Of a DNA stretch of 64,000 bases, positions 1 through 64,000 are shown piece by piece. The position numbers and the translations under genes were made by a program. A model generated the notes under the pieces. That model made no database searches and was not told where the DNA came from. It worked only from the letters and a program-made list of their open reading frames with translations. The stretch's first letter is position 1, and each line of letters begins with the position of its first letter. Location of the stretch: positions 1 through 64,000 of the forward strand of contig OMYF01000005.1 of NCBI GenBank assembly GCA_900315205.1, read 5' to 3'. The DNA comes from an uncultured Acidaminococcus sp. (GTDB lineage Bacteria; Bacillota; Negativicutes; Acidaminococcales; Acidaminococcaceae).

Positions 1-21
1 TTTTGTATAACAATCAACGCG

Positions 22-83
22 CACCCGCATAGCGGGTGGTTCTCTGTCTCGTTTGCTCCCTATTCGGTCGCAAAACTCGACCG
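22..83. repeat. two consecutive hairpins, possible remnant of an IS200/IS605-like end
   Basis: A perfect 7-bp stem with a 3-base loop lies at 22-38, and a second perfect 6-bp stem with a 7-base loop at 65-83. Tandem short palindromes of this kind are typical of the ends of IS200/IS605-type elements, but no transposase is visible inside the window and the element would extend to the left. Only the hairpins are seen. The mobile-element reading is an inference. Confidence 0.3.
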
Positions 84-90
84 GCTAAAG

Positions 91-128
91 CCAATAAAAT
101 GAGCACCCCGGGAGAGTTCCCGGGGTGC
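91..128 (-). terminator. intrinsic terminator of the ABC operon
   Basis: An 11-bp perfect GC-rich stem (103-113 with 118-128, loop GAGT) is followed on the minus strand by a T-rich run (92-100). It lies about 45 bases beyond the stop codon of the lipoprotein gene at 171 and closes that operon. Confidence 0.85.
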
Positions 129-170
129 CGTCAGCTTTTTCGGAGCTTTTTCCGGAAGGCTGCATCACTT

Positions 171-1148
171 TTACTTTACAAAGAGCGCGTCCACATCGAC
201 TTTTTTCTCCATCATGCCGGACTGGACCAGGAAATCCTGGGTCTTTTTCAGGGATGCGATGGCTTCCGGAGTGATCGTCATATTGAAGTCGTAGAGGCCG
301 TACATGGAACGGACTGCTTTTTCATCCAGTTCGGTTGCCTTCATCGTAGCCTGCAGGGCTTCTTTCTCGTGCTCTTTCATGTACGTGAGAGTTTCCTTCT
401 GGACGGCCAGGAAGAGGTCGACCAGATCCTTATGTTCTTTCAGGAATTTGCCGCTCGTAGCCGTGACCGTAAGGCCCGATACAAGGCCTTCACCGGTGGT
501 GACGACGTGCAGTCCCTTTTCCTCGCTCTGGTAGGCCAGGGGGCCGGCAAGGAGCGCACAGTCAGCAGAGCCGTTTTCCAGGGCGGCCCGGGCATTGGGC
601 AGGCCCATGGAGACGAATTTGACATCCTTCATGGAAAGGCCCGCTTTCTGCAGGTACGCTGCAAGCAGTTCGTGCAGGATGGTCCCCTTCGGACCTGCGA
701 TCGTCTTTCCCTTCAGGTCCTGCGCCGATTTGATGGACGCATCTTTGGAGAAGAGCTTGAAGGCCTTCGGAGCCTGAGAGTAAAGGCTGATGATCTTGAT
801 GTCCGCGCCGCCCGCTGCGGAAAGGAGTACGGACGAACCGCCCACGCAGTTCAGGAACTGGATGTCGCCTGAAGCGAGGGCCGCGGTCTGGTCCGCACCG
901 GAAGTGATGGTGGAGTAGGTGGCTTCAATGCCTTTTTCCTTGAATTTCTTTTCAAAGCTCTGGTTCGCTTTTTCGACGATGGACGGGACATTGAGCGGTG
1001 CCTGGACGTAGGTGATGCTCACTTTGTCCACTTTTTTGGCCGGCTCCGGTTTGGCCGCCTCTTTGCCGCCGCAGGCCGTCAGGACCAGTGTGGCCGTAAG
1101 AGCGCCCAAAAGTCCGAGGATTGTCTTTTTGATACGTTGATTCATCAT
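171..1148 (-). CDS. ABC transporter substrate-binding lipoprotein, NitT/TauT/SsuA type
   Basis: This is the extracytoplasmic solute-binding protein of the ABC importer encoded just upstream. The N-terminus has a basic start, a hydrophobic core and a lipobox LTAC with the lipidated Cys at about residue 26, so the mature protein is membrane-anchored. The rest has the fold signature of NMT1/SsuA-like proteins, which bind small organic ligands such as sulfonates, nitrate or thiamine precursors. The ligand cannot be told from sequence. I chose the ATG at 1148 (or the adjacent ATG at 1145) because AGGAAGG lies 3-6 bases upstream; a longer frame to 1163 lacks this. It follows the ATPase gene after 11 bases, is last in the operon and is followed by a strong terminator. 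Confidence 0.85.
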   Translation of the reverse strand: MMNQRIKKTILGLLGALTATLVLTACGGKEAAKPEPAKKVDKVSITYVQAPLNVPSIVEKANQSFEKKFKEKGIEATYSTITSGADQTAALASGDIQFLNCVGGSSVLLSAAGGADIKIISLYSQAPKAFKLFSKDASIKSAQDLKGKTIAGPKGTILHELLAAYLQKAGLSMKDVKFVSMGLPNARAALENGSADCALLAGPLAYQSEEKGLHVVTTGEGLVSGLTVTATSGKFLKEHKDLVDLFLAVQKETLTYMKEHEKEALQATMKATELDEKAVRSMYGLYDFNMTITPEAIASLKKTQDFLVQSGMMEKKVDVDALFVK

Positions 1149-1159
1149 AAACCTTCCTT

Positions 1160-1879
1160 TCACTTGGCATTGGGTATTGACTGCAGCGCCGTCAGCAGGC
1201 GGCGTTTCAGCTGGATGAAGGCGGGGGACAGCAGATCCCTCGGTCCCTCCCCGCAGGGGACCTGTTCTTTGAATATGAAATGCCCGTTTTCTAGGACGAG
1301 GATCGTGTCGGCCAGGTTCAGGGCTTCTTCGACATTGTGGGTGACGAGGATCAGCCCCAGATGGAGCTTGTGCTTCATGCTGAGGAGTTCCTGCTGCAGA
1401 TGCAGCCGGGTGAAATAGTCAAGCGCTGCAAAGGGCTCGTCCATCAGAATCACGCGGCGGTCCAGGGCAAGGGTCCGCGCCAGGGCCGTCCGCTGGCTCA
1501 TGCCGCCGGACAGTTCCGAGGGATAGCGGTCCGCAGCGTCCGTCAGGTGGACCAGTTCCAGCAGTTCTTCGACGGAACGGCCTCCGGGGCTGCGTTTTCC
1601 CAAGGCCACGTTTTCGCGGCAGGTGAGCCAGGGCATCAGGCGTGCTTCCTGGAACATCATGGCAAAGGGATGGTCCGGGGGCCAGGCAATGGTCCCGGCA
1701 TCGGGCACTTCGAGGCCCGCCATGAGACGCAGGAGCGTCGTCTTGCCGCAGCCGCTCTTACCCAGGATGACCGTGCAGGCGCCGAGGTCGAAACGCTCCG
1801 ACAGATGGGAGAGGACCGTATGGGGACCCGTCTTTTCCGGATAGGTCCTGGAGACATCCGTAAGGACAAGTTCTGCCAT
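1160..1879 (-). CDS. ABC transporter ATP-binding protein, NitT/TauT/SsuA type
   Basis: This is the nucleotide-binding subunit that powers the importer. In 239 residues it shows Walker A GKSGCGKT (40-47), Q-loop Gln 77, the signature LSGGMSQ (123-129), Walker B ILMDEP (144-149) and the switch His 181 (THNVEEAL), all intact. Length and motifs match SsuB/TauB-like ATPases. Its ATG overlaps the stop of the permease gene by one base (TGATG), so the two are translationally coupled. The substrate is set by the partner lipoprotein and is unknown. Confidence 0.92.
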   Translation of the reverse strand: MAELVLTDVSRTYPEKTGPHTVLSHLSERFDLGACTVILGKSGCGKTTLLRLMAGLEVPDAGTIAWPPDHPFAMMFQEARLMPWLTCRENVALGKRSPGGRSVEELLELVHLTDAADRYPSELSGGMSQRTALARTLALDRRVILMDEPFAALDYFTRLHLQQELLSMKHKLHLGLILVTHNVEEALNLADTILVLENGHFIFKEQVPCGEGPRDLLSPAFIQLKRRLLTALQSIPNAK

Positions 1880-2631
1880 CAGGTGCGCCTCCTTTCATAG
1901 GGCAGCAGGTACCAGGAAAGGGCTGCGAAAAAGCCGTCGATCAAAAATCCCAGGATCCCGATGGCGATGATCCCGATGATGACCTTGTCGCTGCGGCTCA
2001 TGGTCTGGGCATCCAGGATCAGGAATCCCAGGCCGCTGTCCGCGGCGATCATTTCAGCGCCGATGATGGCCCGCAGGCTGTAGCCGAGACCGACCCGTAC
2101 ACCGGTCAGGATGTAGGGGAGTGCCGAGGGCACACGGATCCTGTAAAGCTGCTCCAGCGGCCCCATGCCGAGGAGCCGGCCGAGTTCGATGAGTTTTGGA
2201 TCGCAGCGCAGGATGCTCGCTTCCATATTGAGGTAGATGGGAAAGAACGTGGCAAGGACGATGATGACGGTCTTGGGCAGCTCACCGATCCCGCACCAGA
2301 GGATGAGGAGCGGGATGAGGGCAAGGGGCGGGATATGCTGCAGCACGGAAAAGATCCCCCTGTCGAGCTTTTTCAGCAGCGGAAACAGCAGGGACCCGAC
2401 CGAAAAGAACGCGGCCAGGCCAAAGGCCCAGAGGAATCCTCTTACGACCCGGAGCAGGCTGATGGCCGTATGCCTTGCCAGTTCCCCGTTTGCCAGCATG
2501 TGCTCTGCTGTCTCGCAGACCCGTTCCGGCGCCGGCAATAGGTACGGGCTCCAGCGGCCGGACATGACGGCTCCCTGCCAGGCGAGGAGCAGCAGCACAA
2601 AGGGGATGAGCGGCAGGAGATGTTTACGCAT
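1879..2631 (-). CDS. ABC transporter permease, NitT/TauT/SsuA type
   Basis: This is the membrane subunit of the importer, 250 residues with about six hydrophobic segments, the first at residues 4-21. Near the C-terminal half lies the cytoplasmic EAA-type loop (around ELGRLLGMGPLEQLYRI) that docks on the ATPase. It matches the BPD_transp_1 family of SsuC/TauC-like permeases. Its start overlaps the end of the upstream ACT-like gene by 8 bases, so all four genes appear to form one transcription unit. Confidence 0.9.
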   Translation of the reverse strand: MRKHLLPLIPFVLLLLAWQGAVMSGRWSPYLLPAPERVCETAEHMLANGELARHTAISLLRVVRGFLWAFGLAAFFSVGSLLFPLLKKLDRGIFSVLQHIPPLALIPLLILWCGIGELPKTVIIVLATFFPIYLNMEASILRCDPKLIELGRLLGMGPLEQLYRIRVPSALPYILTGVRVGLGYSLRAIIGAEMIAADSGLGFLILDAQTMSRSDKVIIGIIAIGILGFLIDGFFAALSWYLLPYERRRT

Positions 2632-2884
2632 GATCTTCCGGCAGCTTGGCGTAGGCGATCTTTGCCGTCACACCGGTAAGGCGCCCGATCCGTCCTGAAA
2701 TCTGGCTGATGATGTCCTGCGGCGCGTCGACGACGACGCTGATGATATTGATCTTCCGGGCCCGGTAGGGCAGGCCCATGCGGCCGATGATCCATTCGCC
2801 GAATTCATGCAGGATGGCGTTGACATGCTCCACGGCGTCCGGATTTTCCACGATGATCCCGATCAGGGCGACACGAGTGATCAT
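2624..2884 (-). CDS. TM1266-like small ACT-fold protein ('iron-only hydrogenase system regulator' family)
   Basis: This 86-residue protein has the pattern of a single ACT/ferredoxin-like fold (beta start RVALIGIIVEN, then a helix, then INIISVVVD). It resembles the TM1266 family, whose members are often found near [FeFe]-hydrogenase maturation genes and are annotated as putative regulators. No hyd genes are present here; instead it heads an ABC importer operon. The ATG at 2884 follows a strong GAGGAGGA ribosome site. The biochemical role of the family is not established, so ligand sensing for the transporter is only a guess. Confidence 0.75.
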   Translation of the reverse strand: MITRVALIGIIVENPDAVEHVNAILHEFGEWIIGRMGLPYRARKINIISVVVDAPQDIISQISGRIGRLTGVTAKIAYAKLPEDHA

Positions 2885-2895
2885 ATTTCCTCCTC

Positions 2896-2927
2896 AAAAA
2901 AATACCGCACCTGCTCTGCAGATGCGG
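2896..2927 (-). terminator. terminator-like hairpin in the leader of the ABC operon (attenuator candidate)
   Basis: Arms CCGCA/TGCGG with an inner CTGC/GCAG stem (2905-2927) are followed on the minus strand by seven T's (2902-2896), directly before the GAGGAGGA ribosome site of the gene at 2884. A terminator at this spot inside a leader implies conditional readthrough by a riboswitch, antiterminator or similar device. Confidence 0.65.
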
Positions 2928-3072
2928 CGTACATACGGATTTTTCAGGAACCTGCTGGAAAAGGCGGCACATTCCCAGAAAAGACTTGGCACATCTTGCA
3001 TCGCAATACAATTTTGATGGCAGATGGATTGTGATGTTGTCAAACACGAAAAAACGGAATCACACCGTAGCA

Positions 3073-3102
3073 AGTATACGTCATAGCTGCAGGGTTTGTA
3101 AA
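3073..3102 (-). promoter_or_regulatory. promoter of the ABC operon with a long leader
   Basis: On the minus strand, -35 TTTACA (3102-3097) and -10 TATACT (3078-3073) are separated by 18 bases. A start near 3066 gives a leader of about 180 bases ahead of the first gene, enough for a sensor RNA. A second TTGACA lies inside the leader but has no good -10 partner. Confidence 0.6.
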
Positions 3103-3538
3103 GGGCACGGGAGCCGGAAACACGATACTTTGCGCGCTGCGGGCGTTCCCGGGGCCGCTTTTCAAAAAGGAAAGACCGGCATTTCCGTTCCCTCCCGCCA
3201 AAGGGCCGTTCACACCCGGAAATCTTTCAGGTCCTTCAAATCCTGTTAAGATGGGGTTACAGGTGCTGAGCAAGAAATCACTGTCATCCGGGAAAGGAAA
3301 TCATCTGTCGCGGTACGGGAAAACATCACTCCCAGACGGCTGATAAAAATGTCGACACAGTAAAATAGTTACATGGATCCGACACTGAAAGGTAAGATAC
3401 AAACCAATTTAAAACATATTTATTGTTTTAAATACCGCTATATGTTACTATATATCATACAAAGCGAAAAATAAGATGGATTTGTCTGATTAATTTTTAT
3501 ATGAACATGTTGTGCGGATCCAGCGAGGAGGAAGGAGT
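3103..3538. other. intergenic stretch with a palindrome before the ATPase/TOPRIM cassette
   Basis: I see no convincing gene here. Base composition changes from GC-rich to AT-rich at about 3360. At 3408-3432 there is a perfect 9-bp inverted repeat (TTTAAAACA/TGTTTTAAA, 7-base loop). It could be an operator: its right arm overlaps a loose -35-like sequence with TATATA-type boxes following at about 3449. The ribosome site GAGGAGGAAGGAG is at 3525-3537. Confidence 0.4.
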
Positions 3539-4741
3539 ATGCGTTTACTTAAAGTCATTTTCAGGAATGGAGCTGTTTTTAAGGATGATGTAGCCATTGA
3601 TTTCACGAATGGAAATTCCGTCAGAAAATCGCCTTATGAGAGTGATACGCTTTTGAAAGCGTTTAAATTAAAGACCGGTATTTATACTCAGGTTCTTTTA
3701 GGGTTCACTGGACTGAATGCAACGGGAAAAACGACAGTATTGGACATGCTTTCTGTAGTTGCAGGGGTTTTATTCAGGCACGACAGTCTTAATGTGCCAA
3801 ATATCCAGAATAGACTGGTAAAAGTGATTTCTGGCAATAAGCCCTTCGAATGGGAAGTTTTTTTCCTGCACCAGGATCAGGTTTACAGGCTGAAGTCAGA
3901 GATCATTGCGAAAATAACGGCAAATGAACCGAATAATGAACTGAAATTTGTTTATCAGGAAGAAATCCTTCAGGAAAAGAAATTTTCATCGTCCAATCGG
4001 AAAACACTGTTTTGCTTTGAAAAAACAGCATCCTCTGTCAGATCTCAGATTTTAAAAGAGTCTCCCTATCTTCAGGAGGATGACAGCATTGTTTCCAAAT
4101 TTAAGGATATAAAAGAAGTTGTCCATCCTTTGGGACTTAAAACAAATATCAACGTGGCTGCTTTCCGGGGAGCTCCCCCTGAATTTTTTGTCAATGTTTT
4201 TGACCCGAACATCAAGAAGCTGAATATACATAAAGGGAAAGATGGAAAAGAAGAATCAGAACTTCTTTTTAAAAATCAGGAACGGAAAATTTATGGAGGA
4301 GACCCTTCTGGACTGCTGTTTTTTCTTTCTGCAGGCACGATTAAAGGCCTGTCGATTGGTCCGGCTGTCTTAAACGCATTAAAATACGGCGGATATGTTT
4401 TTATTGATGAAATAGAGAATCATTTTAATAAAAAAATTGTGGAATGGTTCATGGAGCTCTTCACTGATATCCGAACAAATCCTCGTGGTGCGTGCCTGGT
4501 CTTTTCTACTCATTATCCTGAACTTCTGGATGTCATGGATCGAATGGACAATATTTATATCACAAAACGGGACCAGGATCATTTTTGCACGTGTGTTCGG
4601 TACAGCGATATCATCAAGAGGAATGAACTCTCTAAAAGCCGCGTAATCCTTGAAAATGGTATTGGCGGGACAGCACCCCGTTTTCATGACTTGCAGTCTG
4701 CAAAAAATTTCATCGCTGATTTTGTCAGAAAGGGGGAATGA
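3539..4741 (+). CDS. AAA/ABC-type ATPase (COG1106/AAA_15-21-like), probable defence-system ATPase
   Basis: This 400-residue ATPase belongs to the SMC/OLD-like group found in many phage-defence operons. Walker A GLNATGKTT is at 58-66, an ABC-signature-like LSAGT lies in the C-terminal third, Walker B is YVFIDE (286-291), and a switch-type STH is at 323-325. The region between Walker A and the signature (about residues 75-270) is a divergent insert rather than a long coiled coil. I chose the ATG at 3539 because a near-perfect GAGGAGGAAGGAG site precedes it; the frame opens 27 bases earlier. Its stop overlaps the next gene's start by 4 bases (ATGA). Base composition is much more AT-rich than the flanks, suggesting recent acquisition. 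No helicase, methylase or integrase is adjacent. Confidence 0.8.
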   Translation: MRLLKVIFRNGAVFKDDVAIDFTNGNSVRKSPYESDTLLKAFKLKTGIYTQVLLGFTGLNATGKTTVLDMLSVVAGVLFRHDSLNVPNIQNRLVKVISGNKPFEWEVFFLHQDQVYRLKSEIIAKITANEPNNELKFVYQEEILQEKKFSSSNRKTLFCFEKTASSVRSQILKESPYLQEDDSIVSKFKDIKEVVHPLGLKTNINVAAFRGAPPEFFVNVFDPNIKKLNIHKGKDGKEESELLFKNQERKIYGGDPSGLLFFLSAGTIKGLSIGPAVLNALKYGGYVFIDEIENHFNKKIVEWFMELFTDIRTNPRGACLVFSTHYPELLDVMDRMDNIYITKRDQDHFCTCVRYSDIIKRNELSKSRVILENGIGGTAPRFHDLQSAKNFIADFVRKGE

Positions 4742-5268
4742 GGTTGTCACCTTTAGATCCGTACTCCTATTTATTTTTTGTATGCGAAGGAAAAAACGAA
4801 GAAGCAATTATAAAATGGCTGGCTGATGCAGACGCAATTAATTTTCCTAAAGAACAATATTCCCTCGATTTTTGCAGAGCACGTACCCGAAGTACACGGT
4901 CTAAGATACGGAATGCGGTCACACAGTATGATTACGGCGGTCAGGTTGCTGTGGTCTATATTTGTGATTCTCACAGTGAGAACTGGTCTGTAGGGAAAGA
5001 CTGCATGGGCAATGAGATCCCTGTTATAAAAATAGTTACAAGCCCGGAGATAGAAATCCTACTGGTGTATAAAGAGAAGAGTATACAAAAATGGAAAAAT
5101 GCCAGGGCTGGGAATCGGCAGTTCCATGTTTCGTCTTTTTGCAGACAGATACTGAAAATGGATGTGAAAAATGGAGAAAATTTTATTGAGCAGTTCTCTT
5201 CGATTGAAGATTTCAAAACATATGTGCTGAATATAAGAAAAATACATCCAGCAGTGGCCATAAAATGA
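4738..5268 (+). CDS. small TOPRIM/RloB-like protein, partner of the upstream ATPase
   Basis: This protein of 176 residues is coupled to the ATPase by an ATGA overlap. Three motifs suggest a TOPRIM-type nuclease core as in RloB or AriB/OLD-like proteins: FVCEGKNEE near the N-terminus (Glu 17), an acidic ICDS (Asp 77), and SPEIEILLVY (102-111), which resembles the RloB motif NPCFEYWLLLHF. The family usually contributes the effector nuclease or its regulator to ATPase-nuclease defence pairs. It is shorter than AriB (about 300 residues) and divergent, so assignment to a named family is uncertain. Codon and base composition match the ATPase, not the flanks. Confidence 0.6.
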   Translation: MRLSPLDPYSYLFFVCEGKNEEAIIKWLADADAINFPKEQYSLDFCRARTRSTRSKIRNAVTQYDYGGQVAVVYICDSHSENWSVGKDCMGNEIPVIKIVTSPEIEILLVYKEKSIQKWKNARAGNRQFHVSSFCRQILKMDVKNGENFIEQFSSIEDFKTYVLNIRKIHPAVAIK

Positions 5269-5327
5269 AGAATGAGATGACATGGTATGATTTGCTGAAA
5301 TAAAAAATATTTGGTAAGAAGATGCAA

Positions 5328-5375
5328 ACAGGGCTGCAGCTCCATTCCTCATACGAAATGGAACCGCAGCCCTGT
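5328..5375. terminator. terminator downstream of the aldolase gene, possibly bidirectional
   Basis: A long hairpin (ACAGGGCTGC/GCAGCCCTGT arms, with further pairing inward) lies between the convergent TOPRIM-like and aldolase genes. T-rich sequence follows on both strands, though neither run is long. Confidence 0.6.
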
Positions 5376-5414
5376 CCTTTCTGTCCTGCTGCCGTACTCC
5401 TGATGCGGTACGGA

Positions 5415-6511
<1,097 letters not shown>

Positions 6512-6594
6512 ACATACCTGCAGGATTTTTGGCTTAAATCTCCCCCGAACGGAAGCTGCCGGGGCGGGCTCTCCTGTAATCTCAAGGACTTTTC

Positions 6595-7473
6595 TCAGCG
6601 TCTGCCTCCCGGGCGGATGAGACGGCTGATGGCGGCACGCATGTCTTCCGGCAGGGGGGCCTTGATGACAAGTTCCCTGCCCGTCAGGGGATGGGTGAGA
6701 TGCAGCTGCCAGGCATGGAGAAAGTGGCGCGACGGCGGCCCCGGCGTGCCGTACAGGTTGTCTCCGACCAGGGCGTGCCCCGCGGCAGCGCAGTGGACGC
6801 GGATCTGGTGCGTCCGGCCGGTCTCCAGCGTGAAGAGGACAAGGGAAGCGCTGCTCCCTGCCGCAAGGACCCTGTATTTTGTCCGGGCGGGCTGACCGTT
6901 TTCCAGGTCCACCTGCCGCTCGATGAGGGAGCCGGGTCTGCGCCCGATGGGCCAGCCAAGCAGGCCGGAAGTTTCCGTCCAGAGGCCCTCCGTCAGGCCC
7001 AGGTAGCTTTTTTGCAGGGACAGGGAGGACAGGCGGTGATGCCAGAATGCATTTTTGGCAAAAAGGACGAGGCCCGATGTCTCTTTATCCAGACGCGAAA
7101 CGGGATGGACGGCAGCTTTTACGCCGGTCCTCATGTAGTGCCAGGCAACGCGGCGGCTCAGCGCACTGATCCTTTCCCGCCCGGGATTGTGGGTCAGCAG
7201 CCCGGCCGGTTTATTGACGGCGAGAAGGGCTTCGTCCTCATAGAGGATCTCCAGAGGGGCTTCTTCCGGCAGCAGGGACGTCACTTCGGGGAGAAAGTCC
7301 CAGGCGATCCGGTCGCCCGCCCGGAGCAGCAGATCCCGTCTCTGGACCTCACCGTTCACGCTGACAAGACCCGCTGTTTTCAGTTTTTTCCAGTACCGGT
7401 CCGAAAGGCCGTACTGTTTGAGGGCTGTCTTCAGCCGGATCGGCGGAGCGGAATCGGGGATGATGATTTCCAT
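6595..7473 (-). CDS. RluA-family pseudouridine synthase
   Basis: It converts uridine to pseudouridine in rRNA or tRNA. The 292-residue layout is an N-terminal S4-like RNA-binding domain (about 12-60) followed by the RluA catalytic domain with HPVSRLDKETSG. Asp 129 in RLDKETSG is the catalytic aspartate. GRTHQIRVH and a C-terminal LH(A)W/LTHP pattern complete the family signature. Sequence alone does not separate RluD-, RluC- or YlyB-like specificity. The neighbours give no further clue: the gene lies between aldolase and a divergent secreted-protein gene. Confidence 0.88.
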   Translation of the reverse strand: MEIIIPDSAPPIRLKTALKQYGLSDRYWKKLKTAGLVSVNGEVQRRDLLLRAGDRIAWDFLPEVTSLLPEEAPLEILYEDEALLAVNKPAGLLTHNPGRERISALSRRVAWHYMRTGVKAAVHPVSRLDKETSGLVLFAKNAFWHHRLSSLSLQKSYLGLTEGLWTETSGLLGWPIGRRPGSLIERQVDLENGQPARTKYRVLAAGSSASLVLFTLETGRTHQIRVHCAAAGHALVGDNLYGTPGPPSRHFLHAWQLHLTHPLTGRELVIKAPLPEDMRAAISRLIRPGGRR

Positions 7474-7566
7474 GGATGATGCCTTTCTGCAAAAGAGTTC
7501 CGGACGGCGGGGTCCGCGTGATGTGTTTTCTTTCCGGACCGGGCCTGCGCCCGAATGAGAATCGAA

Positions 7567-7595
7567 TTGACTATACTGGGCTGATTGGGTAAGAT
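7567..7595 (+). promoter_or_regulatory. promoter of the 7646 gene
   Basis: TTGACT (7567-7572), a 17-base spacer and TAAGAT (7590-7595) lie about 50 bases before the ATG. Confidence 0.6.
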
Positions 7596-7645
7596 TAAAA
7601 GATGATACTGCCTAAAAAAGCAACAGGAAAGAACAAGAGGTCATC

Positions 7646-8191
7646 ATGAAAAAAGAATTTCTGGCCCTGGCTGTTTCTCTGCTCACTGCCGGCAGCCTGT
7701 CCCCGGTCTTTGCCAAAGCTGCAGGCACATGGACGCTGATCCAGGAAAACAAGGCCGGTGCCTATTACGCGGATCCGGGATCTATCAAAGCAGAGCCCGG
7801 AAAAACAGCGGCGCCGCAGGTCTATACGGTGCGGACGAAAGCCGTCTTCAGGGATGTCCCTTTCATCCGCCTGCTCAATGAGCATTATGGGAAAAAGCTG
7901 AAAAAGGGGGACAGCGCGGATCACTGTGAACTCATTGTATCACTGAATCCGTCCGAAGGCACGTACCGGGTGGACCGGATCGAGCTCTATTCCCGCAGTT
8001 CCAGACTGCTGGAACGCAAAAAACTGAAAGAACCGTTCGTCCCCATCCCTAAGGGGACCTATATGACCGTCCTGGCAAAGCAGCTTGCGGCAAAGGACGA
8101 GACACAGACTCCGGAGCAGCCCTCCGGAACGGCCGCAGTGGCTGGGACAGCCGGCAAAGCTGCGGTGGACGCGGCCAAAAAGAACGGATGA
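7646..8191 (+). CDS. secreted protein, surface-adhesin-E-like
   Basis: This 181-residue protein starts with a clear signal peptide (basic start, hydrophobic core, cleavage after AKA near residue 26). The mature part begins WTLIQENKAGAYYADPGSI, a pattern seen in small periplasmic proteins annotated as surface-adhesin E: a Trp, an aromatic pair, then Asp-x-x-Ser-Ile. The tail (from about 145) is rich in Ala, Thr, Gln and Pro and looks disordered. A role in adhesion is not proven for the family in general. dUTPase follows after 24 bases and may share the transcript. Confidence 0.6.
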   Translation: MKKEFLALAVSLLTAGSLSPVFAKAAGTWTLIQENKAGAYYADPGSIKAEPGKTAAPQVYTVRTKAVFRDVPFIRLLNEHYGKKLKKGDSADHCELIVSLNPSEGTYRVDRIELYSRSSRLLERKKLKEPFVPIPKGTYMTVLAKQLAAKDETQTPEQPSGTAAVAGTAGKAAVDAAKKNG

Positions 8192-8215
8192 TTGGAAAAG
8201 GAGTTGGACTGAACC

Positions 8216-8671
8216 ATGACAAAGATCAGGGGTTTTGAAAAGATCACGGCCTATGCGGATGCGGAGTTCCCGCTGCCCAGCCGCCAGACGCTGAAGTCGG
8301 CGGGCTATGATTTCTACCTGCCCGCGGATGCGGAGATCCCCGCCCACGGCCAGAAAATGGTTCCTACAGGGGTCAAGGCCTATATGCAGGACAATGAGTA
8401 CCTGGGCATCCATATCCGCTCCAGCATGGCCATCAAGCGCCATCTGCGCCTCCTCAACAATGAGGGCATCGTGGATGCAGATTATTACAACAACCCGGAC
8501 AACGAAGGACATATCATGCTGGCCCTTGCCAATGACTCGGATGAAGCGGTCATCCTCAAGAAAGGCGAACGCGTGGCCCAGGGGATCTTCTACACGTATC
8601 TGCTTGCCGACGGCGACAGCAAGTCAGCCAAGGCGGAACGCAGCGGCGGCTTCGGCAGCACTGCAAGGTAA
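8216..8671 (+). CDS. dut: dUTP diphosphatase-like protein
   Basis: It would hydrolyse dUTP to dUMP and pyrophosphate, keeping uracil out of DNA and supplying thymidylate synthesis. All five trimeric dUTPase motifs can be traced in 151 residues: SAGYDFYLP (28-36), RSS (68-70), GIVDADYYNN (84-93), RVAQGIF, and the Gly-rich C-terminal ERSGGFGST that closes over the active site. Motif III has DADYYNNPDNEG, a variant typical of a clostridial subgroup. The gene lies between two genes of unknown function. Confidence 0.88.
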   Translation: MTKIRGFEKITAYADAEFPLPSRQTLKSAGYDFYLPADAEIPAHGQKMVPTGVKAYMQDNEYLGIHIRSSMAIKRHLRLLNNEGIVDADYYNNPDNEGHIMLALANDSDEAVILKKGERVAQGIFYTYLLADGDSKSAKAERSGGFGSTAR

Positions 8672-8685
8672 GGGGGGAAGCAGCC

Positions 8686-9120
8686 ATGGATGAAAAGCAA
8701 ATGATCGGCCTCGTCAATACGGTCGGTGATGCCGGCGGCTATCAGCTGATGGAATGGTTCAAGCTTTTCCCGGATGACCGGGAAAGAGCGCTGCGCGAAT
8801 ATATCTATCTCAAGGTCTATCTGCTGCGGATGGCCCTTCACCAGACCGGGACCAACCTGACCGATGACGAGTTCAACCTGTTCTGTGCCCATACGGCGGA
8901 CGAGTACCTGGCGAGCCCGGGGGATTATTACGGGGCGACGCCGCAGGGGCTCCTGGAAGCACTGCTGGCGTATCAGGGGCAGCATTACCAGGATCTGATC
9001 CGGATTTTTGCGGAGCGGAGCGGCATCGCATCCCACAGCCATGCCAGACAGTTCGTCGGAGAACTGCCGGATCTCTTCACGACGGTCCTGACCCGGCTGC
9101 GGATTGCACTCAAATCGTGA
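8686..9120 (+). CDS. conserved-looking hypothetical protein
   Basis: I do not recognise this 144-residue protein. It is predicted soluble and mostly helical, without a signal peptide, cysteines for metal binding or nucleotide-binding motif. It begins 14 bases after dut with a GGGGGAAG ribosome site and probably shares its transcript. The lysine operon promoter begins about 30 bases after its stop. Confidence 0.6.
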   Translation: MDEKQMIGLVNTVGDAGGYQLMEWFKLFPDDRERALREYIYLKVYLLRMALHQTGTNLTDDEFNLFCAHTADEYLASPGDYYGATPQGLLEALLAYQGQHYQDLIRIFAERSGIASHSHARQFVGELPDLFTTVLTRLRIALKS

Positions 9121-9148
9121 AAAAATGTGCTAAATTTTCAAAATTCGA

Positions 9149-9177
9149 TTGACATATTTCGTATTATTTTCTATACT
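9149..9177 (+). promoter_or_regulatory. promoter of the lysine operon
   Basis: A consensus -35 TTGACA (9149-9154), a 17-base spacer and -10 TATACT (9172-9177) give a start near 9184, immediately before the riboswitch. Confidence 0.88.
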
Positions 9178-9191
9178 GTTCACATAACTTA

Positions 9192-9357
9192 ACAAGAGAT
9201 AGAGGCGCGGGACCTATCAGTAATTTCTGGAGGGACACTGTTGAAGGGAATGAAAGGAGTACCGCCGAAGCACTGTTCCGGGTACGGGGCTGTGCTGGGA
9301 TGAAGGTGAAGAACCTTCATACTGTCGCCAGGTATTTGGTGGAGAGCTATCGTGTGA
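9192..9357 (+). ncRNA. lysine riboswitch (L box)
   Basis: The segment shows the conserved L-box core: AGAGGCGCGG near the 5' end, TATCAGTAA, GAAAGGAGTACCGCCGAAGC in the middle, ACTGTCGCCAG toward the 3' side, and closing P1 arms GATAG (9198-9202) with CTATC (9347-9351). Bound lysine is known to stabilise this fold and promote termination. A terminator follows at 9404, and the next genes make lysine, so the regulatory logic is complete. Confidence 0.93.
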
Positions 9358-9403
9358 AGCAGAATGTAATGCGCCTGCAGCAAGCGGGCAAACTTCTTAC
9401 GGT

Positions 9404-9436
9404 CATTGGGGCATGCTCTCAATGGCTTATTTTTTT
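9404..9436 (+). terminator. riboswitch-controlled terminator
   Basis: CATTG/CAATG arms plus G-U and G-C pairs form an 8-bp stem (9404-9424), followed by a run of seven T's (9430-9436). It lies about 50 bases after the aptamer and just upstream of dapB, as expected for the expression platform. Confidence 0.8.
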
Positions 9437-9460
9437 AGGCGAATGCAGAAAAGGGATGAG

Positions 9461-10243
9461 ATGGTTATGATCAAAGTACTCGTAAACGGAGCCCTTGGCA
9501 AAATGGGTTCCACTGTGGCAAGGACTGTGACAGAGCAGAAAGATATGGAGCTTGTCGCCGCGGTGAACGATCATGGAGCCGGCACGGTCATTTCCGGAGG
9601 TGTCGTCATCGAATCGGATCTGGCTGCTGCCATTGCCGCCCACAAACCTGACGTGGTGGTCGATTTCACGAGACCCGATGTCGTCATGGGCTGCCTGCGG
9701 ACCGTCCTGAATGCCGGCGTCAATGCCGTTGTAGGGACTACGGGCTTCAGCCAGGAAGATCTGGATGAGCTGAAAGGGCTGGCAGAGAAAAACAATGTGG
9801 GCTGCCTCATCTGCCCGAACTTCGCCATGGGCGCCGTGCTCATGATGAAGATCGCCGCGGAAGTGGCAAAATATTTCCCGAAAGCGGAAATCATCGAACT
9901 CCATCACGACCAGAAAATGGATGCTCCTTCCGGTACGGCCATCCTGACCGCCCAGAAGATGGCAGAAGCCCGCGGCGGCAAATACATCGCCCAGGGCCGG
10001 CCGGATGAAGTGGAAAAACTTCCTCACGTGCGGGGGAATGATTTCCAGGGGATGAGGATCCATTCGGTCCGTCTGCCCGGTTTCGTCGCTTCCGAGGAAA
10101 TCATCTTCGGCAGCACGGGCGAGACACTGACCATCCGGAATGACTCCATCAACCGTGAATGCTACATGCCCGGCGTGATGCTGGGATGCCGGACCATGAT
10201 AAACCGCAAGGGCCTGGTGTACGGCCTTGATGCGATTTTATAA
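9461..10243 (+). CDS. dapB: 4-hydroxy-tetrahydrodipicolinate reductase
   Basis: It reduces hydroxytetrahydrodipicolinate with NAD(P)H in the diaminopimelate/lysine pathway. The 260-residue protein has the Rossmann loop GALGKMG (10-16), the family signature around EIIELHHDQKMDAPSG with catalytic His/Lys, and C-terminal GETLTIRND. I prefer the ATG at 9461 because AGGG lies 5 bases upstream; a second ATG two codons later (9467, MIKVLVNG) is nearly as good. A frame extending to 9413 would read through the terminator and is unlikely. First gene of the riboswitch-controlled operon. Confidence 0.94.
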   Translation: MVMIKVLVNGALGKMGSTVARTVTEQKDMELVAAVNDHGAGTVISGGVVIESDLAAAIAAHKPDVVVDFTRPDVVMGCLRTVLNAGVNAVVGTTGFSQEDLDELKGLAEKNNVGCLICPNFAMGAVLMMKIAAEVAKYFPKAEIIELHHDQKMDAPSGTAILTAQKMAEARGGKYIAQGRPDEVEKLPHVRGNDFQGMRIHSVRLPGFVASEEIIFGSTGETLTIRNDSINRECYMPGVMLGCRTMINRKGLVYGLDAIL

Positions 10244-10294
10244 AAAAACAGAGATTGAACAATTCTCAACAATATGGAAGGGAGCTTATCTGAA

Positions 10295-11326
10295 ATGAAA
10301 GAGTACAATCTTGCAATCCTGGGTGCCACGGGTGCCGTTGGCCATGAATTCATCAACCTGCTGAACGAAAGAGATTTTCCGTTCAAGAACCTGAAGCTGC
10401 TGGCTTCTGCACGCACAGCCGGAACGGAACTCACGGTCCGCGGGAAAACATATAAAGTCGAGGAAGCCAATGAAAATTCCTTCAATGGCATCGATGTGGC
10501 CCTCTTTGCAGGCGGTTCCATCAGCAAGACCTTTGCCCCCGTGGCAGTCAAGGCAGGTGCTGTGGTCATCGATAACTCCAGCACGTACCGCATGGATCCG
10601 GAAGTCCCTCTGATCGTTCCGGAAGTCAACCCTCAGGATATCACGAAGCACAAGGGCATCATCGCCAACCCGAACTGCTCCACCATCATCATGGTCATGG
10701 CCCTGAAGCCGATCTATGACCTGGCCCGCATCAAGAGAATCATCGTTTCCACCTACCAGGCTGCTTCCGGTGCCGGCAAGGACGGCCTGGATGAACTGGA
10801 ACGCCAGGTGAAGCAGGCTGCCGCCGGCGAAGAAATGACTGCGAACATCTTCCCGATGGCCAGCGCTGCCAAGCATTTCCCGCTGGAACTGAACCTGGTC
10901 CCGCAGATCGATATCTTCCTGGACAACCTCTACACCAAGGAAGAAATGAAGATGGTCAACGAGACGAAAAAGATCTTCTCCGACTACGAGATGGGTGTCA
11001 CCGCCACGACGGTCCGTGTCCCTGTCTACAGGAGCCACAGCGAAGCTGTCAACGTCGAACTGGAACATGACGTGGAACTGGAAGACATCCGCAAGGCCCT
11101 GAGCAATTTCCCGGGCGTCGTGCTGCAGGATGATCCGTCCCAGCAGATCTATCCGATGCCGTACTACACGTCCGGCAAGAACGATGTCTATGTCGGCCGT
11201 CTGAGAAGAGACGAATCCGCACCGAACAGCTTCAACTTCTGGTGCGTCGGTGACCAGATCCGCAAAGGCGCTGCCCTGAACACGCTGCAGATCGCTGAAA
11301 CGATGGTCAAGAATAACTGGCTCTGA
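10295..11326 (+). CDS. asd: aspartate-semialdehyde dehydrogenase
   Basis: It reduces aspartyl phosphate to aspartate semialdehyde, the branch point to lysine, threonine and methionine. In 343 residues the NADP loop GATGAVG (10-16) and the active-site NPNCST (Cys 128) are present; the later conserved EGAN/H region appears as the SHSEAVNVELE stretch. I start it at ATG 10295, preceded by GGAAGGGAG; an in-frame ATG at 10274 falls within that ribosome site. Second gene of the operon, 51 bases after dapB. Confidence 0.94.
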   Translation: MKEYNLAILGATGAVGHEFINLLNERDFPFKNLKLLASARTAGTELTVRGKTYKVEEANENSFNGIDVALFAGGSISKTFAPVAVKAGAVVIDNSSTYRMDPEVPLIVPEVNPQDITKHKGIIANPNCSTIIMVMALKPIYDLARIKRIIVSTYQAASGAGKDGLDELERQVKQAAAGEEMTANIFPMASAAKHFPLELNLVPQIDIFLDNLYTKEEMKMVNETKKIFSDYEMGVTATTVRVPVYRSHSEAVNVELEHDVELEDIRKALSNFPGVVLQDDPSQQIYPMPYYTSGKNDVYVGRLRRDESAPNSFNFWCVGDQIRKGAALNTLQIAETMVKNNWL

Positions 11327-11354
11327 GCATAGGGCAACCGGGGAGGCTCCTTTC

Positions 11355-12572
11355 ATGAAAATCATTGTACAAAAATTCGGTGGCACATCCGTAGCGACTC
11401 CGCATACGCGGCAGCTGGTCCTGAAAAAGGTCCAGGAAGCGGTCGACGCTGGCTATGCTCCCATCGTCGTCGTTTCCGCCATGGGCCGCAGAGGGGATCC
11501 GTACGCAACGGATACACTGATCGATATGCTGAAGTCGGTCAATCCTGAGCCCAATGCCCATGAACTTGATCTGATGATGGCCTGCGGCGAAATCATTTCG
11601 TCCACGGTCATGGCGGCTACACTGCAGAAGGCGGGCCTCAAGGCCATGGCTCTTACGGGCGGCCAGGCCGGGATGATCACGGACGGCCGTTTCGGGAACG
11701 CCCGCATCAAGACGGTCAAAGCCAAACATCTGAAGGAACTGGCCGCGGACGGGATCATTCCCGTCGTCTGCGGATTCCAGGGTGTCACGGATGATAACCT
11801 CAACATCACGACGCTGGGCCGCGGCGGCAGCGATACATCCGCAGCTGCTTTCGGTGTCGCCGTCGGGGCAGAGAAGGTCGAGATCTACACGGATGTGGAC
11901 GGCATCATGACGGCGGATCCGCGTATCGTCTCCGACGCCAGGATCATCAAAAAGATCTCTTATGATGAGATCCGTGAAATGGCCCATCAGGGCGCCAAGG
12001 TCATCCATCCGCGCGCGGTGGAGATCGTCATGCGCTACGGTGTGCCCATGGTCGTCAAGAGCACCTTCTCCGACGCTCCGGGCACGCTGATCACGGCGGA
12101 TGATCAGATCGAAACGATCGAGGAACAGGATGACGTCACGAGCAACCATGCCAGCGGTGTGGCCCATATGCTGAACCTGGCCTTCTTCCAGGTGGCACTT
12201 GCGGGTGACGAAACGAACGGCAGCCATGTCTTCACGGCTGTGGCAAAGGGCGGCGTGAGCATCGGCAGCTTCAGCCTGCAGCCGCACTCCCTGATGTTTG
12301 CCGTGTATGCCAGCGCGGCAGCCAAAACGGAAGAGATCCTGAAGGCAAATGGTTATGAATATAAACTGATCCCGTCCTGTGCAAAAGTCACGGTGGTGGG
12401 CACTCATATGGGCGGCGTGCCCGGTGTCATGGCACGCTTTGTCTCCGCCCTGACGGATGCCGGAGTCCAGATCCTGCAGACAACGGACTCGGACAATCTG
12501 ATTTCCGCCATTGTCAGGGAGAATGAGGTAAAAGAAGCAGTCAACGCACTTCATACGGCGTTTAAATCGTAA
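11355..12572 (+). CDS. lysC: aspartate kinase
   Basis: It phosphorylates aspartate, the first step for the aspartate family. The 405-residue chain begins with the KFGGTS motif (7-12). A catalytic amino-acid-kinase domain (to about 245) with the GRGGSDTSA motif is followed by tandem ACT domains (about 265-405), the usual allosteric sites for end-product inhibition. The ATG at 11355 follows GGGGAGG. It sits between asd and dapA under the lysine riboswitch, which marks it as the lysine-controlled kinase; the inhibitor specificity itself is inferred. Confidence 0.95.
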   Translation: MKIIVQKFGGTSVATPHTRQLVLKKVQEAVDAGYAPIVVVSAMGRRGDPYATDTLIDMLKSVNPEPNAHELDLMMACGEIISSTVMAATLQKAGLKAMALTGGQAGMITDGRFGNARIKTVKAKHLKELAADGIIPVVCGFQGVTDDNLNITTLGRGGSDTSAAAFGVAVGAEKVEIYTDVDGIMTADPRIVSDARIIKKISYDEIREMAHQGAKVIHPRAVEIVMRYGVPMVVKSTFSDAPGTLITADDQIETIEEQDDVTSNHASGVAHMLNLAFFQVALAGDETNGSHVFTAVAKGGVSIGSFSLQPHSLMFAVYASAAAKTEEILKANGYEYKLIPSCAKVTVVGTHMGGVPGVMARFVSALTDAGVQILQTTDSDNLISAIVRENEVKEAVNALHTAFKS

Positions 12573-12586
12573 GGGAGGAATGGATT

Positions 12587-13486
12587 ATGCGCAAGCCTTA
12601 TTTTGGTCGTCTGATCACAGCAATGGTCACTCATTTCAATGAAGATGGATCTTTAAATGCAGAAGGAACGGCGAACTTTGCTTCCTGGCTTGTCGATCAT
12701 GGTTCTGATGCTATTCTGGTGGCAGGTACTTCGGGGGAAGCACCGACTATGACCGTGGAAGAAAAGGAAGAACTGTTCACGGCTGTCATCAAAAAGCTGG
12801 ACCACCGTGCTCCCGTCATCGTCGGCACCGGTTCCAATGACACGGCTGCCACCATCCGCATGAACGAAGTCGCCGAAAAGGTCGGCGCCGATGGTGTCCT
12901 GGTCGTGGGGCCTTTCTACAACAAGCCCACCCAGGAAGGTTTCTACCGTCATTTCAAGACGATCGCCGACCATACGAAACTGCCGATCGTCGTCTATAAC
13001 GTCCCGGGCCGGACTGGTTCCAATATCCTGCCGGAAACGGTGGCACGGCTGGCCAGGGACTGCAAGAACATCGTCGCCATCAAGGAAGCATCCGGCAAAG
13101 TGGATCAGGTCGCTGAACTGTACCGCCTGCTGCCGGAAGACTTCTCCATCTACAGCGGCGACGACGGCCTGACGCTCCCGTTCTTTGCCGTAGGCGCGTG
13201 CGGGCTGATCTCCGTACTGAGCAATGTGGGCGGTGCCCTGCTGCAGGATCTGATGCAGAGCTACGAACGCGGCGACGTGCAGCGGGCCCGGGAACTCAAC
13301 AAAATCATGGTGCCTCAGGCAAAGTCCATGTTCGTCGTGAGCAACCCGATCCCCATCAAGGAAGCGGTTACCCGCATGACCCCGTTCAACGCCGGTCCGT
13401 ACCGTCTGCCGCTGTGCCCGATGACGGACGCGGAAAGAGCGAAGGCCGAGGCTGCCTGGAAGGCAACGGGCCTGTTAAAGGAATAA
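12587..13486 (+). CDS. dapA: 4-hydroxy-tetrahydrodipicolinate synthase
   Basis: It condenses pyruvate with aspartate semialdehyde, committing carbon to lysine and meso-diaminopimelate for peptidoglycan. The 299-residue TIM barrel shows GTSGE (47-51), the substrate-site YNVPGRTG (Tyr 137) and the Schiff-base Lys 166 in VAIKEASGK. It is the last gene of the operon and is followed after 18 bases by a strong terminator. The related N-acetylneuraminate lyases are ruled out by context. Confidence 0.95.
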   Translation: MRKPYFGRLITAMVTHFNEDGSLNAEGTANFASWLVDHGSDAILVAGTSGEAPTMTVEEKEELFTAVIKKLDHRAPVIVGTGSNDTAATIRMNEVAEKVGADGVLVVGPFYNKPTQEGFYRHFKTIADHTKLPIVVYNVPGRTGSNILPETVARLARDCKNIVAIKEASGKVDQVAELYRLLPEDFSIYSGDDGLTLPFFAVGACGLISVLSNVGGALLQDLMQSYERGDVQRARELNKIMVPQAKSMFVVSNPIPIKEAVTRMTPFNAGPYRLPLCPMTDAERAKAEAAWKATGLLKE

Positions 13487-13504
13487 GCTTTTCGGTTCAT
13501 CTGG

Positions 13505-13544
13505 CCGTGGAGGAATGGACGCCATTCCCTCACGGTCTCTTTTT
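13505..13544 (+). terminator. terminator of the lysine operon
   Basis: A long hairpin (CCGTG/CACGG outer arms and GAGGAATGG with its complement, one bulged base, 3-base loop) spans 13505-13535 and is followed by TCTCTTTTT. Confidence 0.9.
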
Positions 13545-13622
13545 ATGGCAGGCCCGGGGGGTGCTTTTTCTGCCGCAGCGGGTGCTCCGCGGGGTCCGGG
13601 CAAGTGTTTCCCGGCCCGGCAG

Positions 13623-13650
13623 TTGCGTTTCTGCAGAAATCGGGTATCAT
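13623..13650 (+). promoter_or_regulatory. possible promoter ahead of the cysteine-rich micro-ORF and the 13795 gene
   Basis: TTGCGT (13623-13628), a 16-base spacer and TATCAT (13645-13650). It is the best promoter match between the lysine terminator and the 13795 gene, but not a strong one. Confidence 0.4.
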
Positions 13651-13668
13651 GGAACAGAGAAGACATAA

Positions 13669-13782
13669 ATGCTTTTTATGACAGGGAAGGGAAGTGCGGC
13701 CCTGCAGTCTTTTGGGCAACACGGACAGGACTGCCCCTCCTGCTGCAGCCGGTGCATCCATCGCTGCATCGAGATTCCGTAA
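13669..13782 (+). CDS. possible cysteine-rich micro-ORF (37 residues)
   Basis: An ATG at 13669 opens a 37-codon frame ending in TAA at 13780-13782, just before the AAGGAGGTG ribosome site of the next gene. The C-terminal half holds five cysteines in CPSCCSRCIHRC, a metal-site-like arrangement. The ribosome site (AGAGAAGA) is weak and the GC-rich sequence can produce Cys codons by chance. It could be a small metal-binding peptide, a leader peptide or nothing. Confidence 0.3.
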   Translation: MLFMTGKGSAALQSFGQHGQDCPSCCSRCIHRCIEIP

Positions 13783-13794
13783 GGAGGTGCCTGC

Positions 13795-15213
13795 ATGCTT
13801 TTATATTCAACACGCCTCACTGTAACAAAGGAATTCAGCCGGGAAGCCCTTATCCGGCTCGTCGAGGAATGGAACCGGTCCACACCCTACAGGGAAAATC
13901 TGATTCCCGATTTCACCTGGCACGGGGAAGAGAATATCCGTTACGGCAATGACCGTCTCTGGCTCGAGATCGCCACGGTCCCCCGTAAGCCGGTCACGGC
14001 AGTCCGCTATGAAAAGCAGGATGGCCTGGGACGGATCTGGAATACGGATTATATCGTGGATCACGGGAGGCAGCAGCTCGTCATCCAGCTGGACCGGACC
14101 TACACGGACGGGGCCCTGCGGGAGAGCCTCGCCTTTTCCACGCCCCATTTCATATCGCTCCTCATCGATCACGGGTATCTGGCGCCGGACGGTCCGCTCC
14201 CGGTACAGCGGACACCTTTGGATGTGGGCGAGGCGAAGCTGCCTCTTTTGCAGCCGCTTCTGGCGGACCCGGGAAAATGCGCACTGCCCCTTGTCTATAT
14301 CTCCCGCAGACGGGACGGAAGACCGGCCTTTGACCCTTTGCTTTTGGGCAGCAAGCTGAAAGGGGCTGCCCATCTCATCATGGCGGACGCAAAAGTGCCG
14401 GCGGGCCTGCTGCAGCGGGCGGGACTTGCGGAAACGGGCGGAGCTGTCGGCCTCTACCTGCCCCATGGCCGCCGGACCTTTCCGTACCGTCCGGGCGACA
14501 GGGACGGCACGGCACTCCTTGAACGGACGGCCCGGGCTGTCCTTGACTACGGCAACGCGCGGGTCATCCCGGAAGAGCTGACCTGGAACGGCGCCAAACA
14601 GGCCATCCTGGATGCCCGCTCCCGGGACCAGGAAAAAGCCCGGTGCCTGGCAGAAAAAGAACTGAAAGAGGCAGAAAAAGAAGTCCAGGACTATATCGCA
14701 GCCTTTGACGATGACCAGAAGAGGCTCCAGGAACAGAACAGGGAACTCATCCGCCAGCTCCAGTCCCTGCAGCAGGAAAACCAGGGCCTCCGGAGGCGCC
14801 TCGACCGTCAGGGCCGGGAGCCCGTCCTCTTTTTGGGCGACGAAATGGAATTTTATCCTGGCGAAATCCGGGAAATGATCCTCGATGCGGTCGAAGATAC
14901 CCTGACAAAGGGATGCCGGCCCGGTTCCCGCCGCTATGACGTACTGAAGGACATTCTGCAGAACAATCCGCATGAGCATATCCGGGCGCAGCGGGAGGAG
15001 ACCCTGAAGCAGCTGTTCAAAGGCTACCGTACGCTCACGCCGCTTCTGCGCCAGGCCCTGAAGGAAATGGGCATCACCATTACCGGCACGGGCAAGCACT
15101 ACCGCCTGACGTATTACGGCGATGAACGCTACAAAGATACGCTCTCCAAGACCGGCAGCGACCACCGGGAAGGGATGAACAACGTGAGACAGATCCTGAA
15201 CAAGATGATGTAG
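13795..15213 (+). CDS. uncharacterised coiled-coil protein with a HicA-like C-terminal segment
   Basis: I do not recognise this 472-residue protein. The N-terminal 250 residues look like a mixed alpha/beta domain, including a LLLGSKLKGAAHLI stretch. Residues about 276-340 are a charged, Gln/Glu/Leu-rich coiled coil. The last 50 residues (GKHYRLTYYGD, then TLSKTGSDHREGMNN and RQIL) resemble the small RNA-binding fold of HicA toxins (G-x-HH...P.H....G.L..IL). No nuclease motif is obvious. The ATG at 13795 follows TAAGGAGGTG. It sits alone between the lysine operon and a PHP gene with its own strong promoter. Confidence 0.65.
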   Translation: MLLYSTRLTVTKEFSREALIRLVEEWNRSTPYRENLIPDFTWHGEENIRYGNDRLWLEIATVPRKPVTAVRYEKQDGLGRIWNTDYIVDHGRQQLVIQLDRTYTDGALRESLAFSTPHFISLLIDHGYLAPDGPLPVQRTPLDVGEAKLPLLQPLLADPGKCALPLVYISRRRDGRPAFDPLLLGSKLKGAAHLIMADAKVPAGLLQRAGLAETGGAVGLYLPHGRRTFPYRPGDRDGTALLERTARAVLDYGNARVIPEELTWNGAKQAILDARSRDQEKARCLAEKELKEAEKEVQDYIAAFDDDQKRLQEQNRELIRQLQSLQQENQGLRRRLDRQGREPVLFLGDEMEFYPGEIREMILDAVEDTLTKGCRPGSRRYDVLKDILQNNPHEHIRAQREETLKQLFKGYRTLTPLLRQALKEMGITITGTGKHYRLTYYGDERYKDTLSKTGSDHREGMNNVRQILNKMM

Positions 15214-15306
15214 GATCATTTCCAGCCACCTCGCGCGGGCGGCTACGCAAAACAGCGGCGGAATCATCCCTGACTGTGTAAACCCGCAGCCGCCTGCCGG
15301 GAGTTT

Positions 15307-15335
15307 TTGAAAGGGCGCTCCCGCCATGGTATAAT
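15307..15335 (+). promoter_or_regulatory. promoter of the PHP gene operon
   Basis: TTGAAA (15307-15312), a 17-base spacer, and TGGTATAAT combining an extended element with a consensus -10 (15330-15335). It probably drives the PHP, P-loop/Asp23 and RNase HIII genes. Confidence 0.85.
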
Positions 15336-15365
15336 AAAAGGCAGAGAAATGGAGGGAACGTCAGG

Positions 15366-16208
15366 ATGTTAGCTGATTTACATATCCATACGACCTTTTC
15401 GGATGGCATCAATACTCCCGAGGCCATCGTCAGACAGGCTGTGGCAGCGGGGCTTTCCGCCATTGCCATCACCGATCATGATAATGTAAGGGGCTGTGAC
15501 AGGGCCATGGCCTATGTGCGGGATGAAAAGATCCCTCTCAAAGTGCTGCGCGGCGTCGAAATCGATACCAATTACAAGGGAAAGGATGTCCATGTCCTGG
15601 GCTATCATTTTTCCGAGACAGAGCCCGCCCTCCGGCAGGCAATGGCCTGGAATCGCAGCCAGCGTGTGGACCGGGCTCAGCGCATCACGGAAAAGATCCA
15701 CAGCCTGGGCTATGACATCACTTTTCAGGAAGTCCTTGCCGAAGCGGCCGGATCCAGGAGCCTGGGCCGTCCCCATATTGCCCGCCTGCTCGTGAAGAAG
15801 GGCTTTTTTCCCGATGTGAAAGCTGTGTTCGATACGCTCATCGGGAAGGGGAAGCCCTGCTATCTGAGGCAGGTCAAACTGCCGCCGCGCGAAGCGGCGG
15901 CACTGATCCATCAGGCCGGCGGGATTGCAGTCCTGGCCCATCCGGCTGAAATCGAGGATCCTGCCCTTGTGGAGGAGATCCTGGACAGTACGCCTTTTGA
16001 CGGCATGGAAGTGTGGCATCCGTCCGTCCTCCAGGAATCGCCCCGGCATGACTGGCTGGCCGTGGCCAGAAGCCATCATCTGATCCCCAGCGGCGGCAGC
16101 GACCTGCACGGCAATCCGGGCAGATTCCCGTCCCGTCTCGGAGAATTCCCGGTCCGTTATGAGGACGTGGCCGGCATCATCGAATCAGGACAATCTTGCA
16201 GAGAATGA
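15366..16208 (+). CDS. PHP-domain phosphoesterase (TrpH/nucleoside bisphosphate phosphatase-like)
   Basis: The 280-residue protein carries the metal-binding motifs of the PHP superfamily: HIHTTFSDG at the start (His 6, His 8), ITDHDN (Asp 37, His 38), GVEID (Glu 67), LAHP, and a C-terminal GSDLHG. Close relatives (TrpH/RNase AM) remove phosphate from 3',5'-nucleoside bisphosphates and trim short RNA ends. That role is plausible here but not shown by sequence. It starts the unit with the P-loop/Asp23 and RNase HIII genes, so an RNA or nucleotide clean-up function fits the neighbourhood. Confidence 0.82.
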   Translation: MLADLHIHTTFSDGINTPEAIVRQAVAAGLSAIAITDHDNVRGCDRAMAYVRDEKIPLKVLRGVEIDTNYKGKDVHVLGYHFSETEPALRQAMAWNRSQRVDRAQRITEKIHSLGYDITFQEVLAEAAGSRSLGRPHIARLLVKKGFFPDVKAVFDTLIGKGKPCYLRQVKLPPREAAALIHQAGGIAVLAHPAEIEDPALVEEILDSTPFDGMEVWHPSVLQESPRHDWLAVARSHHLIPSGGSDLHGNPGRFPSRLGEFPVRYEDVAGIIESGQSCRE

Positions 16209-16217
16209 GAGATCATT

Positions 16218-17078
16218 ATGAAAGTTATCGCATTTACAGGACCCAGCGGGACCGGCAAAAGTTTCCGGGCCATCGGTGTTGCCCATGAGCATCACTGCGA
16301 CGGCATCATCGATGACGGCCTGCTGATCGAAGGCACGAAGATCCTCGCCGGGACCTCTGCCAAAACAGAACAGAACAAGGTCCAGGCGGTCAAGCGGGCT
16401 ATCTTCATGGACAGGGAGCACTGCGAGACTGTGAAAAAAGCGCTCGCAGGCAGCGATATCCAGAACCTGCTGGTCATCGGCACGTCGGATAAGATGGCCG
16501 TGACGATCTGCAAACATCTGGGGCTCCCGGCGCCGGCAGAGTATGTCCATATCCAGGATATCGCAACAGTGCGGGAGATGAAAAAGGCGCGGGATCTGCG
16601 CATCAAGGAGGGCAAACATATCGTGCCCGTCCCCACGATCGAGCTCAAGCCCCATCTTTCCGGAGTCCTTGTGGATCTGCCCCACCGTCTTTTCGGGCGG
16701 AATAAAAAGCATAAGAACATCCAGGAAAAATCGATCGTCCGGCCGGCTTTCAGCTATTACGGCAAGATCACCGTGACGGATTATGTAGTGAGCGATATTG
16801 TCCGCATCGTCGTCGAAAAGAACAAGAATGTAGACCGCATCACGTCCATCAAGGTGCGCCGTCCGGCGGATACGAGCAAGGGGATGACCATCTATCTGGA
16901 TCTGGTCCTGTTTTTTGGGGCAGAGATCTTCGATACGGTAAAACAGCTCCAGACCAAGATCAAGCTCAAAGTCGAAGGCATGACTTCCATGCCTGTAAAG
17001 GATATCAATGTTTCGGTCCGCAGCCTGACCGTACGGCAGGAACGGACCGCCCAGAAGACAAGCGAGGAAAATGCGTGA
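16218..17078 (+). CDS. P-loop NTPase fused to an Asp23/Gls24-like domain
   Basis: The 286-residue chain has two parts. The N-terminal half begins with a Walker A GPSGTGKS (8-15) and looks like a small kinase or NTPase domain. The C-terminal half, from FSYYGKITVTDYVV (about 175) to about 272, matches the Asp23/Gls24 (DUF322) fold, normally a separate envelope-stress protein of about 120-150 residues. A fusion of these two is unusual. The gene overlaps RNase HIII by 4 bases and follows the PHP gene by 9 bases, so all three are probably cotranscribed. The function is unknown. Confidence 0.78.
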   Translation: MKVIAFTGPSGTGKSFRAIGVAHEHHCDGIIDDGLLIEGTKILAGTSAKTEQNKVQAVKRAIFMDREHCETVKKALAGSDIQNLLVIGTSDKMAVTICKHLGLPAPAEYVHIQDIATVREMKKARDLRIKEGKHIVPVPTIELKPHLSGVLVDLPHRLFGRNKKHKNIQEKSIVRPAFSYYGKITVTDYVVSDIVRIVVEKNKNVDRITSIKVRRPADTSKGMTIYLDLVLFFGAEIFDTVKQLQTKIKLKVEGMTSMPVKDINVSVRSLTVRQERTAQKTSEENA

Positions 17079-18034
17079 AGCACTCTCAGGATGCCCGGAA
17101 AGATTTTGCTAAATGGGCAGCGGAAAATAAAGCAAAGCTGCAGTCCCTCAGCGGGGAACCGGTAGCTGAAAAGCCCGTCAACTACGGTGTGCAGCTGAAA
17201 GGCCGCAAAAACGGGCAGGAAGCGATCGTTACGCTGTACTGCGGCAAAAAAGGATTCACCATGACCTTCGGCGGGAAGGCGACCCCGTTCCGAAAAGAAG
17301 TGGAACGCGCCTTTGAGGAACTGCCTTTTTCCGATGAGGGAACCGGGGAAAGCGCGTCGGAGCGCTCTCTTCTTGAGGATGTCCCCGGTTTCGACGGAGT
17401 CTGGGCCGGCAGTGACGAATCGGGCAAAGGGGATTTCTTCGGTCCCCTCGCTGTTGCCGCGGTGGCTGTGGACCGCAGAACAGCCGCTGCCTTCCGGCGC
17501 CTTGGCGTAAAAGACAGCAAGAGCCTGACGGATGCACAGATCCATACGCTCGCTGAAAAGATCCGGGAGGGGGCTCTCGCCTGTACGGTGCTTGCCCTTC
17601 CGCCGGAACTCTATAACCGGCGCTATGCCTGGTTCAAAGAGCGGGGAGGGAACCTCAATACACTCCTTGCCAATGGCCATGTCAATGCTCTTTCCGGTGT
17701 GCTCAGGAAATGTCCGGCGTGCCATTTTGCCCTGGTGGACCGTTTCTCTCTCCATAACCGCATCAGCGAACGGCTGGAGCAGCAGTTCCCGGGCCTTACA
17801 GTACGGCAGGTGCCGCGCGCGGAAGCGGATATGGCCGTTGCGGCAGCTTCCATCCTGGCGCGGGATGAGTTTGTCCGGATCATGGTAGGACTGGAAAAAG
17901 AAGCGGGTATGCCGCTGCCCAAGGGGGGCGGCACGCAGGCGACACAGACTGCGAAACGGCTTGCATCCGCCCTGGGGAGTGAACAGCTGGCGCATTTTGT
18001 CAAGCTGCACTTTGCCAACGCCCAAAAGCTGTAA
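17075..18034 (+). CDS. rnhC: ribonuclease HIII
   Basis: It degrades RNA in RNA-DNA hybrids. The DESGKGD motif (114-120) and the N-terminal TBP-like substrate-binding extension (about 35-85) distinguish RNase HIII from HII; length 319 is normal. Translation starts at a GTG within GTGA, overlapping the previous gene's stop by 4 bases, with GAGGAAAA upstream. The only nearby ATG (17071) is out of frame. It is the last gene of this unit; an 8-bp stem at 18058-18099 without a T run may be a weak terminator. Confidence 0.92.
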   Translation: MKHSQDARKDFAKWAAENKAKLQSLSGEPVAEKPVNYGVQLKGRKNGQEAIVTLYCGKKGFTMTFGGKATPFRKEVERAFEELPFSDEGTGESASERSLLEDVPGFDGVWAGSDESGKGDFFGPLAVAAVAVDRRTAAAFRRLGVKDSKSLTDAQIHTLAEKIREGALACTVLALPPELYNRRYAWFKERGGNLNTLLANGHVNALSGVLRKCPACHFALVDRFSLHNRISERLEQQFPGLTVRQVPRAEADMAVAAASILARDEFVRIMVGLEKEAGMPLPKGGGTQATQTAKRLASALGSEQLAHFVKLHFANAQKL

Positions 18035-18162
18035 AAAACAAATTCTTGTATTTTCTTGCGGCAGCAGGCACTTTTATGACAGGAAGACCCGGCTGCCGCC
18101 GCGATTTTCAGGTATTGCCCAGTTTTTTTAAACAATTTAGCATTACGATGACAACTCTATGG

Positions 18163-18168
18163 TATAAT
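18163..18168 (+). promoter_or_regulatory. extended -10 promoter before the YbhN-like gene
   Basis: TGGTATAAT ends at 18168, about 50 bases before the ATG at 18220. There is no clear -35, as is usual for extended -10 promoters. Confidence 0.55.
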
Positions 18169-18219
18169 GAATAAGTTGCGGATTCAGAAAACTACTTTTT
18201 ATTGGCAGGTCTTTCAATA

Positions 18220-19224
18220 ATGAAAAAACAGATCTTCAGGATGCTGCTTGTGCTCTTTTTTGTTGTCATCTGCGTCTCCGCAGGTGTCATCTACTTTACC
18301 TTTGACAGAAGGGCACTGCATTATCTTACGACTTTTAAGCCTATATACTGTTTCCTTGCGCTGGGAATCCTTTCAATCGGCCTTTTTTTCGATGCGTCCA
18401 GACTGATCACGCTTACCCATCTGTCCGGTGAAAAGATGGACTACAAACATGTCTTCAATGTCGTGTTCAGCAACTATTTCCTTGCCCTCCTGACGCCCGG
18501 CCAGGGCGGCGGCGGGATTGCCCAGCTGATGTTCATGAAAAAAGCCGGTGTGCCCGTTGCCAAATCGACGCTCATCATCATCGTGAGGACGGTCATGTCC
18601 ATCCTTTTCCTGTTCCTGACGGTCCCCATCATCTTTTATTTCGATCCGGAACTGGTCAGCTGGATGCCGCCCAGTCTCATTGCCCTGATCTGTCTCTTTG
18701 TCATTTTTGCACCGGCCCTGCTGATTTTCTATATCGTCACAGGCCGCTTCGAAAAATGGCTTGTCCGGTTCTGCCGCCGCTTTTCCCCGAAGATGCAGGA
18801 ATCGATCTTCCTCTGGTACCGGGACTTCGAACAGGCTCTTTTTATGCTGGGCCGGAATCCCCGGCAGGTCCTCCGGGCCTTCATCGAATCGGGCGTGAGC
18901 CTGCTGTGCATCTATGGCGTCGTGCCCGTTTTCATCTATGCATTCGGCATCCAGGACGTGCCGCTCCACATCATCATGGGGCGAATGTGCCTTATCAATC
19001 TGGTCCTGTACTTTACGCCGACACCGGGAGGCACCGGTGTCGCTGAAGGAGGATTCCTCGTCATGTTCAAACCGCTCCTGCCCATGGGCGTGAGCGGCGT
19101 CATCGCTGTCATGTGGCGTTTCTTCTGCGAGTACATTCCCTTCACGATCGGCGCTGTTGTGACGATCCGTTATTTTGGCCTGGATATCCTGACGCAGATC
19201 CGAAGGAGGAATATCGACGCATGA
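18220..19224 (+). CDS. YbhN/LPG-synthase-type membrane protein (UPF0104)
   Basis: This integral membrane protein of 334 residues has about eight hydrophobic helices. It belongs to the lysylphosphatidylglycerol synthase transmembrane-domain family (flippase-like), with TPGQGGGGIAQ in the first third and the FTPTPGGTGVAEGG motif near residue 270. It lacks the soluble lysyltransferase domain of MprF, so lysinylation is not expected; such stand-alone proteins are thought to move lipids or glycolipids. The start at ATG 18220 follows AGG; a TTG at 18202 is an alternative. It overlaps the epimerase gene by 4 bases, hinting at a role in a surface glycan or glycolipid pathway. Confidence 0.8.
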   Translation: MKKQIFRMLLVLFFVVICVSAGVIYFTFDRRALHYLTTFKPIYCFLALGILSIGLFFDASRLITLTHLSGEKMDYKHVFNVVFSNYFLALLTPGQGGGGIAQLMFMKKAGVPVAKSTLIIIVRTVMSILFLFLTVPIIFYFDPELVSWMPPSLIALICLFVIFAPALLIFYIVTGRFEKWLVRFCRRFSPKMQESIFLWYRDFEQALFMLGRNPRQVLRAFIESGVSLLCIYGVVPVFIYAFGIQDVPLHIIMGRMCLINLVLYFTPTPGGTGVAEGGFLVMFKPLLPMGVSGVIAVMWRFFCEYIPFTIGAVVTIRYFGLDILTQIRRRNIDA

Positions 19225-20144
19225 AGAAGATCCTTGTGACGGGAGGAGCGGGCTTCATCGGCTCCCATGTGCTTGAGAAACTGCTGCAGCACGGCTGTGA
19301 GGATGTAACGGTCCTTGACAGCTTTGTCAGCGGCTGCCGGAACCATATCCCGGCAGGTGTAAAGATCACTGAGATGGATGTGCGCAGTCCGCGTCTTATC
19401 CCTTTCATGACAAAAGGAAGGTTTGACTGTGTCATCCACCTGGCGGCACAGACTCTTGTCCCTTATTCGATGGCACATCCCGCCCTGGACGCGGAAATCA
19501 ATATCATGGGGCTCCTGAATCTGCTCGAAGGCTGCCGTCAGGCAGGGACGGGTCAGATCATCTTTTCTTCCAGTGCGGCTGTATACGGGGATAATCCGCA
19601 TCTTCCCATCCGGGAGGATGAACCGCTGCACCCGCTTTCATTCTACGGTCTTTCCAAGGCCGCCTCGGAAGAATATATCCGGATTTTCTGCCGGCAGCAG
19701 CATATGGACGGTACCATCCTCCGCTTTGCCAATGTCTATGGAGAGCGGCAGGGCGAACATGGCGCCGGCGGCGTCATCAGTATCTTCGCCCGGCGCATCG
19801 CCGCCCATGAACCGCTTGTGATCTATGGCGACGGCAGCCAGACCCGTGACTTCATCTATGCCGGAGATATCGCGGAAGTCATCGTCCGGGCTCTTGGCTG
19901 CAGCGGTGTGCATACCCTGAATGTGGCTACGAACACTCCGCTGTCCCTGAACGAACTGGTTTCCATACTGACGGATATTGCGGGCCGGCCGCTTCCTGTC
20001 CGGCATGAACCGGAGCGGGAAGGGGATATCCGGGAGTCGGTCCTTTCTAATGAAATGCTGAGGACCACCCTCGGTTTCCGCAGCTTCACGCCCTTCCGCA
20101 CAGGGCTCGAGAGGACTCTTGCCGACTGCGGGACCCGTGTCTGA
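19221..20144 (+). CDS. NAD-dependent sugar-nucleotide epimerase (UDP-glucose 4-epimerase-like)
   Basis: This extended short-chain dehydrogenase/reductase has 307 residues. The NAD-binding GGAGFIGSH is at 8-16, catalytic Ser in SSSAAVYG (about 118) and YGLSK (Tyr 142, Lys 146), with a C-terminal sugar-nucleotide domain. GalE and related 4-epimerases are the closest type; the exact sugar cannot be read from sequence. It starts within the stop of the membrane-protein gene (ATGA), supporting a shared glycolipid or envelope task. It is shorter at the C-terminus than classical GalE (about 330-340). Confidence 0.82.
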   Translation: MKKILVTGGAGFIGSHVLEKLLQHGCEDVTVLDSFVSGCRNHIPAGVKITEMDVRSPRLIPFMTKGRFDCVIHLAAQTLVPYSMAHPALDAEINIMGLLNLLEGCRQAGTGQIIFSSSAAVYGDNPHLPIREDEPLHPLSFYGLSKAASEEYIRIFCRQQHMDGTILRFANVYGERQGEHGAGGVISIFARRIAAHEPLVIYGDGSQTRDFIYAGDIAEVIVRALGCSGVHTLNVATNTPLSLNELVSILTDIAGRPLPVRHEPEREGDIRESVLSNEMLRTTLGFRSFTPFRTGLERTLADCGTRV

Positions 20145-20177
20145 CCCCTGGGGAGCGGGTGTCTCCCTCTCAATACA

Positions 20178-21194
20178 ATGAAGAAAATCTTACATTTATG
20201 TCTGCTCCTGTGTGTCCTGCTCTTTTCTGCTGCCTGCACCCGGGAGCCTGAAACGCCGGAGCCCGTACCGAAAAAGCCGCCGGCTCCCGCCGTGCGCATC
20301 GCTGCCGGACAGGAACCCGGCACGTATTCACGGATCGCGGCGGAACTTGAAAAATCCCTGCTCCAGTCCATCCCCGATGCAGAAGGGGATACCGTCCATA
20401 CGAACGGCTCCATTGCCAATATAGAACTGCTCCGGCAGAAAAAAGTGGAATTTGCCCTGGCCCAGGAAGATGTGGCCGAGCTTGCCTTTACCGGGAAGGG
20501 TCCATTTATGGCCCGCCCATTCCAGGCAGTCCGCTTCGTCGCTTCCCTGCACATGGAAGCGGTCCATCTCATCGTGCCGACGGGTTCCCCGATCCATTCC
20601 ATAAAGGATCTGCGGCACAGACGGATCGCGCTCAATGCTCCGGGTTCGGGTTCGGAAGTGACATTCCGCCATCTGCTCCGGGCTTTCCATGTAAAAGAAA
20701 ATGAACTGCAGATCCGGTTCCTGCCGGCTGACAAGATCCTGAAAGGAATCGCGGACGGCAGCCTCGATGCTGCTTTTCTCGTCATGGGCGCTCCCTGTCA
20801 GGAACTGAAACCGTTCCTGGCTGGCCGCAAAGTGCATCTGCTTTCGCTGGAAGGACCGGAACTGGAAGCACTTTTCGAGCGTTATGCCTATTACCATCCG
20901 GTCCGTCTGGAACCCGGCTTTTACGAAGGCCAGAGCGAACCGGTCACGACCGTGGGTGTCCGCTGCCTGCTCCTGGCGTCGGAAGATCTGCCCGGCAATG
21001 TAGCGGATACGGCGGCCCGGATCCTGCACGGTCAGCTTGGCGCCCTGCAAAGAGCTGATGAGTCCCTCCGGCCGCTGAAGCAGCAGGAGCTTTTTCCCGT
21101 CATCGGGGTACCGCTTCTGGAATCTTCGGTAAAGTACCGGCCCAAGACAGAAACGGAAGCGCCTGATGCAGAGAGTGTGCCCGCTCAGCCCTGA
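20178..21194 (+). CDS. TAXI-family solute-binding lipoprotein
   Basis: The 338-residue protein has a lipoprotein signal with lipobox SAAC (Cys 20), then a Pro-rich linker and the TAXI-type ligand-binding core (VRIAAGQEPGTYSRIAAEL..., later SIKDLRHRRIALNAPGSGSEVT). TAXI proteins normally deliver substrates to TRAP transporters. No TRAP permease is adjacent, so this is an orphan binding protein in this window. The C-terminal tail (from about 320) is acidic and Pro-rich. Its substrate is unknown. Confidence 0.82.
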   Translation: MKKILHLCLLLCVLLFSAACTREPETPEPVPKKPPAPAVRIAAGQEPGTYSRIAAELEKSLLQSIPDAEGDTVHTNGSIANIELLRQKKVEFALAQEDVAELAFTGKGPFMARPFQAVRFVASLHMEAVHLIVPTGSPIHSIKDLRHRRIALNAPGSGSEVTFRHLLRAFHVKENELQIRFLPADKILKGIADGSLDAAFLVMGAPCQELKPFLAGRKVHLLSLEGPELEALFERYAYYHPVRLEPGFYEGQSEPVTTVGVRCLLLASEDLPGNVADTAARILHGQLGALQRADESLRPLKQQELFPVIGVPLLESSVKYRPKTETEAPDAESVPAQP

Positions 21195-21237
21195 GCTTGT
21201 CCAAAAGGACGCTTTCGGGCACGGATGCGGCTTCCGG

Positions 21238-21266
21238 TTGCAAAATCGGCAGAGAGACTGTATAAT
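21238..21266 (+). promoter_or_regulatory. promoter of the RNase J gene, with leader
   Basis: TTGCAA (21238-21243), a 17-base spacer and a consensus TATAAT (21261-21266). The roughly 160-base AT-rich leader to 21433 has T-rich runs and weak dyads but no RNA family I recognise. Confidence 0.75.
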
Positions 21267-21433
21267 GTTTGCCAAACATATTTTCGTACGAACTGGGATC
21301 AATGCGCCTGATTGTTCGAAAAATAAACGGACAGGGAACATTTTTTATTCTCTTGTTTTTTTCTGATCAGCAGTTGGGCTGTTCAGTGCATTTTTATAGT
21401 ATTTTTATGTGAACACTAAAAGGAGGTGCCTTT

Positions 21434-23107
21434 TTGAATAAAGGACAACGAACACAAAAGAAACTGAATATCATCCCTCTGGGCGGACTGGGGGAAATCG
21501 GCAAGAATATGACCGCCTTCAAATACGGGGACGAAATCATCCTCGTCGATGCCGGTCTTGCTTTTCCAGATGATGATATGCTGGGGATCGACCTGGTGAT
21601 TCCGAATTTTTCCTATCTCCAGGAAAATAAAGATATGGTCAAAGGGATCTTCCTTACGCACGGACACGAAGACCACATCGGTGCGCTGCCTTATGTAATG
21701 AAGGAAATCGACTGCCCCGTATACGGCACACCGCTGACACTGGGCATCCTGTCGGGCCGGCTGAAGGAAAACGGCGTGTCCGACGCCAAATGCCGTGCCG
21801 TCAAATCGGGCAGCACGGTCCGGGCCGGTGCTTTCCGGGTGGAATTCATCCACGTGAACCACAGTATCCCGGACGCGGTCGCCCTGGCCATCCATACACC
21901 GGTCGGCGTCATCGTCCATACAGGCGACTATAAGTTCGATCAGACGCCTGTGGACGGACAGCCGACTGATTTTGCGCGTCTTGCCGAAGTCGGCGAAAAA
22001 GGCGTGCTGCTCCTGATGGCAGATTCCACCAACATCGAGCGTACGGGATTCACTCCCAGCGAACGCAATGTGGGCCGGGTCCTGGATGAACAGTTCCGTC
22101 TGGCCAAGAACCGGATCATCGTGGCAACGTTCTCTTCCAATGTCCACCGCATCCAGCAGGTCATCGACGCCGCGGCCATGACGCACCGCAAGGTCGCTGT
22201 GATCGGCCGCAGCATGGTCAATGTCGTCAATATCTCGATCGAGATGGGATATCTGAAGGTCCCCAAGGGCGTCCTGATCGATATCGATGAAGCCCGCAAC
22301 TTCGCACCCCGTCAGATTGCGATCATCACGACGGGCAGCCAGGGCGAACCGATGAGTGCCCTGACGCGTATGGCCAACAGTGACCATAAGAAAGTCTCCA
22401 TCATGCCCGGGGATACGGTCATCATTTCGGCAACCCCGATCCCGGGTAACGAAAAGGGTGTCGCGAGGACCATCGACAATCTGTACAAACAGGGCGCGGA
22501 AGTCGTCTACGGCAAGGAACGGGGCATCCATGTCTCGGGCCATGCCAGCCAGGAAGAGATCAAGATGATGCACCGCCTGATCCGGCCGAAATTCTTCATG
22601 CCGGTCCACGGCGAGTACCGCCATCTGGTCCTCCACAAGAAACTGGCAGAGAAACTTGGCATGCCGAAGGACAACATCGTCATTGCCGAAAATGGTTCCG
22701 TCGTCGAACTGACCCAGAACAGCATCGGCATTACGGGCAAGGTGACTGCCGGCAAGGTCCTCATCGACGGCCTGGGTGTCGGCGATGTGGGGAATGTGGT
22801 GCTGCGCGACCGCCGTCAGCTTTCACAGGACGGCATCCTGATCGTCGTCGTGACGATCGACCACAGCAATTATTCGATTGCAGCCGGACCGGATATCGTA
22901 TCCCGAGGCTTTGTCTATGTACGCGAATCGGAGGAACTGATGGAAGGGGCCCGCGACCGCGTCCTGAGCGCTCTCGACAAGTGCCGGGAAGACAATATCA
23001 CGGAATGGTCCGCCCTGAAATCCGCTGTCCGCGATTCTCTCGGCAAGTACCTCTTTGACAGGACCAGACGGCGTCCGATGATCCTGCCGCTCATCATGGA
23101 AATTTAA
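21434..23107 (+). CDS. rnj: ribonuclease J
   Basis: This metallo-beta-lactamase/beta-CASP enzyme does 5'-3' exonuclease and endonuclease work in mRNA decay and rRNA maturation. In 557 residues it has HGHEDH (76-81), the zinc site, with further ligands in GDYKFD and HASQEE, and a C-terminal domain of the RNase J type. The start is a TTG at 21434 preceded by AAAAGGAGGTG, a very strong ribosome site; there is no competing ATG. Only one RNase J gene is visible, so J1 versus J2 cannot be assigned. Confidence 0.94.
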   Translation: MNKGQRTQKKLNIIPLGGLGEIGKNMTAFKYGDEIILVDAGLAFPDDDMLGIDLVIPNFSYLQENKDMVKGIFLTHGHEDHIGALPYVMKEIDCPVYGTPLTLGILSGRLKENGVSDAKCRAVKSGSTVRAGAFRVEFIHVNHSIPDAVALAIHTPVGVIVHTGDYKFDQTPVDGQPTDFARLAEVGEKGVLLLMADSTNIERTGFTPSERNVGRVLDEQFRLAKNRIIVATFSSNVHRIQQVIDAAAMTHRKVAVIGRSMVNVVNISIEMGYLKVPKGVLIDIDEARNFAPRQIAIITTGSQGEPMSALTRMANSDHKKVSIMPGDTVIISATPIPGNEKGVARTIDNLYKQGAEVVYGKERGIHVSGHASQEEIKMMHRLIRPKFFMPVHGEYRHLVLHKKLAEKLGMPKDNIVIAENGSVVELTQNSIGITGKVTAGKVLIDGLGVGDVGNVVLRDRRQLSQDGILIVVVTIDHSNYSIAAGPDIVSRGFVYVRESEELMEGARDRVLSALDKCREDNITEWSALKSAVRDSLGKYLFDRTRRRPMILPLIMEI

Positions 23108-23314
23108 GGTCCCGCTGCGCCTGCAGCAGAAAGTGCCGTGGCACGGGGATATACAGGCTGCACAAGGCCTGTTTTCCCGCGGCCGTGCCGCACCTCACTG
23201 CGGGCCTAACGGGGATTTTTGAAAGGCTGCTCCTTCCTCCCTGCGTTTTTCCGCTTTGCCGGGTAAATGCGGGGAAGGGAGAAGGCAGTCCGTATCGATT
23301 CAGGAAGGGAAACA

Positions 23315-25693
23315 GTGAAGAAAAAACGTACCAGGAAAAATCAGACCAATAAATCAGCGAAGAACAGCCTGAACCTGAACATGGAAGCCATCGGCATCCT
23401 GCTGACGGCATTTGCCATCTTCATGGCCGTCTGTCTTTTTGGGTTCGAGGTGGGTTCTCTGGGGCATTTCGTGCGCCGCGTCCTGACGTATCTGCTGGGC
23501 CGGGGGGCGCTGCTGCTGCCGCTTTATGTGGCCTGTCTCGGACTTGGCTATATCGTCAACCATGAACATCTCCATTTTTCCCGGCAATTTTTTACACTTT
23601 TGCTGTTTTTGATTTCCCTGCTCTCCCTGTGGCACATCTATCTGATCCCTGAGGGAGCAGAGATCCTGCCCGATTCTCTTACTGCCGGTGGCGGTCTCCT
23701 CGGAGGCGCCATCGTATTTGTTTTTACAAAAATCATCGGGCGCATCGGTGCCGTCATCCTGCTTACCGCGCTGACCCTGGTGTCCCTCGTCCTGACGAAC
23801 CGCTTTTCCCTTTCCCGTCCCCTGCGCCGGGCCGGAGAAGAGATGAAGGAGGGCGCTTCCACGGCTGCCCAGAAACTGGAGTCACTTCACGACTCCTTTA
23901 AGGAACCGCGCCGCGGCATCTATGATCAGGATGAAGACGATGGCCGCATGGCCGAACGTCCGGCTCCGGCCCCTGAAAAGAAAAAGAAATCCATTGCGGA
24001 AAAGATCCGCGACACTGTAAAGAGCAACAAGCCCCTCCTGCAGTTCGATCCTGAAAAGATCGAGGGAGAAGGGGATGGCAAGGGAAAGCCGTTCCCGATC
24101 GATGTCCCGTCCCCCGTCCCAGTTTCCGGCACTCCGGCCGCTCAGGATCCTGCTGCGGCTGCGGGAACAGATCCCGGAAAGGGTGCGGAACAGCCTGCCG
24201 GTGCGGCTCCGGATGGAGAAGCACTGACGCAGGAACAGTACCAGTTCCCGCCATATTCGCTCCTTGAGGAACCCCGTCCTGTGGACCGCAGGAATTTCCG
24301 GGAGGAAATCCAGACACAGGGCCACATCATCGAACAGACCCTGACGGATTTCGGAGTAAAGGCCAGTCTCGTGAATGTGACGAAGGGTCCTTCCGTTACA
24401 CGCTATGAACTGGAACCGGCACCGGGCGTCAAAGTCAACAAGATCCAGAACCTCGCTGAAGACATCGCCCTGAAGCTTGCCGTCACGAGCGTCCGCATCG
24501 AGCCGATCCCGGGCAAAGCGGCCATCGGTATCGAAGTGCCTTCCAGACTGACCGAACCGGTTACCTTCCGGTCCATCGTCGACTGTGAGGAAATGCGCCG
24601 GGCCAGGGGCAAACTCTGCGTCGGCCTCGGCAAGGATATTTCCGGCCGCGTGATCGTGGCAGACCTCAGCAAGATGCCGCATCTGCTCATAGCAGGTTCC
24701 ACCGGTTCCGGCAAGAGTGTCTGCATCAATACGATCATCGCGGGCCTGCTTTTCCGGGCACGCCCGGATGAAGTCAAACTGATCCTCGTCGACCCCAAGG
24801 TCGTCGAGCTGACCAATTACAATGGCATCCCGCACCTGCTGACACCGGTCGTGACGGGTCCCAAACAGGCAGCATCAGCCCTGCACTGGGCCGTCGTCGA
24901 AATGGAACGGCGCTATACGCTCTTTGCCAAGACGGGTGTGCGGAAGATCGATGACTATAACCATGTGACAGAAAACGGGGAGAAACTTCCTTATATCGTC
25001 ATCATCATCGATGAACTCTCTGACCTGATGATGGTTGCGGCGGTCGATGTGGAAGATGCCATCCTCCGCCTGGCCCAGAAAGCCCGTGCTGCCGGGATCC
25101 ATCTGATCCTTGCGACGCAGCGGCCTTCCGTGGATGTCCTTACGGGAACCATCAAAGCCAATATCCCGTCCCGTATCGCTTTTGCCGTATCCTCCAATAC
25201 GGACAGCCGGACCATCCTCGATATGAGCGGGGCCGAAAATCTGCTGGGCAAAGGGGACATGCTGTATTTCCCGACCGGCGCCAACAAGCCGCTGCGGGTG
25301 CAGGGTGCCTTCATCACGGATGATGAGATTTCCCGGATCGTCAATTTCATCAAAGCTGAGTCCATTCCGACGGATTATACGGAAGAAGTCACCACGCAGC
25401 AGCTCTCGGAAGACAAAAAATCCGGTCCCACGGAAGAAAACGACGTGGATGATCCTCTCTTCCTCGATGCGCTCCAGCTCGTCCTGGACACCCATCAGGC
25501 ATCTTCCTCCATGCTCCAGCGCAAATTCCGTATCGGCTATACCCGGGCTGCCCGCCTCGTCGATACGATGGAGGAAAAAGGCATCGTCGGGCCGGCTGAC
25601 GGAAGCAAGCCGCGTACTCTGAAGATGAGCGAAAGCGCCATCCTGGATACATTTTTCAATAAGAATAAAAAGAAAGAGGCTGACTTTTCATGA
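23315..25693 (+). CDS. ftsK: DNA translocase FtsK/SpoIIIE
   Basis: It pumps chromosomal DNA through the division septum. The 792-residue chain has about four N-terminal membrane helices (roughly residues 25-170), a Pro/Ala-rich charged linker (about 200-320), and the motor domain with Walker A GSTGSGKS (461-468), Walker B VIIIDELSDL, and a C-terminal gamma winged-helix that reads chromosome orientation sequences. The start is a GTG at 23315 with AGGAAGGGA five bases upstream; the frame extends further but without a ribosome site. It is followed by a RodZ-like gene with an ATGA overlap. Confidence 0.94.
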   Translation: MKKKRTRKNQTNKSAKNSLNLNMEAIGILLTAFAIFMAVCLFGFEVGSLGHFVRRVLTYLLGRGALLLPLYVACLGLGYIVNHEHLHFSRQFFTLLLFLISLLSLWHIYLIPEGAEILPDSLTAGGGLLGGAIVFVFTKIIGRIGAVILLTALTLVSLVLTNRFSLSRPLRRAGEEMKEGASTAAQKLESLHDSFKEPRRGIYDQDEDDGRMAERPAPAPEKKKKSIAEKIRDTVKSNKPLLQFDPEKIEGEGDGKGKPFPIDVPSPVPVSGTPAAQDPAAAAGTDPGKGAEQPAGAAPDGEALTQEQYQFPPYSLLEEPRPVDRRNFREEIQTQGHIIEQTLTDFGVKASLVNVTKGPSVTRYELEPAPGVKVNKIQNLAEDIALKLAVTSVRIEPIPGKAAIGIEVPSRLTEPVTFRSIVDCEEMRRARGKLCVGLGKDISGRVIVADLSKMPHLLIAGSTGSGKSVCINTIIAGLLFRARPDEVKLILVDPKVVELTNYNGIPHLLTPVVTGPKQAASALHWAVVEMERRYTLFAKTGVRKIDDYNHVTENGEKLPYIVIIIDELSDLMMVAAVDVEDAILRLAQKARAAGIHLILATQRPSVDVLTGTIKANIPSRIAFAVSSNTDSRTILDMSGAENLLGKGDMLYFPTGANKPLRVQGAFITDDEISRIVNFIKAESIPTDYTEEVTTQQLSEDKKSGPTEENDVDDPLFLDALQLVLDTHQASSSMLQRKFRIGYTRAARLVDTMEEKGIVGPADGSKPRTLKMSESAILDTFFNKNKKKEADFS

Positions 25694-26886
25694 AACATAT
25701 AGGAGAGTACTTAAAGAACCTGCGGATTGAAAAAAACATCACGCTGGAAGAGGCCGAGGACCATACGGGCATCCGGGTCCAGTATCTGCAGGCCCTGGAA
25801 GAGGGGGACTTCAACAAGATTCCCGGTGATGTCTTCATCAAAGGCTTCATCCGCAATTACGGCAACTATCTGGGGGCGGACGGCAACGCGCTTGTGGACG
25901 CCTATATCCGGAGCAGCGAGACCCAGGCAGCATCAGCCCCTGCCGAGCCGAGTCCGTCCGATACGATCGTGATCCATCATCCGCAGCAGCCGCATCAGCA
26001 GCCGGAGCAGCCTGCACAGGAACCGGAAAGGCCGGAAGAGACTCCATCCGGGGAAGCTCCTGCTCCTGATGCGGCACAGCTGGAAAGACCGGCCGAAATC
26101 CCGCCCGTCCTGATCCCTGCAGAGAAAAAGAAAGCAGAAGAAGAGGAAGAGCCGGAAATCAAGCCTTTCATCAAAGAAATCGATGATGAGGAACTGGCCA
26201 GCCTGGAAGAATCTTCCGGTTCGGGAGAGAAAACAGGTTTTTTCCAGAAAATCCGCAATTTCATCAATGAAAACCTGTATGAAGATGTGAATGAGAAGGA
26301 TGCCTATGAGGATGATGACAGCAGCGGTCATCCGTCTTACGCTTATCAGAAGGAAGAGGAGAACGGGAAAAAGGGTCTGGCTTCGTATCTCAATATGAAG
26401 GTCTTTACCATCGTATTCGGAGTCTGCCTGCTTATTTTCTGCATCGTCATGGCGTATTTCATCTTCGGGGGCAAGACGACACCTGAGATCCCGGCCACGA
26501 CATCTCTTTCCGACAGTGTGAAGAGCGAGAATTCGAGCACCCGGACTGCTGAAAAAGAGGAACAGCCGAAGGAAGAAGCCCCGAAAAAGGAAGAAAAAAA
26601 GGAAGAGCCGAAGGGGAACAGCAAAACCTACGGGACTGAGACCAGGGGCGGCGTAACGGTGGAAATCACTTACAAAAAACCCGTCTGGACCCAGACCTCG
26701 ATCGACGGCAAGGGCGTGGAAGCCGCTACGGTTCCCAAGGGTTCTACCCGCACCTACCACGGCAAAAACGAAGTCCGTATCAGTTTCGGCAGCATCCGTG
26801 ACGTCTCGATCAAAGTAAACGGCAAGGAAGCACCCCTCAAATCCAATGAGTGGGGGACCATGACAAAGACGTTCAAGGCCCGGTAA
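25690..26886 (+). CDS. RodZ-like helix-turn-helix membrane protein
   Basis: The 398-residue protein has an N-terminal HTH_25 domain (about 1-70; YLKNLRIEKNITLEEAED), a long acidic and Pro-rich cytoplasmic linker, one membrane helix at about 238-260, a charged Lys/Glu-rich spacer and a C-terminal DUF4115 domain. This is the layout of RodZ, which links MreB filaments to the cell wall elongation machinery; that role is inferred. It overlaps ftsK by 4 bases and precedes rimO by 27 bases, an arrangement also common in Clostridia. Confidence 0.82.
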   Translation: MKHIGEYLKNLRIEKNITLEEAEDHTGIRVQYLQALEEGDFNKIPGDVFIKGFIRNYGNYLGADGNALVDAYIRSSETQAASAPAEPSPSDTIVIHHPQQPHQQPEQPAQEPERPEETPSGEAPAPDAAQLERPAEIPPVLIPAEKKKAEEEEEPEIKPFIKEIDDEELASLEESSGSGEKTGFFQKIRNFINENLYEDVNEKDAYEDDDSSGHPSYAYQKEEENGKKGLASYLNMKVFTIVFGVCLLIFCIVMAYFIFGGKTTPEIPATTSLSDSVKSENSSTRTAEKEEQPKEEAPKKEEKKEEPKGNSKTYGTETRGGVTVEITYKKPVWTQTSIDGKGVEAATVPKGSTRTYHGKNEVRISFGSIRDVSIKVNGKEAPLKSNEWGTMTKTFKAR

Positions 26887-26913
26887 AAAGGCCATGACAG
26901 AAGGGAGCAAGTC

Positions 26914-28242
26914 TTGAAAATCGGAGTAGTCAGCCTTGGATGCCCGAAGAATCTTGTCGATTCTGAAGTCATGATGGGGCTCATCAGGGACAGGAAATGG
27001 GAAATCACGACGGATCCGTCCGCAGCGGACGTCATCATCGTCAATACCTGCGGATTCATTGAAAGTGCCAAGACAGAATCGATCAATACGATCCTGCAGA
27101 TGGCAGAATACAAGAAGGACAACCCCCGCCGCCGGCTCATCATGACGGGATGCCTGGGGCAGCGCTATGCCGGTGAGCTGTTCGAGGCCATGCCGGAAGT
27201 CGATGCCATTGTCGGAACGGAATGTTATGACCGGATCGGAGAAGTCATCGACCGCGTGGAGAAGGGAGAACGCTTTGTCCTGCTCCAGCCTGTGAAGAAC
27301 TATACCCAGCCGGTGAAGCGGGTCCTGGCGACACCGAAATACACAGCGTATCTGAAGATTGCCGAAGGCTGCAGCAACTGCTGCTCCTACTGCGCCATCC
27401 CGAAGATCCGGGGCCGCTACCGCAGCCGGCCCTACGAAGAGATCGTTGCGGAAGCCAGGGATCTTGCCGCAGCAGGCGTCAGGGAAATCATCCTGGTAGC
27501 CCAGGACACGACCCAGTACGGCATCGATCTTTACGGAAAGTACCGGCTGGCCGAGCTCCTGCGGGACCTGAACCGGATCAGCGGGCTCCGATGGATCCGC
27601 ATCCTGTACTGCTATCCGGATACGTTCACGGATGACCTCATCGAAGCCATCGCCACCTGCAGCAAAGTCTGCCATTATGTGGATCTCCCCCTGCAGCATG
27701 CGAGCAATTCTCTTTTGAAGACCATGCGGCGCCGGGACACCCGCGAGCAGGTGGAAACCCTTCTGGCAAAACTGCGCGCCCGCATCCCCGATATCTGTCT
27801 GCGCACGACTTTTATCGTCGGTTTTCCGGGTGAGACGGAAGAACAGTTCCAGGAACTGCTTGATTTCGCCGAAAAAGAACGGTTCCAGTGCGCCGGTGTC
27901 TTTACGTATTCCCGCGAAGAAGGGACCGAAGCCGCCGAAATGCCGAACCAGATCGACGAAGATATCAAACAGGACCGCTATCACCGTCTGATGGCCGTCC
28001 AGGCCGGGATTTCCGAAGAGCTGCAGCAGAGCCGGGAGGGCCGCGTCCTGGATGTGCTCATCGAAGGTCATGACGAGGAAAATCCTGACCTTGCCGTGGG
28101 CCGTTCCTATGCGGAAGCTCCGGATATCGACGGAAAGATCTTTATCGAAAATGGCAGGGATCTCCCTGTGGGAACCTTTATCAAAGCAGAAATCCAGCAG
28201 GGCTTCACCTATGAAGCAGTAGCCCGTAAAGTGGAGGAGTGA
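26914..28242 (+). CDS. rimO: ribosomal protein S12 methylthiotransferase
   Basis: This radical-SAM enzyme methylthiolates an aspartate of ribosomal protein S12. The 442-residue chain has an N-terminal UPF0004 domain with the second cluster's cysteines (SLGCPKN, NTCGFI, GCLGQR), the radical-SAM CxxxCxxC at C153, C157, C160 (CSNCCSYC), and a C-terminal TRAM domain. Extra cysteines within the SAM motif are a small oddity. The start is TTG at 26914 with AGGGAG upstream. MiaB is the main alternative but has a different C-terminal TRAM and signature. Confidence 0.92.
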   Translation: MKIGVVSLGCPKNLVDSEVMMGLIRDRKWEITTDPSAADVIIVNTCGFIESAKTESINTILQMAEYKKDNPRRRLIMTGCLGQRYAGELFEAMPEVDAIVGTECYDRIGEVIDRVEKGERFVLLQPVKNYTQPVKRVLATPKYTAYLKIAEGCSNCCSYCAIPKIRGRYRSRPYEEIVAEARDLAAAGVREIILVAQDTTQYGIDLYGKYRLAELLRDLNRISGLRWIRILYCYPDTFTDDLIEAIATCSKVCHYVDLPLQHASNSLLKTMRRRDTREQVETLLAKLRARIPDICLRTTFIVGFPGETEEQFQELLDFAEKERFQCAGVFTYSREEGTEAAEMPNQIDEDIKQDRYHRLMAVQAGISEELQQSREGRVLDVLIEGHDEENPDLAVGRSYAEAPDIDGKIFIENGRDLPVGTFIKAEIQQGFTYEAVARKVEE

Positions 28243-28249
28243 GTCCAGA

Positions 28250-29494
28250 ATGAACGTGGAGATTATCAATACCGGGACGGAGCTGCTGCTCGGCGACATC
28301 GTCAACACGAGTTTCCAGCTCCTGGCCCGTACCCTGAATGATGCAGGGTACAATGTGCTGTATCAGACGACGATCGGTGACAATCCGGGAAGACTGCGGC
28401 AGGCCATCGACATCGCCCTGTCCCGCGTCGATATCGTCATCACGACGGGCGGCCTGGGGCCTACCCGCGGGGATATCACAGCGGAAATCGTTGCGCAGTG
28501 TGTGGGCAGACCGCTTGTCCTGAGCGACTGGTGGTACGCTAAATTGAAAAAGGATTTTGAGGCACGTCATCGGGAAATGACGGAAACCCAGCGCAAAATG
28601 TGCCTGGTCCCGGAAGGTGCGACCGTCCTCAATAATCCCGTCGGGACGGCACCGGGCATCGCTGTCTGGACGCCGGAACACAAGCTCATCGTCCTTTTGC
28701 CGGGACCGCCCGCGGAAACGCGCGGCGTATTCCTGGAGGAAGTCATGCCCTTCCTGCGGAAAGCCTATGCTTCGCAGGGTGTGATCCATTCCCGTGTACT
28801 CCACCTGATCGGTGTCACCGAATCCTATGTGGCAGAGACGCTGGATGACATCATCCAGAGCCAGACGAATCCCACCGTGGCAATCTATGCCCGGAACGGA
28901 GAAATCATCATCCGCATCACTGCAAAGAGCGCTGCGCTGGAAGACGCGGAAGCACTGATCGCTCAGGAAGAGTCCCTGATCCGCAGCCGCATCGGCGATG
29001 CCATCTACGGCGTCGATTACGAAACGCTGCCGGAAACCCTGGGCAAAGCCCTGAAAGCAAAAAATCTGACCATCGCCTTTGCCGAATCCTGCACGGGCGG
29101 CCTTGCCACGAGCCTGATGACGGATATCCCGGGCAGTTCCGAATATCTGCCGGGATCTATCGTTTCTTACTGTGACCGCGTCAAGCATGAAGAGCTCGGC
29201 GTACCCGAGGAGACCCTTGAAGTGCATACGGCAGTCAGTGAAGAAACGTGCAGAGCCATGGCTGAAGGTGTCAGAGCCCGCCTCAGGACGGATGTGGGCG
29301 TCAGTATCACGGGCATCGCCGGCCCCGGCGGCGGCACGGAGGACAAGCCGGTCGGCCTCGTCTATATCGGCTGTGCCACGAAACTGGGCACTGTCGTCAG
29401 GGAGCTGCGCCACCGGGCATCACGGACGACGATCAAGAAAAGAAGCGCCATGCGCGCAATGGGCCTTGCTCTGGAGCAGGTCAAGAAGTTGTAA
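28250..29494 (+). CDS. cinA: CinA family protein (nicotinamide mononucleotide deamidase)
   Basis: The N-terminal MoCF-like domain begins NVEIINTGTELLLGDIVNT. The C-terminal PncC domain carries AESCTGG and the catalytic Ser/Lys region and would deamidate NMN to nicotinate mononucleotide in NAD recycling; the N-terminal domain of relatives hydrolyses ADP-ribose. Length 414 is normal. It follows rimO by 7 bases and is part of the long ftsK-to-hflX run. CinA is classically competence-linked in streptococci, but no recA is adjacent here. Confidence 0.92.
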   Translation: MNVEIINTGTELLLGDIVNTSFQLLARTLNDAGYNVLYQTTIGDNPGRLRQAIDIALSRVDIVITTGGLGPTRGDITAEIVAQCVGRPLVLSDWWYAKLKKDFEARHREMTETQRKMCLVPEGATVLNNPVGTAPGIAVWTPEHKLIVLLPGPPAETRGVFLEEVMPFLRKAYASQGVIHSRVLHLIGVTESYVAETLDDIIQSQTNPTVAIYARNGEIIIRITAKSAALEDAEALIAQEESLIRSRIGDAIYGVDYETLPETLGKALKAKNLTIAFAESCTGGLATSLMTDIPGSSEYLPGSIVSYCDRVKHEELGVPEETLEVHTAVSEETCRAMAEGVRARLRTDVGVSITGIAGPGGGTEDKPVGLVYIGCATKLGTVVRELRHRASRTTIKKRSAMRAMGLALEQVKKL

Positions 29495-29509
29495 CGAACA
29501 GGAGATTGT

Positions 29510-31138
29510 ATGACGGAAACCAATATTGAAATGACAAAGCCGGAAGACTCTGCCATTACTTCATTTGAAGATTTAAACATTGAATATAAAATTTTGACGG
29601 CCCTGAAAGATATGGGGTTCGAAGAACCGTCCCCTATCCAGAAGGGCGCCATCCCTCTGGCCCTTGCAGGGGAGGACATCATCGGGCAGGCCCAGACGGG
29701 CACGGGTAAAACCGCAGCCTTCGGCATTCCCATCGTCCAGTCCCTGGATGAAAAAGACCGCCATGTACAGGCGCTTGTCATGTCCCCGACGCGGGAACTG
29801 TGCATCCAGGTCGCCGAAGAGATCGGCAAGATCGGACGGACCAAACGGATCCGTGTACTGCCGGTCTACGGCGGTCAGCCGATCGAGCGCCAGATCCGCA
29901 ACCTGCGCGGCGGTGTCCAGGTCGTGATCGGCACGCCGGGACGCCTCCTGGACCATCTGCACAGAGGGACGATCAAACTGGACCATGTCAAGTTCCTCGT
30001 CCTTGACGAAGCGGATGAAATGCTCGATATGGGCTTTATCGAGGATATCGAGACAATCATCAAACAGGTTCCTGTGGACCGCCAGACGATGCTCTTTTCC
30101 GCGACGATGCCCCGGCCCATCCTGAGCATCAGCAAGAAATATATGCGGGCACCGAAGCTTGTGGCCATCCACAAGGAAATCGTCACGGCGCCGACCATTG
30201 CCCAGTACTACTATGAGACCCGGGACAAGGTGGACGGTCTCTGCCGCATCCTCGATACGACGGATGATTTCAAGATGATCATCTTCTGCCGCACCAAAAA
30301 GGGTGTGGATGAGCTCGTCATCGCCCTTGCCACGAGGGGCTACCAGGCAGAGGGGCTGCACGGCGATCTGAGCCAGAGCCAGCGTGACCGCGTAATGAAG
30401 AAGTTCCGCCAGAACGAGGTGGATATCCTTGTCGCCACCGATGTGGCGGCCCGCGGCCTCGATATCGACAATATCACCCACGTGGTCAATTTCGATGTGC
30501 CCCAGGATCCGGAAAGCTACGTCCACCGCATCGGCAGGACGGGCCGCGCCGGCAATACGGGCGTGTCCATCACCTTCATCACGCCCCGGGAATTCCGTCA
30601 GCTGAAACTGATCGAACGCACCATCAAGACAAAGATCATCCGCGGCGTCCTGCCGACGGACGAGAACGTCCTGGAACGGCAGCGGGAACAGATCATTTCC
30701 AAGATGCAGAGCGTCCTGGAGCAGGATAATTTCCATGATTATCTGCCCATTGTCGAAGCCCTGGAAAAGGATTATGAGATTTCGGATATCGCCGCTGCCG
30801 CCCTGAAATTCATGCAGGAAGGCAATAAGGCGCTGGAAACTCCGGAAAGCAAGTCCGATCTGCCCGATGCACTTTCCAATACGGGTGCCCGTCCGGGCAT
30901 GGTCCGTCTGTTCATCAATGTCGGACGCAGTGCCAAAGTGACGATCCGCGACATCATCCAGACCATTTCCATCGAGGCTGAGATCCCGCCGCGCAGCATC
31001 GGACGGATCAGTATGTATGACAAGTTCAGTTTTGTCGAAGTTCCGGCTGAATCCGCGGAAAAAGTCATCGGCGTCATGCACCGGAACACGATCCGCGGGT
31101 ACCGCGTCAATATGGAGCCTGCCAGAGCCAGAGAGTAA
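29510..31138 (+). CDS. DEAD-box RNA helicase, DeaD/CsdA-like
   Basis: This ATP-dependent RNA helicase of 542 residues has AQTGTGKT (Walker A, about 61-68), the DEAD box (LDEADEML, about 165-172), the SAT motif and HRIGRTGRAG. A C-terminal RNA-binding RRM-like domain (from about 460, RLFINVGRSAKVT) gives it the DbpA/CsdA architecture, involved in ribosome assembly and mRNA decay. It starts with ATG at 29510 after an AGGAG site and precedes hflX by 6 bases. Confidence 0.92.
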   Translation: MTETNIEMTKPEDSAITSFEDLNIEYKILTALKDMGFEEPSPIQKGAIPLALAGEDIIGQAQTGTGKTAAFGIPIVQSLDEKDRHVQALVMSPTRELCIQVAEEIGKIGRTKRIRVLPVYGGQPIERQIRNLRGGVQVVIGTPGRLLDHLHRGTIKLDHVKFLVLDEADEMLDMGFIEDIETIIKQVPVDRQTMLFSATMPRPILSISKKYMRAPKLVAIHKEIVTAPTIAQYYYETRDKVDGLCRILDTTDDFKMIIFCRTKKGVDELVIALATRGYQAEGLHGDLSQSQRDRVMKKFRQNEVDILVATDVAARGLDIDNITHVVNFDVPQDPESYVHRIGRTGRAGNTGVSITFITPREFRQLKLIERTIKTKIIRGVLPTDENVLERQREQIISKMQSVLEQDNFHDYLPIVEALEKDYEISDIAAAALKFMQEGNKALETPESKSDLPDALSNTGARPGMVRLFINVGRSAKVTIRDIIQTISIEAEIPPRSIGRISMYDKFSFVEVPAESAEKVIGVMHRNTIRGYRVNMEPARARE

Positions 31139-31144
31139 TATCCC

Positions 31145-32962
31145 ATGGAAAAGATTATTTATGGAAAGACGGAAGGGATCAAAAAAAATATCCTGGACCG
31201 TCTGGAAAGCTTATACGACATGACTGTGGAGCAGGGCCGGCTGATCTCTGAAGAGCTGGCTCTGCTTCTGCGGGACCTTTCGGCCGCCATCGGCCGCGAG
31301 GTCTCTATTTATGTAGACCGCCGGGGCCGGATCGTCAATGTATCCGTCGGTTCTGACAGCAACGTGTCCCTGCCCGATTCGGGCGTGCGCAGGAGCCAGT
31401 GGCGTCTTTCAGGCATCACCTGCATCCATACCCATCCCTCCGGAGCAGCCCGTTTGAGCGGTGTCGACATTTCCGCACTGAAAGCGCTCCGCTTCGACGC
31501 CATGGCAGCACTCGCATGGCCTTCGCCGGACGCGCCGCCGCTCCTTGCCTTCGGACTCATCACTGATTTCAGCGAGGATCAGAAACCGCTGGTCCAGGAG
31601 TTCGGCCCTTTTACAGCACGGGAAGCAGCCGGACTGCCCTTTGGGAACATCCTTGCCGCCGTGGAGCGGATCCTGACCAAGAAGACGCATAACCACAGGA
31701 CGGAAGAGGGCAGGGAACGGGCCATGCTTGCTGCCCTGAGCTGGGGGGACAGCAAATCCCGCTGGACCGCGGAGGATTCGATTGACGAGCTCGCGGAGCT
31801 TGCAAAGACCGCCGGAGCGGAAGTCGTCGGCCGCTTCATCCAGGCCCGGCCCAAACCGGATCCGGTCTTTTTCATCGGCCGCGGCAAGGTCCAGGAAATG
31901 TCCCTTTTTGCCCAGCAGGAGCAGGTGGATCTCTGCATCTTCGACGATGAGCTCTCGCCGGCCCAGCAGCGCAATCTGGAACAGGCTCTGGGAGTCCGCA
32001 TCGTGGACCGCACAGGGCTCATCCTCGATATTTTCGCCCAGCGGGCAAGGACGAGCGAAGGCAAACTCCAGGTCGAACTGGCCCAGCTGAAATATCAGCT
32101 GCCACGGCTCATGGGACAGGGCCTTTCCCTTTCCCGTCTGGGCGGCGGCATCGGTACGCGCGGACCCGGCGAAACCAAACTGGAAGTCGACCGCCGCCGC
32201 ACGCGGGACCGGATCGCGCTCCTGGAGGAACAGATCGAAAAAGTCAAACAGACACGGAAGACCCAGCAGCGTTCCCGCACCAGGAACGAAATCCCGCAGG
32301 TCTGCCTCGTCGGATATACGAATGCCGGCAAATCGTCCCTGCTGAACCGTCTGACCGGTTCCGATGTCTACACGCAGGATCAGCTTTTTGCGACCCTCGA
32401 TCCGACCACGCGGCAGCTCGTCCTCCCGAATAAAGAACGCTGTACGCTGACGGATACGGTGGGATTCATCCAGCGGCTGCCGCATCAGCTCGTCGCAGCC
32501 TTCAAATCGACACTGGAAATCGTCAGGGACGCGGATCTGCTGCTCCATGTGGTGGACTGCAGCTGCGAGCTCTATCCGGAACAGGAGCTCGCGGTCTACG
32601 CCGTCCTGCATGAACTGGGTGTGGAAAACAAACGCATCCTCACTGTGTATAATAAGATCGATAAACTGCCGGAACATGCGGCTCTGCCGGCCTGCAGGAA
32701 TGGGGAAGACTCGGCGGCTGTTTCGGCCCGTACCGGAGAGGGGATTCCCCTGCTGCTTGCCAGGATCGCAGAGCTGCTCAATGCCGGCAAAATCGAGCTG
32801 ACACTGCTCATCCCTTACACGGATACAAAGACAGCCGCGTCACTGCATCAGCAGGCCACGGTCCTTTCTGAAACGTATGAAGAAAAAGGCGTCCGCATGA
32901 GAGTACGCCTGGAACAACCCCGTGCAGCCGCGCTGCAGCACTATATCATCGATGACCGCTGA
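31145..32962 (+). CDS. hflX: GTPase HflX with an N-terminal JAMM-like extension
   Basis: HflX binds the ribosome and splits or rescues stalled 70S particles under stress. The 605-residue chain is longer than E. coli HflX (about 425) because of an N-terminal region of about 180 residues. That region contains His95-x-His97-x10-Asp108 in CIHTHPSG...SGVD, the spacing of the JAMM/MPN metalloprotease motif, with Glu 52 in REVSIY as a possible fourth member. The GTP-binding N-domain starts near 195, and the G-domain has GYTNAGKSS at about 390. The N-terminal extension appears typical of clostridial HflX; whether it is catalytic is unknown. Confidence 0.9.
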   Translation: MEKIIYGKTEGIKKNILDRLESLYDMTVEQGRLISEELALLLRDLSAAIGREVSIYVDRRGRIVNVSVGSDSNVSLPDSGVRRSQWRLSGITCIHTHPSGAARLSGVDISALKALRFDAMAALAWPSPDAPPLLAFGLITDFSEDQKPLVQEFGPFTAREAAGLPFGNILAAVERILTKKTHNHRTEEGRERAMLAALSWGDSKSRWTAEDSIDELAELAKTAGAEVVGRFIQARPKPDPVFFIGRGKVQEMSLFAQQEQVDLCIFDDELSPAQQRNLEQALGVRIVDRTGLILDIFAQRARTSEGKLQVELAQLKYQLPRLMGQGLSLSRLGGGIGTRGPGETKLEVDRRRTRDRIALLEEQIEKVKQTRKTQQRSRTRNEIPQVCLVGYTNAGKSSLLNRLTGSDVYTQDQLFATLDPTTRQLVLPNKERCTLTDTVGFIQRLPHQLVAAFKSTLEIVRDADLLLHVVDCSCELYPEQELAVYAVLHELGVENKRILTVYNKIDKLPEHAALPACRNGEDSAAVSARTGEGIPLLLARIAELLNAGKIELTLLIPYTDTKTAASLHQQATVLSETYEEKGVRMRVRLEQPRAAALQHYIIDDR

Positions 32963-33037
32963 GCATGGATCCCATTGCCATCCGTACCCGCAGTGCTGTC
33001 GTTGAAGCAAAAATCCAATGGAGGTCTATGAAGAAGC

Positions 33038-34282
33038 ATGATTGACTGGAACCAAATCGAGAATGATGCCCTGGCCTGTGTGGCCCGTACGGCAGCTGAC
33101 CATGAAAAAGCAGCCCTTGTCAATACCAGAAAAGTCCTGTCGGCCTATTCCAACCATCAGGTGGCCGACTATTATCTGAAGCCCAGTACGGGATATGCCT
33201 ATTCCGATACGGGCCGGGATGAACTCGACGCCATCTATGCCGACATCTTTAAGACGGAAGCAGCCCTTGTCCGTTCTCAGTTCGTCTCCGGCACCCACGC
33301 CCTGGCTGTAGCGCTGCTGGGTGTCCTGAAACCCGGCGATGAGATGATCGCTGCCACGGGTGAACCCTATGACACGATGCAGACCATCATCGGCTGTCCG
33401 GTCAGGACGCCGGGCTCGCTGGTGGATCTGGGAGTCACCTACAAACAGATTCCCATGACCGGGGATCATCCGGATATCGACGGCGTTCTCAGGGCCATCA
33501 CGCCCCGGACCCGGCTCGTCCATGTCCAGCGCTCCTGCGGCTACAGCAGCGTCCGCAAGACGCTCACAGTCGCTGAAATCGGCGAGATCTTTGCAGCCGT
33601 CAAAAAAGTAAGACCGGACATCATCTGTTTTGTCGATAACTGCTATGGCGAATTCATCGAAGAAAAAGAACCGACGGAAGTCGGCGCGGATCTGATGGCA
33701 GGATCGCTGATCAAGAACCTGGGCGGCGGCCTTGCACCGACCGGCGGTTATATCGTCGGCAGAGCCGATCTCGTCGAGCAGGCTTCCTACCGCCTGACAG
33801 CCCCCGGGCTGGGCGGCGAGATGGGTGCGACGCTGGGAGATACGGCCCGTGAATATTACGAAGGTCTCTTCCTGGCCCCCCATGTTGTATTACAGGCTGT
33901 GAAGACCTCCATTTTCGCCGCCTCTGTCTTCCAGAGCCTCGGTTTTGCTGTTTCGCCGGCACCGGAGGAAAAACGCAGCGATATCATCCAGACGATCACC
34001 CTGAAGACCAAAGAAAATCTGTGCCATTTCTGCGAAGCCATCCAGGCCAATTCGCCCATCGATGCCCATGTCCGTCCCATCCCTTCCCATCTGCCCGGTT
34101 ACCAGGACGAAGTCATCATGGCTGCCGGCACCTTTGTCCAGGGTGCCTCCATCGAACTCAGTGCGGATGCTCCCTGCCGTGAACCCTACAAGGTATATCT
34201 GCAGGGCGGCCTGACCTTTGAACACGGTCAGATCGCCATCATGGCTGCAGCAAGACAGATCATGGAATCCCTGGAAAAATAA
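33038..34282 (+). CDS. PLP-dependent methionine gamma-lyase-like / aluminium-resistance family protein
   Basis: The 414-residue protein has a fold-type I PLP enzyme pattern: the SGTHALAVAL cofactor-phosphate loop, the Asp of IICFVDNCYGE, and the Schiff-base Lys 226 in AGSLIKNLGGG. It belongs to the YnbB/aluminium-resistance family (PF06838), related to cystathionine/methionine gamma-lyases but of uncertain substrate. The ATG at 33038 is 75 bases after hflX. The transcript ends at a terminator 11 bases beyond the stop. Confidence 0.8.
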   Translation: MIDWNQIENDALACVARTAADHEKAALVNTRKVLSAYSNHQVADYYLKPSTGYAYSDTGRDELDAIYADIFKTEAALVRSQFVSGTHALAVALLGVLKPGDEMIAATGEPYDTMQTIIGCPVRTPGSLVDLGVTYKQIPMTGDHPDIDGVLRAITPRTRLVHVQRSCGYSSVRKTLTVAEIGEIFAAVKKVRPDIICFVDNCYGEFIEEKEPTEVGADLMAGSLIKNLGGGLAPTGGYIVGRADLVEQASYRLTAPGLGGEMGATLGDTAREYYEGLFLAPHVVLQAVKTSIFAASVFQSLGFAVSPAPEEKRSDIIQTITLKTKENLCHFCEAIQANSPIDAHVRPIPSHLPGYQDEVIMAAGTFVQGASIELSADAPCREPYKVYLQGGLTFEHGQIAIMAAARQIMESLEK

Positions 34283-34293
34283 GCTGAAAGAAA

Positions 34294-34333
34294 GGACCCC
34301 GTCCCCGAAATCTGAGGGCAGGGTCCATTTTTT
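34294..34333 (+). terminator. terminator after the PLP lyase gene
   Basis: GGACCC/GGGTCC arms (34294-34299 with 34321-34326), with GTCCC/GGG inner pairing, are followed by ATTTTTTATT. Confidence 0.8.
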
Positions 34334-34390
34334 ATTCAGGATTCGGAAATATGGGTGAAAAAATGGACAGAAATCAGAGCATGGAAAACT

Positions 34391-34435
34391 TCAAAAAAAC
34401 GGCCTCTAAATTTCGTTTTAGAGACCGTTTTTAAA
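34391..34435. terminator. bidirectional terminator between the convergent PLP lyase and lexA genes
   Basis: An 11-bp hairpin (ACGG.CTCTAAA with its complement, one mismatch, 7-base loop) spans 34399-34428. It is flanked by seven A's on the left and five T's on the right, so it can terminate transcripts from either side. Confidence 0.8.
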
Positions 34436-34466
34436 CATCATGTGATTAATTGATCATAAAACATGC

Positions 34467-34502
34467 AAAAACGCTCTGTAAGCGAAATTTGGCGTCACAG
34501 AG
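34467..34502 (-). terminator. terminator downstream of lexA
   Basis: CTCTGT/ACAGAG arms (34474-34479 with 34497-34502) with partial inner pairing are followed on the minus strand by CGTTTTTGC. It is the first of two terminators met by lexA transcripts. Confidence 0.5.
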
Positions 34503-34574
34503 AGCATTTTGCATATTGGAGCCTTTTTGAAGGAGGCTGAAAGACTGATCCGGCGCCTGATCACCGGGATTTTC

Positions 34575-35219
34575 TTATAAAACACGGAAAACACCGACGA
34601 CGACACCGGCAATCTGGATATTATCCGTTCCGATGATCGGATCGTAAGCGGGATTTTCCGGCTGGAGACGGATCTGTTTCAATTCGCGGAAATACCGTTT
34701 GATCGTCGTTTCTTCTCCGTTGATCAGGGCAACGACGATGTCGCCGTTCGAGGCGAAATTCTGCCGGCGGACAAATACATAGTCCCGGTCCAGGATACCG
34801 GCATCTTTCATGCTGTCACCTTCGACGACCATCATGAAGACATCATCCTTTGTGCCGAGAAGATCCGAGGGGATGGGGTAGGTGTCCTCGATGTTCTCGT
34901 CCGCAATGATCGGATTGCCGGCGTGGACGGCGCCCACGAGGGGAACGGGGACCATCGTCTTGTGGCGCCAGGAATTGTCCTGGACGACGCCGTATGTGCG
35001 GGGTTTATCAGGATTCCAGCTGAGAAAGCCCATCTGGGCCAGCTTCTTTAAATTGCTGTGGACACTGGCACTGGAAGAAAGCCCCACAGCCCGGCCAATT
35101 TCGCGCACAGCCGGCGGAAAGCCGTTCTTAAAGGAATAATCCTTGATATACTGCAGGATCTGGGATTGCCGGGGCGTCAGGACAGCATCCGTGGGTTTAT
35201 CAGGTGTATGGGAACTCAT
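34575..35219 (-). CDS. lexA: SOS repressor LexA
   Basis: It represses DNA-damage genes and cleaves itself when RecA filaments form. The 214-residue protein has an N-terminal winged helix (about 13-75; TPRQSQILQYI, PPAVREIGRAVGLSS), an Ala100-Gly101 cleavage site in VHAGNP, and the Ser136 (GDSMKDAG)/Lys174 (TTIKRY) dyad, all intact. I start it at 35219, preceded by AAGGAGG at ten bases; a longer frame reaches 35288 into the promoter and is rejected. A palindrome overlapping its promoter is the likely operator. Confidence 0.95.
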   Translation of the reverse strand: MSSHTPDKPTDAVLTPRQSQILQYIKDYSFKNGFPPAVREIGRAVGLSSSASVHSNLKKLAQMGFLSWNPDKPRTYGVVQDNSWRHKTMVPVPLVGAVHAGNPIIADENIEDTYPIPSDLLGTKDDVFMMVVEGDSMKDAGILDRDYVFVRRQNFASNGDIVVALINGEETTIKRYFRELKQIRLQPENPAYDPIIGTDNIQIAGVVVGVFRVL

Positions 35220-35266
35220 GGCAGCGGCAGCCTCCTTAATAAAAGATCTTAACGTTCTTAATGAAA

Positions 35267-35307
35267 AGTATATCAGCCAGCCCGGCATTAGTCAAACAAG
35301 TGTTTGA
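35267..35307 (-). promoter_or_regulatory. lexA promoter with an overlapping palindromic operator
   Basis: On the minus strand, -35 TTGACT (35295-35290), a 17-base spacer and -10 TATACT (35272-35267). The palindrome TCAAACA-AG-TGTTTGA (35292-35307) overlaps the -35. Autoregulation by LexA is expected, but this differs from the gram-positive GAAC-N4-GTTC box. Confidence 0.65.
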
Positions 35308-35418
35308 AAAAGAAAACAAATGTAATTGATGAATTAAAAAGAACTGCGGTAATCGCAAAATCAAAACCGAAATCAATAAAAAACAAGTCAGTAAAAATAA
35401 AAAGGAAAAAATGAAATC

Positions 35419-35517
35419 ATGCAGACAGAACAGTATGCAGCCATAAAAAATTTTCCGCAGCTGCCGGAACAGAACACACAGCCAGCCGAAAAGAAAGCTG
35501 CAGTGGAGCCCGCATAA
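35419..35517 (+). CDS. possible small ORF (32 residues)
   Basis: The ATG at 35419 is preceded by AAAAAGGAA at about ten bases. The peptide is polar, Gln/Ala/Pro/Lys-rich (MQTEQYAAIKNF...) and ends three bases before a terminator hairpin. No clear promoter is seen on the plus strand. It may be a real small protein or a chance frame. Confidence 0.3.
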   Translation: MQTEQYAAIKNFPQLPEQNTQPAEKKAAVEPA

Positions 35518-35520
35518 AAA

Positions 35521-35553
35521 AGACACCGGAGCAGTCTCCATCGTCTCGTTTTT
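35521..35553. terminator. bidirectional terminator in the lexA intergenic region
   Basis: AGAC/GTCT and GGAG/CTCC arms form an interrupted stem (35521-35546), with CGTTTTTATT to the right and a run of A's to the left. It could end the small ORF on the plus strand and a very short transcript on the minus strand. Confidence 0.65.
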
Positions 35554-35563
35554 ATTACGTCCT

Positions 35564-35592
35564 ATAATATATATTATGTAAAATAATGTCAA
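35564..35592 (-). promoter_or_regulatory. strong orphan promoter next to lexA
   Basis: On the minus strand, TTGACA (35592-35587), a 17-base spacer and TATTAT (35569-35564); the -10 sits inside the perfect palindrome ATAATATATATTAT (35564-35577). The predicted start near 35557 lies only about 10 bases before a terminator hairpin, so the product would be a tiny RNA unless readthrough occurs. Confidence 0.6.
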
Positions 35593-35605
35593 ATCGAACA
35601 GCCGT

Positions 35606-35652
35606 AAAAAAATCATCCCCAAACCGCATGATTCCATGGGTTTGAGGATGAT
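35606..35652 (-). terminator. terminator of the 35674 gene
   Basis: A long stem (ATCATCC.CAAACC with its complement, 35612-35652) is followed on the minus strand by T's (35611-35606). Confidence 0.85.
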
Positions 35653-35673
35653 ATCAGAAAAACTTCGTCAGGT

Positions 35674-36864
35674 TTAACCGTCATACCGGCTGTTTCCGGC
35701 AGGACGCTTTTGTCTTACTGTCCTGCTGCTGACTGTCTTAAGATCCTTATTTTCGATATCGCGTGTAAGCGTGAAAGATTCGACGGACTGCTTGAATGCC
35801 TTGAGCTTCAGATCGTAGTTGATCGTATCATCTGTCTGGAAATGGATCATATAGCCTTTGCCTGCCGGATTCAGCAGATACGCATTGAAGATGAAGGCCT
35901 TCTTAAGATCTTCATTATCCGTCGATTCGGACAAGCTGCCCCTCAGATCTCCAACAGTCACTGGTTCGTGCCGCAGAATCGTGACATTCGGTGTATACTG
36001 CGTAATTTTTTCTATGAATTCATTTTCCGCCTGTGCCAGGTTCGAAGCATCTGCCGAGCCCAGGTTTCGGAAGCTGTCGTCGCTGATTTCCCGGATCATC
36101 ATATTATCCGTATGGACGCTGCTGAGCGACCGGGCAAACAGGACATTGTCAGCCCGCACCGTGTATACGCGCCAGCCGCTCGGGATTTCGATATGGTACC
36201 GTTCTTTTGGCACGGTCAGCAGATTGACATCCGTATATCTGACTTTGCTGAGCTTGAGGTCGCTGGTCATCGCCTGGATGGCCTGATGTGCGGCGTCAGC
36301 ATTCTGGTCCGTCGTCCTGACTGTGATGACGAGGAGCGAATTTTTCTGCGGCTGGTAAGCCCTGCCGAGGATGAACGGCCGGTTCGTCCTTGCCGGTTCC
36401 TTGGGAACGGCCCGGAACTGATATGTATCTCCCTGGATGGGCCGCTGCCGGCCTGACGCGGCGGGAGCGCCGGCATTTTCTCCGGTCCTGCGCCCTTCAG
36501 TCCGGGGCTGTCCGGATGCCTTCCCGGGTGTATCCTGTGAAATCGATCCATCCTGATCATCCTGGATCTTTGCCAGGAATTTATCCAGTTCTTTCTTCTG
36601 TTCTGCGGAATACTGTTTCATCGGTACGGAGATGAAACTTGGCAGTGAATAAAGATCCGCACTGACCAGAAAATCCTGTCCGACCTTGAAGCGGATCCCT
36701 GTCGTCGTATGATAGATTTCCTCGCTTCCGGGCGGAACGGTCAATGTATACCCGCCGCTTGCGGGTTCAAAAGTCGTTTTGGAAGCAGCACCTGCGGGTA
36801 TGGCCGGATGGATCGTCAGCCATATCAGCGATGCTGCAGCGGCCAGAAGTCCCAGTTTTTTCAA
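35674..36864 (-). CDS. secreted or periplasmic protein of unknown function
   Basis: I do not recognise this 396-residue protein. It has a signal peptide (KKLGLLAAAASLIWL core, cleavage near AGAA), two similar-looking alpha/beta halves (about 35-85 and 205-375) and a low-complexity Gln/Gly/Arg-rich linker (about 105-145). Each half has a pattern like PsbP-type or stress-related lipoprotein domains (IPSGW..., VTVGDLRGSL), but this is only suggestive. I prefer the TTG at 36864, which has AAGGTGG five bases upstream, over a GTG at 36873 that lies on top of that site. It is monocistronic with its own terminator. Confidence 0.6.
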   Translation of the reverse strand: MKKLGLLAAAASLIWLTIHPAIPAGAASKTTFEPASGGYTLTVPPGSEEIYHTTTGIRFKVGQDFLVSADLYSLPSFISVPMKQYSAEQKKELDKFLAKIQDDQDGSISQDTPGKASGQPRTEGRRTGENAGAPAASGRQRPIQGDTYQFRAVPKEPARTNRPFILGRAYQPQKNSLLVITVRTTDQNADAAHQAIQAMTSDLKLSKVRYTDVNLLTVPKERYHIEIPSGWRVYTVRADNVLFARSLSSVHTDNMMIREISDDSFRNLGSADASNLAQAENEFIEKITQYTPNVTILRHEPVTVGDLRGSLSESTDNEDLKKAFIFNAYLLNPAGKGYMIHFQTDDTINYDLKLKAFKQSVESFTLTRDIENKDLKTVSSRTVRQKRPAGNSRYDG

Positions 36865-36945
36865 GCTGTCCACCTTCTCCCTGCATTTTTCAAAAATCTC
36901 ATGATTCCGGGCGAACAGGAATCCTGTATCCCCTCTCTCATGGAC

Positions 36946-38226
36946 TCAGGCCTTTGCTTTCATGCGTGCCAGACTCTCCTCCACTTTGGCATAGACCTTT
37001 GCGATATCGATGGTCTTATACTCCCCTTTGGCATAGAGCACGCGTCCGTCCGCGATCACATGATCCACATCGGAAGCACTTGCTGCATAAGCCAGGAGAG
37101 AATACCGGTCGTTGCGCGGCATCCACTGCGGCGAATCCATGTCATAGAGCGCGATATCGGCTTTCCAGCCTTCGGCGATGCGCCCCAGTTTCTGATAGCC
37201 CACGGCTTTGGCACCCTTCACCGTTCCCAGGGCGACCGCTGTCTTTGCCGGAACAGCTTTGGGATTTCCCGTGCTGCCCTTGGCAAGCAGTGCAGCCAGG
37301 CGGATTTCTTCCAGCATATCGAGATTATTATTGCTCGAAGCACCGTCAGTCCCGAGGCCCACGACCAGTCCCCTGTCCAGCATTGCAGCCACAGGGGCGA
37401 TGCCGCTGGCAAGCTTGAGGTTGCTCTGCGGGTTGTGCGCTACGCGGACATGATGACGGGCCATGATCGCCATGTCATCATCCGTTACATGGACACAGTG
37501 CGCTGCGAGGGTCCCGTTTGCAAAAAGTCCCAGGGATTCCATCAGGGCAATGGGTGTCATGCCGTTCTTGTCCATGCAGTCCTTCACTTCCCCCGCGGTC
37601 TCACACAGATGCATATGGATCTCAGCTCCGAGCCGGGAAGCTTCGGCTGCGATACTCTCGATATAATCATTGGAACAGGTATAGGGCGCATGCGGTCCAA
37701 ACATCACATGGATGCGGTCATGGCATTTGCCGTGCCAATCCTTGAAAAGGGCGATATTCTCGTCCAGACGGGATTTTCCGTCCTCCGGAGAACTTCCTGT
37801 AAGGCCGCGGGAAAGGACGGCTCTCACGCCGCTTTCGGCCGCTGCCCGGGCCGTGTCATTCATAAAGAAATACATATCGGCAAAACAGGTCGTGCCGGTG
37901 CGGATCATTTCCGCAATCCCGAGCAGACTGCCCCAGTACACAGCTTCGCCGTCAAGGTTGTTCTCCATGGGCCAGATATGGTTCTGCAGCCAGTCCATGA
38001 GGACAAGGTCGTCGGCATAGCTCCGGAACAGGGTCATTGCGACATGCGTGTGCGCATTGACGAAACCCGGTACGGCCAGATGGCCGCTCCCGTCGATGAC
38101 TTCGCGGCCTTCGGGTTCTTCCTTCCCGATATACGTGATGATGCCGTCTTTGATGCCGATGGAATAGGTCTTTCCATCGTTCTTATCAAGGATTTCCGTG
38201 TTTTTGATGACTACATCATAGATCAC
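36946..38226 (-). CDS. mtaD: 5-methylthioadenosine/S-adenosylhomocysteine deaminase
   Basis: This amidohydrolase of the ATZ/TRZ family (426 residues) would convert methylthioadenosine to methylthioinosine, or S-adenosylhomocysteine to its inosine form. The zinc site is visible: His 59 and His 61 (NAHTHVAM), GPHAPYTC, HLCET, and the late LGTDGASSNNN with the catalytic Asp. N- and C-terminal strands form the small composite sandwich domain. It lies downstream of a phosphorylase of the MTAP/MTIP family (94-base gap), which would act on its product. Confidence 0.88.
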   Translation of the reverse strand: MIYDVVIKNTEILDKNDGKTYSIGIKDGIITYIGKEEPEGREVIDGSGHLAVPGFVNAHTHVAMTLFRSYADDLVLMDWLQNHIWPMENNLDGEAVYWGSLLGIAEMIRTGTTCFADMYFFMNDTARAAAESGVRAVLSRGLTGSSPEDGKSRLDENIALFKDWHGKCHDRIHVMFGPHAPYTCSNDYIESIAAEASRLGAEIHMHLCETAGEVKDCMDKNGMTPIALMESLGLFANGTLAAHCVHVTDDDMAIMARHHVRVAHNPQSNLKLASGIAPVAAMLDRGLVVGLGTDGASSNNNLDMLEEIRLAALLAKGSTGNPKAVPAKTAVALGTVKGAKAVGYQKLGRIAEGWKADIALYDMDSPQWMPRNDRYSLLAYAASASDVDHVIADGRVLYAKGEYKTIDIAKVYAKVEESLARMKAKA

Positions 38227-38320
38227 TTTGTACCCAACCTTCTTTTATCATTATGAATTCAGAGATCCTTCACTTTCATTCCAGGGCTTTGTTTCCCGCA
38301 GTTTTTGCGGACCGGCAGTG

Positions 38321-39127
38321 TCAGAAATCTTCTGTATGGAAGCCGCCAACGGCACTGGCTGCCGCATGGCACTGGCATACAGAAACCGGCTTTGACTCAT
38401 CCGTCAGATAGGCATGCATGACGGCAGCGATCTTTTTGCTGTTTTCTGCCATCATGGCCGTGACTTCTTCATGCGACAGCGGTGTCCAGCTGAGGCCGGA
38501 ACCCATATTGGTCACGATGGAGACATTTGCGTAGCACATTTCCGCTTCTCTTGCCAGTACAGCCTCAGGCATCTGGGTCATTCCGGCCACGTCCCCGCCG
38601 AGACAGGCGAACATCCGTACTTCAGCCGCGGTTTCATAACGCGGGCCTTCGGTGACGACATAACATCCCGCCTTGGCATGTCGGATATTTTTCTTCGCCA
38701 GGCAGCGGATCAGGCGTTCCCGCATGACGGGACAGTAAGGATAGGCAAAATCCACATGGCATACGGGATGTCCCTGGCCGTCAAAGAACGTATGATCCCT
38801 GTTCTTTGTGAAATCCAGGATCTGATTCGTTACGACAAATGTCCCCGGTGTCAGCCCGGGATTCAGGGATCCTACAGCTGTGAAGGAAAGGATCTCTGTG
38901 ACGCCCAGTTTTTTCAGGGCAAAGATATTGGCCTTGTAAGGGATCCTGTGCGGCGGTACGGAATGATGCGTGCCGTGCCGAGCCATGAAATATACGGTGT
39001 TCTGGCCTACTGTGCCTTTGAAGCAGTGGACTGTCCCAAACGGTGTTGCTGTTTCAAGCGGTGTCAGGGAACCGAACAGGCTGGTATCTTCCACACCCGT
39101 ACCGCCGATAATACCGATCGTTGTCAT
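38321..39127 (-). CDS. mtnP: MTAP-family nucleoside phosphorylase, probably S-methyl-5'-thioinosine phosphorylase
   Basis: The 268-residue protein starts IGIIGGTGVED and has the phosphate-binding RHGTHHSVPPHRI, SFTAVGSLN, GPRYETAAEVR and GMTQMPEAVLA motifs of trimeric purine phosphorylases acting on methylthio-nucleosides. The QILDFTKNRDHTFFDG segment resembles methylthioinosine phosphorylases more than human MTAP. With the deaminase next to it, the likely substrate is methylthioinosine, giving hypoxanthine and methylthioribose-1-phosphate. MTAP activity is the alternative. The tail after about 245 carries a CQCHAAASAVGG extension. Confidence 0.82.
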   Translation of the reverse strand: MTTIGIIGGTGVEDTSLFGSLTPLETATPFGTVHCFKGTVGQNTVYFMARHGTHHSVPPHRIPYKANIFALKKLGVTEILSFTAVGSLNPGLTPGTFVVTNQILDFTKNRDHTFFDGQGHPVCHVDFAYPYCPVMRERLIRCLAKKNIRHAKAGCYVVTEGPRYETAAEVRMFACLGGDVAGMTQMPEAVLAREAEMCYANVSIVTNMGSGLSWTPLSHEEVTAMMAENSKKIAAVMHAYLTDESKPVSVCQCHAAASAVGGFHTEDF

Positions 39128-39133
39128 CTATTT

Positions 39134-39799
39134 TCACCTCTGTTCGTTGATTTGCCGGATGATATCCGCCAGTTGGGGCAGCGTACGGATCACATAATCC
39201 GGTTTGATGAACTGCTCGAAATACCGGGGATCGAGGGAGGACCAGGCAACTTTGACACTGGCCAGGCACCCGGCACCCATACCGCTCAGAAGATCGAACG
39301 GGCTGTCCCCTACGCAGATGCATTCATCAGCCCGGAGAGCGAGCCGCTCGATGCCCAGTCGGCTCGGTGTGGGATCCGGTTTATGCAGCTTTGTATCGCG
39401 GACGCCGACGACGCCTTCCACAAAAGGTCTGAGCCCCAGGCAGTCAAGACCTCTTTCACAGGTCTCATTGGTCTTGCTTGTTACGATGATGGACCGGAGA
39501 CCCATTTCCTTCAGCTTCCGGCAGCCTTCCAGGACCGTCGGAAACGGCCGGATCATCTGATCGTGGAGTGCCATCTGGCGGGGCCGGTAATAATCCAGCA
39601 TCTCCGCTACGGGCACCTTTCCGCCGGCAAAGCGCGCCATGGCTTCCGGCATGGGAAGCCCGAAGGTGGCAAGGATATCGCTGTCCCTGGGTTCATAGCC
39701 AAGGAAATGCCTGACAGTCATTTTAAAACAATGCAGGATCAGGGGTGTCGTGTTTGCCAGAGTACCATCAAAATCAAATAGAATGCCGCGGACAGCCAT
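39134..39799 (-). CDS. HAD-family phosphatase (phosphoglycolate phosphatase/PpaX-like)
   Basis: The 221-residue haloacid dehalogenase-like hydrolase begins with FDFDGTLANT (nucleophile Asp and acid/base Asp in DFDGT), has a helical cap (about 20-85), the Ser/Thr motif IIVTSKT, the motif III Lys (KPDPTP) and the motif IV GDSPFD. It is in the group with phosphoglycolate phosphatase and pyrophosphatase PpaX. It precedes mtnP by 6 bases and is likely cotranscribed, so a substrate in the methylthioribose salvage line is possible but unproven. Confidence 0.8.
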   Translation of the reverse strand: MAVRGILFDFDGTLANTTPLILHCFKMTVRHFLGYEPRDSDILATFGLPMPEAMARFAGGKVPVAEMLDYYRPRQMALHDQMIRPFPTVLEGCRKLKEMGLRSIIVTSKTNETCERGLDCLGLRPFVEGVVGVRDTKLHKPDPTPSRLGIERLALRADECICVGDSPFDLLSGMGAGCLASVKVAWSSLDPRYFEQFIKPDYVIRTLPQLADIIRQINEQR

Positions 39800-39833
39800 A
39801 CGGATAAAGGGCTCCTTTCCCTTTCTGGAATCA

Positions 39834-39869
39834 CGATGGTACTGGTGTCATGCCACCATGGGACCATCG
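39834..39869. repeat. inverted repeat in the 296-base gap before the HAD gene
   Basis: CGATGGT/ACCATCG arms with inner GGTG/CACC form a hairpin. I see nothing else of note in the gap 39800-40095, which separates the glycosyltransferase gene's 3' end from the HAD gene. It could serve the glycosyltransferase operon as a weak terminator, but no T run follows. Confidence 0.4.
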
Positions 39870-40095
39870 GTACTGCAAATTTCCATACTGTGATATTTTA
39901 CCATTTTGGACTGGGAATTGAAAGCAGAGAACTGCCGGGAAACGCCTGACACCCGGCCCTGCAGCCGGAACCCCGGCAGGCCGGTACCCAGTTGCGCTGG
40001 AATATCTGTTTCCTTCCCTTACCGCACACAAACGAAATGCCGGAAAAGGACAGGATCCCCCCATTCCCTTTCCGGCTTCCCTTCCGGTTCCGTTT

Positions 40096-41394
40096 TCAGT
40101 TTTTGGATTTTTCTTCGGGCTTTGGCAGGATGATCTGCTTAGGCCCCGTCTCAGAGCTTTCCGGAACGAGGACATCATTGAAGCTGATCCCGCGTGTGTG
40201 CAGGGTATGGCTCCAGACGTGCTCGTGGCGGTGCAGGAATCCCAGAAAGGTGATCGGGATCCAGCTGTAGACAAAAATCGGATAAAAAATCGTATAGAAC
40301 CACGATTTAGGCGCCGCATGGATTTTCAGCAGGATCACTGCCGGAACGACATACTGCCCGATGCCGATGACCTGCCAGATTTCATAGGGCAGGATCGCAT
40401 AGAGTACGTTCGTATAAAACGGCACGAAACTGTAAATGGTGCTGCAGATGACGAAAAATGTGGATATCAGGAGAAAATATGGCTGGATCAGATCGATGAC
40501 ACCGTCCAGGATCACGATATCATGCTTCTTCAGCCCTTCTTTAAGCAATTTCGGGATATACCGCTCGCCCACATCGAAATGCCCCTGAGCCCAGCGCTTC
40601 CGCTGGTTCCAGGACTGTTTGAAGGTCAGGGCTTTCTCATCATAGACGATGGCATTGTCGCACCAGGTCGTGGGAATCCCCTCGAGCAGGGATTTCATTG
40701 TAAACTCCATGTCTTCCGTCAGGCAGGTCGCCTGCCAGCCGTATTTTTTCAGGATATCCACGGAAATGCACATACCCGTTCCGCCAAGGACGCTGGACAG
40801 ACCGATGTTATATTTGGCCAGGGACCAGCAGGCGTTGGTAATCCAGAAAGAAATGGCAAAGACGCCGCTCACCCATGTATCATTCGGATTCTTTGAATCG
40901 AGATACCCCTGGATAAGGCGTTCTCCCTTGCAGTAGCGGGAGTTCATCTCGATAAGGAAGTCAGGATGGACCAGATTGTCCGCATCAAAAATGACGACGG
41001 CATCGTACACGGTCTCCATTTTGAAGATCTTCCGGAACATCCATTCAAGGGCAAACCCCTTGCCTTTTTCAGTATCGTTGAAACGCTCATAGACTTTGGC
41101 ACCGGCTTTCCGGGCAACATCAGCCGTATGATCGGTGCAGTTGTCCGCTACGACGAAGATATCATACATATCCTTTGGATAGCGGAGCATCTTCAGGTTC
41201 TCAACCAGCTGGCCGATGACGCGCTCTTCATTATGGGCAGCCGCAATCACTGCAAATCTCGTTTTTGGAGTCAGGATCTTTTTTTCTTTTTTCCGGGGCA
41301 GGATCCCGAAAAGAGACAGAGTAAAGTAGTAAAGCGTGAAAAAGACTATGACGATCTGCAGCGGGATCATGATGATATCGAAATAGCTACCCAT
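40096..41394 (-). CDS. membrane glycosyltransferase, GT2 family
   Basis: The 432-residue protein has an N-terminal membrane segment (about 8-30), a GT-A catalytic domain with VADNCTDH, FDADN, TEDMEF and the QRKRW motif of processive BcsA-like enzymes, then three or four C-terminal membrane helices (about 300-400). This architecture suggests an inverting transferase that uses a nucleotide sugar and feeds a lipid or polysaccharide acceptor at the membrane. It starts 15 bases after pssA, so it probably belongs with phospholipid genes; a glycolipid product is an inference. The C-terminus is charged. Confidence 0.82.
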   Translation of the reverse strand: MGSYFDIIMIPLQIVIVFFTLYYFTLSLFGILPRKKEKKILTPKTRFAVIAAAHNEERVIGQLVENLKMLRYPKDMYDIFVVADNCTDHTADVARKAGAKVYERFNDTEKGKGFALEWMFRKIFKMETVYDAVVIFDADNLVHPDFLIEMNSRYCKGERLIQGYLDSKNPNDTWVSGVFAISFWITNACWSLAKYNIGLSSVLGGTGMCISVDILKKYGWQATCLTEDMEFTMKSLLEGIPTTWCDNAIVYDEKALTFKQSWNQRKRWAQGHFDVGERYIPKLLKEGLKKHDIVILDGVIDLIQPYFLLISTFFVICSTIYSFVPFYTNVLYAILPYEIWQVIGIGQYVVPAVILLKIHAAPKSWFYTIFYPIFVYSWIPITFLGFLHRHEHVWSHTLHTRGISFNDVLVPESSETGPKQIILPKPEEKSKN

Positions 41395-41409
41395 TGCAAC
41401 GCTCCCTGA

Positions 41410-42102
41410 TCATTCAGCACTTACCTTATCTTTACCCGTTACTTTGACATAAATGGCATTGAGCACACCGCAGAGGGTGTATGTAAACATGATGACAAAA
41501 GGCCACGCGGATACATTCCGGAACAGCATGCAGGCGCCGACGATGAAGGACAGAATGACCGGTACCTTGTACAAAGGGTTGCCATGGCCCTTGAAATCGG
41601 GATAACGGACCTCACTGTACATCAGTTTGGCAACGAGGAGTGTCAGGACAGCAGTCCCTGCTGCCCCGAACTGAAAGCCCGAAAGGACGTAGGTAACGAT
41701 GACACAGGCCCCGGCAGGGGCCGGCATGCCCTGGAAATAACCGTGGACAACACCCGTATTGACATTGAAACGCGCAAGCCGCATGCCTGCCCCGAAAGTA
41801 AAGAGCGAGGCAATGATCTGTCCGGCCAGGCCGAGTTCAGTCATGGCGTACGTGTAGATCAGGATGGCAGGCGCCATACCGAAGGAACATACATCGCAGA
41901 TGGAATCGAGCTCTTTGCCGAAATCCCCGCTGCAGCCCAGCAGCCTCGCTGCTCTGCCGTCACAGGAATCCGCGCAGATCGCCAGGATGATGAATATGGC
42001 AGCCCGTGAGAACTGGTGATCCATCGTAAGGAAAATAGACAGTACACCCAGCACCATGCTGAGACCGCTGATGCTGTTCGGAACCATGCGTCTGTAATTC
42101 AT
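41410..42102 (-). CDS. pssA: CDP-diacylglycerol-serine O-phosphatidyltransferase
   Basis: It makes phosphatidylserine from CDP-diacylglycerol and serine. The 230-residue membrane protein has the CDP-alcohol phosphotransferase motif DGRAARLLGCSGDFGKELDS, continuing to Asp 70, with the metal-binding aspartates at 45, 48, 66 and 70, among about six membrane helices. It overlaps the psd gene by 4 bases (ATGA), so phosphatidylserine is handed to the decarboxylase for phosphatidylethanolamine. Confidence 0.92.
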   Translation of the reverse strand: MNYRRMVPNSISGLSMVLGVLSIFLTMDHQFSRAAIFIILAICADSCDGRAARLLGCSGDFGKELDSICDVCSFGMAPAILIYTYAMTELGLAGQIIASLFTFGAGMRLARFNVNTGVVHGYFQGMPAPAGACVIVTYVLSGFQFGAAGTAVLTLLVAKLMYSEVRYPDFKGHGNPLYKVPVILSFIVGACMLFRNVSAWPFVIMFTYTLCGVLNAIYVKVTGKDKVSAE

Positions 42103-42740
42103 TCTGCAATCTGCCTCCCGATAATTGTGATTCCACCCTTGACTTTATCGCCCTTGCGAACCAGGACTTCCACATCTTCCGGCATGATCAGTTCTGTACT
42201 GGAACCGAATTTGATCATGCCGTAGGTCTGGCCCTGTGCCAGATCTTTGCCGAGAGATGTCCAGGATACGATTCTCCTGGCAAGGATACCGGCAATCTGC
42301 ACGACAAGGACTCGGTTCCGGCCATTCTCAAGACCGATGGCCATGCGTTCGTTCACGACAGGTGCAGAACCCTTGTAAGCCGGTTCGAAACCGCCGCAGG
42401 TATAGCGCATGTATTTGACGACACCGTGCATGGGGGAACGATTCGTATGGACATTGAATATGGAAAGGAAAATCGTGACTTTTTTTGCTTCCGCATGCAG
42501 GAATTCATCATCATAGAACTGATCCACGGCCATCACCGTGCCGTCTGCGGGAGAATAGAGAATGCTGTCATCTTCTTCCACCGGACGGTATGGTTCGCGG
42601 AAAAAAAATGTAATAAATGCCGTAATCAGGGCTGGCAAAACTGCAAATATGGGACCAAACAGATATCCGATCAGCAGCGTGACGGCCAAAGCGCCGAAAA
42701 TCAGCGGATATCCTTCTTTCAGGATTGTTATGTTGTTCAC
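42099..42740 (-). CDS. psd: phosphatidylserine decarboxylase proenzyme
   Basis: It decarboxylates phosphatidylserine to phosphatidylethanolamine using a pyruvoyl cofactor made by self-cleavage at the Gly-Ser of FGSSTEL in the C-terminal part. The short 213-residue form with N-terminal membrane segments matches the PSD-A type. I choose the GTG at 42740, six bases after a strong GGAGGTG site. The ATG at 42755 would lie almost at the predicted transcription start. First gene of the psd-pssA-glycosyltransferase operon. Confidence 0.9.
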   Translation of the reverse strand: MNNITILKEGYPLIFGALAVTLLIGYLFGPIFAVLPALITAFITFFFREPYRPVEEDDSILYSPADGTVMAVDQFYDDEFLHAEAKKVTIFLSIFNVHTNRSPMHGVVKYMRYTCGGFEPAYKGSAPVVNERMAIGLENGRNRVLVVQIAGILARRIVSWTSLGKDLAQGQTYGMIKFGSSTELIMPEDVEVLVRKGDKVKGGITIIGRQIAE

Positions 42741-42764
42741 GCCCTTCACCTCCATCACCCGCTT

Positions 42765-42794
42765 ATTATAATACAAAGAAGCAGATTTTGTCTA
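42765..42794 (-). promoter_or_regulatory. promoter of the psd operon
   Basis: On the minus strand, TAGACA (42794-42789), an 18-base spacer and TATAAT (42770-42765). The TAG of the -35 is the stop codon of the upstream wecG-like gene, a compact arrangement. The start would be near 42758. Confidence 0.75.
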
Positions 42795-43535
42795 TTTGCG
42801 GGAAGCATGACTCGCCTTGTTGACAGCGATCACGAATTTGGGAAGGGCCATCATCCGTCCGATCCGGCTGGGCTGTTTCAGGAGACGGTAGAGCCATTCC
42901 AGGCTGGCACGCTGCATCCACTGCGGTGCCCGTTCCACTTTGCCGGCAAGCACATCAAAGCTGCCGCCCAGCCCGATCCGGAGTGCCGGCTGCAGTCTGC
43001 TGCCGTAATCCCGGAGCCAGTATTCCTGTTTGGGCGCTCCCAGTGCTGCAAACAGGATGTTCGCTCCCGTCGCATTGATGGTTTCGACAATGGAAGCTGA
43101 TTCCTCTTCTTTGAAATAACCGTTCCGTGTCCCTACGATCCGGACTCCCGGAGCGATTTCCCGTGCCTTTGCGGCAGCTGATTCGGCAATCCCCGGCGCT
43201 GCACCAAAGAGGAAAATCTTCTCTCCATGCCGGCCGGCATATTTGAGGATTTCCAGGAACAGTTCATAGCCTGCGACACGTTCCGGTACGCTGTAGCCGA
43301 GCTTACGGCCCGCCCAGACGGTCCCGGCGCCATCGGGCAGGACCAGGTCCGCCTGCTGCAGAAGTTTCAGATAGGCAGGATCCTGCTGCCCCATCATGAT
43401 GATCTCCGCATTTGCAGTCACGACCTGCGTGGGGATATTCCGCTGGACACGGTCCATGAGCCACGCCACCGCTTCCTGCATGGAAAAAGGGGTCACGGGG
43501 ACACCCAGGATATCCATAATTGGTTTCTCGTTCAT
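42792..43535 (-). CDS. WecG/TagA/CpsF family glycosyltransferase
   Basis: This GT26-family enzyme of 247 residues has TANAEII, LPDGAGTVWAGR, FGAAPGIAESAA and ALGAPKQEYWLRD. Relatives transfer N-acetylmannosamine or N-acetylmannosaminuronate to lipid-linked precursors of teichoic acid or enterobacterial common antigen. The precise sugar here is open. It follows prfC by 16 bases, while psd downstream has its own promoter. Envelope polysaccharide synthesis is the expected role. Confidence 0.85.
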   Translation of the reverse strand: MNEKPIMDILGVPVTPFSMQEAVAWLMDRVQRNIPTQVVTANAEIIMMGQQDPAYLKLLQQADLVLPDGAGTVWAGRKLGYSVPERVAGYELFLEILKYAGRHGEKIFLFGAAPGIAESAAAKAREIAPGVRIVGTRNGYFKEEESASIVETINATGANILFAALGAPKQEYWLRDYGSRLQPALRIGLGGSFDVLAGKVERAPQWMQRASLEWLYRLLKQPSRIGRMMALPKFVIAVNKASHASRK

Positions 43536-43551
43536 CGGCCTTTCCTTTCGG

Positions 43552-45162
43552 TCAGATGGCCCGGGCTTCCGTGGGAACCATTGTGAATTTGATCTTCGGG
43601 TTCCTTTCCAGGATCCAGTTCAGGTTCCACTCGTTGGAAACAAGTACGACGGGCCGTTCTTTTTTGTCAAAGACAAGCATGCCATTATCCAGCCCCTTGA
43701 TGTTCAGGATATCGTCAGCCTGTTCGGCGTAGACCCAGCGGGCAACCGTATACGGCAGCTGATCCAGGATCAGCTGGGCATTGTATTCATTTTTCAACCT
43801 GTATTCCAGGACCTCGAGCTGCAGGACGCCTACGACGCCGACGATGAAGCTTTCCATACCCACATTGCGCTGATGGAATATCTGGATGGCTCCTTCCTGG
43901 GCAAGCTGGACGATCCCTTTTTCAAATTGTTTCCGCTTGAGAGAATCCTTGGGCTGTACCTTGGCGAAGATTTCCGGCGGAAAGATCGGAAAATCTTCAA
44001 ACTGGATTTTATGTTTTTCCGAGCAGAGCGTATCCCCGATGGTAAAGATACCCGGATCGAAGATACCGATGATATCACCCGGATACGCTTCTTCCACGGC
44101 GGTCCTTTCCTGGGCCATGAACTGCTGCGGTTGGGCAAGCTTGATCATGTTCCCGCCCTGGACATGGTAGACACTCATGCCTTTTTCAAATTTTCCGGAG
44201 CAGATACGCATGAAGGAAATGCGGTCGCGGTGTGCCGGGTTCATATTGGCCTGGATCTTGAAGATAAAAGCACTGAAATCTTCGTCATCCGGGCGGAGGA
44301 TCTCTCCGTCTTTAAGTTTGCGCGGCTGCGGTTCGGGCGAAAGTTCCAGGAACTTTTCGAGGAATGGACGCACGCCGAAATTGGTCATGGCAGATCCGAA
44401 GAACATCGGTGTCAGTTCCCCGGCATCGACACGGGCCAGGTCGAATTCATCCCCGGCAAGATCCAGCAGCTCGATATCATCCAGCAGGTTTTTGTAATTT
44501 TCTTCTCCGATGGCTTCCTTGATGGCCGGATCATTGAGATCCCCCGTCGTGGATTTCAGGATGCGCGAACCATGGCTGCTGTCATTGTCAAACAGTTCGA
44601 CCTGTTTCTTCAGCCGGTCGTACACGCCGATATAATGGCCATCCGTCCCGATGGGCCAGTTGATCGGATAGGCATTGATATGGAGGACTTTCTCGATTTC
44701 ATCCATCAGGTCCATGGGTGCCCGGCCGTAACGATCCAGTTTGTTGACAAATGTGAAAATAGGCAGTTTGCGGCGGTGGCAGACCCAGAACAGCTTCTTT
44801 GTCTGCGGTTCGACACCCTTTGCCGCATCGATCAGCATGACGGCGCTGTCCGCGGCGATCAGCGTGCGGTAGGTGTCTTCGCTGAAGTCCTGGTGGCCCG
44901 GTGTGTCGAGGATGTTGACACGGTAGCCGTCATAATCGAACTGCAGGACACTGGATGTGACCGAAATACCTCTCTGTTTTTCGATTTCCATCCAGTCGGA
45001 CACAGCGTGACGGTTCGCCTTTCTGGATTTGACGGAACCGGCCAGATGGATGGCTCCTCCATAAAGCAGCAACTTTTCTGTCAGTGTCGTTTTACCGGCA
45101 TCAGGATGGGAAATAATGGCAAAGGTCCGTCGCTTTGCAATCTTATCTTGTAACTCGGACAT
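43552..45162 (-). CDS. prfC: peptide chain release factor 3
   Basis: This ribosomal GTPase recycles class I release factors after termination. The 536-residue protein has the G1 loop HPDAGKTT (19-26), GISVTSSV (switch), DTPGHQDF (G3) and NKLDR (G4), with the RF3 C-terminal domain. Length fits RF3; EF-G is longer (about 690). It has its own promoter just downstream of the tRNA-Pro terminator and is followed closely by the WecG-like gene. Confidence 0.95.
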   Translation of the reverse strand: MSELQDKIAKRRTFAIISHPDAGKTTLTEKLLLYGGAIHLAGSVKSRKANRHAVSDWMEIEKQRGISVTSSVLQFDYDGYRVNILDTPGHQDFSEDTYRTLIAADSAVMLIDAAKGVEPQTKKLFWVCHRRKLPIFTFVNKLDRYGRAPMDLMDEIEKVLHINAYPINWPIGTDGHYIGVYDRLKKQVELFDNDSSHGSRILKSTTGDLNDPAIKEAIGEENYKNLLDDIELLDLAGDEFDLARVDAGELTPMFFGSAMTNFGVRPFLEKFLELSPEPQPRKLKDGEILRPDDEDFSAFIFKIQANMNPAHRDRISFMRICSGKFEKGMSVYHVQGGNMIKLAQPQQFMAQERTAVEEAYPGDIIGIFDPGIFTIGDTLCSEKHKIQFEDFPIFPPEIFAKVQPKDSLKRKQFEKGIVQLAQEGAIQIFHQRNVGMESFIVGVVGVLQLEVLEYRLKNEYNAQLILDQLPYTVARWVYAEQADDILNIKGLDNGMLVFDKKERPVVLVSNEWNLNWILERNPKIKFTMVPTEARAI

Positions 45163-45221
45163 CAGTATACTGCCTCCTATAGACTTGCGGAATAACCGAT
45201 CGATTCTGTCCTGTATAATCC

Positions 45222-45227
45222 ATTATA
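45222..45227 (-). promoter_or_regulatory. extended -10 promoter of prfC
   Basis: TGTTATAAT on the minus strand, 60 bases before the prfC ATG and just after the tRNA terminator. The -35 position is occupied by the T run of that terminator. Confidence 0.5.
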
Positions 45228-45243
45228 ACAGTTATGGCATAGA

Positions 45244-45274
45244 AAAACGCCACAAAGTATAGACTTTGTGGCGC
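45244..45274 (-). terminator. terminator of tRNA-Pro
   Basis: A perfect 11-bp stem CGCCACAAAGT/ACTTTGTGGCG with a 4-base loop (45249-45274) is followed by five T's on the minus strand. Confidence 0.9.
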
Positions 45275-45287
45275 CAGATCACAAAAT

Positions 45288-45364
45288 GGTCGGAGCGGCG
45301 AGATTCGAACTCACGACCTCTTCCACCCCAAGGAAGCGCGCTACCAAACTGCGCTACGCCCCGA
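45288..45364 (-). tRNA. tRNA-Pro (anticodon GGG)
   Basis: The 77-base cloverleaf has acceptor arms CGGGGCG/CGCTCCG (one G-U pair), an anticodon stem CTTCC/GGAAG with loop TTGGGGT giving GGG, a T arm with GTTCGAATC, and an encoded 3' CCA. It reads CCC and CCU proline codons. A consensus promoter lies about 13 bases upstream and a strong terminator 14 bases downstream, so it is an independent unit. Confidence 0.95.
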
Positions 45365-45376
45365 ACACGTCCTCTA

Positions 45377-45405
45377 TTATACTGCCAATGGCAGAGGAAG
45401 TCAAG
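45377..45405 (-). promoter_or_regulatory. promoter of tRNA-Pro
   Basis: On the minus strand, TTGACT (45405-45400), a 17-base spacer and TATAAT (45382-45377). Confidence 0.9.
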
Positions 45406-45413
45406 GATTAATT

Positions 45414-46328
45414 TTATTGAGCACTGAGCACCCTGGCACCCTCATGATCGACATCGAGGAAATAGACGCGGGCTTCCGTTTTCCTCTTTGCAAAGGGAGC
45501 AAGGAGAACCCTGCCGATCGCATCCCGGTCCGCATCGGACGGAGCATACGCAAGGAGGGTGGAACCGGATCCGGAAATGATTGCCTGATAGGCACCGGCA
45601 TCCACGGCTGCCTTAAGAGCTTCTTCAGCTCCGGGGATCAGAGGCATCCTGTAAGGAGTATGCAGCTTGTCGAGAAGCGCCTCATGGAGACATTCGTAAT
45701 GCCCCGTCAAGAGAGCCGCCACGAGAAGTGCCGCGCGGGAGGACGAATAGACTGCGTCCTTGTGGGAAATCTCTTTGGGGATGGCTGCACGTGCCTTTGC
45801 CGTGGAGACGCGGATCTCGGGCACGAGAGCGATGAGCTGCAGCGGTTTTGCCAGATCCACTTTAAGGCTGTCCACCCGTCCGTTTTCCAGGATGCTGACT
45901 GTCATGCCGCCCAGCAGTGCGGGAGCGACATTATCAGGATGGCCTTCGATCCGGGTTGCCCGGGTGACCAGTTCCATTTTGGACAGCGGCGAACCTGCAA
46001 GGACATTGGCTGCCATGAGTCCGGACACGACAGCGGTGGAGCTGCTGCCCAGGCCTCTTGATACAGGCACTTCCACATGGGATTTGATGCGGATCCCCGT
46101 CGGGGGCTGCCGGAGCTCTTCCCAAAGGCTGTAGAAAGAAGCGGCCGCCAGATTGCGGCGGCCGTTGGGCAGGGAATCGGACCCTTTCCCCTCAAAATCA
46201 GTTTCTACGCCCTGAGGAATCCGTTCAAACGTAAAAGTATTATACAGCGTGCAGGCCAGACCCAGGCAGTCGAAACCGGGACCGCAGTTTGCCGAAGTGG
46301 CCGGCACTTGGATTGTCACTTTCTGCAT
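45414..46328 (-). CDS. thrB: homoserine kinase
   Basis: It phosphorylates homoserine for threonine synthesis. The 304-residue GHMP kinase has [15 protein letters not shown] at the start, the phosphate loop [10 protein letters not shown] and the C-terminal [11 protein letters not shown] chose the ATG at 46328, preceded by GGGAGGAACGG; the frame starts eight codons earlier inside the gap after hom. It follows hom by 20 bases and completes an ACT protein-hom-thrB operon. No threonine synthase gene (thrC) is adjacent. Confidence 0.94.
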
Positions 46329-46348
46329 TGAACCGTTCCTCCCTGTCA

Positions 46349-47650
46349 TCAATGGAGCAAAGAAGGATCTTCCACACGGATGATATTGCTGATGCGGTCC
46401 ACACAGGAAGCTCTTTTCAGCGCATCCGAAGCAAGCTTCATATTGTATTCGGAAACACCCTTCGTGATGATCACGATTTCCGCCATATCACCGATGGAGC
46501 GTTTCTGCACGACTGTCTTCAGGCTGACGCCGTAATCACCGAACGCGCCGGCAATCGTAGCGAGGACGCCGGGTTCATCTTCCACAAGGACGCGGACGTA
46601 ATACGGCGATTCGATCTCTTTTGCTTCCGCCAGATGCGTCGTTTCATAGCAGGTGCAGCCGACACGGCCGGTGCAGTTCTCACGGATATTCCGGGAAATT
46701 TCGATGATATCCCCGCAGGCGGCACTGGCAGTCGGGAAACGGCCGGCGCCGCGGCCGAAGAACATCGCTTCGCCGATGGGCTTGCCTTCGATATAGACGG
46801 CATTGAAGACATCATTGATGGAGGCCAGCGGATGATTTTTCGGCAGCATGGTCGGATGGACGCCCACGCTGATTTTCTTGTTGTCATACTGCTTGGCAAT
46901 GCCGAGCAGCTTGATCACATAATCCAGTTCCTTAGCATATTCGATATCGCGCAGGGAGATATGCTGGATTCCTTCCACGGAAACATCATCCATGACGACA
47001 CGGGAATTGAAGCCGATGGAGGCCAGGATCGCAATTTTCCTGGCTGCGTCGAAACCGCCCACATCCGCTGTCGGATCCGATTCAGCATACCCTTTTTCCT
47101 GAGCTTCTTTCAGGACCTCGGCAAAATCCATATGGTCATTGGACATCTTTGTGAGCATATAGTTGGTGGTCCCGTTCACGATTCCCATGATCAGAGAGAT
47201 CCGGTTGCTCGCGAGAGATTCCTTGAGCGGACGGATGATGGGGATGCCCCCGGCCACGGCTGCTTCAAAGAGGAAATCCACATGCTTTTCCGCAGCCAGT
47301 TCAAAGAGTTCCTTGCCATATTTTGCCACGACATCCTTGTTGGCCGTGACGACGTTCTTTCCTGCCTTGAGGGCCTGTTCCATATATTCCAGAGCAGGAT
47401 GCTCACGACCCATGAGCTCGACGACGATATCGATGTCCGGGTCATTCACAATGGCGTCGATATTGTCCACCGTGTCAAGGGATGGATCGAGAGCCTTCAC
47501 TTTTTCAGGATGGCGCGCCAGGACATATTTGATCTCGATCGGACAGCCCACCCGCTCTTCGATGATATCTTTGTTCTCCTTGAGCACGAGGATGACGCCT
47601 CCGCCCACCGTTCCACAGCCGAGCAGACCTACATTAATTTTTTTCTTCAA
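46349..47650 (-). CDS. hom: homoserine dehydrogenase
   Basis: It reduces aspartate semialdehyde to homoserine, the entry to threonine and methionine. The 433-residue enzyme has the NAD(P) motif VGLLGCGTVGGG, the central SIGFNSRV and the signature AESDPTADVGGFDAARK, plus a C-terminal ACT domain (about 350-430) for feedback control. There is no ATG near the N-terminus. I prefer the TTG at 47650, nine bases after GAGG, over an upstream TTG at 47665 without a ribosome site. It sits between the ACT protein and thrB. Confidence 0.94.
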   Translation of the reverse strand: MKKKINVGLLGCGTVGGGVILVLKENKDIIEERVGCPIEIKYVLARHPEKVKALDPSLDTVDNIDAIVNDPDIDIVVELMGREHPALEYMEQALKAGKNVVTANKDVVAKYGKELFELAAEKHVDFLFEAAVAGGIPIIRPLKESLASNRISLIMGIVNGTTNYMLTKMSNDHMDFAEVLKEAQEKGYAESDPTADVGGFDAARKIAILASIGFNSRVVMDDVSVEGIQHISLRDIEYAKELDYVIKLLGIAKQYDNKKISVGVHPTMLPKNHPLASINDVFNAVYIEGKPIGEAMFFGRGAGRFPTASAACGDIIEISRNIRENCTGRVGCTCYETTHLAEAKEIESPYYVRVLVEDEPGVLATIAGAFGDYGVSLKTVVQKRSIGDMAEIVIITKGVSEYNMKLASDALKRASCVDRISNIIRVEDPSLLH

Positions 47651-47677
47651 GAAAGAGTACCTCAACTTTCATCAGGA

Positions 47678-48130
47678 TCAATCGACCTGGCCCAGGACGT
47701 CCAGACGCTTTACACCGTCAATGAGCCGTACCTTGTCCAGCAGTGCTTCCATGTCAATTGTCAGGAATTTTGTTTCCACGGAGATCGTCGTGTTGGCCAC
47801 GCCCTGCAGAGGCACACCCTGATTGATGGTAATGACACTGCCCCCGTCAGCGGCAATGGTGTTCAGCACGCTGGAAAGGACGCCGGGTTTATGTTCAAGC
47901 AGGAGAGAAATGGTGATGACCTTTTCCCGGCTTGCATCATAAAACGGGAACACATAGTCCTTGTACTTGTAGTACGCACTTCTGCTGAGCCCAACTTTTG
48001 CCACGGCTTCGTTCACGGTCTTAAGCTTGCCACGTTTGAGAATTTCCTTCACCATGATGGTTTTTTTGATTGCCTCGGGAAGAATTTCTTCTCTGACTAA
48101 ATAGAACTCCGATTTTTTCTCGTTTGTCAT
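47678..48130 (-). CDS. UPF0735-type ACT domain protein (PheB-like)
   Basis: The 150-residue protein starts with a helical, DNA-binding-like segment (TVNEAVAKVGLSRSAYYKYKDYVFPF) followed by an ACT domain from about residue 68 (ISLLLEHKPGVLSSVLNTIA). This matches the UPF0735/PheB family, which is found beside homoserine or aromatic-pathway genes and is thought to sense an amino acid. It precedes hom by 27 bases. I start it at ATG 48130, with AAGGAT upstream. Confidence 0.88.
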   Translation of the reverse strand: MTNEKKSEFYLVREEILPEAIKKTIMVKEILKRGKLKTVNEAVAKVGLSRSAYYKYKDYVFPFYDASREKVITISLLLEHKPGVLSSVLNTIAADGGSVITINQGVPLQGVANTTISVETKFLTIDMEALLDKVRLIDGVKRLDVLGQVD

Positions 48131-48177
48131 GTAGCATCTATCCTTTTCCAAAGAATATTTATCCTTTCTAGAAGGAC

Positions 48178-48206
48178 ATTATAACATAGTTCAGCAGTTA
48201 AATCTA
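48178..48206 (-). promoter_or_regulatory. promoter of the ACT protein-hom-thrB operon
   Basis: On the minus strand, TAGATT (48206-48201), a 17-base spacer and TGTTATAAT with an extended -10 (48183-48178). The short leader carries no T-box or riboswitch that I can see. Confidence 0.7.
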
Positions 48207-49196
48207 CTCTTTTGTCCCCTTGCGTGTCATGGCATCCTGCAGCGCGTCCTGGATCCTTTTTCCTTCATACAGGACCCGGTACAATTCCTCCAGGATGGGC
48301 ATCTCCACATGATACTGCAGTGCCAGGGAATGGACGACACGGGCAACATCGATGCCTTCGATGACCATTTTCGTACTGCCGCAGATTTCCGCTGCATTTT
48401 TGCCCGAAGCGAGGGCAACTCCGGCTGTCCGGTTCCTGCTGAGCGGGCTGCCGCAGGTAGCGATGAGATCGCCGATGCAGGCAAGTCCGGAGAATGTTTC
48501 GCGCTGCGCCCCCATGGCAAGACCCAGACGGGTGATCTCGGCAAGGCCCCGCGTGATCAGGCCGGCTTCGCAGTTTTCTCCCATTCCGATGCCCGCCATC
48601 ATCCCGCTCACCAGAGCATAGCAGTTCTTGACGCAGCCGCCGAGCTGGACCCCGATGACGTCCGTGGAGGTATAGGGACGGAAATACCAGTTGATAAACA
48701 CCTGCTGCAGAAGAAGCGCCGCTTCAGGCACTTTGCAGGCAATCACAGTGGCGGCGGGCTGCCGCAGGGCAAGTTCCCGTGCCAGGTTCGGGCCGCTCAG
48801 CGCGGCGATGGCCTTTGCCTCCGGGAACACGCCCGCAAGGACGTCCGTCATCAGCGCGTGTGTTGCCATCTCAAAACCCTTTGTACAGGACAGGAGGATC
48901 CTGTCCCGGGCATCCGTATAATTGCGGAGCGCCTGAGCGACATGTTTCATGCCCTTTGAAGGCACAACAAAAACGAGCACAGAGGCTCGTTTGGCAGCGA
49001 GGGCCAGATCATTCGTAACTGTAATGGAAGCGGGCAGGACCATATCCGGAAGGTAATCCCCGTTGCGGCGCGAAGCCTGCATGGCCTCGGCTTTTTCCCT
49101 GGATCTGGCCCACAGGGTCACGGAGTGTCCGTTATCAGCCAGGATCCGGGAGAGGACTGTGCCCCAGCTGCCCGCACCGATCACTGAGATTTCCAT
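48204..49196 (-). CDS. gpsA: glycerol-3-phosphate dehydrogenase [NAD(P)+]
   Basis: It reduces dihydroxyacetone phosphate to sn-glycerol-3-phosphate for phospholipids. The 330-residue protein has GAGSWGT (7-13), SCTKGFE, ALSGPN and the C-terminal catalytic GVQLGGCVKNCYAL with the conserved Lys. The start at ATG 49196 follows AAGGAGCC; a longer frame to 49343 overlaps plsY and is rejected. plsY ends 14 bases upstream, so the two first steps of membrane lipid assembly are cotranscribed. Confidence 0.94.
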   Translation of the reverse strand: MEISVIGAGSWGTVLSRILADNGHSVTLWARSREKAEAMQASRRNGDYLPDMVLPASITVTNDLALAAKRASVLVFVVPSKGMKHVAQALRNYTDARDRILLSCTKGFEMATHALMTDVLAGVFPEAKAIAALSGPNLARELALRQPAATVIACKVPEAALLLQQVFINWYFRPYTSTDVIGVQLGGCVKNCYALVSGMMAGIGMGENCEAGLITRGLAEITRLGLAMGAQRETFSGLACIGDLIATCGSPLSRNRTAGVALASGKNAAEICGSTKMVIEGIDVARVVHSLALQYHVEMPILEELYRVLYEGKRIQDALQDAMTRKGTKE

Positions 49197-49210
49197 AATA
49201 GGCTCCTTAT

Positions 49211-49825
49211 TCATCCATGATGGCGGAAGTTCAGATGACCTTCCTTGATTTTGCTTTCCTTTCCGTTTTTCAGGCGTACCATATTGTCGTAGTGGCGGAT
49301 GATGACAACCAGGGCAATCAGCGCTGTAAAACCGATCAGCCATGCATTATAGCCGCGGTACCAGGCTGCGAGCGGCGCCAGGAAAGCAGCGATGACGGAA
49401 CTGAGGGATACGTAGCGTGTCACAAAGACCGTGGCGATCCAGACCGTAAGACAAAAAACAGAAACATCCGGCATGAAATAAAGCAGGATGCCCAGTCCTG
49501 TAGCGACGCCCCTGCCCCCTTTGAAATGCAGGAAAAGGGAGAAACTGTGCCCCAGGATCGCTGCGGCTGCGCAGCAGAGCTGTACACGCACATCCTGGGA
49601 AACGAAATTTTCTGTCAGCCACAGTGCCAGCATGCCTTTGCCGATGTCACCCAGCAGGACAAAGGAAGCCATCCGGGCCCCCACGGTCCGAAAGACATTC
49701 GTCGCCCCGATATTGTGGCTCCCGTATTCCCGGATGTCGATCCCGCAGACGGCCCTGACAAATATGAGGCCGCAGGGAATGGAACCGAGCAGGTATCCAA
49801 TCAAGATTGCCAGTACAACACTCAC
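49211..49825 (-). CDS. plsY: acyl-phosphate glycerol-3-phosphate acyltransferase
   Basis: This integral membrane enzyme of 204 residues adds an acyl group from acyl phosphate to glycerol-3-phosphate. It has five or more hydrophobic helices and the three loops typical of PlsY: GSIPCGLIFVR, GSHNIGATNVFR and FLHFKGGRGVATG. It is placed directly before gpsA, which makes its substrate, and 44 bases after der. Confidence 0.94.
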   Translation of the reverse strand: MSVVLAILIGYLLGSIPCGLIFVRAVCGIDIREYGSHNIGATNVFRTVGARMASFVLLGDIGKGMLALWLTENFVSQDVRVQLCCAAAAILGHSFSLFLHFKGGRGVATGLGILLYFMPDVSVFCLTVWIATVFVTRYVSLSSVIAAFLAPLAAWYRGYNAWLIGFTALIALVVIIRHYDNMVRLKNGKESKIKEGHLNFRHHG

Positions 49826-49869
49826 CTCAGCATGCCTCCCCTGTCATATCACAATGATCCAATCGTCAA

Positions 49870-51201
49870 TCATTCAGCATCTTCATTCTTGCCGCGCACG
49901 ATCATATTGATCGGCGTACCCTGGAAGCCAAAAGCGTCACGCAGTTTGTTTTCAAGATACCGCTGATAGGAAAAATGCATGATTTCCGGTTCATTGCAGA
50001 AAATCACAAATGTAGGCGGCTTGACCTTGACTTGAGTGGCATAGAGGATCTTCAGATGTTTCCCCTTCTCCATGGGCGGCTGATTCATGGCCACTGCGTC
50101 CGTGATGACCTGGTTGAGGACGGACGTGGAGACTCTCATGGCATTGGCTTCTGCCGCGTCCTTGATGAGTTCCGGCAGGCGTGAGATCCGCTGCTGGGTC
50201 AGGGCTGAGACAAAGACCACGTTTGCATAAGGCATGAAAATCAGTTCCTTGCGGATCATCTCAGTGAATTTCACTGTGGAATTATTGTCTTTGTCATAGA
50301 GGTCCCATTTGTTGACGACAACGACGATCCCCTTGCCCGCCTCGTGGGCATAGCCCGCGATTTTCTTGTCCTGTTCCGTAATGCCTTCGACAGCATTGAG
50401 GACCATGAGGACGACATCGGAACGGTCCACAGCGCGGAGCGTCCGGATGATACTGTATTTTTCGATGGGCTCATCGATCTTTCCCTTGCGGCGCATCCCT
50501 GCCGTATCGATGAAAAGGAATGTCTGGCCATCCTTGACGACGGGCACGTCGATGGCGTCACGTGTGGTGCCCGCCACGTCGCTCACGATGGAACGGGCCT
50601 GACCGCAGATATCGTTGAAAATGGAGGATTTCCCGACATTCGGGCGGCCGATGATGGCAACTTTGATGATGTCCTCGCTTTCATCGTCATCATCTCCGGC
50701 ATCCTTGGGGAAGTTTTCAACGATGGCATCCAGGAGATCACCCAGATTCAGACGGTTGGACGCAGAAATCATATACGGTTCACCGATGCCCAGGTTATAA
50801 AATTCATAGGCCTGCATTTCCTGGGTCTGCGTGTCCGCTTTATTGACGGCCAGGATCACGGGCTTCCGGGAACGGCGCAGCAGATTGGCCACTTCCTGGT
50901 CTTCCGTAGTGACTCCCGTACGGGCGTCACAGACAAAGAGGATGACATCAGCCTCCTCGATTGCGATCTTAGCCTGTTCCCGGATCGAAACGGCTATGGA
51001 ATCCGTGTTCTGCACTTCGATCCCGCCGGTATCGACCATCGTGAACTTATGGTCGAGCCACTCCGCATCCGCGTAAAGGCGGTCACGGGTGACACCCGGC
51101 GTATCTTCCACTATGGAAATACGGCTGTCGGCAAATATATTAAATAGTGTTGATTTGCCGACGTTCGGTCTGCCGACAATTGCAACTATGGGTTTACTCA
51201 T
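49870..51201 (-). CDS. der: GTPase Der (EngA), tandem G domains
   Basis: This essential 50S ribosome assembly factor has two GTPase domains (G1 GRPNVGKST at 10-18 and GRPNVGKSS at about 182) and a C-terminal KH-like domain. Length 443 is normal. Each domain has its G3 (DTGGI, DTAGM) and G4 (NKAD, NKWD). It is placed downstream of fni and upstream of plsY. Confidence 0.96.
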   Translation of the reverse strand: MSKPIVAIVGRPNVGKSTLFNIFADSRISIVEDTPGVTRDRLYADAEWLDHKFTMVDTGGIEVQNTDSIAVSIREQAKIAIEEADVILFVCDARTGVTTEDQEVANLLRRSRKPVILAVNKADTQTQEMQAYEFYNLGIGEPYMISASNRLNLGDLLDAIVENFPKDAGDDDDESEDIIKVAIIGRPNVGKSSIFNDICGQARSIVSDVAGTTRDAIDVPVVKDGQTFLFIDTAGMRRKGKIDEPIEKYSIIRTLRAVDRSDVVLMVLNAVEGITEQDKKIAGYAHEAGKGIVVVVNKWDLYDKDNNSTVKFTEMIRKELIFMPYANVVFVSALTQQRISRLPELIKDAAEANAMRVSTSVLNQVITDAVAMNQPPMEKGKHLKILYATQVKVKPPTFVIFCNEPEIMHFSYQRYLENKLRDAFGFQGTPINMIVRGKNEDAE

Positions 51202-51229
51202 TTAAAATTCCTCTTTCAGCGTACTTTCG

Positions 51230-52285
51230 CTATTTTATGGTATTGTCAGGAACATGCTCCAGGGAACGCACCGCTTCGGCCATGGCACCGGTAAGCCAGT
51301 ACCGGGCCCGCCGAAGCTGTGCTGCATTCTGACATCCCAGGAGTACATAAAAATCTTTGATGTTTTCGAGGCAGCGGAGGATCCTCCCTGCTGCTTCCTC
51401 AGAGCCGTGTTTCAGTACCACGCGCAGGATATTGCCTGCCATGGCAGCGGCACTGGCGCCCAGGACCTGGGCCTTGACTACATCCAGGGCCGTGCGTATT
51501 CCGCCGGAGGCGATGATGCCATGCTGCCAGCCCATCACCGGTACGACTTCAAGCAGGGACAGCGCGGTGGGGATGCCCCACGTTCCAAGCTCTGCATTCC
51601 CTGCTGCGTAGCGGCAGTGTTCGATAGCCGGGAAATTGGTGCCGCCTGCTCCTCCGATATCGAGGATGGCCACGCCGCAGTCCCGCAGCTGTTTTGCCTG
51701 TTCCCGTGCCATCCCGCAGCCCGTCTCCTTGACGATGACGGGCAGTTCTGCATGGGCACAGATCGTTTCGATATTTTTGAGACAGGAGGAAAAATCCCTG
51801 TCCCCTTCTTCCATAGCCAGTTCCTGGGCAGCATTCAGATGGATCTGGATGGCGCGGGCGCCGATCATCTCTGCGGCCCGCCTGACATCATCCACGGTCG
51901 CAAATGCGCTCAGATTGGCAAAAAAGATACCGTCCGGATACACTTCGCGCACTACCTGGAAGGTATCCGCATGCTGACCTTTTCGGACTGCTCCGAACTG
52001 TGAGCCCACAGCCATGACACAATGCGCCTGCGCAGCCGTTTCCGCCAGGGATCTGTTGATGCTCTTCACACTGGCGGCGCCGCCCGTAATGGCATTGATG
52101 ACAATGGGATGCGGCAGGACGCCCACACCCGGAAGTTCCACTTCCAGACTGACTTTAGACCTGTCGGTCTCAGGCAGACAGTTATGGAACAAATGGACAT
52201 CAGAAAAGCCGGTAGCGTAAGGTCCATCGTCAAGGCGTATCGCATACTTGATATGGTCCAGCTTACGGCTCTCCCGGCTTTTCAT
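51230..52285 (-). CDS. fni: type 2 isopentenyl-diphosphate delta-isomerase
   Basis: This FMN-dependent TIM-barrel enzyme of 351 residues converts isopentenyl and dimethylallyl diphosphate. The N-terminal RKLDHIKYA, the VINAITGGA loop, the HLNAAQE with the catalytic Gln, and the FMN-binding GGAGGTNF and SGGIRTALD motifs are present. It is next to ispH, which makes the same two diphosphates, so the isoprenoid link is strong. NADPH and FMN use is inferred from the family. Confidence 0.92.
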   Translation of the reverse strand: MKSRESRKLDHIKYAIRLDDGPYATGFSDVHLFHNCLPETDRSKVSLEVELPGVGVLPHPIVINAITGGAASVKSINRSLAETAAQAHCVMAVGSQFGAVRKGQHADTFQVVREVYPDGIFFANLSAFATVDDVRRAAEMIGARAIQIHLNAAQELAMEEGDRDFSSCLKNIETICAHAELPVIVKETGCGMAREQAKQLRDCGVAILDIGGAGGTNFPAIEHCRYAAGNAELGTWGIPTALSLLEVVPVMGWQHGIIASGGIRTALDVVKAQVLGASAAAMAGNILRVVLKHGSEEAAGRILRCLENIKDFYVLLGCQNAAQLRRARYWLTGAMAEAVRSLEHVPDNTIK

Positions 52286-52304
52286 GATGTAACTCCTCTA
52301 CGGT

Positions 52305-54341
52305 TTATTTTCCTTCGACTTCGGCCAGCTTATCACCGATGCCCTGGGAAAGAGCACCTTTTTTGCCCAGATACTGTCTCATTTCAGCTTTTTCAGCATC
52401 TTCCTTGGCCTTGGTGATGCTCAGGGCGATCTTCTTGTTCTCGGAATCGATGCGCAGGATCTTAACCTTGACTTCCTGACCGATTTCCAGGACGTCTTCC
52501 GGTTTTTCGATGCGCTGCGGAGCGATTTCAGAAATGTGGATCATCCCTTCGTTCCGGTCATTCAGTTTGACGATTGCGCCGAAAGGCAGGAAACGGATGA
52601 CCGTACCGGTAACGATATCGCCCACATGGAAGGCCTTGGCGGCAGTCTGCCAGGGATCTTCCTGGAGCTGCTTCAGGGACAGGCTGATACGGCCCTTTTC
52701 TTCGTCCAGGCCCTTGATGTACACTTTGACCTTGTCGCCGACCTTATACAGATCAGCCGGCTTTACACTGCGGTCCCAGGATACTTCGGAAATATGGACC
52801 AGGCCCTGTACGTACGGAGCGATTTCGACGAACATGCCGAAGTCAACGATGCTTCTGATCGTGCCTTCGACGATATCACCTTCGTGGAAGGTTTCAAAAG
52901 CCTTGGCAAGAGCTTCCTTGCGGGCTTCTTCGCGGCGGGCGCGTTCTTCCTTGTAAGCCTGGTTCTTGGCGGCTCTTTCTTCTCTCAGGACATTTCTGCG
53001 GGAGAAGACGAGACGTTTCTTTTCAGGGTTGATTTCAAGCAGGGAAACCTGCAGTTCCTTGCCTTCATATTCCTTCACGTCATCGACATGTCTCAGATCC
53101 AGGTGGGAAGCCGGGATGAAACCGGTGACATCCTTGTAGGCAACCGTCAGGCCGCCCTTGACAGCACGCAGACCCTTGACCGTGACGACTTTCTTTTCAT
53201 CTTCGAATTCCTTGGGGAGATCCTGCCAGACTTTGTCGGCTTCTGCTCTGACCTTGGACAGCACAACGAGACCATCCTGGTTTTCGCTGGCAATGACTTT
53301 CAAGGTCACTTTATCACCGTTATGTACTGTGGGAGCGACGGTATCTTTCGTGCCGCCTTGAATCCATTGGTCAAAAGCCACAGACCCTTCGCTCTGATAA
53401 CCGAAGTCTACTACGACCTCGTCATTGGTTACGTCGACGACTGTGCCTTCCACGATCATACCAATGTGCAATTTCATGCTTTCATGTTCATTCAACAAGC
53501 TTTCCATCGTTTCCATAGTAACAATAGCCTCCTCAATAATTTCCTGCGGTGTCGATGCACCAGCAGTGATGCCAATTTTAACTGCTCCGGCAAGCATGGA
53601 CGCGGTAATCTCACTGGCGTCCTGCAGGAGATACGAACGGGAATTGACCGCTTTCGCGATGTCCCATAGGTGACGGGTGTTTGCACTGTTTTTCCCGCCG
53701 AAGACGAAGAACGCATCCGTCCGTCCGGCCAGCCGGCGGGCAGCTGCCTGTCTTTCGGCAGTAGCTGTACAAATCGTTCTCATCACTTTGTAGTCAGCGG
53801 GACGCAGCTCCTGAGACTTCTGAAGCAGAAGGTTAAACTTCTCCGCCTCAAAAGTCGTCTGGCTGACTACCCCGAACTTATCTCTGTCAGGCAGAAATCC
53901 CAAGTCATCTTCAGTTTCGATGACTGCAGAGTCCTCACCTGCCCAAGCCTTGATGCTTTGCACCTCAGGATGACGCTTCTCCCCGATGATGATGACAAAA
54001 CGGCCTTCTTTTGCCAGTTCTTCGGCCGTCTTCTGTGCTTTCCGCACATGCGGGCATGTGGCGTCAATGACCTTCAGTCCCCGGCGTTCTGCCTCCGCGT
54101 ATACTTCGGGGCCCACGCCATGGGAACGAAAAATTACTGTATCGCCGGCAGAAAAATCTTCCAGCGTATCGCAGCACTGTACACCTTGCTGTTTCAATGA
54201 ATTCACAACACGGGGATTATGAACCAATTCACCCAGAGTGGCAATACTACCATTATATCCTTTTGCTTGCATTTGTGCAATGTCCACAGCCCTTTTTACA
54301 CCATAGCAAAATCTGCAGGGCTCGGCAATTTTAATTTCCAT
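52305..54341 (-). CDS. ispH-rpsA: IspH-ribosomal protein S1 fusion (HMBPP reductase / S1)
   Basis: The first 280 or so residues are IspH, the last enzyme of the MEP isoprenoid pathway, with iron-sulfur cysteines in CRFCYGV (Cys 12), DATCPH and TICTATAERQ. The remaining 400 residues hold four S1 RNA-binding repeats (about 295-365, 380-450, 465-535, 550-620) as in ribosomal protein S1. Both halves look complete and the junction, around MESLLNEHESMKLHIGM, is in frame. This fusion is known in several Clostridia and Negativicutes. It starts 3 bases after plsC. Confidence 0.94.
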   Translation of the reverse strand: MEIKIAEPCRFCYGVKRAVDIAQMQAKGYNGSIATLGELVHNPRVVNSLKQQGVQCCDTLEDFSAGDTVIFRSHGVGPEVYAEAERRGLKVIDATCPHVRKAQKTAEELAKEGRFVIIIGEKRHPEVQSIKAWAGEDSAVIETEDDLGFLPDRDKFGVVSQTTFEAEKFNLLLQKSQELRPADYKVMRTICTATAERQAAARRLAGRTDAFFVFGGKNSANTRHLWDIAKAVNSRSYLLQDASEITASMLAGAVKIGITAGASTPQEIIEEAIVTMETMESLLNEHESMKLHIGMIVEGTVVDVTNDEVVVDFGYQSEGSVAFDQWIQGGTKDTVAPTVHNGDKVTLKVIASENQDGLVVLSKVRAEADKVWQDLPKEFEDEKKVVTVKGLRAVKGGLTVAYKDVTGFIPASHLDLRHVDDVKEYEGKELQVSLLEINPEKKRLVFSRRNVLREERAAKNQAYKEERARREEARKEALAKAFETFHEGDIVEGTIRSIVDFGMFVEIAPYVQGLVHISEVSWDRSVKPADLYKVGDKVKVYIKGLDEEKGRISLSLKQLQEDPWQTAAKAFHVGDIVTGTVIRFLPFGAIVKLNDRNEGMIHISEIAPQRIEKPEDVLEIGQEVKVKILRIDSENKKIALSITKAKEDAEKAEMRQYLGKKGALSQGIGDKLAEVEGK

Positions 54342-54344
54342 ATT

Positions 54345-54941
54345 TTACACATCCTTGTGAGCTTCGATCAGGAGGCCGATTTCATGCATCAGTTCCTCCG
54401 AAAGGGCTTCCGTGGCTTTTTTGTTGCCCGCTTCATCCCGGACGGAGATGGGCCGCCCGAAAACGACCTTGATATGGGGCCACAGGGATTTCCGGGCTTT
54501 CAGGTTGCTTCCCAGGATGGCTGTCGGGACGACCAGTGCCTTTCCCTTGATGGCAATGGCAACGGCACCGGGTTCGGCTTTATCCAGCCGACCCGTCGTC
54601 ACACGGTGGCCTTCCGGGAAGATCCCCAGTACCTGATTGTTTTTGAGGACGGTAAGTGCCTGACGGATGGCATGCGTATCCGCGACGCCGCGGTGGACGG
54701 GGAAAGCATACAGGGAACTGTACACGTGCCCCATGAAAGATTCAAACAGCTCGGACTTTGCCATGAAATGGACGGGACGGGTTGCGGCCGTGCCCACCAT
54801 GGGAGGATCCAGATTGCTGACATGGTTGCAGGCAATGACGACCGGTCCTTCCTTCGGGATATTTTCAGAACCGATGACCTCCAGCCGGAACAGGATCCGG
54901 AATAAAACGGCAAAGACAGCTCTTACAAATTGGTACCACAT
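54345..54941 (-). CDS. plsC: 1-acyl-sn-glycerol-3-phosphate acyltransferase
   Basis: It adds the second acyl chain to make phosphatidic acid. The 198-residue protein has an N-terminal hydrophobic helix, the catalytic NHVSNLD (HxxxxD) and the substrate-binding FPEGHR. It overlaps cmk by 19 bases and precedes the IspH/S1 gene by 3 bases, a clear operon. Specificity for acyl-ACP or acyl-CoA cannot be read. Confidence 0.92.
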   Translation of the reverse strand: MWYQFVRAVFAVLFRILFRLEVIGSENIPKEGPVVIACNHVSNLDPPMVGTAATRPVHFMAKSELFESFMGHVYSSLYAFPVHRGVADTHAIRQALTVLKNNQVLGIFPEGHRVTTGRLDKAEPGAVAIAIKGKALVVPTAILGSNLKARKSLWPHIKVVFGRPISVRDEAGNKKATEALSEELMHEIGLLIEAHKDV

Positions 54942-55606
54942 GCGCCTTTCCTTTCTGCCAGGGCAATGATCCTGGACGTGACTTCAGCGATGGACAGGGA
55001 CGTGGAATCGAGGAAGACCGCGTCTTCTGCACAGCGCAGCGGTGAAATGGCCCGGGTCTCATCCAGGTGATCCCGCTCGGCGATGCGCTTCTTCAGGTCT
55101 TCCAGGTCGACCGCCTGCCCTTTCTGCTGCAGCTCGAGGCAGCGCCGGCGTGCCCTTTCCTCGACGGAAGCCGTCAGGAAAATCTTCAGTTCCGCCTGCG
55201 GGAAAACGACCGTCCCGATATCCCGCCCATCCATGACAACGCCTCCGGCTGCACCGATCCTGCGCTGCAGGGCGACCATGGCCCGGCGCACCCCGCCCAC
55301 AGCGGATACAGCGGACACACTGCGGGAAACTTCGAGGGAGCGGATCGCTTCCGTCACTTCTTCCCCGCCCAAAAATACCCGGTTGACGCCGTCCCGATAG
55401 GCGAACGAAAGATCCAGATGGTCCGCTTCCTCCGTCACAAGGGACTCGGAGAACGGTTTGCCGCTTCTAAGATAACACAGAGTGACCGTCCTGTACATAG
55501 CTCCCGTATCGATATAGGCATAACCCAGGGCAGCTGCGACTTTTTTGGCGATGGTGCTCTTGCCGGCACCGGCCGGCCCGTCGATGGCGATGATGATCTT
55601 TTTCAA
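54923..55606 (-). CDS. cmk: cytidylate kinase
   Basis: It phosphorylates CMP and dCMP. The 227-residue kinase starts with IAIDGPAGAGKST (P-loop), followed by DTGAMYR and the DGRDIGTVVFP substrate loop and the LID with arginines. Located between a flavoprotein gene and plsC, in an order (cmk-plsC-rpsA-der) shared by many Firmicutes. Confidence 0.95.
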   Translation of the reverse strand: MKKIIIAIDGPAGAGKSTIAKKVAAALGYAYIDTGAMYRTVTLCYLRSGKPFSESLVTEEADHLDLSFAYRDGVNRVFLGGEEVTEAIRSLEVSRSVSAVSAVGGVRRAMVALQRRIGAAGGVVMDGRDIGTVVFPQAELKIFLTASVEERARRRCLELQQKGQAVDLEDLKKRIAERDHLDETRAISPLRCAEDAVFLDSTSLSIAEVTSRIIALAERKGACGTNL

Positions 55607-56866
55607 TTACAATTCCTCTTTTCTGAAGGCGGCTGCATTCCTGCCGGCCACAAAGCCGGAGGAAAACGCTGCCTGCAAATTATATCCTCCCGTGAAGCCA
55701 TCCACGTCGATGACTTCGCCGGCAAAGAAAAGGTTCGGTACTTTTTTGGAAGCAAAAGTCGACGGTGAGATTTCTTTGAGGCTCACGCCGCCGGCTGTGA
55801 CGATGGCTTCGGAAAGAGGCCGCGTCCCCGTAAGCGGCAGAGTGAATTCCTTCAGCGTGCCGACAAGGCGCAGGCGTTCCTTCCGGGTAATCTGGTTCAC
55901 TTCCTGCACCGGAGACAGACAGGCCGCATCGATGACAGATGGGATCAGGGACTGCGGCAGCAGGTCATGGAGCCCGGCCTTCAGCTGTTTGCGGCTGTAT
56001 TTGGCAAAATCCCGCTGCAGCCGTGTATCGAGCTGTTCCCGCGTGAGGGCGGGCTTCAGGTCGATGGCAAGATCCAGGAGTCCGTCCGGATGCTTTTTCC
56101 AGTAAAGCGATGCCGTGCGGCTGAGCGTCAGGATGACCGGTCCGGAAACACCGAAATGGGTAAAGAGCATTTCGCCGAATTCGCTGCCCAGCGTCCTGTT
56201 TCCCGCAAGCAGGGAAACACGTACGTTGCGCAGGGAAAGTCCCTGCAGCTCCTGCGGATCGGGAAGCTCACAGGCAAGCGGCACCAGAGCGGGCAGAGGC
56301 GCCACGACGGTGTGCCCGGCAGAACGGGCAAGCTCATAGCCGTCGCCGGTGGAACCGGTCCGCGGATACGATGCGCCGCCCGTCGTAATGATAAAGGCGT
56401 CCGCCCGGTAGCGGTTCCCGTCCGCATCGACAGCGGCCGTGACAAGCCCCTGCGTTATTTCAAGGTGCAGGATGCGGCGGTGCAGGAGCAGCCGGCAGTG
56501 CAGTTCATCCAGGATGCTTTCAAACGTATGCACGACGTCCGGAGCCCTGTCGCTTTGCGGGAAAACCCTTCCGCCGCGTTCCACTTTGGTGGGCAGGCCG
56601 TGCTCTTCGAGCAGCCGGATCAGATCCGCATTGGTGAACTGTGAGAAGGCACCATAAAGGAATTTGCCGTTCCCGGGGATATGGGCGATCATTTCGTCCA
56701 TGCTGCAGCTGTTTGTGATGTTGCAGCGGCCCTTTCCTGTGATCATCAGCTTCCGCCCGGGCTGGCCCATCCGTTCCAGGACCGTCACCTCCGCACCGGC
56801 ACGGGCAGCGGAGATCGCGGCAAGGAACCCGGCTGCGCCGCAGCCGATGACGATGACTTCAGCCAT
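55607..56866 (-). CDS. HI0933-family FAD-dependent oxidoreductase
   Basis: The 419-residue flavoprotein has the N-terminal dinucleotide motif VIGCGAAGFLAAI, the GKGRCNITN motif and the C-terminal GGYNLQAAFSSGFVAG of the BaiN/HI0933 family. Such proteins are annotated as NAD(P)/FAD oxidoreductases or aminoacetone oxidases; the true substrate is unknown. It abuts cmk with no gap and overlaps RluB by 8 bases. Confidence 0.88.
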   Translation of the reverse strand: MAEVIVIGCGAAGFLAAISAARAGAEVTVLERMGQPGRKLMITGKGRCNITNSCSMDEMIAHIPGNGKFLYGAFSQFTNADLIRLLEEHGLPTKVERGGRVFPQSDRAPDVVHTFESILDELHCRLLLHRRILHLEITQGLVTAAVDADGNRYRADAFIITTGGASYPRTGSTGDGYELARSAGHTVVAPLPALVPLACELPDPQELQGLSLRNVRVSLLAGNRTLGSEFGEMLFTHFGVSGPVILTLSRTASLYWKKHPDGLLDLAIDLKPALTREQLDTRLQRDFAKYSRKQLKAGLHDLLPQSLIPSVIDAACLSPVQEVNQITRKERLRLVGTLKEFTLPLTGTRPLSEAIVTAGGVSLKEISPSTFASKKVPNLFFAGEVIDVDGFTGGYNLQAAFSSGFVAGRNAAAFRKEEL

Positions 56867-57596
56867 GGGTCTTCACCAGCTTCCAAAGGCCGTCCACCTC
56901 TTCGGGCGTCAGGTCCCTGTATTCACCGCTCCGCAGTCCCTGCAGGGTCAGGAAAGCGACCCGGATCCTTTTGAGATGCATGACCGGATACCCGATGAAG
57001 TCGCACATGCGGCGGATCTGACGGTTCCGTCCCTCATGGATCGTCATATGGAAGACCGTCAGGCCGCGCTCTTCATCATAGCGTCTGACTTCGACAGCAG
57101 CCGGTGCCGTCAGCCCGTCCTCGAGCGGTACGCCGAGGCGCAGGATGTCGAGCTTCTCTTCGGGTACACGGCCGCGCACAGTCACCTCATAGGTCTTGTC
57201 CACATGATAGCTTGGATGCGTCAGCCGCTGCGCCAGCGCCCCATCGTTCGTCATCAGCAGGAGGCCTTCAGTCATGAAGTCCAGCCGTCCGACCGGATAG
57301 ACCCTTTCCGGCAGGTCCGCCGTCAGGTCCGCGACTGTCCTGCGGCCGCGGGGATCCTTCATCGTCGTCACCACGCCGCAGGGCTTGAAGAGCATCAGGC
57401 TGCGCTTATGGCTGGGCCGCAGCCGTCTGCCGTCGATCGTGATCGAAACACCCGGTCCCACCCGGGTGCCGAGTTCCGTCACGATCCGGCCATCGACACG
57501 TACCCGACCTGCAAGGATGATCTTTTCACATTCCCGCCGGGACGCGACGCCGTTTGCTGCCATCACTTTCTGCAGCCGTTCCATCTTTTCTTCCAT
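56859..57596 (-). CDS. rluB: RluB/RsuA-family pseudouridine synthase
   Basis: It pseudouridylates a ribosomal RNA position. The 245-residue protein has an S4 RNA-binding domain (about 5-60; MERLQKVMAANGVASRREC) and the catalytic domain with GRLDFMTEGLLL (catalytic Asp) and the GRNRQIRRM motif. It starts at ATG 57596, just after the scpB stop (1-base gap). The frame extends to 57722 within scpB but that is not expected. Its place after scpAB is conserved in Firmicutes. Confidence 0.92.
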   Translation of the reverse strand: MEEKMERLQKVMAANGVASRRECEKIILAGRVRVDGRIVTELGTRVGPGVSITIDGRRLRPSHKRSLMLFKPCGVVTTMKDPRGRRTVADLTADLPERVYPVGRLDFMTEGLLLMTNDGALAQRLTHPSYHVDKTYEVTVRGRVPEEKLDILRLGVPLEDGLTAPAAVEVRRYDEERGLTVFHMTIHEGRNRQIRRMCDFIGYPVMHLKRIRVAFLTLQGLRSGEYRDLTPEEVDGLWKLVKTHG

Positions 57597-57597
57597 A

Positions 57598-58200
57598 TCA
57601 GTTGCTTTTCCCCTCTTCTTTCCCTTCAGTGCCCGGAGCGGCCTCTGCCGCTGCTTCCTCCCGGCCCTCTCCGTCCCCATCAGCCGAATCCAGGAGTTCT
57701 TCCGGAAGTTCGGGCAAATCATTCAGGCTCTCCAGTCCGAAAACGACCAGGAATTTTTCCGTCGTCCCATAGAGGACCGGCCTTCCCAGCACTTCCTTGC
57801 GTCCGACCTCAAGGATCAGCTGCAGATCCACGAGCGTATTGATCACGCCATCCACTTTGACGCCGCGGATGGCTTCGATTTCACTTTTCGTTACGGGCTG
57901 CTTATAGGCTACGATGGCGAGTGTCTCCATCGCCGCATTCGACAGGCGCACTTCCTGTTTTTCATGGAGTTCCCGCACGACCCTTGCCGCTTCGCGGCGC
58001 GTCACAAGCTGCCAGCTGCCGGCCACCCGGCGCAGGGCAAGACCCGAATCGGCACTGCCGCAGCGGTCCGCCAGGCTGAGCAGGAGTTTCTCTGTTTCCG
58101 GGACGGTCTGTGCGAGCACGGACGCAATCTTCTCCAGCGGCAGCGGATCCCCCGCAGCAAAAAGCAGTGCTTCCAGCTCTCCCAGCTTACTCAGTTCCAT
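57598..58200 (-). CDS. scpB: segregation and condensation protein B
   Basis: It forms the condensin complex with SMC and ScpA. The 200-residue protein has two winged-helix domains (about 1-160; LGELEALLFAAGDPL, then ETLAIVAYKQPVTKSEIEAIRGV) and an acidic, Ala/Glu-rich tail. I start it at ATG 58200, eight bases after GGAGGT; a TTG at 58206 is the alternative. It overlaps the end of scpA. Confidence 0.94.
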   Translation of the reverse strand: MELSKLGELEALLFAAGDPLPLEKIASVLAQTVPETEKLLLSLADRCGSADSGLALRRVAGSWQLVTRREAARVVRELHEKQEVRLSNAAMETLAIVAYKQPVTKSEIEAIRGVKVDGVINTLVDLQLILEVGRKEVLGRPVLYGTTEKFLVVFGLESLNDLPELPEELLDSADGDGEGREEAAAEAAPGTEGKEEGKSN

Positions 58201-58915
58201 CCGCAATTACCTCCCGCCTGTACATATAGATCGGAGCAAATGCTCCCTGCTGCTCGATATCGATTTTTTTCAGCCGCAGCAGTTCCAGGACGGCCAGAAA
58301 GGAAGCGATGGCTTCGCTCCTGTTCCGGCCGGCATGGAGGACTTCTGAAAAAACAAGCTTTCCGCTGCCATGGGAGAGGCGTTCCAGGATTTCAGCCATC
58401 TTATCCTGGACATGGAATTCCTGCCTCGGAATGACAGCCGGCCGCACCTGCGGTTCCGGAATCAGATTGGCCAGCGGCCGCAGCAGATCCGCCAGCTTGT
58501 ACTGCCTGACCTTCCGGATCGGACCCAATGTGGTCAGCGGCGGACGCGCCTTCAGCAAAGAAGCCTGGGACATGCATTCCCGCAGGAGCTCCGCCCGTTT
58601 CTTGAACTGCCTGTAGACGAGGAGCATCTCCACGAGCATCTGCCGCGGATCGCCTTCCTCGCCTTCGTCATCCTCATCTTTGGGCAGGAGCATGCGCGAC
58701 TTGATCTGGAGCAGCATCGCTGCCATCAGGAGGAACTCGCTAGCCCCGTCAAGATCATATTCCTGCATGGAGTCCAGGTACGCGATATATTGTTCTGTAA
58801 TGGACTCGATCGGGATATCATAGATATCCACCTTGTCTTTTTCTATCAAATGGACCAGGAGATCGAGAGGCCCTTCGAACTCCGGCAGCTTCAGCGTATA
58901 AGGCATTCCATCCAT
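58187..58915 (-). CDS. scpA: segregation and condensation protein A
   Basis: This kleisin of 242 residues bridges the SMC heads. It begins YTLKLPEFEGPLDLLVHLIEKDKVDIYDIPI, a clear ScpA N-terminus (shortened here), and ends in a winged-helix with a conserved FLAVLELLRLKKI. It lies between an S2P-type protease and scpB, which it overlaps by about 14 bases. Confidence 0.94.
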   Translation of the reverse strand: MDGMPYTLKLPEFEGPLDLLVHLIEKDKVDIYDIPIESITEQYIAYLDSMQEYDLDGASEFLLMAAMLLQIKSRMLLPKDEDDEGEEGDPRQMLVEMLLVYRQFKKRAELLRECMSQASLLKARPPLTTLGPIRKVRQYKLADLLRPLANLIPEPQVRPAVIPRQEFHVQDKMAEILERLSHGSGKLVFSEVLHAGRNRSEAIASFLAVLELLRLKKIDIEQQGAFAPIYMYRREVIADGTE

Positions 58916-58935
58916 CCATTTCCATCAGCCCGCAC

Positions 58936-59574
58936 TTACAGGACCAGGGAAATCACTGCATAGCACAGTTCTACATAAAGAGAAGCAATGGGCTGTAAAA
59001 TTATTCCAATTATACTCGTAAAACAAAGGACAATCAAGATAAGTGTCGAATAGCGTCCAATGAAATTCTCGTAGGCATATGCTGTCTCATAGGGCAGGAA
59101 CCGCCTGATCACGTTGTAGCCGTCCAGCGGCGGCAGGGGCAGGAGATTGAAGCAGGCAAACCAGACGTTATAGAGTGCCAGCCAGCGCAGGAATGCGGCC
59201 ACACCGGAAAAACTCCTCATGCCCACTGCAGGTGCCACGAATTTTGCCAGCAGGGATCCGATGAAGAGTGCTAAAAAGCACAGCAGCAGATTCGCTCCGG
59301 GTCCTGCCAGGGCAACTTTGGTGAAGTCATTGCGGGGATTGCGGTAATAACGGGGATCCACCTGGACGGGCCTGGCCCAGCCAAACCCGACAAGGACCAG
59401 CATGATGGCACCGATGGGATCGATGTGGGCCAGAGGATTCATGGTCAGTCTCCCCTGCGCTCCCGGTGTCGGATCGCCCAGGGACGCCGACATGGCGCCG
59501 TGGGCATATTCGTGTACGGTCAGGGCCATCAGCAGCGCCGGTACACGGTAAATCAAAGAGCTGAGTACGAGCAT
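58936..59574 (-). CDS. site-2-protease family zinc metalloprotease (M50-like)
   Basis: The 212-residue membrane protein has HEYAH (His 21, Glu 22, His 25) near the N-terminus and NLLPLPPLDG (the second zinc motif) near residue 165, spread over about five membrane helices. It is a compact intramembrane protease of unknown target, common just upstream of scpA in Firmicutes. I chose the ATG at 59574 after AAAGGAAAA. It follows the codY terminator; no clear own promoter is seen. Confidence 0.88.
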   Translation of the reverse strand: MLVLSSLIYRVPALLMALTVHEYAHGAMSASLGDPTPGAQGRLTMNPLAHIDPIGAIMLVLVGFGWARPVQVDPRYYRNPRNDFTKVALAGPGANLLLCFLALFIGSLLAKFVAPAVGMRSFSGVAAFLRWLALYNVWFACFNLLPLPPLDGYNVIRRFLPYETAYAYENFIGRYSTLILIVLCFTSIIGIILQPIASLYVELCYAVISLVL

Positions 59575-59633
59575 GGTTTTCCTTTCTTCGCAGGGAACTG
59601 TCCGGAAGCCCGGCCCCGCACGCCTGCTGTTAC

Positions 59634-59673
59634 AAAAAAAAGAGTCAAAGTGCACAGGCAGATTGACTCTTTT
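59634..59673 (-). terminator. terminator of codY
   Basis: AAAAGAGTCAA/TTGACTCTTTT arms around a 14-base loop (59638-59673) are followed by a run of T's on the minus strand. Confidence 0.85.
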
Positions 59674-59682
59674 CGTTCCTGT

Positions 59683-60459
59683 TTATTTCTTGTGGGTCTT
59701 TAATCCATCCCGGAGGTATTCGTTCAGGATGCGCACATAAGTTCCCTTCATGCCGAGGGATTCCGTCTCGAGGACACCGGCACTCTCGAATTTGCGCAGG
59801 GCATTGACGATGACGCTGCGGGTGATGCCGGCCTGATCGGCGATCTTGCTGGCTACCAGCAGTCCCTCATCCCCGGGCAGTGCCTTGAGGATCTCGGAAA
59901 TGGCTTCCAGTTCACTGTAGGAAAGATTGGAGAATGCAATCTGCACCATGGCCTTCTTCCGGGAAGCTTCTTCGATGTTCATCGCCTTGTCATGCAGCAG
60001 CTGCATGCCGATGACCGTAGCCGCATATTCCGACAGGAGCAGGTCGGCATCGACGAATTCTTTCTTGAATTTGCCGAGGATCAGTGTTCCCAGCCGGATC
60101 CCGTTGCCAAAGATCGGGACGACCGTCGTGAACTTGTTTTCGAAATAGCATTTCGTGTCTTCCGTAAAAGCGCACATGTTCTTTACAAGGCGGTAGTTGG
60201 AAGAGGTTTCATGGATGCTTTCCAGCCACTTGACATAATGATCCGGGAATTTGCCCACATCCAGCACTTTTTTGATCATCAGCTCACATTCGAAGCCGTC
60301 AAGGATCGAATATCCCAGGACTTCGCCTGTTGTCGAGACGATATATATGTTGGCTTTGATGACATCCTTCAGGACTTCCGCAATCTTCCTGTAGCTCACG
60401 GCTTCTGTATTTTGCAGGAGCTTGTTGATCATTCTCGTTTTTTCAAGTAAAGCTAGCAT
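59683..60459 (-). CDS. codY: global transcriptional regulator CodY
   Basis: It senses branched-chain amino acids and GTP and represses nutrient-limitation genes in Firmicutes. The 258-residue protein has an N-terminal GAF-like ligand domain (about 1-155) and a C-terminal winged helix (about 170-258; ASKIADQAGITRSVIVNALRKFESAGV), the canonical CodY helix-turn-helix. It is 16 bases after xerC in the topA-trmFO-xerC-codY cluster. In Bacillus the hslV-hslU genes stand between xerC and codY; they are absent here. Confidence 0.96.
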   Translation of the reverse strand: MLALLEKTRMINKLLQNTEAVSYRKIAEVLKDVIKANIYIVSTTGEVLGYSILDGFECELMIKKVLDVGKFPDHYVKWLESIHETSSNYRLVKNMCAFTEDTKCYFENKFTTVVPIFGNGIRLGTLILGKFKKEFVDADLLLSEYAATVIGMQLLHDKAMNIEEASRKKAMVQIAFSNLSYSELEAISEILKALPGDEGLLVASKIADQAGITRSVIVNALRKFESAGVLETESLGMKGTYVRILNEYLRDGLKTHKK

Positions 60460-60475
60460 TTCTCTCTTCCTCCTA

Positions 60476-61393
60476 TCATGCTCTTGGATGATGTTTCCGA
60501 TATACCGCTGTAATACGCTCCGCCGTAACGTGAGTATAGATCTGAGTTGTCGACAGACTGGAGTGTCCGAGCAGTTCCTGGACTGACCTCAGGTCCGCAC
60601 CGTGATCCAGCAGGTGCGTCGCAAAAGTATGCCGTATGGTATGGGGACTGATGTGTTTTGTCAGTGCCGTCTGTTCCACGTATTTGTCAAGGATCCGCCT
60701 GACGCTGCGCGCCGTAAGCGGCGTCCCTCTGCTGTTGACGAACACCATGGAATGCGGCTTTGCCTGATAACGCTCCATCAGGGCATCCCGGGTCCCGTCC
60801 AGGTAGGCTGTCATTGCCTTCACACAGGGACGGCCCAAAGGGACGATCCTTTCTTTGCGCCCCTTGCCCATCAGCAGGACATACCGGTTCGACAGATCCA
60901 TCCGGTCCAGAGTAAGGCCGGCCAGTTCTGACACCCGGCAGCCGGTGGAATACAGAAGTTCCAGCACCGCCCGGTCCCGTCTCCCCAACTCAGTGGACAA
61001 ATCAGGACTTTCCAAAAGCTGATTGATTTCAAACTCCTCCAAAAAGACAGGCAGTCTTTTTTCCAGCTTAGGAGTCCTGACCTTGGCAAAGGGATTGAGC
61101 TTCACTTTTCCTTCCCGCAGCAAATAGCGGTAAAAGGAACGCAGCGCTGAAATCCGGCGGGCAATTGTCCGCCTGGCCAGGTTCTCCCGATGGAGTTCCG
61201 CCAGGTAGGAACGGATATCCAGGATGGTCACATCGGTCCAGCCTGCATCCGCCTTACGCTTCTGTAGAAACCCGGAAAAGGCCGCAATGTCATCTTTGTA
61301 GTTTAAGATGGTATTGGGCGAATCATCCTTTTCTATCCTCAGGTAGTCCAGGAATGCTTCTGCCCAACGATCCGGTTTCTGATCCAAATCCAT
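60476..61393 (-). CDS. xerC: tyrosine recombinase XerC/XerD (CodV-like)
   Basis: It resolves chromosome dimers at dif. The 305-residue protein has an N-terminal core-binding domain (about 10-95) and the catalytic domain with Arg 153 (STGCRVSEL), Lys in GKGRKER (about 178), His 251/Arg 254 (HTIRH), His 277 (GHSS) and the nucleophile Tyr 286. It is a housekeeping Xer rather than a phage integrase: context between trmFO and codY is the classic codV position. No mobile element is adjacent. Confidence 0.93.
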   Translation of the reverse strand: MDLDQKPDRWAEAFLDYLRIEKDDSPNTILNYKDDIAAFSGFLQKRKADAGWTDVTILDIRSYLAELHRENLARRTIARRISALRSFYRYLLREGKVKLNPFAKVRTPKLEKRLPVFLEEFEINQLLESPDLSTELGRRDRAVLELLYSTGCRVSELAGLTLDRMDLSNRYVLLMGKGRKERIVPLGRPCVKAMTAYLDGTRDALMERYQAKPHSMVFVNSRGTPLTARSVRRILDKYVEQTALTKHISPHTIRHTFATHLLDHGADLRSVQELLGHSSLSTTQIYTHVTAERITAVYRKHHPRA

Positions 61394-61404
61394 AGGGCAC
61401 CCCG

Positions 61405-61418
61405 AATTTTACAAAATT
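61405..61418. promoter_or_regulatory. AATTTT-N2-AAAATT inverted repeat before xerC-codY
   Basis: A perfect 6-bp inverted repeat with a two-base centre lies 12 bases upstream of the xerC start. It resembles the symmetry of a CodY box (AATTTTCWGAAAATT) but differs at the centre. Autoregulation of codY is therefore only a possibility. Confidence 0.35.
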
Positions 61419-61456
61419 GTATATAAATCCTGACAATTTATACTAACACATCTATT

Positions 61457-62773
61457 TCAATCATGCAAGAAATTTTTATAATTTTCGAGAATTTTCAAAC
61501 TTTTGGCAGCTATTGCCGAATTTTTGTCTTTTTTATTACGAATTTTGGGTCCGTCCCATGGTGAAATCAGGCCAAAATTGATGTTCATGGGCTGAAAATG
61601 TTTCACTTCCGGGTTGCTGATGTAGTGGGACAGGGCGCCGATCGCCGTTTCAGGAGGAAAAACGAGCTTTGCCTTTTTCTGGAGCGCCCGGTACAGATAG
61701 ATCCCGGCCGCAAGTCCGGACGCGGCGGATTCCACATACCCTTCGACACCGGTCATCTGGCCGGCAAAATAGATATGGCTGTTTGCGCGCAGGGAATAGT
61801 CATCATTCAGCAGAAGCGGAGAATTCAGATAGGAGTTCTTGTGCATGACGCCGTAGCGGACGAATTCAGCATTCTCGAGACCGGGGATCATCCGGAATAC
61901 GCGTTTTTGCTCCGGCCACCGCAGATGGGTCTGGAAGCCGACGATATTGTAGAGGCTGCCGGCTCCATTGTCCTGCCGGAGCTGGACCACCGCATAGGGA
62001 TCCTTCCCCGTGGCCGGATCGGGCAGGCCCACCGGCTTCAGAGGGCCGAAACGCATCGTATCCTCACCACGCCGGGCCATTTCCTCGATGGGCATGCAGC
62101 CTTCAAACACCATGCCGTGTTCGAAGTCCTTGACGGGAGCGACTTCTGCCTCGCAGAGTTCCTGCCAGAAGCGGATGTACTGTTCCCGCGTGAAAGGACA
62201 GTTATAATAGGCGGCCTCTCCCTTTCCGTACCGGGAGGCCTTGTAGGCCACGTCGAGATCGACCGATTCCAGCGTTACGATCGGAGCTGCGGCATCGAAG
62301 AAGTGGAAATAATCCCTGGCCACCACTTTCTGGATCGCTTCAGCCAGGGCGGGCGAAGTGAGCGGCCCTGTCGCGACGATGACATAATCTTCCGGCGGGA
62401 AATCAAGGGACGTGATTTCTTCCTCCACTACAGTTACGAGCGGATGGTTCCGGATCGTATCCGTCACAGCTTTGGCAAATTCCGTCCGGTCGACGGCCAG
62501 GGCTCCCCCCGCCGGGACCTGATGCGCATCTGCCTGCCGCATGATGAGGGAATCCAGACGGCGCATCTCTTCTTTCAGCAGACCGACGGCATTTTCGATA
62601 TTGTTGGCCCGCAGGGAATTGCTGCAGACCAGTTCGCTGTAATAGCCCGTGTGGTGAGCCGGATCGGATTTGCCCGGACGCATCTCGTGAAGGATCACGG
62701 GTACGCCCCGGCTCACCAGCTGCCAGACGGCTTCACTGCCGGCAAGGCCGGCACCGATTACATGGACATGCAT
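61457..62773 (-). CDS. trmFO: methylenetetrahydrofolate-tRNA-(uracil-5-)-methyltransferase
   Basis: This folate/FAD-dependent enzyme makes 5-methyluridine at position 54 of tRNA in gram-positives. The 438-residue flavoprotein begins [14 protein letters not shown] (FAD motif), has [11 protein letters not shown] and SGGALAVDR-like substrate motifs, and a C-terminal [15 protein letters not shown] region. The ATG at 62773 overlaps the topA stop (TGATG) with GAGGT eight bases upstream. It is in the conserved topA-trmFO-xerC order. Confidence 0.94.
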
Positions 62774-64000
62774 CACTCGTTACCTCGTTTCGTCTTGCGG
62801 ACGGTCTTTTTCCTGGGCCGGCCGTTCGTACATTCCTCGTTGCTGCAGTAGAGGACCTTCTTCCCGCCGCGTTCAGTCGCTTCCAGCATGATGCTGCCGC
62901 AAACGGGGCACTTCTGATTCACCGGTTTGTCCCAGGAAGTGAAGCGGCATTCCGGATAGTTGGAGCAGCCGTAGAAGAGGCGCCCCGTCTTGCTGTGACG
63001 TTCGATGATATCATGGCCGCATTTGGGACAGGCGACACCGATCTTGACGAGGATGGGTTTGGTGTAGCGGCATTTCGGGAACTGGGGGCAGGCCAGGAAC
63101 TTCCCGTGGCGGCCTTCTTTGACGATCAGATGGGAATGGCAGTTCGGGCAGATCTCATCGCTGACCTCGACAGGTTTCTCGACGACGGGGATATTCTTGT
63201 CCGCAACTTCAAGAGCCTTTGCAAAAGGTTCATAGAATTCCTCCAGGACCTTCTCCTTATCCGCCTTGTGCTCACTGATGGCGTCCAGCTCATCTTCCAT
63301 ATGAGCACTGAATTTGACATCGATGAGTTCCTTGAAGTACTGCGAGAGCATTTCAACAGTCAGTTTTCCCAGTTCCGTCGGCAGGATCTTCTTGCCTTCC
63401 TTTGCGACATAGCCGCGGCTCAGGATCGTATTGATGATGGTGGCATACGTACTGGGGCGGCCGATGCCTTTTTCTTCCAGCTCCTTGACCAGCGTTGCCT
63501 CCGTGTAATTTGCCGGCGGCTCCGTAAAATGCTGCTGCGCTTCGTCGACGCCGATCAGTACCAGTTCCGTCCCCTTGGGCAGATTCGGCACCTTTTTCGT
63601 CTTTTCCGCATCGACTTCCTTCTTGTCCATGAGCTTCAGGAACCCGTCGAATTTGATGACCGATCCCGCTGCCCGGAGTTCGTAGGCACCGGCCGAGATC
63701 ACGAGGGTCGTCACGGCACTGATGCTGCTGGCCATCTGACAGGCGACCGTACGGTTCCAGATGAGGGTATAGAGCCGCAGCTGATCCCGGTCCAGGTACT
63801 TGGCGACCTCCGCGGGAGTCCGTTTGACATCGGTGGGACGGATTGCTTCGTGGGCTTCCTGGGCATTTTTCCGGCTGGAATAGACATGGGGTTTTACCGG
63901 CACATAGCTTGCGCCGTACTGCTCACCGATAAAACTGCGGATGCTTTCCACGGCTTCTGCCGCCAGATGGACGGAGTCCGTACGCATATAAGTGATGAGA
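62773..64000 (-). CDS. topA: DNA topoisomerase I, C-terminal part (truncated by the window)
   Basis: This type IA topoisomerase relaxes negative supercoils. The frame runs off the right edge; the first codons present spell LITYMRTDS, the active site with the catalytic Tyr (codon at 63988-63990). Downstream the catalytic lobes end near [14 protein letters not shown], followed by three C-terminal zinc-finger modules with CPNC, CPKC and CPVC and their partner cysteines, and a basic tail. The N-terminal Toprim domain lies outside the window. Confidence 0.95.

Follow-up and report, generated by a model that had tools for sequence, protein, structure and literature searches.

A probable JAMM/MPN-type domain at the N-terminus of the ribosome-splitting GTPase HflX in an uncultured Acidaminococcus and other Bacillota

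Work on HflX has dealt with its part in ribosome splitting as a GTPase and with its roles in stress and in the tolerance of antibiotics. Passages of a study of the mycobacterial protein describe how ND1 of HflX pushes 23S helix H69 aside when the subunits are split, and how a short N-terminal extension (39-58 residues) rests on uL16 and H38 and extends as far as the H69-71 junction (PMC12493154). The JAMM motif has been published as EXnHS/THX7SXXD, which AfJAMM, PfJAMM1, Rpn11 and AMSH have in common, and the JAMM site was likened to that of thermolysin (both from parts of PMC300881). The nearest published parallel to the locus described here is the RadC-like domain that some DinG helicases carry at their N-terminus (PMC11981726, in the portion of that review used here).

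We analysed a window of 64,000 nucleotides (contig OMYF01000005.1 of an uncultured Acidaminococcus) that encodes an HflX with a long N-terminal extension. The protein has the whole GTPase core in common with the HflX of E. coli, Listeria and Mycobacterium (TIGR03156). As in the RadC-like DinG proteins, a RadC-type domain stands in front of a nucleotide-hydrolysing partner, which in our case is a ribosome GTPase and not a helicase acting on nucleic acid. Unlike the known JAMM/MPN+ metallo-isopeptidases, the extension is fused to a ribosome-splitting GTPase, several of its genomes showed no ubiquitin-like partner, and it is a predicted hydrolase. The short N-terminal extension of the mycobacterial type is a different element and was rejected as its identity on length. 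All 10 listed solved HflX-type sequences aligned from query residue 191 or later, so none of those listed covers the extension. Among the matches listed in open-licence PMC, no paper joined HflX to a JAB, JAMM, MPN or RadC domain; 'HflX' with 'JAB domain' gave no paper there, and the papers found with HflX and 'jamm' were unrelated. HflX on the one hand and JAMM domains on the other are familiar, and this search suggests that the joining of both is new.

Layout, conservation and spread of the extension

The hflX gene lies at 31145-32962 on the + strand, like all features below unless stated, and encodes 605 amino acids. TIGR03156 (GTP_HflX) matched residues 206-544 (1.2e-143; 478.3 bits against a cut-off of 216.75), which places the protein in the HflX family, and Pfam detected GTP-bdg_N, GTP-bdg_M, MMR_HSR1 and HflX_C. 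The core with GTP-bdg_N, GTP-bdg_M, the GTPase and HflX_C spans residues 210-598 according to Pfam (31772-32938). The closest named record was from an uncultured Acidaminococcus (68% identity; Bacillota, Negativicutes). The sequence-only reading had spoken of clostridial HflX, which does not hold for Clostridium in the strict sense.

Directly 5' of hflX, positions 29510-31138 encode a DEAD-box helicase with DbpA RNA-binding and DeaD dimerisation domains, and the two ORFs are separated by a 6-base gap. Homologues of this helicase were found at 34 of 138 loci, all from the same genus, family or order. On the 3' side follow a PF06838 (YnbB-like) gene, with homologues at 90 of the 138 loci (short flanks), and then lexA on the opposite strand.

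The extension comprises residues 1-165 (31145-31639), with a helical lead-in (residues 1 to about 28) and a JAMM/MPN-like domain (about 28-165; MPN chains cover model residues 30-166). A variable linker, residues 166-205 (31640-31759), joins it to the core; this linker showed little conservation in the class alignment and a pLDDT below 50 at residues 166-192 of the domain model. The alignments of 24 short HflX proteins to the window HflX started at query residue 176-211, so that the first ~180 residues are extra.

Residues 93-108 read C-I-H-T-H-P-S-G-A-A-R-L-S-G-V-D, and the extension has the signature E52-Xn-H95-T-H97-X7-S105-XX-D108 with the exact JAMM spacing. The sequence-only reading had named His95-x-His97-x10-Asp108 and an upstream Glu52; all are present as claimed, and Ser105 comes in addition. 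Glu52 (31298-31300) is the JAMM Glu and the predicted general acid-base, His95 and His97 of the His95-Thr96-His97 stretch (31427-31435) are predicted zinc ligands, Ser105 (31457-31459) is the JAMM serine, and Asp108 (31466-31468) is the predicted third ligand. Chance alone hardly accounts for the motif: when the stop-to-stop frames of the whole window (228 with 100 aa or more) were searched for H[ST]H-x7-S-xx-D, one other frame was returned. It lies on the - strand, has 432 aa and contains HTHVAMTLFRSYAD, a second fit to the JAMM spacing with no Pro after HTH.

The class alignment comprised 71 HflX: one named record and 70 proteins from the class search, these being the 30 best matches plus 40 chosen for family spread rather than every class match. 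E52, H95, H97 and S105 were each identical in 69 of the 71, and D108 in 70. The two departing rows (L066 and L067) are without the extension, and the motif was identical in all 69 extended proteins. We built a profile (A1) from 68 extensions, with L066 and L067 removed beforehand and L023 and L002 also left out. This profile matched 76 of 398 genomes drawn from the phylum, 73 of them through HflX-type and three through RadC proteins; HflX itself (PF16360) was present in 306 genomes of a 398-genome draw from this phylum. Proteins from 67 of the 73 extension genomes were fetched (left out: G237, G249, G348, G398, G468 and G512). The HflX core followed in the same frame in 66 of the 67, the remaining one (L117) being cut by a contig end, and the motif was intact in 59. 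When the class and phylum sets and one viral_contigs protein (L108) were taken together, the exact motif with the upstream Glu was found in 128 of 136 rows, which correspond to 125 of 133 distinct proteins once L080, L081 and L083 (the same loci as L052, L054 and L050) are dropped; the RadC rows (L146-L148) were excluded. The intact share is somewhat overstated, because five of the six unfetched genomes fall in families f73 and f117, from which every protein fetched was degenerate. Among the 125 intact rows, Glu52, His95, His97, Ser105 and Asp108 were kept in 100% and Thr96 in 99%. The conservation of Glu52, His95, His97 and Asp108, which the sequence-only reading had put forward as its check, was thus confirmed in both the class alignment and the combined set.

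Outside the phylum, two Fusobacterium records had an extended HflX with an intact motif, HflX being annotated in one of them. In Fusobacterium animalis the extended gene (L284; pSB029A, 153558-155360) is flanked by a shikimate kinase gene on one side and a gene with a WYL domain on the other; the record, of 219 kb, is classified as a plasmid. Two scans of viral_contigs gave one extended HflX, L108, and the 24 short HflX mentioned above, and a search of phages gave no match. One genome (G005) has two extended copies (L043 and L044), both with intact motifs.

The motif was lost in 8 of the 133 proteins (L137 and L139-L145), and a ninth degenerate protein (L237) was found among long HflX frames. 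In these nine proteins H95 was kept in none, H97 in one, S105 and D108 in three each, and E52 in four. Four residues were kept in all nine: Arg59 and Gly61 of Arg59-x-Gly61 (31319-31327; 97% and 100% of the 125 intact rows), Leu88 in the RLSG stretch before HTHP (31406-31408; 87%) and Asp118 (31496-31498; 94%). We placed 116 of 209 HflX cores in a tree (EXT 57, SHORT 50, DEG 9). The degenerate proteins fell at four places, and EXT required 12 changes, of which 4 were forced by well-supported branches. The extension is therefore patchy, and L270, a close relative beside L088, has none, so HflX can work without it. The pattern is consistent with an old fusion that was lost repeatedly, transfer being a possible alternative.

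Relationship of the extension to JAMM/MPN domains

No match above cut-off in Pfam or NCBIfam named the extension of the window protein, and the extension alone gave no NCBIfam match. The window protein scored 12.4-14.5 bits with Prok-JAB (PF14464), under the gathering cut-off of 25, and 12.8-12.9 bits with RadC (PF04002), under 22.1. Three HflX frames reached 22.0-23.3 bits with Prok-JAB, also under 25. RadC (UPF0758) has the JAMM signature HxHP..S..D in common with the extension and gave its best profile match and one of its best fold matches, but the RadC proteins seen carry HNHPSGDP and a UPF0758_N half, whereas the extension carries HTHP. UPF0758_N was not listed by Pfam for the window protein at E<=1 and was present in three RadC controls. 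Without UPF0758_N and with a score under the RadC cut-off, the extension is not RadC proper, and by Pfam's rule it is not Prok-JAB either. Single-sequence Pfam scans of the 68 members at E<=1 returned Prok-JAB in 60 (best 5e-4) and RadC in 25 (best 7e-4), together with scattered weak matches to unrelated families (e.g. SutA-RBD in 5, best 3.1e-3). Three true RadC proteins matched Prok-JAB at 1.5e-4 to 7.3e-4, no better than the extension members.

The three RadC proteins retrieved by the extension profile from the 398 genomes (per-genome E 3.1e-5 to 9.2e-4) were confirmed by Pfam RadC at 2.8e-42 to 1.3e-50. With hhalign, the extension matched RadC with a score of 31.8 and a probability of 55.6. 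The highest score among 40 column shuffles was 18.5, and the accepted pair RadC and Prok-JAB gave 29.6 and 52.3. By this comparison, the extension is no farther from RadC than RadC is from Prok-JAB. Its own match to Prok-JAB was weak (score 21.5, probability 5, null maximum 16.7). The degenerate subsets alone gave scores of 10.6-17.1 against RadC and Prok-JAB, within the nulls, and matched only the intact extension. Searched against the PDB, the extension profile returned 22 sequences at E of at least 0.025, of which 20, including the top three, were AMSH-like proteases, STAM-binding protein, Rpn11-like proteins or Prp8; a lone extension sequence returned nothing relevant there.

The AlphaFold2 model of the extension, built from a 3-sequence alignment, had a mean pLDDT of 59.9 and a pTM of 0.60, and a full-length model did not improve it. 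With this modest-confidence model, Foldseek placed structures whose titles name COP9, proteasome, Mov34 MPN or RadC at 20 of the ranks 1-21 (E 2.5e-3 to 3.4e-2), the title at rank 12 (9is6) not being telling; RadC 2qlc had a probability of 0.99. MPN chains aligned with the model over residues 30-166. VIA gave Z values of 7.8 for a chain of the 26S proteasome, which we take to be Rpn11, 7.3 for PfJAMM1 and 7.1 for RadC, all below 8, a level that possibly reflects a mere common arrangement. The 50 VIA rows were mostly JAB/MPN proteins or complexes containing such, chain identities within complexes being in part our assumption; 2d30 (cytidine deaminase) was a non-JAB entry, and 2kks, 9is6 and 9ea4 had no telling title. 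The model thus appears to fit JAB/MPN structures best, with modest strength, and the fold comparison foreseen in the sequence-only reading points to JAB/MPN and RadC.

Several modest lines agree and the motif is invariant, and for this reason we hold the JAMM/MPN identity to be about 90% sure: the extension is in all probability a JAMM/MPN+ (JAB) domain related to RadC and fused to an ordinary HflX.

Candidate roles at the ribosome

We predict, at even odds, that the extension is a metallo-hydrolase positioned at the ribosome by HflX. The domain would bind Zn2+ via H95, H97 and D108, with E52 activating water. HflX would dock it on the 50S subunit, at the intersubunit face beside ND1 and close to uL16, helix 38 and the entrance of the peptidyl-transferase centre. 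The place near uL16 and helix 38 is proposed by analogy, because the short mycobacterial extension, which is unrelated, lies there; on the same comparison, a domain at the N-terminus of HflX may be expected at the intersubunit face, close to the A site and the peptidyl-transferase entrance. There, on ribosomes that have stalled or been split, it would hydrolyse a peptide bond or a related acyl bond, with the nascent chain, peptidyl-tRNA or a ribosomal-protein tail as examples of possible targets.

The main rival is a non-catalytic module, in which a zinc-binding JAMM fold serves docking or sensing, the ligands hold a structural metal, and the role is the regulation of HflX (its GTPase or its ribosome affinity). 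We consider this possible and lean against it. MPN- domains without catalytic activity commonly occur in complexes of eukaryotes, and the domain was retained with a lost active site in nine proteins at four places of the tree, with R59, G61, L88 and D118 kept throughout. On the other hand, Glu52 and Ser105 were invariant in all 125 intact rows and decayed together with the ligands (kept in 4 and 3 of the nine), and in JAMM enzymes these two residues act in catalysis and not in metal binding, according to passages of PMC300881. The lineages that lost the active site and kept the domain with these four residues suggest that the domain is not only an enzyme and also has a second, non-catalytic role. 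The pattern suggests constraint at two levels: catalysis, which a lineage can give up, and docking or fold, which is retained. Within the metallo-hydrolase reading, such a role, probably docking or fold stability via R59-x-G61, L88 and D118, would explain why some lineages keep the domain after active-site decay. In the modest-confidence model R59-x-G61 was placed in a predicted turn between two strands, and its role may therefore be purely structural.

An action on nucleic acid, with the JAMM metal site attacking a phosphodiester of rRNA or tRNA, is unlikely. The host protein binds rRNA, and for RadC, the closest family, we know of no proven activity; to our knowledge, however, no JAMM nuclease has been established. 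The review of DinG, in the portion concerned, leaves the activity of the RadC-like domain open, but its DALI analysis gave metalloproteases and not nucleases (PMC11981726). We regard as quite unlikely that the domain, like other bacterial JAB proteins, processes a ubiquitin-like protein (Ubl) of the ThiS/MoaD type or acts on it as an isopeptidase. Bacterial JAB genes often stand beside E1-like and Ubl genes, as part of the text of PMC1779556 describes, and our search for the PF02597 (ThiS/MoaD type) family found a small protein in 3 of 9 genus genomes (G048, G110 and G118). The other six, including the window's own, had none, their only PF02597 match being a frame of 702-762 aa, at completeness values of 90% (G000), 85% (G584) and 99% (G073, G082, G086 and G098). 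The HflX motifs were nevertheless intact in G073, G082, G086 and G098 (L011, L010, L015 and L014), G000 had no Prok-JAB match and a separate RadC, and none of the eight scanned neighbours of the window hflX was a Ubl or E1 gene. Ubl deconjugation is therefore unlikely as a general role, since six of the nine genus genomes show no small ThiS/MoaD-like modifier. Of what the sequence-only reading had proposed, the JAMM/RadC-type domain gained from conservation and fold comparison, and the isopeptidase version was weakened. Finally, a chance motif in an unrelated extension, to which the weak single-sequence Pfam scores would correspond, is most improbable: the motif was kept in 125 of 133 proteins, the profile retrieved RadC, hhalign against RadC exceeded 40 of 40 shuffles, and the fold matches were to JAB/MPN. 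This candidate was rejected on conservation and hhalign.

Taking the metallo-hydrolase further, we tentatively suggest that HflX-JAMM could be a rescue factor with a built-in hydrolase, which would act near the peptidyl-transferase centre during or after splitting and cut there the nascent chain, the ester bond of peptidyl-tRNA or the tail of a ribosomal protein; lineages with a decayed site would leave release to other enzymes and retain the domain as a wedge. If so, one protein would both separate the subunits and resolve or mark the blocked 50S. If the HflX of many Bacillota and of Fusobacterium bears a metalloprotease site, the rescue of ribosomes in these bacteria may involve cleavage, a step that would be invisible to the E. 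coli, Listeria and mycobacterial models, and RadC-type JAMM domains, whose function is unsettled, could gain a defined ribosomal setting. The near-invariant catalytic set and the natural broken-site versions offer a direct genetic and biochemical test. The window genome also encodes a separate RadC, Prp and RqcH (NFACT_N), so the extension does not replace them; a replacement of the protease Prp in particular was not supported, Prp being present in the same genome.

Other HflX frames and genomes

Some long HflX frames did not match the extension profile. Those of f83 were rejected as extended HflX and correspond to fusions with Dus (tRNA-dihydrouridine synthase). Natural HflX-Dus fusions were found in frames of 740-830 aa in three f83 genomes (L233 in G320, L234 in G571 and L239 in G285), where the HflX frame continues into the Dus domain (in the stretch of L233, Pfam Dus matched at 1.1e-27 at residues 513-604); G399, also of f83, was counted as such a fusion by frame length only. 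The long HflX frames of f43 gave no match to the extension profile, and neither did L238, to which the full-length query aligned from residue 103 on. In the class search, groups f7, f28, f31, f35 and part of f15 gave only weak matches, such as other GTPases give, and seem to be without HflX. PF16360 was also absent from the six f7/f15 genomes of this weak-match kind shown in the phylum draw.
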